A DNA stretch of 11,564 nucleotides from a bacterium (GTDB taxonomy: Bacteria > SM23-31 > JAUVVT01). Below, piece by piece: positions 1 through 11,564 of this stretch. Each line of letters opens with the position of its first letter. Position 1 is the stretch's first letter. The notes under the pieces were generated by a model. That model did no database searches. It was not told the origin of the DNA and saw only the letters and a program-made list of their open reading frames with translations. Made by a program: the position numbers and the translations under genes. Where the stretch lies: contig JAUWXV010000111.1 in assembly GCA_030616165.1 (NCBI GenBank), positions 1 to 11,564 on the forward strand, written 5' to 3'.

Positions 1-1419
1 ATAAATATTAATTATAATTGGAAATCTCCCTGAAATACCATGTGTGGCACAAGCAAGACAAGGATCATAAGCTCTAAATGCGATTTCTACCATATTAAGA
101 ATCCCATCTGAAACATTTCCATTCTTTATTAAACATCTTGCAGCTTTTTCGATGGACATGCAAATCCCAGCAGCATTATTTTGAGTTGCCACAATCAAAT
201 TGACATCTTTAAGTATCCCGTTTTCATCAGTCTTATAATGATGAAATAATGTTCCGCGCGGCGCTTCTACCACACCTATTCCTTCACTGGGCGTTTCTCT
301 CGGAATATTTCTGATTTTTGGGCTTGTTATTTCCGGGTCGTTAGCAAGTTCAAGCATCCTCTCAGCTGCATATAATGTTTCAATAAGACGAGCCCAATGA
401 AATGCCAGCGTAAAATGTGCCGGTTTTTCTCCAAGAGTCTTGTACATCCTCTGGTATTCAGCATCAGCAAGGGGGGTTGCCATCCCTTCTGAAACGTTCA
501 ACCTTGCAAGAGGGGCAACTCTAAATATCCCGCTATCTTCTCCATCAATAAATCCTTTCCACCCTACACTCTTTAGATAAACAAACTTAACATAAGTCCA
601 GGGTTCTACGTGTTCGCTGATATAATTTAAATAATCCGACGGTTTAAATTTCGCTTTTTCCTTCCCATTTGGATCAACAACTCTAATATCACCATCATAA
701 AAATTCACCTTATTGTTCTTATCCACAAGCCCCATGTAATAAGTCTTGTGAAAATATATATCACCAGTAATTAGGTCAAGATATGTTTTATTCTTTAGCA
801 CTACGTCCTCAAAAATTTGAAGAGAAAATTTGGCAAACTCCACACCATATTCAGCCGATTTTATAATTTTCTCTCTTTCTTCTTCAGTGACACCTTTAGC
901 AACACCGCCGGGCAGTCCGAATACTGGATGAACAACCTTTCCACCCAGAGTGGTTATTATCTCTCTGCATTCGCGTCTTAATCTTAATACTTTGCCCCCG
1001 ATTTCAAGACCAACTTTTGCCAATACTCCAAGTATATTCCTTTCCTTTGCAGGCGCCTGAGGACCAACAATAAAATCAGGACCCCCGAGAAAAAAGAAAT
1101 GGAGAGTATGGTCTTCAAGCATGAAAGTAGAATATATTAATTCTCTTATCTTTTTTGCTGTTGGAGGTGGTTCTACTTTATATAAATCGTCCAATGCTTT
1201 TGTTGAAGCGGTGTGGTGTGCCGTTGGACAAACACCACATATCCGAGTTGTAATTCTCGGCATCTCTTCAGCAGGTCTCCCCTCACAGAATTTTTCAAAT
1301 CCCCTGAACTCTGGTATTTGAAAATAGGCATGTTCTACATTTCCATCTTCATTTAAAAATATTTCTATTTTACCGTGTCCTTCAAGCCTTGTTATAGGAT
1401 CTATCGTTATTCTCTCCAT
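1..1419 (-). CDS. mvhA: [NiFe]-hydrogenase large subunit, group 3c (MvhA-like), 3' end outside window
   Basis: Catalytic subunit that splits or forms H2 at a NiFe(CN)2CO centre; cytoplasmic, with no membrane segment seen. An open frame of 473 codons without a stop runs off the window start. Both nickel-binding motifs are visible: RICGVC at residues 59-64 (Cys61, Cys64, followed by PTAHH) and DPCLACATH at 452-460 (Cys454, Cys457, His460). The N-terminus (MERITIDPITRLEGHGKIEI) is the usual start of this family. At least 13 residues follow His460, which fits a C-terminal peptide removed by a maturation protease after nickel insertion; that protease is not in the window. The ATG lies 4 bases after the mvhG stop, with GAAGG (1433-1429) 9 bases upstream. 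The neighbouring mvhG, mvhD and hdr genes place it in the Mvh/Hdr-linked group 3c rather than in 3b or 3d. Group assignment is by motif and context only. Confidence 0.93.
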   Translation of the reverse strand, partial: MERITIDPITRLEGHGKIEIFLNEDGNVEHAYFQIPEFRGFEKFCEGRPAEEMPRITTRICGVCPTAHHTASTKALDDLYKVEPPPTAKKIRELIYSTFMLEDHTLHFFFLGGPDFIVGPQAPAKERNILGVLAKVGLEIGGKVLRLRRECREIITTLGGKVVHPVFGLPGGVAKGVTEEEREKIIKSAEYGVEFAKFSLQIFEDVVLKNKTYLDLITGDIYFHKTYYMGLVDKNNKVNFYDGDIRVVDPNGKEKAKFKPSDYLNYISEHVEPWTYVKFVYLKSVGWKGFIDGEDSGIFRVAPLARLNVSEGMATPLADAEYQRMYKTLGEKPAHFTLAFHWARLIETLYAAERMLELANDPEITSPKIRNIPRETPSEGIGVVEAPRGTLFHHYKTDENGILKDVNLIVATQNNAAGICMSIEKAARCLIKNGNVSDGILNMVEIAFRAYDPCLACATHGISGRFPIIINIY

Positions 1420-1423
1420 GTTC

Positions 1424-2392
1424 TTATGCCTTCAATTTTTTTCTTTTTAGTGGTGATGATGCAAGACTGAATCTGTAAAATGTCCCAATTAGGTCAGGAA
1501 TAGTCTCAACGATACTCTGAATTTCCCCTTGCTCGTTAGTATCGATAATCGATGCAAGAGCAGAAAGGAATTTTGCCCCCTGGTCAATTACAGAGTCTGT
1601 AGGTCCAAAACATCCCCTGCAGGGCATATTACCTTTTATGCATCTTTCACCACATCCGGACCTTGTTGCCGGCCCAAGACATATTATTCCTTGTTCAAGA
1701 AAGCATTTTTCATCATCAGAAACTATTTCAAAGATTCTTTTCATCTCTTTTATTTTCAACTTATCAGGTTTTGTTTTATTCCTCTCACAAGTCTCACAGA
1801 GGGTTTTGTCTGAAGCAATAACTGCACCCTTAGGAGGCAGCTTCCCCTCTAAAATTGCATGTACAGCTTTCATTATGAGGTCTGGAGGAGGAGGACATCC
1901 GGGAAGGTAATAATCAACATCTACCACCCTGTCCAGAGGCTTCACTGTGTTATAAAAACTGGGAAGTTCCAACTCACCAACATCTAATTTTACCTTTTCT
2001 TGAGGATATATCTCTTCTAAATTCACCACAGAAGGAACCTTTTTATATGCCCTTTTAAAAATTTCATTTTTATTTGAGATATTTGCCAGGGCTGGAATCC
2101 CACCCATATGTGCACAGCTTCCGAAAGCCACAACCAGCCCTGATTTTTTTCTCAAAAGTTCTACTACCTCTTCCTGTTCGGATAATCTTACCGCACCATT
2201 TATAAAAGAGACCGCTATTGAACCATCTTCCATCGATTCGACATCTTTCTTTTTAAAATCGAAAGCTACGGGCCAGAATATAATATCCACTGCATCAACG
2301 ACCTTAAGTATATCCTCATTTAAATCTAACACTGCCTCTTCACAACCACCACAGCTCGCACACCAGTAAAATCCTACTTTTGGTTTTTCCAT
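1424..2392 (-). CDS. mvhG: [NiFe]-hydrogenase small subunit (MvhG-like)
   Basis: Electron-transfer subunit of the hydrogenase; it carries electrons between the NiFe site and MvhD through a chain of [4Fe-4S] clusters. The 322-residue protein is close to the family's usual length. It has no twin-arginine signal, so it is cytoplasmic. The proximal-cluster cysteines are seen as CGGCEE (Cys14, Cys17), GSCAHMGG near residue 92 and LPGCPPPP near residue 166. Cys11, in CASCGGC, is an extra cysteine. Distal ligands lie in the C-terminal half: LCETCERNK, then a cysteine-rich stretch with CFLEQGIICLG, SGCGERC and MPCRGCFGP, which would hold two further clusters. The ATG follows the mvhD stop by 1 base, and its GGAGG site lies inside the end of mvhD, so translation is probably coupled. 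Confidence 0.93.
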   Translation of the reverse strand: MEKPKVGFYWCASCGGCEEAVLDLNEDILKVVDAVDIIFWPVAFDFKKKDVESMEDGSIAVSFINGAVRLSEQEEVVELLRKKSGLVVAFGSCAHMGGIPALANISNKNEIFKRAYKKVPSVVNLEEIYPQEKVKLDVGELELPSFYNTVKPLDRVVDVDYYLPGCPPPPDLIMKAVHAILEGKLPPKGAVIASDKTLCETCERNKTKPDKLKIKEMKRIFEIVSDDEKCFLEQGIICLGPATRSGCGERCIKGNMPCRGCFGPTDSVIDQGAKFLSALASIIDTNEQGEIQSIVETIPDLIGTFYRFSLASSPLKRKKLKA

Positions 2393-2393
2393 A

Positions 2394-2837
2394 TTAAACC
2401 TCCAAAACTTCTTTCCAGTTAAGAGGACCTAATTTTTTTATTTTCTCAGTTGCATCTTTTACTACTTCTGTAAATTTTTCACCTTCGGCAGCAGAAACCC
2501 ACTCGAGTCGGAATCTTTCATCTTCTATCCCAAACTCACCTAAAAGTTTTTTCATCATAGAATATCGTCTGATTGTTTTATAGTTGCCTTCTTTATAATG
2601 ACAGTCACCCGGGTGACAGCCAAATATCAAAACTCCATCTGCACCCTCGGAATATGCTTTCATAACAAAACTCGGGTCGACCCTCCCTGAACACATTACC
2701 CTTATAGGAATCAAGTTGGGAGGATATTCAATTCTACTTGTTCCCGCAAGGTCTGCTCCTTGATATGAACACCATCTGCATAAAAAACCAACCAGCTTTG
2801 GTTCAAAATCATTATTTACTATTATCAATCTCTCCAA
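2394..2837 (-). CDS. mvhD: MvhD/FlpD-family [2Fe-2S] electron adapter between hydrogenase and HdrA
   Basis: A small iron-sulfur protein which in methanogens docks the hydrogenase (or formate dehydrogenase) onto HdrA and passes electrons to it. The 147-residue length is typical. The five family cysteines are present: Cys20 and Cys23 ([15 protein letters not shown]), Cys49 ([13 protein letters not shown]), and Cys74 and Cys79 ([14 protein letters not shown]). There is no in-frame ATG near the 5' end: a stop lies two codons upstream, so the start must be non-ATG. TTG at 2837 is given here. TTG at 2828 (residue 4) is the alternative, because GGAG (2835-2832) lies just before it, though with short spacing. 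The gene follows the NuoG-HdrA fusion by 48 bases and precedes mvhG by 1 base. Its place next to the C-terminal HdrA half fits its role as HdrA's input partner. Confidence 0.92.
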
Positions 2838-2885
2838 TTTTTAAAATTTATAAACATTTTAATGAAAAGCTCTCAACAAAGATGC

Positions 2886-4631
2886 TTATATTAATACACC
2901 CTCAATTTCAGCAAAGATTTGCTCATCTTGAAATCCATTTTGTCTTGCAACACCGCCTGGACAAGCAGCTACGCACGCTCCGCACCCTTTACATAACATC
3001 TCCTGAATTTCACTAACATTTTCTTCTTCATTAAAAGTGATTGCATCATAAGGGCATACACTTATACAAATCTTACATCCTGCACACAGTTTATCATCAA
3101 TTACAGAATAGATAGGTTCTACTGAGTAATAATCGCCGAGAGATAGTACCCCTCCGGCAGCACCTGCACCCTGTGCAACACTATCAGGAATATCTTTTGG
3201 CCCCTGACATGCTCCTGCGATAAATATACCATCTGAATCAGTAGAAATAGGACCAAGTTTTGGATGCTGTTCTCTGAAAAATCCATCTGCGCTCAATGTC
3301 AAACCAAAAAGTTTAGCAACTTCTTCTGAATCATTCCTCGAAATTACAGCAGGACAGAGAACTACCATATCGACTGGTATTCTTCTCACAATTCCTACCA
3401 ATGTGTCCTCACATCTCACTATAAGTTTTCCTTCTTCTTCTGGTGTAAGTGCGCCATCATTTACTTCTGCAACCTTACCCCTGATAAAAGTTACACCCTC
3501 AGAAAGCATTCGATTATAAAACTCTTCATATCCCTTTCCGAATGAACGTATATCTATATAAAATTCATATATGTGGGCATTAGTCTTCTCATGCACAAGA
3601 TGAGCAAACTTCATTGCATACATACAGCAAACCCGTGAACAGTATGATTTATAGTTTTTGTCCCTACTTCCAACACAATGAATAATTGCGACTTGCTGAG
3701 GTTCACTTCCATTTTCAAGTAATATTTTTCCGCCAGTAGGACCACTGGCATGACAGAGATGTTCGAATTGAAGACCATTAATCACATTAGGATATTTTCC
3801 ATACCCATACTCTGGAATTTTCAGGGAATCAAACAGTTCATATCCTGTAGTCAATATCGCCGCACCAACATCTACCTCTTCGTATTCATCTTTCATATCA
3901 TGATTAATGGCATCCGATTCACATAATTTTTCACACAATTTGCAGTTATCAGTCTTAAAATGAATACAGTAATTCACATCAATTACTGGCACATTTGGTA
4001 TCGCCTGCAGAAAAGGAACTCTAATTGCTTTTGTGGGACCGAGATATAAATAATCATGCAGAACTTTTCTGCCTTTAATATCTTCTATCTTAATAGCCTC
4101 TGTCGGACAAAAATATTCACAGGCTCCGCATCCAATACAAACATCAGATTCTACTTTAAAAGGAGTAGATACTTCCCTTTCGGGACCTCGATTAACAAAA
4201 CTGATCGCATTCACTCCTACAATTTCTTCACAGGCACGAACACAGAGACCACACAGTATACAGCGCTGTTCTTTTTCTTCAACAAATCTTGATTCTTCTA
4301 TACCAAGTTTAGCAGCAATCTCCCTAATTTTCTCTACAGAAGGAGCACGTGCCAGAAGAAGTTCTGCGACCATTTTCCGGACATTAATCACACTTAATGA
4401 ATCAGTTTTTACCACCATACCATCTTCGACTTCTGTGGAACAGGAGGCTGTTATAGTTGTTCTCCCGTTGGAAGTTACTTCAACTATGCAAAGCCGACAT
4501 GCATTGTATGGCTTTATCATTTCATGATAACATAAAGTCGGTATATCAATCCCCATATCCCTTGCTACTTTCAGGATAGTTGTTCCCTCTTCTACATCTA
4601 TCTTTTTACCATCTAATACTATTGAAACCAT
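2886..4631 (-). CDS. NuoG-type ferredoxin fused to the C-terminal half of HdrA
   Basis: Chimeric iron-sulfur flavoprotein of 581 residues. Residues 1-80 are a NuoG/HydA-type [2Fe-2S] domain (Cys34, Cys45, Cys48, Cys64). Residues 120-180 hold two [4Fe-4S] sites (Cys124/127/130/134 and Cys165/168/171/175). The His-Cys cluster motif that normally lies between them in NuoG is absent; residues 94-110 read ARAPSVEKIREIAAKLG. From about residue 197 the protein is HdrA: GPTKAIRVPFLQAIPNVPVI, a cluster site around Cys222/230/233/237, the block IIHCVGSRDKN then YCSRVCCMYAMKFA (317-343), the FAD-domain end IFIAGACQGPKDIPDSVAQG (469-488), and a C-terminal two-[4Fe-4S] ferredoxin (Cys516/519/522/526 and Cys547/550/553/557). 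It lacks the GxGxxG FAD motif of HdrA, which is in the separate gene at 8363-9214. AAGGGG lies 5 bases before the ATG. It follows nuoF-gltD by 79 bases. Expected role: electron wiring between MvhD, the NuoEF module and the HdrA flavin. Confidence 0.9.
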   Translation of the reverse strand: MVSIVLDGKKIDVEEGTTILKVARDMGIDIPTLCYHEMIKPYNACRLCIVEVTSNGRTTITASCSTEVEDGMVVKTDSLSVINVRKMVAELLLARAPSVEKIREIAAKLGIEESRFVEEKEQRCILCGLCVRACEEIVGVNAISFVNRGPEREVSTPFKVESDVCIGCGACEYFCPTEAIKIEDIKGRKVLHDYLYLGPTKAIRVPFLQAIPNVPVIDVNYCIHFKTDNCKLCEKLCESDAINHDMKDEYEEVDVGAAILTTGYELFDSLKIPEYGYGKYPNVINGLQFEHLCHASGPTGGKILLENGSEPQQVAIIHCVGSRDKNYKSYCSRVCCMYAMKFAHLVHEKTNAHIYEFYIDIRSFGKGYEEFYNRMLSEGVTFIRGKVAEVNDGALTPEEEGKLIVRCEDTLVGIVRRIPVDMVVLCPAVISRNDSEEVAKLFGLTLSADGFFREQHPKLGPISTDSDGIFIAGACQGPKDIPDSVAQGAGAAGGVLSLGDYYSVEPIYSVIDDKLCAGCKICISVCPYDAITFNEEENVSEIQEMLCKGCGACVAACPGGVARQNGFQDEQIFAEIEGVLI

Positions 4632-4710
4632 AATATCCCCTTAATATAGATTTAAAAAACATAAAATCGTTATTACAAATAATTGAAAAATCATTTTTTA
4701 TTTCTGAATT

Positions 4711-7700
4711 TTATTTCTCTTTTAGGTCACACCTCAGACATCTTTTAGCCTCCAACATTGCAGTTTTTTCTGTAAATCCAAGTTCCACGATATTGAAATT
4801 ACCTTTTCTTCTTCCAACTGGATTTTTAGGCATTTCAGGTCTTTTTAATTCCAATACTTCTTCAGGCGTTAATTTAATTGGTTCTATATACATCGAGGGT
4901 GGTGAGATAAAATATTCTCTCTCTAATTTTTCACCTTCAAGGTATCTTCTTATTGATTCGGCGGCTCTCTTCCCATGAGCGATTGAATCCGCAATTGTCG
5001 AGGGTCCGGTAACAACATCACCTGCTGCAAAAATCCCATCATAGCTTGATACCAAAGTCTCTGGATTTACTGCAAGAGTTTTCCATTTTGAAATTTCGAG
5101 ATCATAATCTTTTGGAAGGAATGATATGTCCGGTTCCTGCCCGACGGCAACTAACAATGTATCCATTGGAATGATAAATTCTGATCCCTTTATTGGAATA
5201 GGTCTTCTCCTCCCGCTTCTGTCAAAATCTCCGAGTCCCATCTTTATACATTTGATTGCAGTTAGTTTTTCATTTTCAGAGATAACCTCGACTGGTGCTG
5301 TCAGAAATATAAACTCAATACCCTCCTCAAAACCCGCCTCAAGTTCGGTTTTCATCGCTGGCATATCTGCCTTTGTTCTTCTGTAAATTATAGAAACTTT
5401 ATCGCATCCCAGACGCCGTGCAGTTCGAGCTGAATCTATCGCTGTATTGCCACTCCCTATAACACCCACAACTTTACCCAATTGTGGTTTTTTCCCTATA
5501 TTTACATCCTTTAAAAATTCAAGCCCATCAATTATCCCTTCTTTATCTTCTCCAGGAATCCCCATTTTTATGCTTTTATGAGCACCAGTTGCTATTAATA
5601 TTGCAGAATACCCTTTTAAAAAAAGTTCATCGAAAGAAATGTCTTTCCCTATACATGTATTGGTTTTTACTTCTATACCAGCCTTCATAACAAGCCCAAT
5701 TTCTTTATTCAGGACATCCTTTGGGAGTCTAAAATCGGGTATTGCGGATGCTATCATACCCCCTGGGTTAGGTTCTTTCTCAAAAATGGTGACTTTGTAT
5801 CCCCATTTAACAAGATCAAGTCCTGCTGCAAGTCCAGCTGGTCCGGAGCCTATTATTGCAACTGCTTTTGATTTTTTTCGAACCTTTGGGATAGGTATAG
5901 CTCTCATTCCCTTGTTGAGTTCCTGGTCCCCGATAAATCTCTTTAATCCCTTGATAAACATTGGCTTGTCCTCACTTTCTATATGCCTGCATCTGTCTTC
6001 GCATGGATGATGACATATATACCCGCAGACTATAGGTAGTGGATTATCCTTTCTTATTACATCGAAGGAATCCCGGTATTTCCTTTGTGCAACAAGTGCT
6101 ATAAATGCCGGAACATCGGTATGAATGGGGCAGTTGTATTTGCATGGTGTAAAGACTATCTCTTTGCAAACCATTGCAGAGCATCTTCTGTATTTTATAT
6201 GTTGTTCATACTCATCTCTAAAATAGCGTATTGTGCTCAAAACTGGATTAGGGGCTGTTCTCCCCAGTCCACACAATGCCCCGTCTTTAACTGCATGAGA
6301 AAGTTCTTCAAGTAATTCTATATCACCTTCTTTTCCTTTTCCATTTGTTATATCCGTGAGAATTTTTAGCATTTGCTTTGTCCCCTCTCTGCATGGGACA
6401 CATTTCCCACAGGATTCTTCATTAGTAAAGTTGAGGAAATATTTTGCAATATCTACCACGCAAGTATCTTCATCCATAACCACCATTCCACCAGAGCCCA
6501 TAATTGATCCGACATCCGTAAGGTGTTCGAAGTCTACGGGTATATTTATCAACTCAAGTGGAATACACCCTCCTGATGGACCACCGGTCTGTACGGATCT
6601 AAATTTTTTATTTTTAGCAATTCCCCCACCTATATCATATATTATTTCCTGTAATGATATTCCCATAGGCACTTCTACAAGCCCCGTATTTTTGATTTTA
6701 CCCACAAGAGAAAATACTTTAGTCCCTTTACTTAACCCGTCTCCAATGTTGTTGTACCAATCTTTCCCTTTGGAAATGATAGGTGGAACATTTGCCCAGG
6801 TTTCAACATTATTTATATTAGTAGGATTCCCCCAGAGCCCTTTTTCAACTGGATATGGTGGCCTTTGTCTTGGTTCCCCTGGATGTCCCTCAATCGAGGA
6901 TATCATTGCCGTTTCCTCGCCACAAACAAAAGCCCCACTTCCTCTAACTATATTAATTTTGAAATTAAATCCGGAGTTAAAAATGTTTTCACCAAGCAGT
7001 CCATATTTTTCAGCGTTTGACATTGCAGCGGAGATCCTCTCAACCGCAAGTGGATATTCTGCTCTAACATAGATATACCCCTCATCTGAGCCGATAGCAT
7101 AAGCGCCGATAGTCATACCTTCAATTATGCTAAATGGGTCCCCTTCAAGGATACTTCCATCTATGTATGCACCTGGGTCTCCTTCATCTGCATTGCATAT
7201 AATATATTTTTTTTCTCCTTTTGACTTTCTACATAACGACCATTTTTTGCCAGTTAAGAACCCAGCACCCCCTCTCCCCCTCAATCCTGACTTAATCATC
7301 TCTTCTATTACATCTTCAGATGTATACTCCTTTAAAACCTTAAAAAGAGAAAAATATCCTCCCATTGCAATATATTCTTGAATGCTATTTGGATTTATAA
7401 TACCACAATCCCTCAGAGCAATTTTCGACTGCTTTTTGTAAAATGGAATTTCAAAAAACGAAGGAAGACTATTTGTTTCTTCAATTTCAATGCTAATAGG
7501 ATATTTTTTTACTTCTTCCGTAATAAGGGATTTTATTTGATCGATCTTACCAATTATCCACTCTTTTTTTATCTTTTTGTTAACAATAATATCTATAAGT
7601 TCTTCTACTTTTTCAGGGGTAATCTCTCCGTATATAATTCTCGGCAAACCTTTAACAGATACATCCACTAAAGGTTCTTTCTGACAGAAACCCAAGCATC

Positions 7701-7899
7701 CAACTGGAATAACTATTAACTGAATTCCATTATTATCGATTATATACTTCATTTTGCTGTAAACTTCTCCAGCACCACTTGCAAGCCCACAGCTTGCCAT
7801 GCCAACCATAATTTTCGACTTCGAAGGATAAATTGTTTTTAATCCCTCTTTTTTTAATTCTATCAAATCCTCTAAAACTTCAATATTTTTAGGTCTCAT
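4711..7899 (-). CDS. NuoF/HydB-type NADH oxidoreductase fused to a GltD/NfnL-like NAD(P)H flavoprotein
   Basis: Fusion protein of 1062 residues with two predicted nicotinamide sites. Residues 1-115 are a thioredoxin-like [2Fe-2S] domain with three recognisable cysteines (Cys37, Cys68, Cys72). Residues 160-560 are NuoF: FMN/NADH motifs GLRGRGGAGFLTGKKW (206-220; the usual Pro is Leu215), NADEGDPGAYIDG (236-248), GAFVCGEETAM (322-332) and GLWGNPTNINNVET (354-367). The [4Fe-4S] ligands are ESCGKCVPC (Cys497/500/503) plus Cys543. The C-terminal ferredoxin domain of HydB is missing. In its place, from residue 573, comes a GltD-type unit: an N-terminal two-cluster domain (Cys573/578/586/590 and Cys625/629/633/637), an FAD fold (VAIIGSGPAGLAAG at 680-693, PGGM), a second dinucleotide fold (GVIGSGNTAIDSARTARRLG) followed by YRRTKADMPA, whose arginines suit NADPH, and FAAGDVVTGPSTIADSIAHG. 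It ends with CLRC (1054-1057). The gene follows nuoE by 9 bases; AGAGG lies before the ATG. Substrates are inferred. Confidence 0.92.
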   Translation of the reverse strand: MRPKNIEVLEDLIELKKEGLKTIYPSKSKIMVGMASCGLASGAGEVYSKMKYIIDNNGIQLIVIPVGCLGFCQKEPLVDVSVKGLPRIIYGEITPEKVEELIDIIVNKKIKKEWIIGKIDQIKSLITEEVKKYPISIEIEETNSLPSFFEIPFYKKQSKIALRDCGIINPNSIQEYIAMGGYFSLFKVLKEYTSEDVIEEMIKSGLRGRGGAGFLTGKKWSLCRKSKGEKKYIICNADEGDPGAYIDGSILEGDPFSIIEGMTIGAYAIGSDEGYIYVRAEYPLAVERISAAMSNAEKYGLLGENIFNSGFNFKINIVRGSGAFVCGEETAMISSIEGHPGEPRQRPPYPVEKGLWGNPTNINNVETWANVPPIISKGKDWYNNIGDGLSKGTKVFSLVGKIKNTGLVEVPMGISLQEIIYDIGGGIAKNKKFRSVQTGGPSGGCIPLELINIPVDFEHLTDVGSIMGSGGMVVMDEDTCVVDIAKYFLNFTNEESCGKCVPCREGTKQMLKILTDITNGKGKEGDIELLEELSHAVKDGALCGLGRTAPNPVLSTIRYFRDEYEQHIKYRRCSAMVCKEIVFTPCKYNCPIHTDVPAFIALVAQRKYRDSFDVIRKDNPLPIVCGYICHHPCEDRCRHIESEDKPMFIKGLKRFIGDQELNKGMRAIPIPKVRKKSKAVAIIGSGPAGLAAGLDLVKWGYKVTIFEKEPNPGGMIASAIPDFRLPKDVLNKEIGLVMKAGIEVKTNTCIGKDISFDELFLKGYSAILIATGAHKSIKMGIPGEDKEGIIDGLEFLKDVNIGKKPQLGKVVGVIGSGNTAIDSARTARRLGCDKVSIIYRRTKADMPAMKTELEAGFEEGIEFIFLTAPVEVISENEKLTAIKCIKMGLGDFDRSGRRRPIPIKGSEFIIPMDTLLVAVGQEPDISFLPKDYDLEISKWKTLAVNPETLVSSYDGIFAAGDVVTGPSTIADSIAHGKRAAESIRRYLEGEKLEREYFISPPSMYIEPIKLTPEEVLELKRPEMPKNPVGRRKGNFNIVELGFTEKTAMLEAKRCLRCDLKEK

Positions 7900-7908
7900 A
7901 ACAATCCT

Positions 7909-8361
7909 CTATTGATATTTTTTCAAAATATCTGAAATAGTCTCTTCTCTTAAACGTCCATGTGCGCCTTTATTAACCATTATAATTGGAGCAATACTGC
8001 AGCATCCAAGACAATGAACTGTTTCTATGGAAAATTTCTTGTCCTCAGTGGTTTCTCCTGATTTTATTTTCAAATGTTCTTCAAGAGTTTTCATAATACC
8101 TTCTCCACCCCTCACATAACAGGTTGTTCCCAAACAAATTTTTATCTGGTTTTTCCCCTTCGGAACAAGGCTGAAAGCATTATAAAAGGTAGCAATCGAA
8201 TAAACCCTGCTTAAAGGGACATTTAGTTTTTCTGAAACTTTTTTAAGCACTTCTTCGGGAAGATAATATAATCTATCCTGAATATCCTGAAGAGCGTTTA
8301 TCACCATCTCCGTTTTATTTTTATATTTTTCCAAAATCGTATTAACTTCTTCAATATCCAT
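7909..8361 (-). CDS. NuoE/HydC-type [2Fe-2S] thioredoxin-like subunit
   Basis: Partner of the NuoF-type NADH-oxidising subunit in complex I, HydABC-type bifurcating hydrogenases and NAD-dependent formate dehydrogenases. It carries one [2Fe-2S] cluster close to the FMN of NuoF. The 150-residue length is normal. It has an N-terminal helical part with LYYLPEEVLKKVSEKLNVP and VYSIATFYNAF, both typical of the family. The four cluster ligands are seen: Cys76 and Cys81 (CLGTTCYVRGG), then Cys117 and Cys121 (HCLGCCSIAP; Cys120 is an extra cysteine). The ATG lies 1 base after the stop of the HdrA N-terminal gene, behind the strong site GGAGGAGG. It belongs with the nuoF-gltD gene directly downstream. 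Family assignment is firm; whether the module runs toward NADH or from NADH cannot be read from the sequence. Confidence 0.95.
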   Translation of the reverse strand: MDIEEVNTILEKYKNKTEMVINALQDIQDRLYYLPEEVLKKVSEKLNVPLSRVYSIATFYNAFSLVPKGKNQIKICLGTTCYVRGGEGIMKTLEEHLKIKSGETTEDKKFSIETVHCLGCCSIAPIIMVNKGAHGRLREETISDILKKYQ

Positions 8362-8362
8362 T

Positions 8363-9214
8363 TTACACCTCCTCCCTTACAGTGGATATAACCAATTCAT
8401 CTTTTTTGATAATTTTTTCAATGGGAATTATCGATGTTGGACAGCTGCTCCAGCATATACCACATCCTGTGCAGAGATCAGTATTTACATAGCGTGGTTT
8501 TTTGTGTACTTTTACTTTAAAATTTCCAATATAACCAGAGACTTCTTTTACTTCACTGTAAGACATTATTTTGATATTTTTATTTTGTCCTACAGCACTC
8601 ATTTTGGGAGTCAATATACATGCAGCACAGTCAAGTGTTGGAAAAGTCTTATCCAGTTCAGCCATCCGTCCCCCGATAGATGGCTCCTTTTCCACAAGAT
8701 AAACTTTTCTTCCTGCATCAGCAAGCCTCAATGCCGCCTCTATACCGGTTATCCCTCCTCCAATGATAAGGACATCCGGATTTACAGGAACTTTTTTAAC
8801 TTCAAGCGGCTCCTGAAAAGCAACTCTTTTTACTGCTGCTGCTACTATCTTTCTTGCCTTTTCTGTTGCTAATGTGGAATCTTTTGTTACCCAGGAACAG
8901 TGTTCTCTGATATTCGCCATCTGAAAAAGATAAGGATTTAATCCGGCACTTTCACAAACGCCTCTGAAAGTATGTTCGTGCAGTGTTGGAGAGCAGGAAG
9001 ATACAACTACACGATTTAGTTCCTTATCTTTAATATCTTTCCTTATCATCTCCTGACCGGGCTCAGAACACATGTATTTATAATCTCCACATATAACTAC
9101 ATTATCAAGTCCAGATATAAATTTTACAAGATTATTTATATTAACCTTCCCAGCTATATTAGTCCCACAGTGACAAACATAAACTCCAATTCTCAACTCG
9201 TCACTATTATTCAT
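8363..9214 (-). CDS. hdrA: HdrA, N-terminal half only (FAD-binding motif and first ferredoxin cluster)
   Basis: Flavin subunit of heterodisulfide reductase, but only its first half: 283 residues against roughly 650-670 for a full HdrA. The N-terminal iron-sulfur domain is present (VYVCHCGTNI with Cys14/Cys16, MCSEPGQ with Cys49, SCSPTLHEHTFRG with Cys74). The FAD Rossmann motif VLIIGGGITGIEAALRLADAG follows (GGGITG at 152-157), then GGRMAELDKTFPTLDCAACI (Cys196, Cys199) and one [4Fe-4S] site LCTGCGICWSSCP (Cys248/251/254/258). The protein stops about 25 residues later, where normal HdrA continues into the second inserted cluster and the rest of the FAD fold. That continuation is found in the gene at 2886-4631. 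The start chosen is the ATG at 9214, because GGAGGG (9227-9222) sits 7 bases before it; the TTG at 9229 would overlap this site. The stop is clean and followed within 1 base by nuoE, so this is not simple truncation at a damaged end. Confidence 0.9.
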   Translation of the reverse strand: MNNSDELRIGVYVCHCGTNIAGKVNINNLVKFISGLDNVVICGDYKYMCSEPGQEMIRKDIKDKELNRVVVSSCSPTLHEHTFRGVCESAGLNPYLFQMANIREHCSWVTKDSTLATEKARKIVAAAVKRVAFQEPLEVKKVPVNPDVLIIGGGITGIEAALRLADAGRKVYLVEKEPSIGGRMAELDKTFPTLDCAACILTPKMSAVGQNKNIKIMSYSEVKEVSGYIGNFKVKVHKKPRYVNTDLCTGCGICWSSCPTSIIPIEKIIKKDELVISTVREEV

Positions 9215-9221
9215 AAAAACT

Positions 9222-9227
9222 CCCTCC
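9222..9227 (-). promoter_or_regulatory. Ribosome binding site that fixes the hdrA start
   Basis: GGAGGG lies 7 bases before the ATG at 9214-9212. An in-frame TTG at 9229 would extend the protein by five residues, but it overlaps this site and has nothing like it upstream, so the ATG is the better start. Confidence 0.8.
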
Positions 9228-9251
9228 AAATTTTAACACAGATAAAGAATG

Positions 9252-9289
9252 AAAATACAAAATATAAGTAAAAAATACAAATTATAAGT
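9252..9289. repeat. Two tandem 18-base AT-rich repeats, 20-base period, in the hdrB-hdrA gap
   Basis: Two copies (9252-9269 and 9272-9289) match at 17 of 18 bases, reading AAAATACAAAATATAAGT and AAAATACAAATTATAAGT on the plus strand. They lie in the 107-base gap between the hdrB stop and the hdrA start, the longest gap inside the operon. A 20-base period is near two helical turns, so a protein-binding role is possible. Local duplication in AT-rich DNA is equally likely. No convincing terminator or promoter is seen in this gap. Confidence 0.5.
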
Positions 9290-9321
9290 TCGCTTTTTTA
9301 ATTCGTGTAATCTGTAAGTTA

Positions 9322-10188
9322 TCAGGCCACTTCCAGAAGAGTCTTTAAACTTATTATTGATCTGTTCAGCCCTAATTTTTCTCTTGGTAAACCGAATGCA
9401 ATACCCATAATCTGGGAAAAATAGAGTACCGGAATTGAAAAAGAAGATTTATATTGTTTATTGATTTTAGATTGGTAACATTCCAAATTGAATTGACACA
9501 GTGGACAGACTGTAGTGACACAGTTTGCTCCTCTAACTTGAGCCTCGTATAGCAAGATATAATTTAATCTTAATCCAACATCTTCAATAGTCCCGGTAAG
9601 AGACCCACCACAACATCGAGTCTTAAAAGGATGGTCAACAACCTCTGCACCCAATGCGTTCATAATATTATCGAGGGACATCGGGTATCGGGGGTCATCA
9701 AAATCTGGATATGGTCTTACAATTTGACAACCATAATAACAAAACACTTTCCACCCATTTAGGGGCTTTTTTACCCTCTTTTTGATATCTTCTATCATAC
9801 TATCATTGGTTAACAATTCGAGAGGATGCTTTACTTTAACTTTTCCATTATATTCCATACCCGCTGATTTTAAAGCATCAAGAATCTTTTTGCCGATCTG
9901 GTCATATTTTTTAATATAATCATCTGCCTTTTTAAGCACAAGATAACAGGCACTACAGGGTGTAATCAGGTCAGATTTATTATTTTTTTCTGCTAAAGAT
10001 AAATTTCTCGCAGCTAATGCAAAAGCCTTCAATTCATTTATTGACATATAAGTTGTAGCACCACAGCAGTTCCAATCTTCAATTTCGTTAAGTTCAATAT
10101 TCAACTCTTTAAGAGTGTTAATCAATGATTCTTCATAATGTTTTCCAGTTCCCTTCACCGAACATCCGGGATAATAATTATATTCCAT
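9322..10188 (-). CDS. hdrB: Heterodisulfide reductase subunit B (two CCG domains)
   Basis: Catalytic subunit of the Hdr family; in methanogens it reduces the CoM-S-S-CoB disulfide using two non-cubane [4Fe-4S] clusters. The 288-residue protein contains both CCG cysteine sets in full: Cys9, Cys41-Cys42 and Cys78/Cys81 (YYPGCSVKG, WNCCGATT, TPCSAC), then Cys154, Cys192-Cys193 and Cys228/Cys231 (YYGCQIVRPYP, RCCGGSLTGT, VCPLCQ). Spacing and length match canonical HdrB, so a functional disulfide-type active site is expected. The physiological substrate in a bacterium is unknown. It follows hdrC by 5 bases, and its Shine-Dalgarno site (GAGGAG) overlaps the end of hdrC. The protein is soluble, with no membrane segment seen. 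Confidence 0.96.
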   Translation of the reverse strand: MEYNYYPGCSVKGTGKHYEESLINTLKELNIELNEIEDWNCCGATTYMSINELKAFALAARNLSLAEKNNKSDLITPCSACYLVLKKADDYIKKYDQIGKKILDALKSAGMEYNGKVKVKHPLELLTNDSMIEDIKKRVKKPLNGWKVFCYYGCQIVRPYPDFDDPRYPMSLDNIMNALGAEVVDHPFKTRCCGGSLTGTIEDVGLRLNYILLYEAQVRGANCVTTVCPLCQFNLECYQSKINKQYKSSFSIPVLYFSQIMGIAFGLPREKLGLNRSIISLKTLLEVA

Positions 10189-10193
10189 AATAT

Positions 10194-10763
10194 TTACTCC
10201 TCAATGGAATTTAAAATAGTTTTGAGTTGTTTTATATTTTTAATAGCATCAGATTTAAAATTCATCCTTCCAGTTTTAATCAGCTTCAGTCCAAGAGAAG
10301 CCATACCAAAAAATTTTAAAGGATTCGTTTTCAAAAGAAGTTTAAAAACCAGGTTGATTTCGGTATTTCTTCCTTTCTTACTTACCATATTAAAAAACTC
10401 CTTCGAAAGGACAGAAATAGGAAACCTTTTTGGATATTTTTTATTTTCAATGGCTTTCTGTTTCAAAATATACATTAGGTCAGTCACTTTAATATTCATA
10501 GGACATTGAATAGTACAAGTATAACACGACGAGCATAACCAGATAGTAAAACTCTTGAGTACTTCATCTTTGAATCCTGCTTTTATCATTGCTATAAGCC
10601 TTCTTGGTGTATAATCCATATATATACTCAAAGGACAGGACCCACTGCACATTCCGCATTGGATACATTGTTCCACATTTTCACCTCCAGGTGTTGATAC
10701 AATCCACCTCCAAAAACTGTCATCCAGTTCTTTCTCATATTTAATCCTTTTGTTTATCTCCAT
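10194..10763 (-). CDS. hdrC: Heterodisulfide reductase subunit C (two [4Fe-4S] ferredoxin)
   Basis: Electron-transfer subunit linking HdrA to HdrB. The protein has 189 residues, a normal length for HdrC. Two [4Fe-4S] sites are seen: QCIQCGMCSGSCP (Cys33/36/39/43) and WLCSSCYTCTIQCP (Cys77/80/83/87). Between them is the family segment DYTPRRLIAMIKAGF. The C-terminal part (about 90-189) is lysine-rich and helical-looking, and no membrane-spanning segment is evident, so this is the soluble HdrC rather than the membrane HdrDE type. It is the first gene of the operon: GGAGG (10772-10768) lies 4 bases before the ATG, and the sigma-54 promoter is about 70 bases further upstream. Confidence 0.95.
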   Translation of the reverse strand: MEINKRIKYEKELDDSFWRWIVSTPGGENVEQCIQCGMCSGSCPLSIYMDYTPRRLIAMIKAGFKDEVLKSFTIWLCSSCYTCTIQCPMNIKVTDLMYILKQKAIENKKYPKRFPISVLSKEFFNMVSKKGRNTEINLVFKLLLKTNPLKFFGMASLGLKLIKTGRMNFKSDAIKNIKQLKTILNSIEE

Positions 10764-10835
10764 TAATCCTCCAATGTGAATTTTATTATTAAACTATTAT
10801 TAAATAAATAATTAACTTTTATCAAATATGATAAT

Positions 10836-10851
10836 AGCAATTTTTATACCA
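10836..10851 (-). promoter_or_regulatory. Sigma-54 (-24/-12) promoter of the hdr-nuo-mvh operon
   Basis: On the minus strand the sequence reads TGGTATAAAAATTGCT. It contains the invariant GG and GC doublets separated by exactly 10 bases, with the consensus TGG at -24 and the full TTGCT at -12. It is the only GG-N10-GC match for this strand in the spacer. Transcription would start near 10825, giving a leader of about 60 bases before hdrC. The gene immediately upstream encodes a sigma-54-dependent activator, which supports the call independently. Confidence 0.75.
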
Positions 10852-10909
10852 AAAATAAAAATTTTTTAATTAAATCTCATAAATGTAAGTAATTGTTAAA
10901 TAAGAATTA

Positions 10910-10927
10910 ATATGCATGATAGCATAT
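10910..10927. promoter_or_regulatory. Dyad ATATGC-N6-GCATAT, candidate upstream activator site
   Basis: A perfect inverted repeat with 6-base arms and a 6-base spacer, centred about 93 bases upstream of the predicted transcription start. That distance and the symmetry suit a dimeric Fis-type helix-turn-helix activator acting on a sigma-54 promoter. The presence of G and C in the arms makes it stand out from the surrounding AT-rich DNA. Only one copy is seen, so the assignment is tentative. Confidence 0.4.
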
Positions 10928-11029
10928 GGGATAAAAACTAAAAATGACTTTATAAGGCAAGTGTATATTTCTTTTATATGGAAAAATAGTTAATTAAGCG
11001 TAAGTAAAATAATACCAATTAGTTGTTTT

Positions 11030-11067
11030 TGTATATAATAAATATACATAGTATATATATTTTATAC
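11030..11067. repeat. Pair of AT-rich dyads 20 bases apart, next to the activator stop
   Basis: The first dyad is TGTATAT-N5-ATATACA (11030-11048). The second is GTATA-N7-TATAC (11051-11067), ending 1 base before the activator stop codon. Their centres are 20 bases apart, so they would lie on the same face of the helix, about 215-235 bases upstream of the predicted start. They could be secondary activator sites or chance symmetry in AT-rich DNA. Confidence 0.25.
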
Positions 11068-11068
11068 A

Positions 11069-11564
11069 TCAAATATATTTTTTAATATTAATTTCATTTT
11101 TCTTCATCATAGCCTGAAAATTAGTTCTCTGCATTCCAGCATTTTTTGCTGCTTTTGTTATATTCCAGTTATTTCTTTTCAATGATTCTAATAAAAAATT
11201 TTTCTCTATTTCTTTATATAATTTTTCTTTTGTAATCCTTTTCATATGTTTCAGTTCAGAATTACTCTTCGGGACTCCTCTTATTATTTCTATATTGCGA
11301 TATATATTTGGTGGTAAATTTTTAGAATGGATTGCATTTCCATCATTAGTAACTATCAATCTTTCAATAATATTTTCAAGTTCTCGGACATTTCCTGGCC
11401 ATTCATATTCTGTAAAAAGTTTCATGGTATCGGGAGAAATATATTTTATCTTCTTTCCAACTTTCTTATTAAATTTATCAATAAAGTGATAAACTAATAG
11501 TGGTATATCAGATTTTCGCTCCTTTAATGGTGGAATTACTATTGGAACGATATTTAATCTATAA
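11069..11564 (-). CDS. Sigma-54-dependent transcriptional activator (NtrC family), C-terminal part
   Basis: The visible 164 residues are the end of an enhancer-binding protein whose start lies beyond the window; the frame is open to the window edge. It begins in the AAA+ ATPase domain with YRLNIVPIVIPPLKERKSDI, then LLVYHFIDKFNKK, and the family hallmark YEWPGNVRELENIIERL. After a short linker comes a Fis-type helix-turn-helix: FLLESLKRNNWNITKAAKNA followed by GMQRTNFQAMMKK. An internal ATG at 11425 should not be taken as the start, since the conserved AAA+ sequence continues upstream of it. The sensory domain is outside the window, so the signal is unknown. Position and orientation, directly upstream of a sigma-54 promoter, suggest that it controls the redox operon. 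Confidence 0.93.
   Translation of the reverse strand, partial: YRLNIVPIVIPPLKERKSDIPLLVYHFIDKFNKKVGKKIKYISPDTMKLFTEYEWPGNVRELENIIERLIVTNDGNAIHSKNLPPNIYRNIEIIRGVPKSNSELKHMKRITKEKLYKEIEKNFLLESLKRNNWNITKAAKNAGMQRTNFQAMMKKNEINIKKYI

Follow-up and report, generated by a model that had tools for sequence, protein, structure and literature searches.

The window (the whole stretch of DNA analyzed, 11,564 nucleotides) carries an operon in which HdrA is divided between two genes at its ferredoxin port, and the break is filled by homologs of nuoE, nuoF and nuoG. Since HdrA is cut at this port by a cassette that handles NAD(H), the hydrogenase, the disulfide-reductase-like enzyme and the NAD(P)H sites encoded by the operon are probably parts of one machine. 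Judged from the sequence, the probability is about 0.5 that the operon specifies a single soluble hydrogenase-HdrABC complex, with a Bfu-type NAD(H) module occupying the HdrA ferredoxin port and NAD(P)(H) as the present outlet.

Operon layout and the divided HdrA

The window corresponds to contig C34 of a fragmented draft genome (343 contigs), whose phylum is represented by six genomes in the collection used. Nine genes, all on the (-) strand, are read from position 10763 to 1 in the order HdrC, HdrB, HdrA N-half, NuoE, NuoF-GltD, NuoG-HdrA chimera, MvhD, MvhG and MvhA. They are separated by 1–92 bases (fewer than 10 bases in five of the eight gaps), and the FMN, FAD, NAD(P), [NiFe] ligand, HdrB CCG and HdrC cluster motifs of the encoded proteins are all intact. 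HdrC (10194..10763) contains two CxxCxxCxxxC motifs and HdrB (9322..10188) two complete CCG (cysteine-rich) motifs. At the opposite end are MvhD (2394..2837; five cysteines), the hydrogenase small subunit MvhG (1424..2392; family match) and the [NiFe] large subunit MvhA (1..1419), which is cut at the contig end, yet after its last Ni ligand motif, DPCLACATH. The sequence-only reading had placed a complete MvhAGD hydrogenase within positions 2886–10763; all three genes were found, but at 1–2837, outside that interval, and with an incomplete MvhA.

The NCBIfam HdrA2 profile (777 positions) is covered at positions 1–257 by the protein encoded at 8363..9229, and resumes at 265–640 in the protein encoded at 2886..4631. 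Alignment with a solved HdrA (5odc_A) gave a corresponding picture, with the N-half matching residues 2–260 and the C-half extending from about 265 to 649–654. The inserted ferredoxin domain, via which low-potential electrons are thought to leave HdrA for ferredoxin (PMC9012536), has two cluster motifs, and the break falls in the loop that connects them. The N-half is a gene of its own, encoding the N-terminal cluster domain, the FAD Rossmann motif GGGITG and the first [4Fe-4S] motif of the inserted domain. The genes for NuoE and NuoF come next, and the C-half (2886..4055), with the second inserted-ferredoxin motif, the rest of the FAD domain and the C-terminal 2[4Fe-4S] domain, is fused behind the NuoG (BfuA) [2Fe-2S]/2[4Fe-4S] domain (4056..4631).

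The protein previously read as NuoG-like therefore represents a NuoG-HdrA chimera: its residues 1–192 are indeed of NuoG type, but the remainder is the C-half of HdrA. The NuoG part carries clusters A1, A2 and A4 (one [2Fe-2S] and two [4Fe-4S]), with 12 conserved cysteines. Residues E290 and K341 of the chimera align (with PDB HdrA chains) to E356 and K409 of HdrA, the Glu/Lys pair that holds and tunes the bifurcating FAD (PMC12054007). A single-chain model of the chimera (alignment of 11 sequences; pLDDT 66 overall) served solely to show which parts look unfolded. The first 110 residues, belonging to the NuoG part, had a mean pLDDT of 72–92, and two stretches of the C-half (186–263 and 453–506) fell below 50; the latter may need the HdrA N-half.

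NuoE (HydC/BfuC; 7909..8361), a thioredoxin-like protein, contains the [2Fe-2S] ligands of BfuC. The NuoF (HydB/BfuB) part of the adjacent fusion (6174..7899), whose best PDB match is the bifurcating NiFe-HydB 7t2r_B, consists of a Trx-like N-domain followed by a core that keeps the FMN/NAD site, the B1 cluster and the B2 ligand positions, with Thr at the semi-conserved B2 site. The 2[4Fe-4S] ferredoxin-docking tail (B3/B4) is absent, the window NuoF protein having no CxxCxxCxxxC motif; both tail clusters are kept in the related loci L025 and L026. The place of the tail is occupied by a GltD/NfnB-like domain (4711..6189) with an FAD motif, 4Fe-4S cysteines and the motif GSGNTA, which is of NADP type by the rule in PMC12054007. 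The operon encodes no NfnA/PyrK-type partner for this domain. Structure prediction for the NuoF-GltD protein was poor (pLDDT 59; alignment of 6 sequences). The GltD/NfnL-like domain of the sequence-only reading was thus recovered with its FAD and NADP-type motifs, but as a part of NuoF and not as a separate Nfn module.

A GltD tail on NuoF is common to the window, L024 and L045, and its combination with MvhDGA was seen in the window only among the loci compared (the L024 contig stops ahead of mvh, and L045 has a downstream hydrogenase that is more distant, with 26–28% identity). NuoE with NuoF-GltD fusions, and no full HdrA adjoining, was also observed in L108, L117, L121 and L122; this form is apparently a separate, little studied transhydrogenase-like type.

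Upstream of the operon lies the C-terminal part of a sigma-54 (NtrC-type) regulator (11069..11563, (-) strand), with an AAA lid and a Fis-type HTH, which is likely a regulator outside the complex. A candidate sigma-54 -24/-12 promoter, TGGTATAAAAATTGCT (10836..10851, (-) strand), is located about 70 bases ahead of HdrC and has one consensus mismatch; the site is weak, because matches occur across the window at chance frequency. Scans for sigma-70 promoters and terminators gave counts at chance level. NtrC-type sigma-54 regulators adjoin the operon in several unrelated genomes (L026, L045, L052, L063 and L093).

Recurrence of the chimera and probable repeated use of the ferredoxin port

A survey of about 85,000 species, each represented by a single genome, yielded at least 80 best loci, most of them with the chimera. 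In this survey, of a kind proposed in the sequence-only reading, NuoG-HdrA chimeras are present in at least about 55 loci, in many bacterial phyla and some archaea. Full-length relatives with matching neighbors were identified in genomes G005 (same class, 64% identity) and G006 (another phylum, 68%), and in a second G006 copy the HdrA N-half is fused to NuoE. Among the matches listed, 54 chimeras were classed, including the window and three loci from earlier searches; the HdrA N-half lies upstream in 36 of these 54, fused to NuoE in 20 of the 36. The HdrA Glu/Lys pair was found in 55/55 chimeras listed, a set defined by a slightly looser inclusion rule than the 54.

Two forms were distinguished: (i) Type I chimeras (about 590 aa), which are window-like, usually accompanied by hdrBC and often by mvhDGA, and (ii) Type II chimeras (about 1080 aa), which are followed by a second HdrA, constitute a split double HdrA, and are common in Desulfobacteraceae and others. 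The ligand cysteines are conserved in both types, truncated copies excepted. In L024, L025, L045 and L048, small genes resembling DRTGG/CBS, ATPase and PHP proteins (by eye) lie between the HdrA N-half and NuoE; HydABC operons contain genes of this sort, which hints that the Nuo cassette was derived from such an operon.

In a tree of the HdrA C-half, Type I chimeras form separate, well-supported groups among unsplit and GltD-inserted HdrA proteins, and Type II chimeras stand apart from them, near double HdrA. Placement of Type I in one clade was rejected (delta lnL 324, p-AU 1.5e-46, in a quick tree), and insertion at the same port therefore seems to be repeated. The simplest reading of these trees suggests that nuoEFG entered the HdrA port more than once; they could alternatively reflect re-fusion or recombination. 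Insertion of GltD into the inserted-ferredoxin domain of HdrA has been published for ANME-1 and Bathyarchaeota (PMC9012536, PMC12054007). HdrA with a whole GltD domain at the same port was found at L030 (6200–9631) and L031 (6965–10354), which belong to phyla other than the methane-metabolising archaea of the published cases. A broader view can be put forward only tentatively, namely that the HdrA ferredoxin port may be a general plug-in site, into which nuoEFG was inserted more than once to give two flavin bifurcation sites in series, the window variant exchanging the second ferredoxin site for NADP(H) and coupling H2, disulfide, NADH and NADPH without soluble ferredoxin.

Proposed electron route and alternative explanations

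In the one-complex reading, the two halves would together make up a single HdrA that binds FAD, with the NuoG clusters in place of soluble ferredoxin. The HdrA flavin would bifurcate, the route within HdrA being adopted from PMC9012536. The high-potential electron would pass through HdrC to HdrB and reduce a disulfide or a comparable acceptor, while its low-potential counterpart would cross the reassembled inserted ferredoxin domain to reach NuoG and then NuoF. In most relatives, NuoF with its ferredoxin-docking tail could serve both NAD(H) and ferredoxin; since this tail is replaced by GltD in the window, the outlet there is probably twofold, the FMN serving NAD(H) and the GltD FAD serving NADP(H). 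The net, reversible reaction would involve H2, NAD(P)+ and an acceptor resembling a disulfide, the direction, acceptor and stoichiometry being presumed.

One complex is favored because HdrA is whole only if its N-half associates with the half fused to NuoG, and because 20 of the related loci listed show a fusion of the N-half to NuoE. On these sequence grounds the single complex envisaged by the sequence-only reading has better support than that reading could give it. The HdrA, NuoE/F/G and GltD modules are all present in one operon, but HdrA is not a separate module, lying in two genes. Three independent bifurcating modules, as stated there, were rejected: NuoG is on one chain with part of HdrA, the B3/B4 tail is missing from NuoF, the GltD of Stn, likewise joined to a Bfu core, does not bifurcate (PMC10482914), and only HdrA keeps residues tied to bifurcation. 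Several points speak against the one-complex reading. No DsrC was found in the draft genome, and except at low H2 it would be energetically wasteful to deliver low-potential electrons to NAD(P)+. The need for another NADP(H) link is also questionable, since Stn-like and Nfn-like genes are present elsewhere in the genome.

In one alternative, the NuoEFG core would itself couple NAD(H) to a low-potential partner by bifurcation or confurcation, and would pass mid-potential electrons to HdrA for a second bifurcation, as proposed for the Bam complex (PMC9304861). Its closeness to bifurcating HydB/BfuB, the retained B2 ligand positions with Thr at the semi-conserved site, and the presence of both tail clusters in relatives such as L025 and L026 are consistent with such a two-stage arrangement; however, the window protein lacks the B3/B4 clusters, which are said to be always present in Bfu members and are required by the family definition (PMC9304861), and we regard this explanation as unlikely. 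HdrA could also be a mere wire that lost bifurcation upon splitting and fusion, leaving a simple H2:NAD(P)+ oxidoreductase with vestigial or structural HdrBC. Stn offers a precedent, its GltD having lost bifurcation (PMC10482914), and at ordinary H2 levels the potentials of H2 and NAD(P)+ need no bifurcation. The invariance of the E356/K409 equivalents in all 55 chimeras listed and the intact HdrB and HdrC motifs argue against this, and make it improbable.

That Hdr, Mvh and a NuoEF-GltD transhydrogenase are separate enzymes sharing an operon appears highly improbable: Hdr-Mvh is normally self-contained and NuoF-GltD exists without HdrA elsewhere (L108, L117, L121 and L122), but HdrA is incomplete without its NuoG-fused half, and in many loci both sides of the break carry fusions, to NuoE and to NuoG. 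The split might also have arisen by chance, through gene decay or from an error of assembly, and the genome is indeed a draft whose contig stops within MvhA; but dozens of genomes assembled independently, and belonging to different phyla, show the identical break with full ligand conservation, which reduces this explanation to a negligible one. A sequencing artefact as the cause of the split was ruled out by the genome survey.

The source genome contains a CODH/ACS cluster and, apart from that of the window, only one NiFe hydrogenase, which lies in a membrane-type cluster. Genes of Nfn-like, Stn-like, NuoEF-containing and complex-I type are present separately; the gene assignments in these clusters come from similarity to the window proteins and from reading of sequence starts. 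Within this 343-contig draft there was no match to an [FeFe] hydrogenase and no DsrC as a possible HdrBC partner. The CODH/ACS cluster and the hydrogenase content count in favor of the one-complex reading. One run of genes (L131, G000:C215, 4702–11851) encodes NuoE, NuoF, a large NuoG-type protein and then an Nfn-like pair of PyrK-like (by eye) and GltD-like proteins. A second HdrA of the genome (L027, G000:C301, 12740–12810) has an in-frame UGA (DCSI-UGA-ILAPKM) where a conserved cysteine would be expected and, to judge from this context, is probably a selenocysteine HdrA. At several related loci HdrA and MvhD show interruptions that look similar.

If the one-complex reading is true, anaerobes rewire electron bifurcation through exchange of the low-potential outlet of HdrA, and many uncultured phyla, along with some archaea, possess a family of complexes that physically unite the chemistry of H2, NAD(P)H and thiols. 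Annotation as "NuoG" or "HdrA" hides such chimeras, and metabolic models of these genomes may therefore be wrong. The alternation of a ferredoxin tail and a GltD tail within one operon type provides a natural comparison for the electron exit site.

Comparison with known systems

The Bam complex (class II benzoyl-CoA reductase BamBCDEFGHI, Bam-Bfu) holds homologs of both HdrA and NuoEFG (PMC9304861), namely an HdrA-type module and BamG/H/I, but it has a tungsten enzyme and no hydrogenase. No tungsten BamBC genes lie beside the HdrA/Nuo genes in the window, with which the contig ends, and in the Bam-looking loci L102, L103 and L111 NuoG is a gene of its own and HdrA is uninterrupted by it. The gene combination, thought possibly undescribed in the sequence-only reading, was therefore already known as far as HdrA together with NuoEFG is concerned; the part that may be new is the split of HdrA around a Nuo cassette, since no description of a split HdrA or NuoG-HdrA chimera was found in the searchable, open-access literature (subscription papers were outside the scope). 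In Desulfotignum phosphitoxidans, nuoEFG occurs in units with hdrA and mvhD; in the part of PMC4046663 consulted these are reported as gene lists, with no split or chimera described, and they may represent the Type II form of the survey.

The FeFe-, NiFe- and Wor-type Bfu/HydABC enzymes share with the window BfuC, the BfuB core and a BfuA with one [2Fe-2S] and two [4Fe-4S] clusters (Type 2-like content). They differ in possessing the B3/B4 tail, and PMC9304861 lists no member whose BfuA carries half of HdrA, as it does in the window. Stn/Nfn-Bfu transhydrogenases (8oh5, 9bov, 9n5u) likewise combine a Bfu core with a GltD domain followed by a CxxC segment, but GltD is joined to the NuoG-like subunit there and to NuoF, replacing the ferredoxin tail, here; in the structurally studied Stn, the GltD joined to the Bfu core is non-bifurcating (PMC10482914). 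Compared with Nfn (NfnAB), the window has the NfnB/GltD-like domain with its FAD and NADPH motifs, but not the NfnA/PyrK-like partner.

Type III HdrA of ANME-1 and Bathyarchaeota resembles the window in placing a foreign redox module (an NfnB/GltD insert) in the same inserted-ferredoxin domain, and mvhADG is found near it in Bathyarchaeota (PMC12054007). It is, however, one chain with GltD only, whereas the break in the window is filled by three genes and GltD resides on NuoF. With MvhAGD-HdrABC of methanogens (5odc, 8rvu), the window shares all HdrA domains, HdrB, HdrC and MvhAGD, with conserved ligands and FAD residues; in contrast to the one-chain HdrA with a free port in that complex, HdrA of the window consists of two polypeptides, and its port is occupied by NuoE, NuoF and NuoG.
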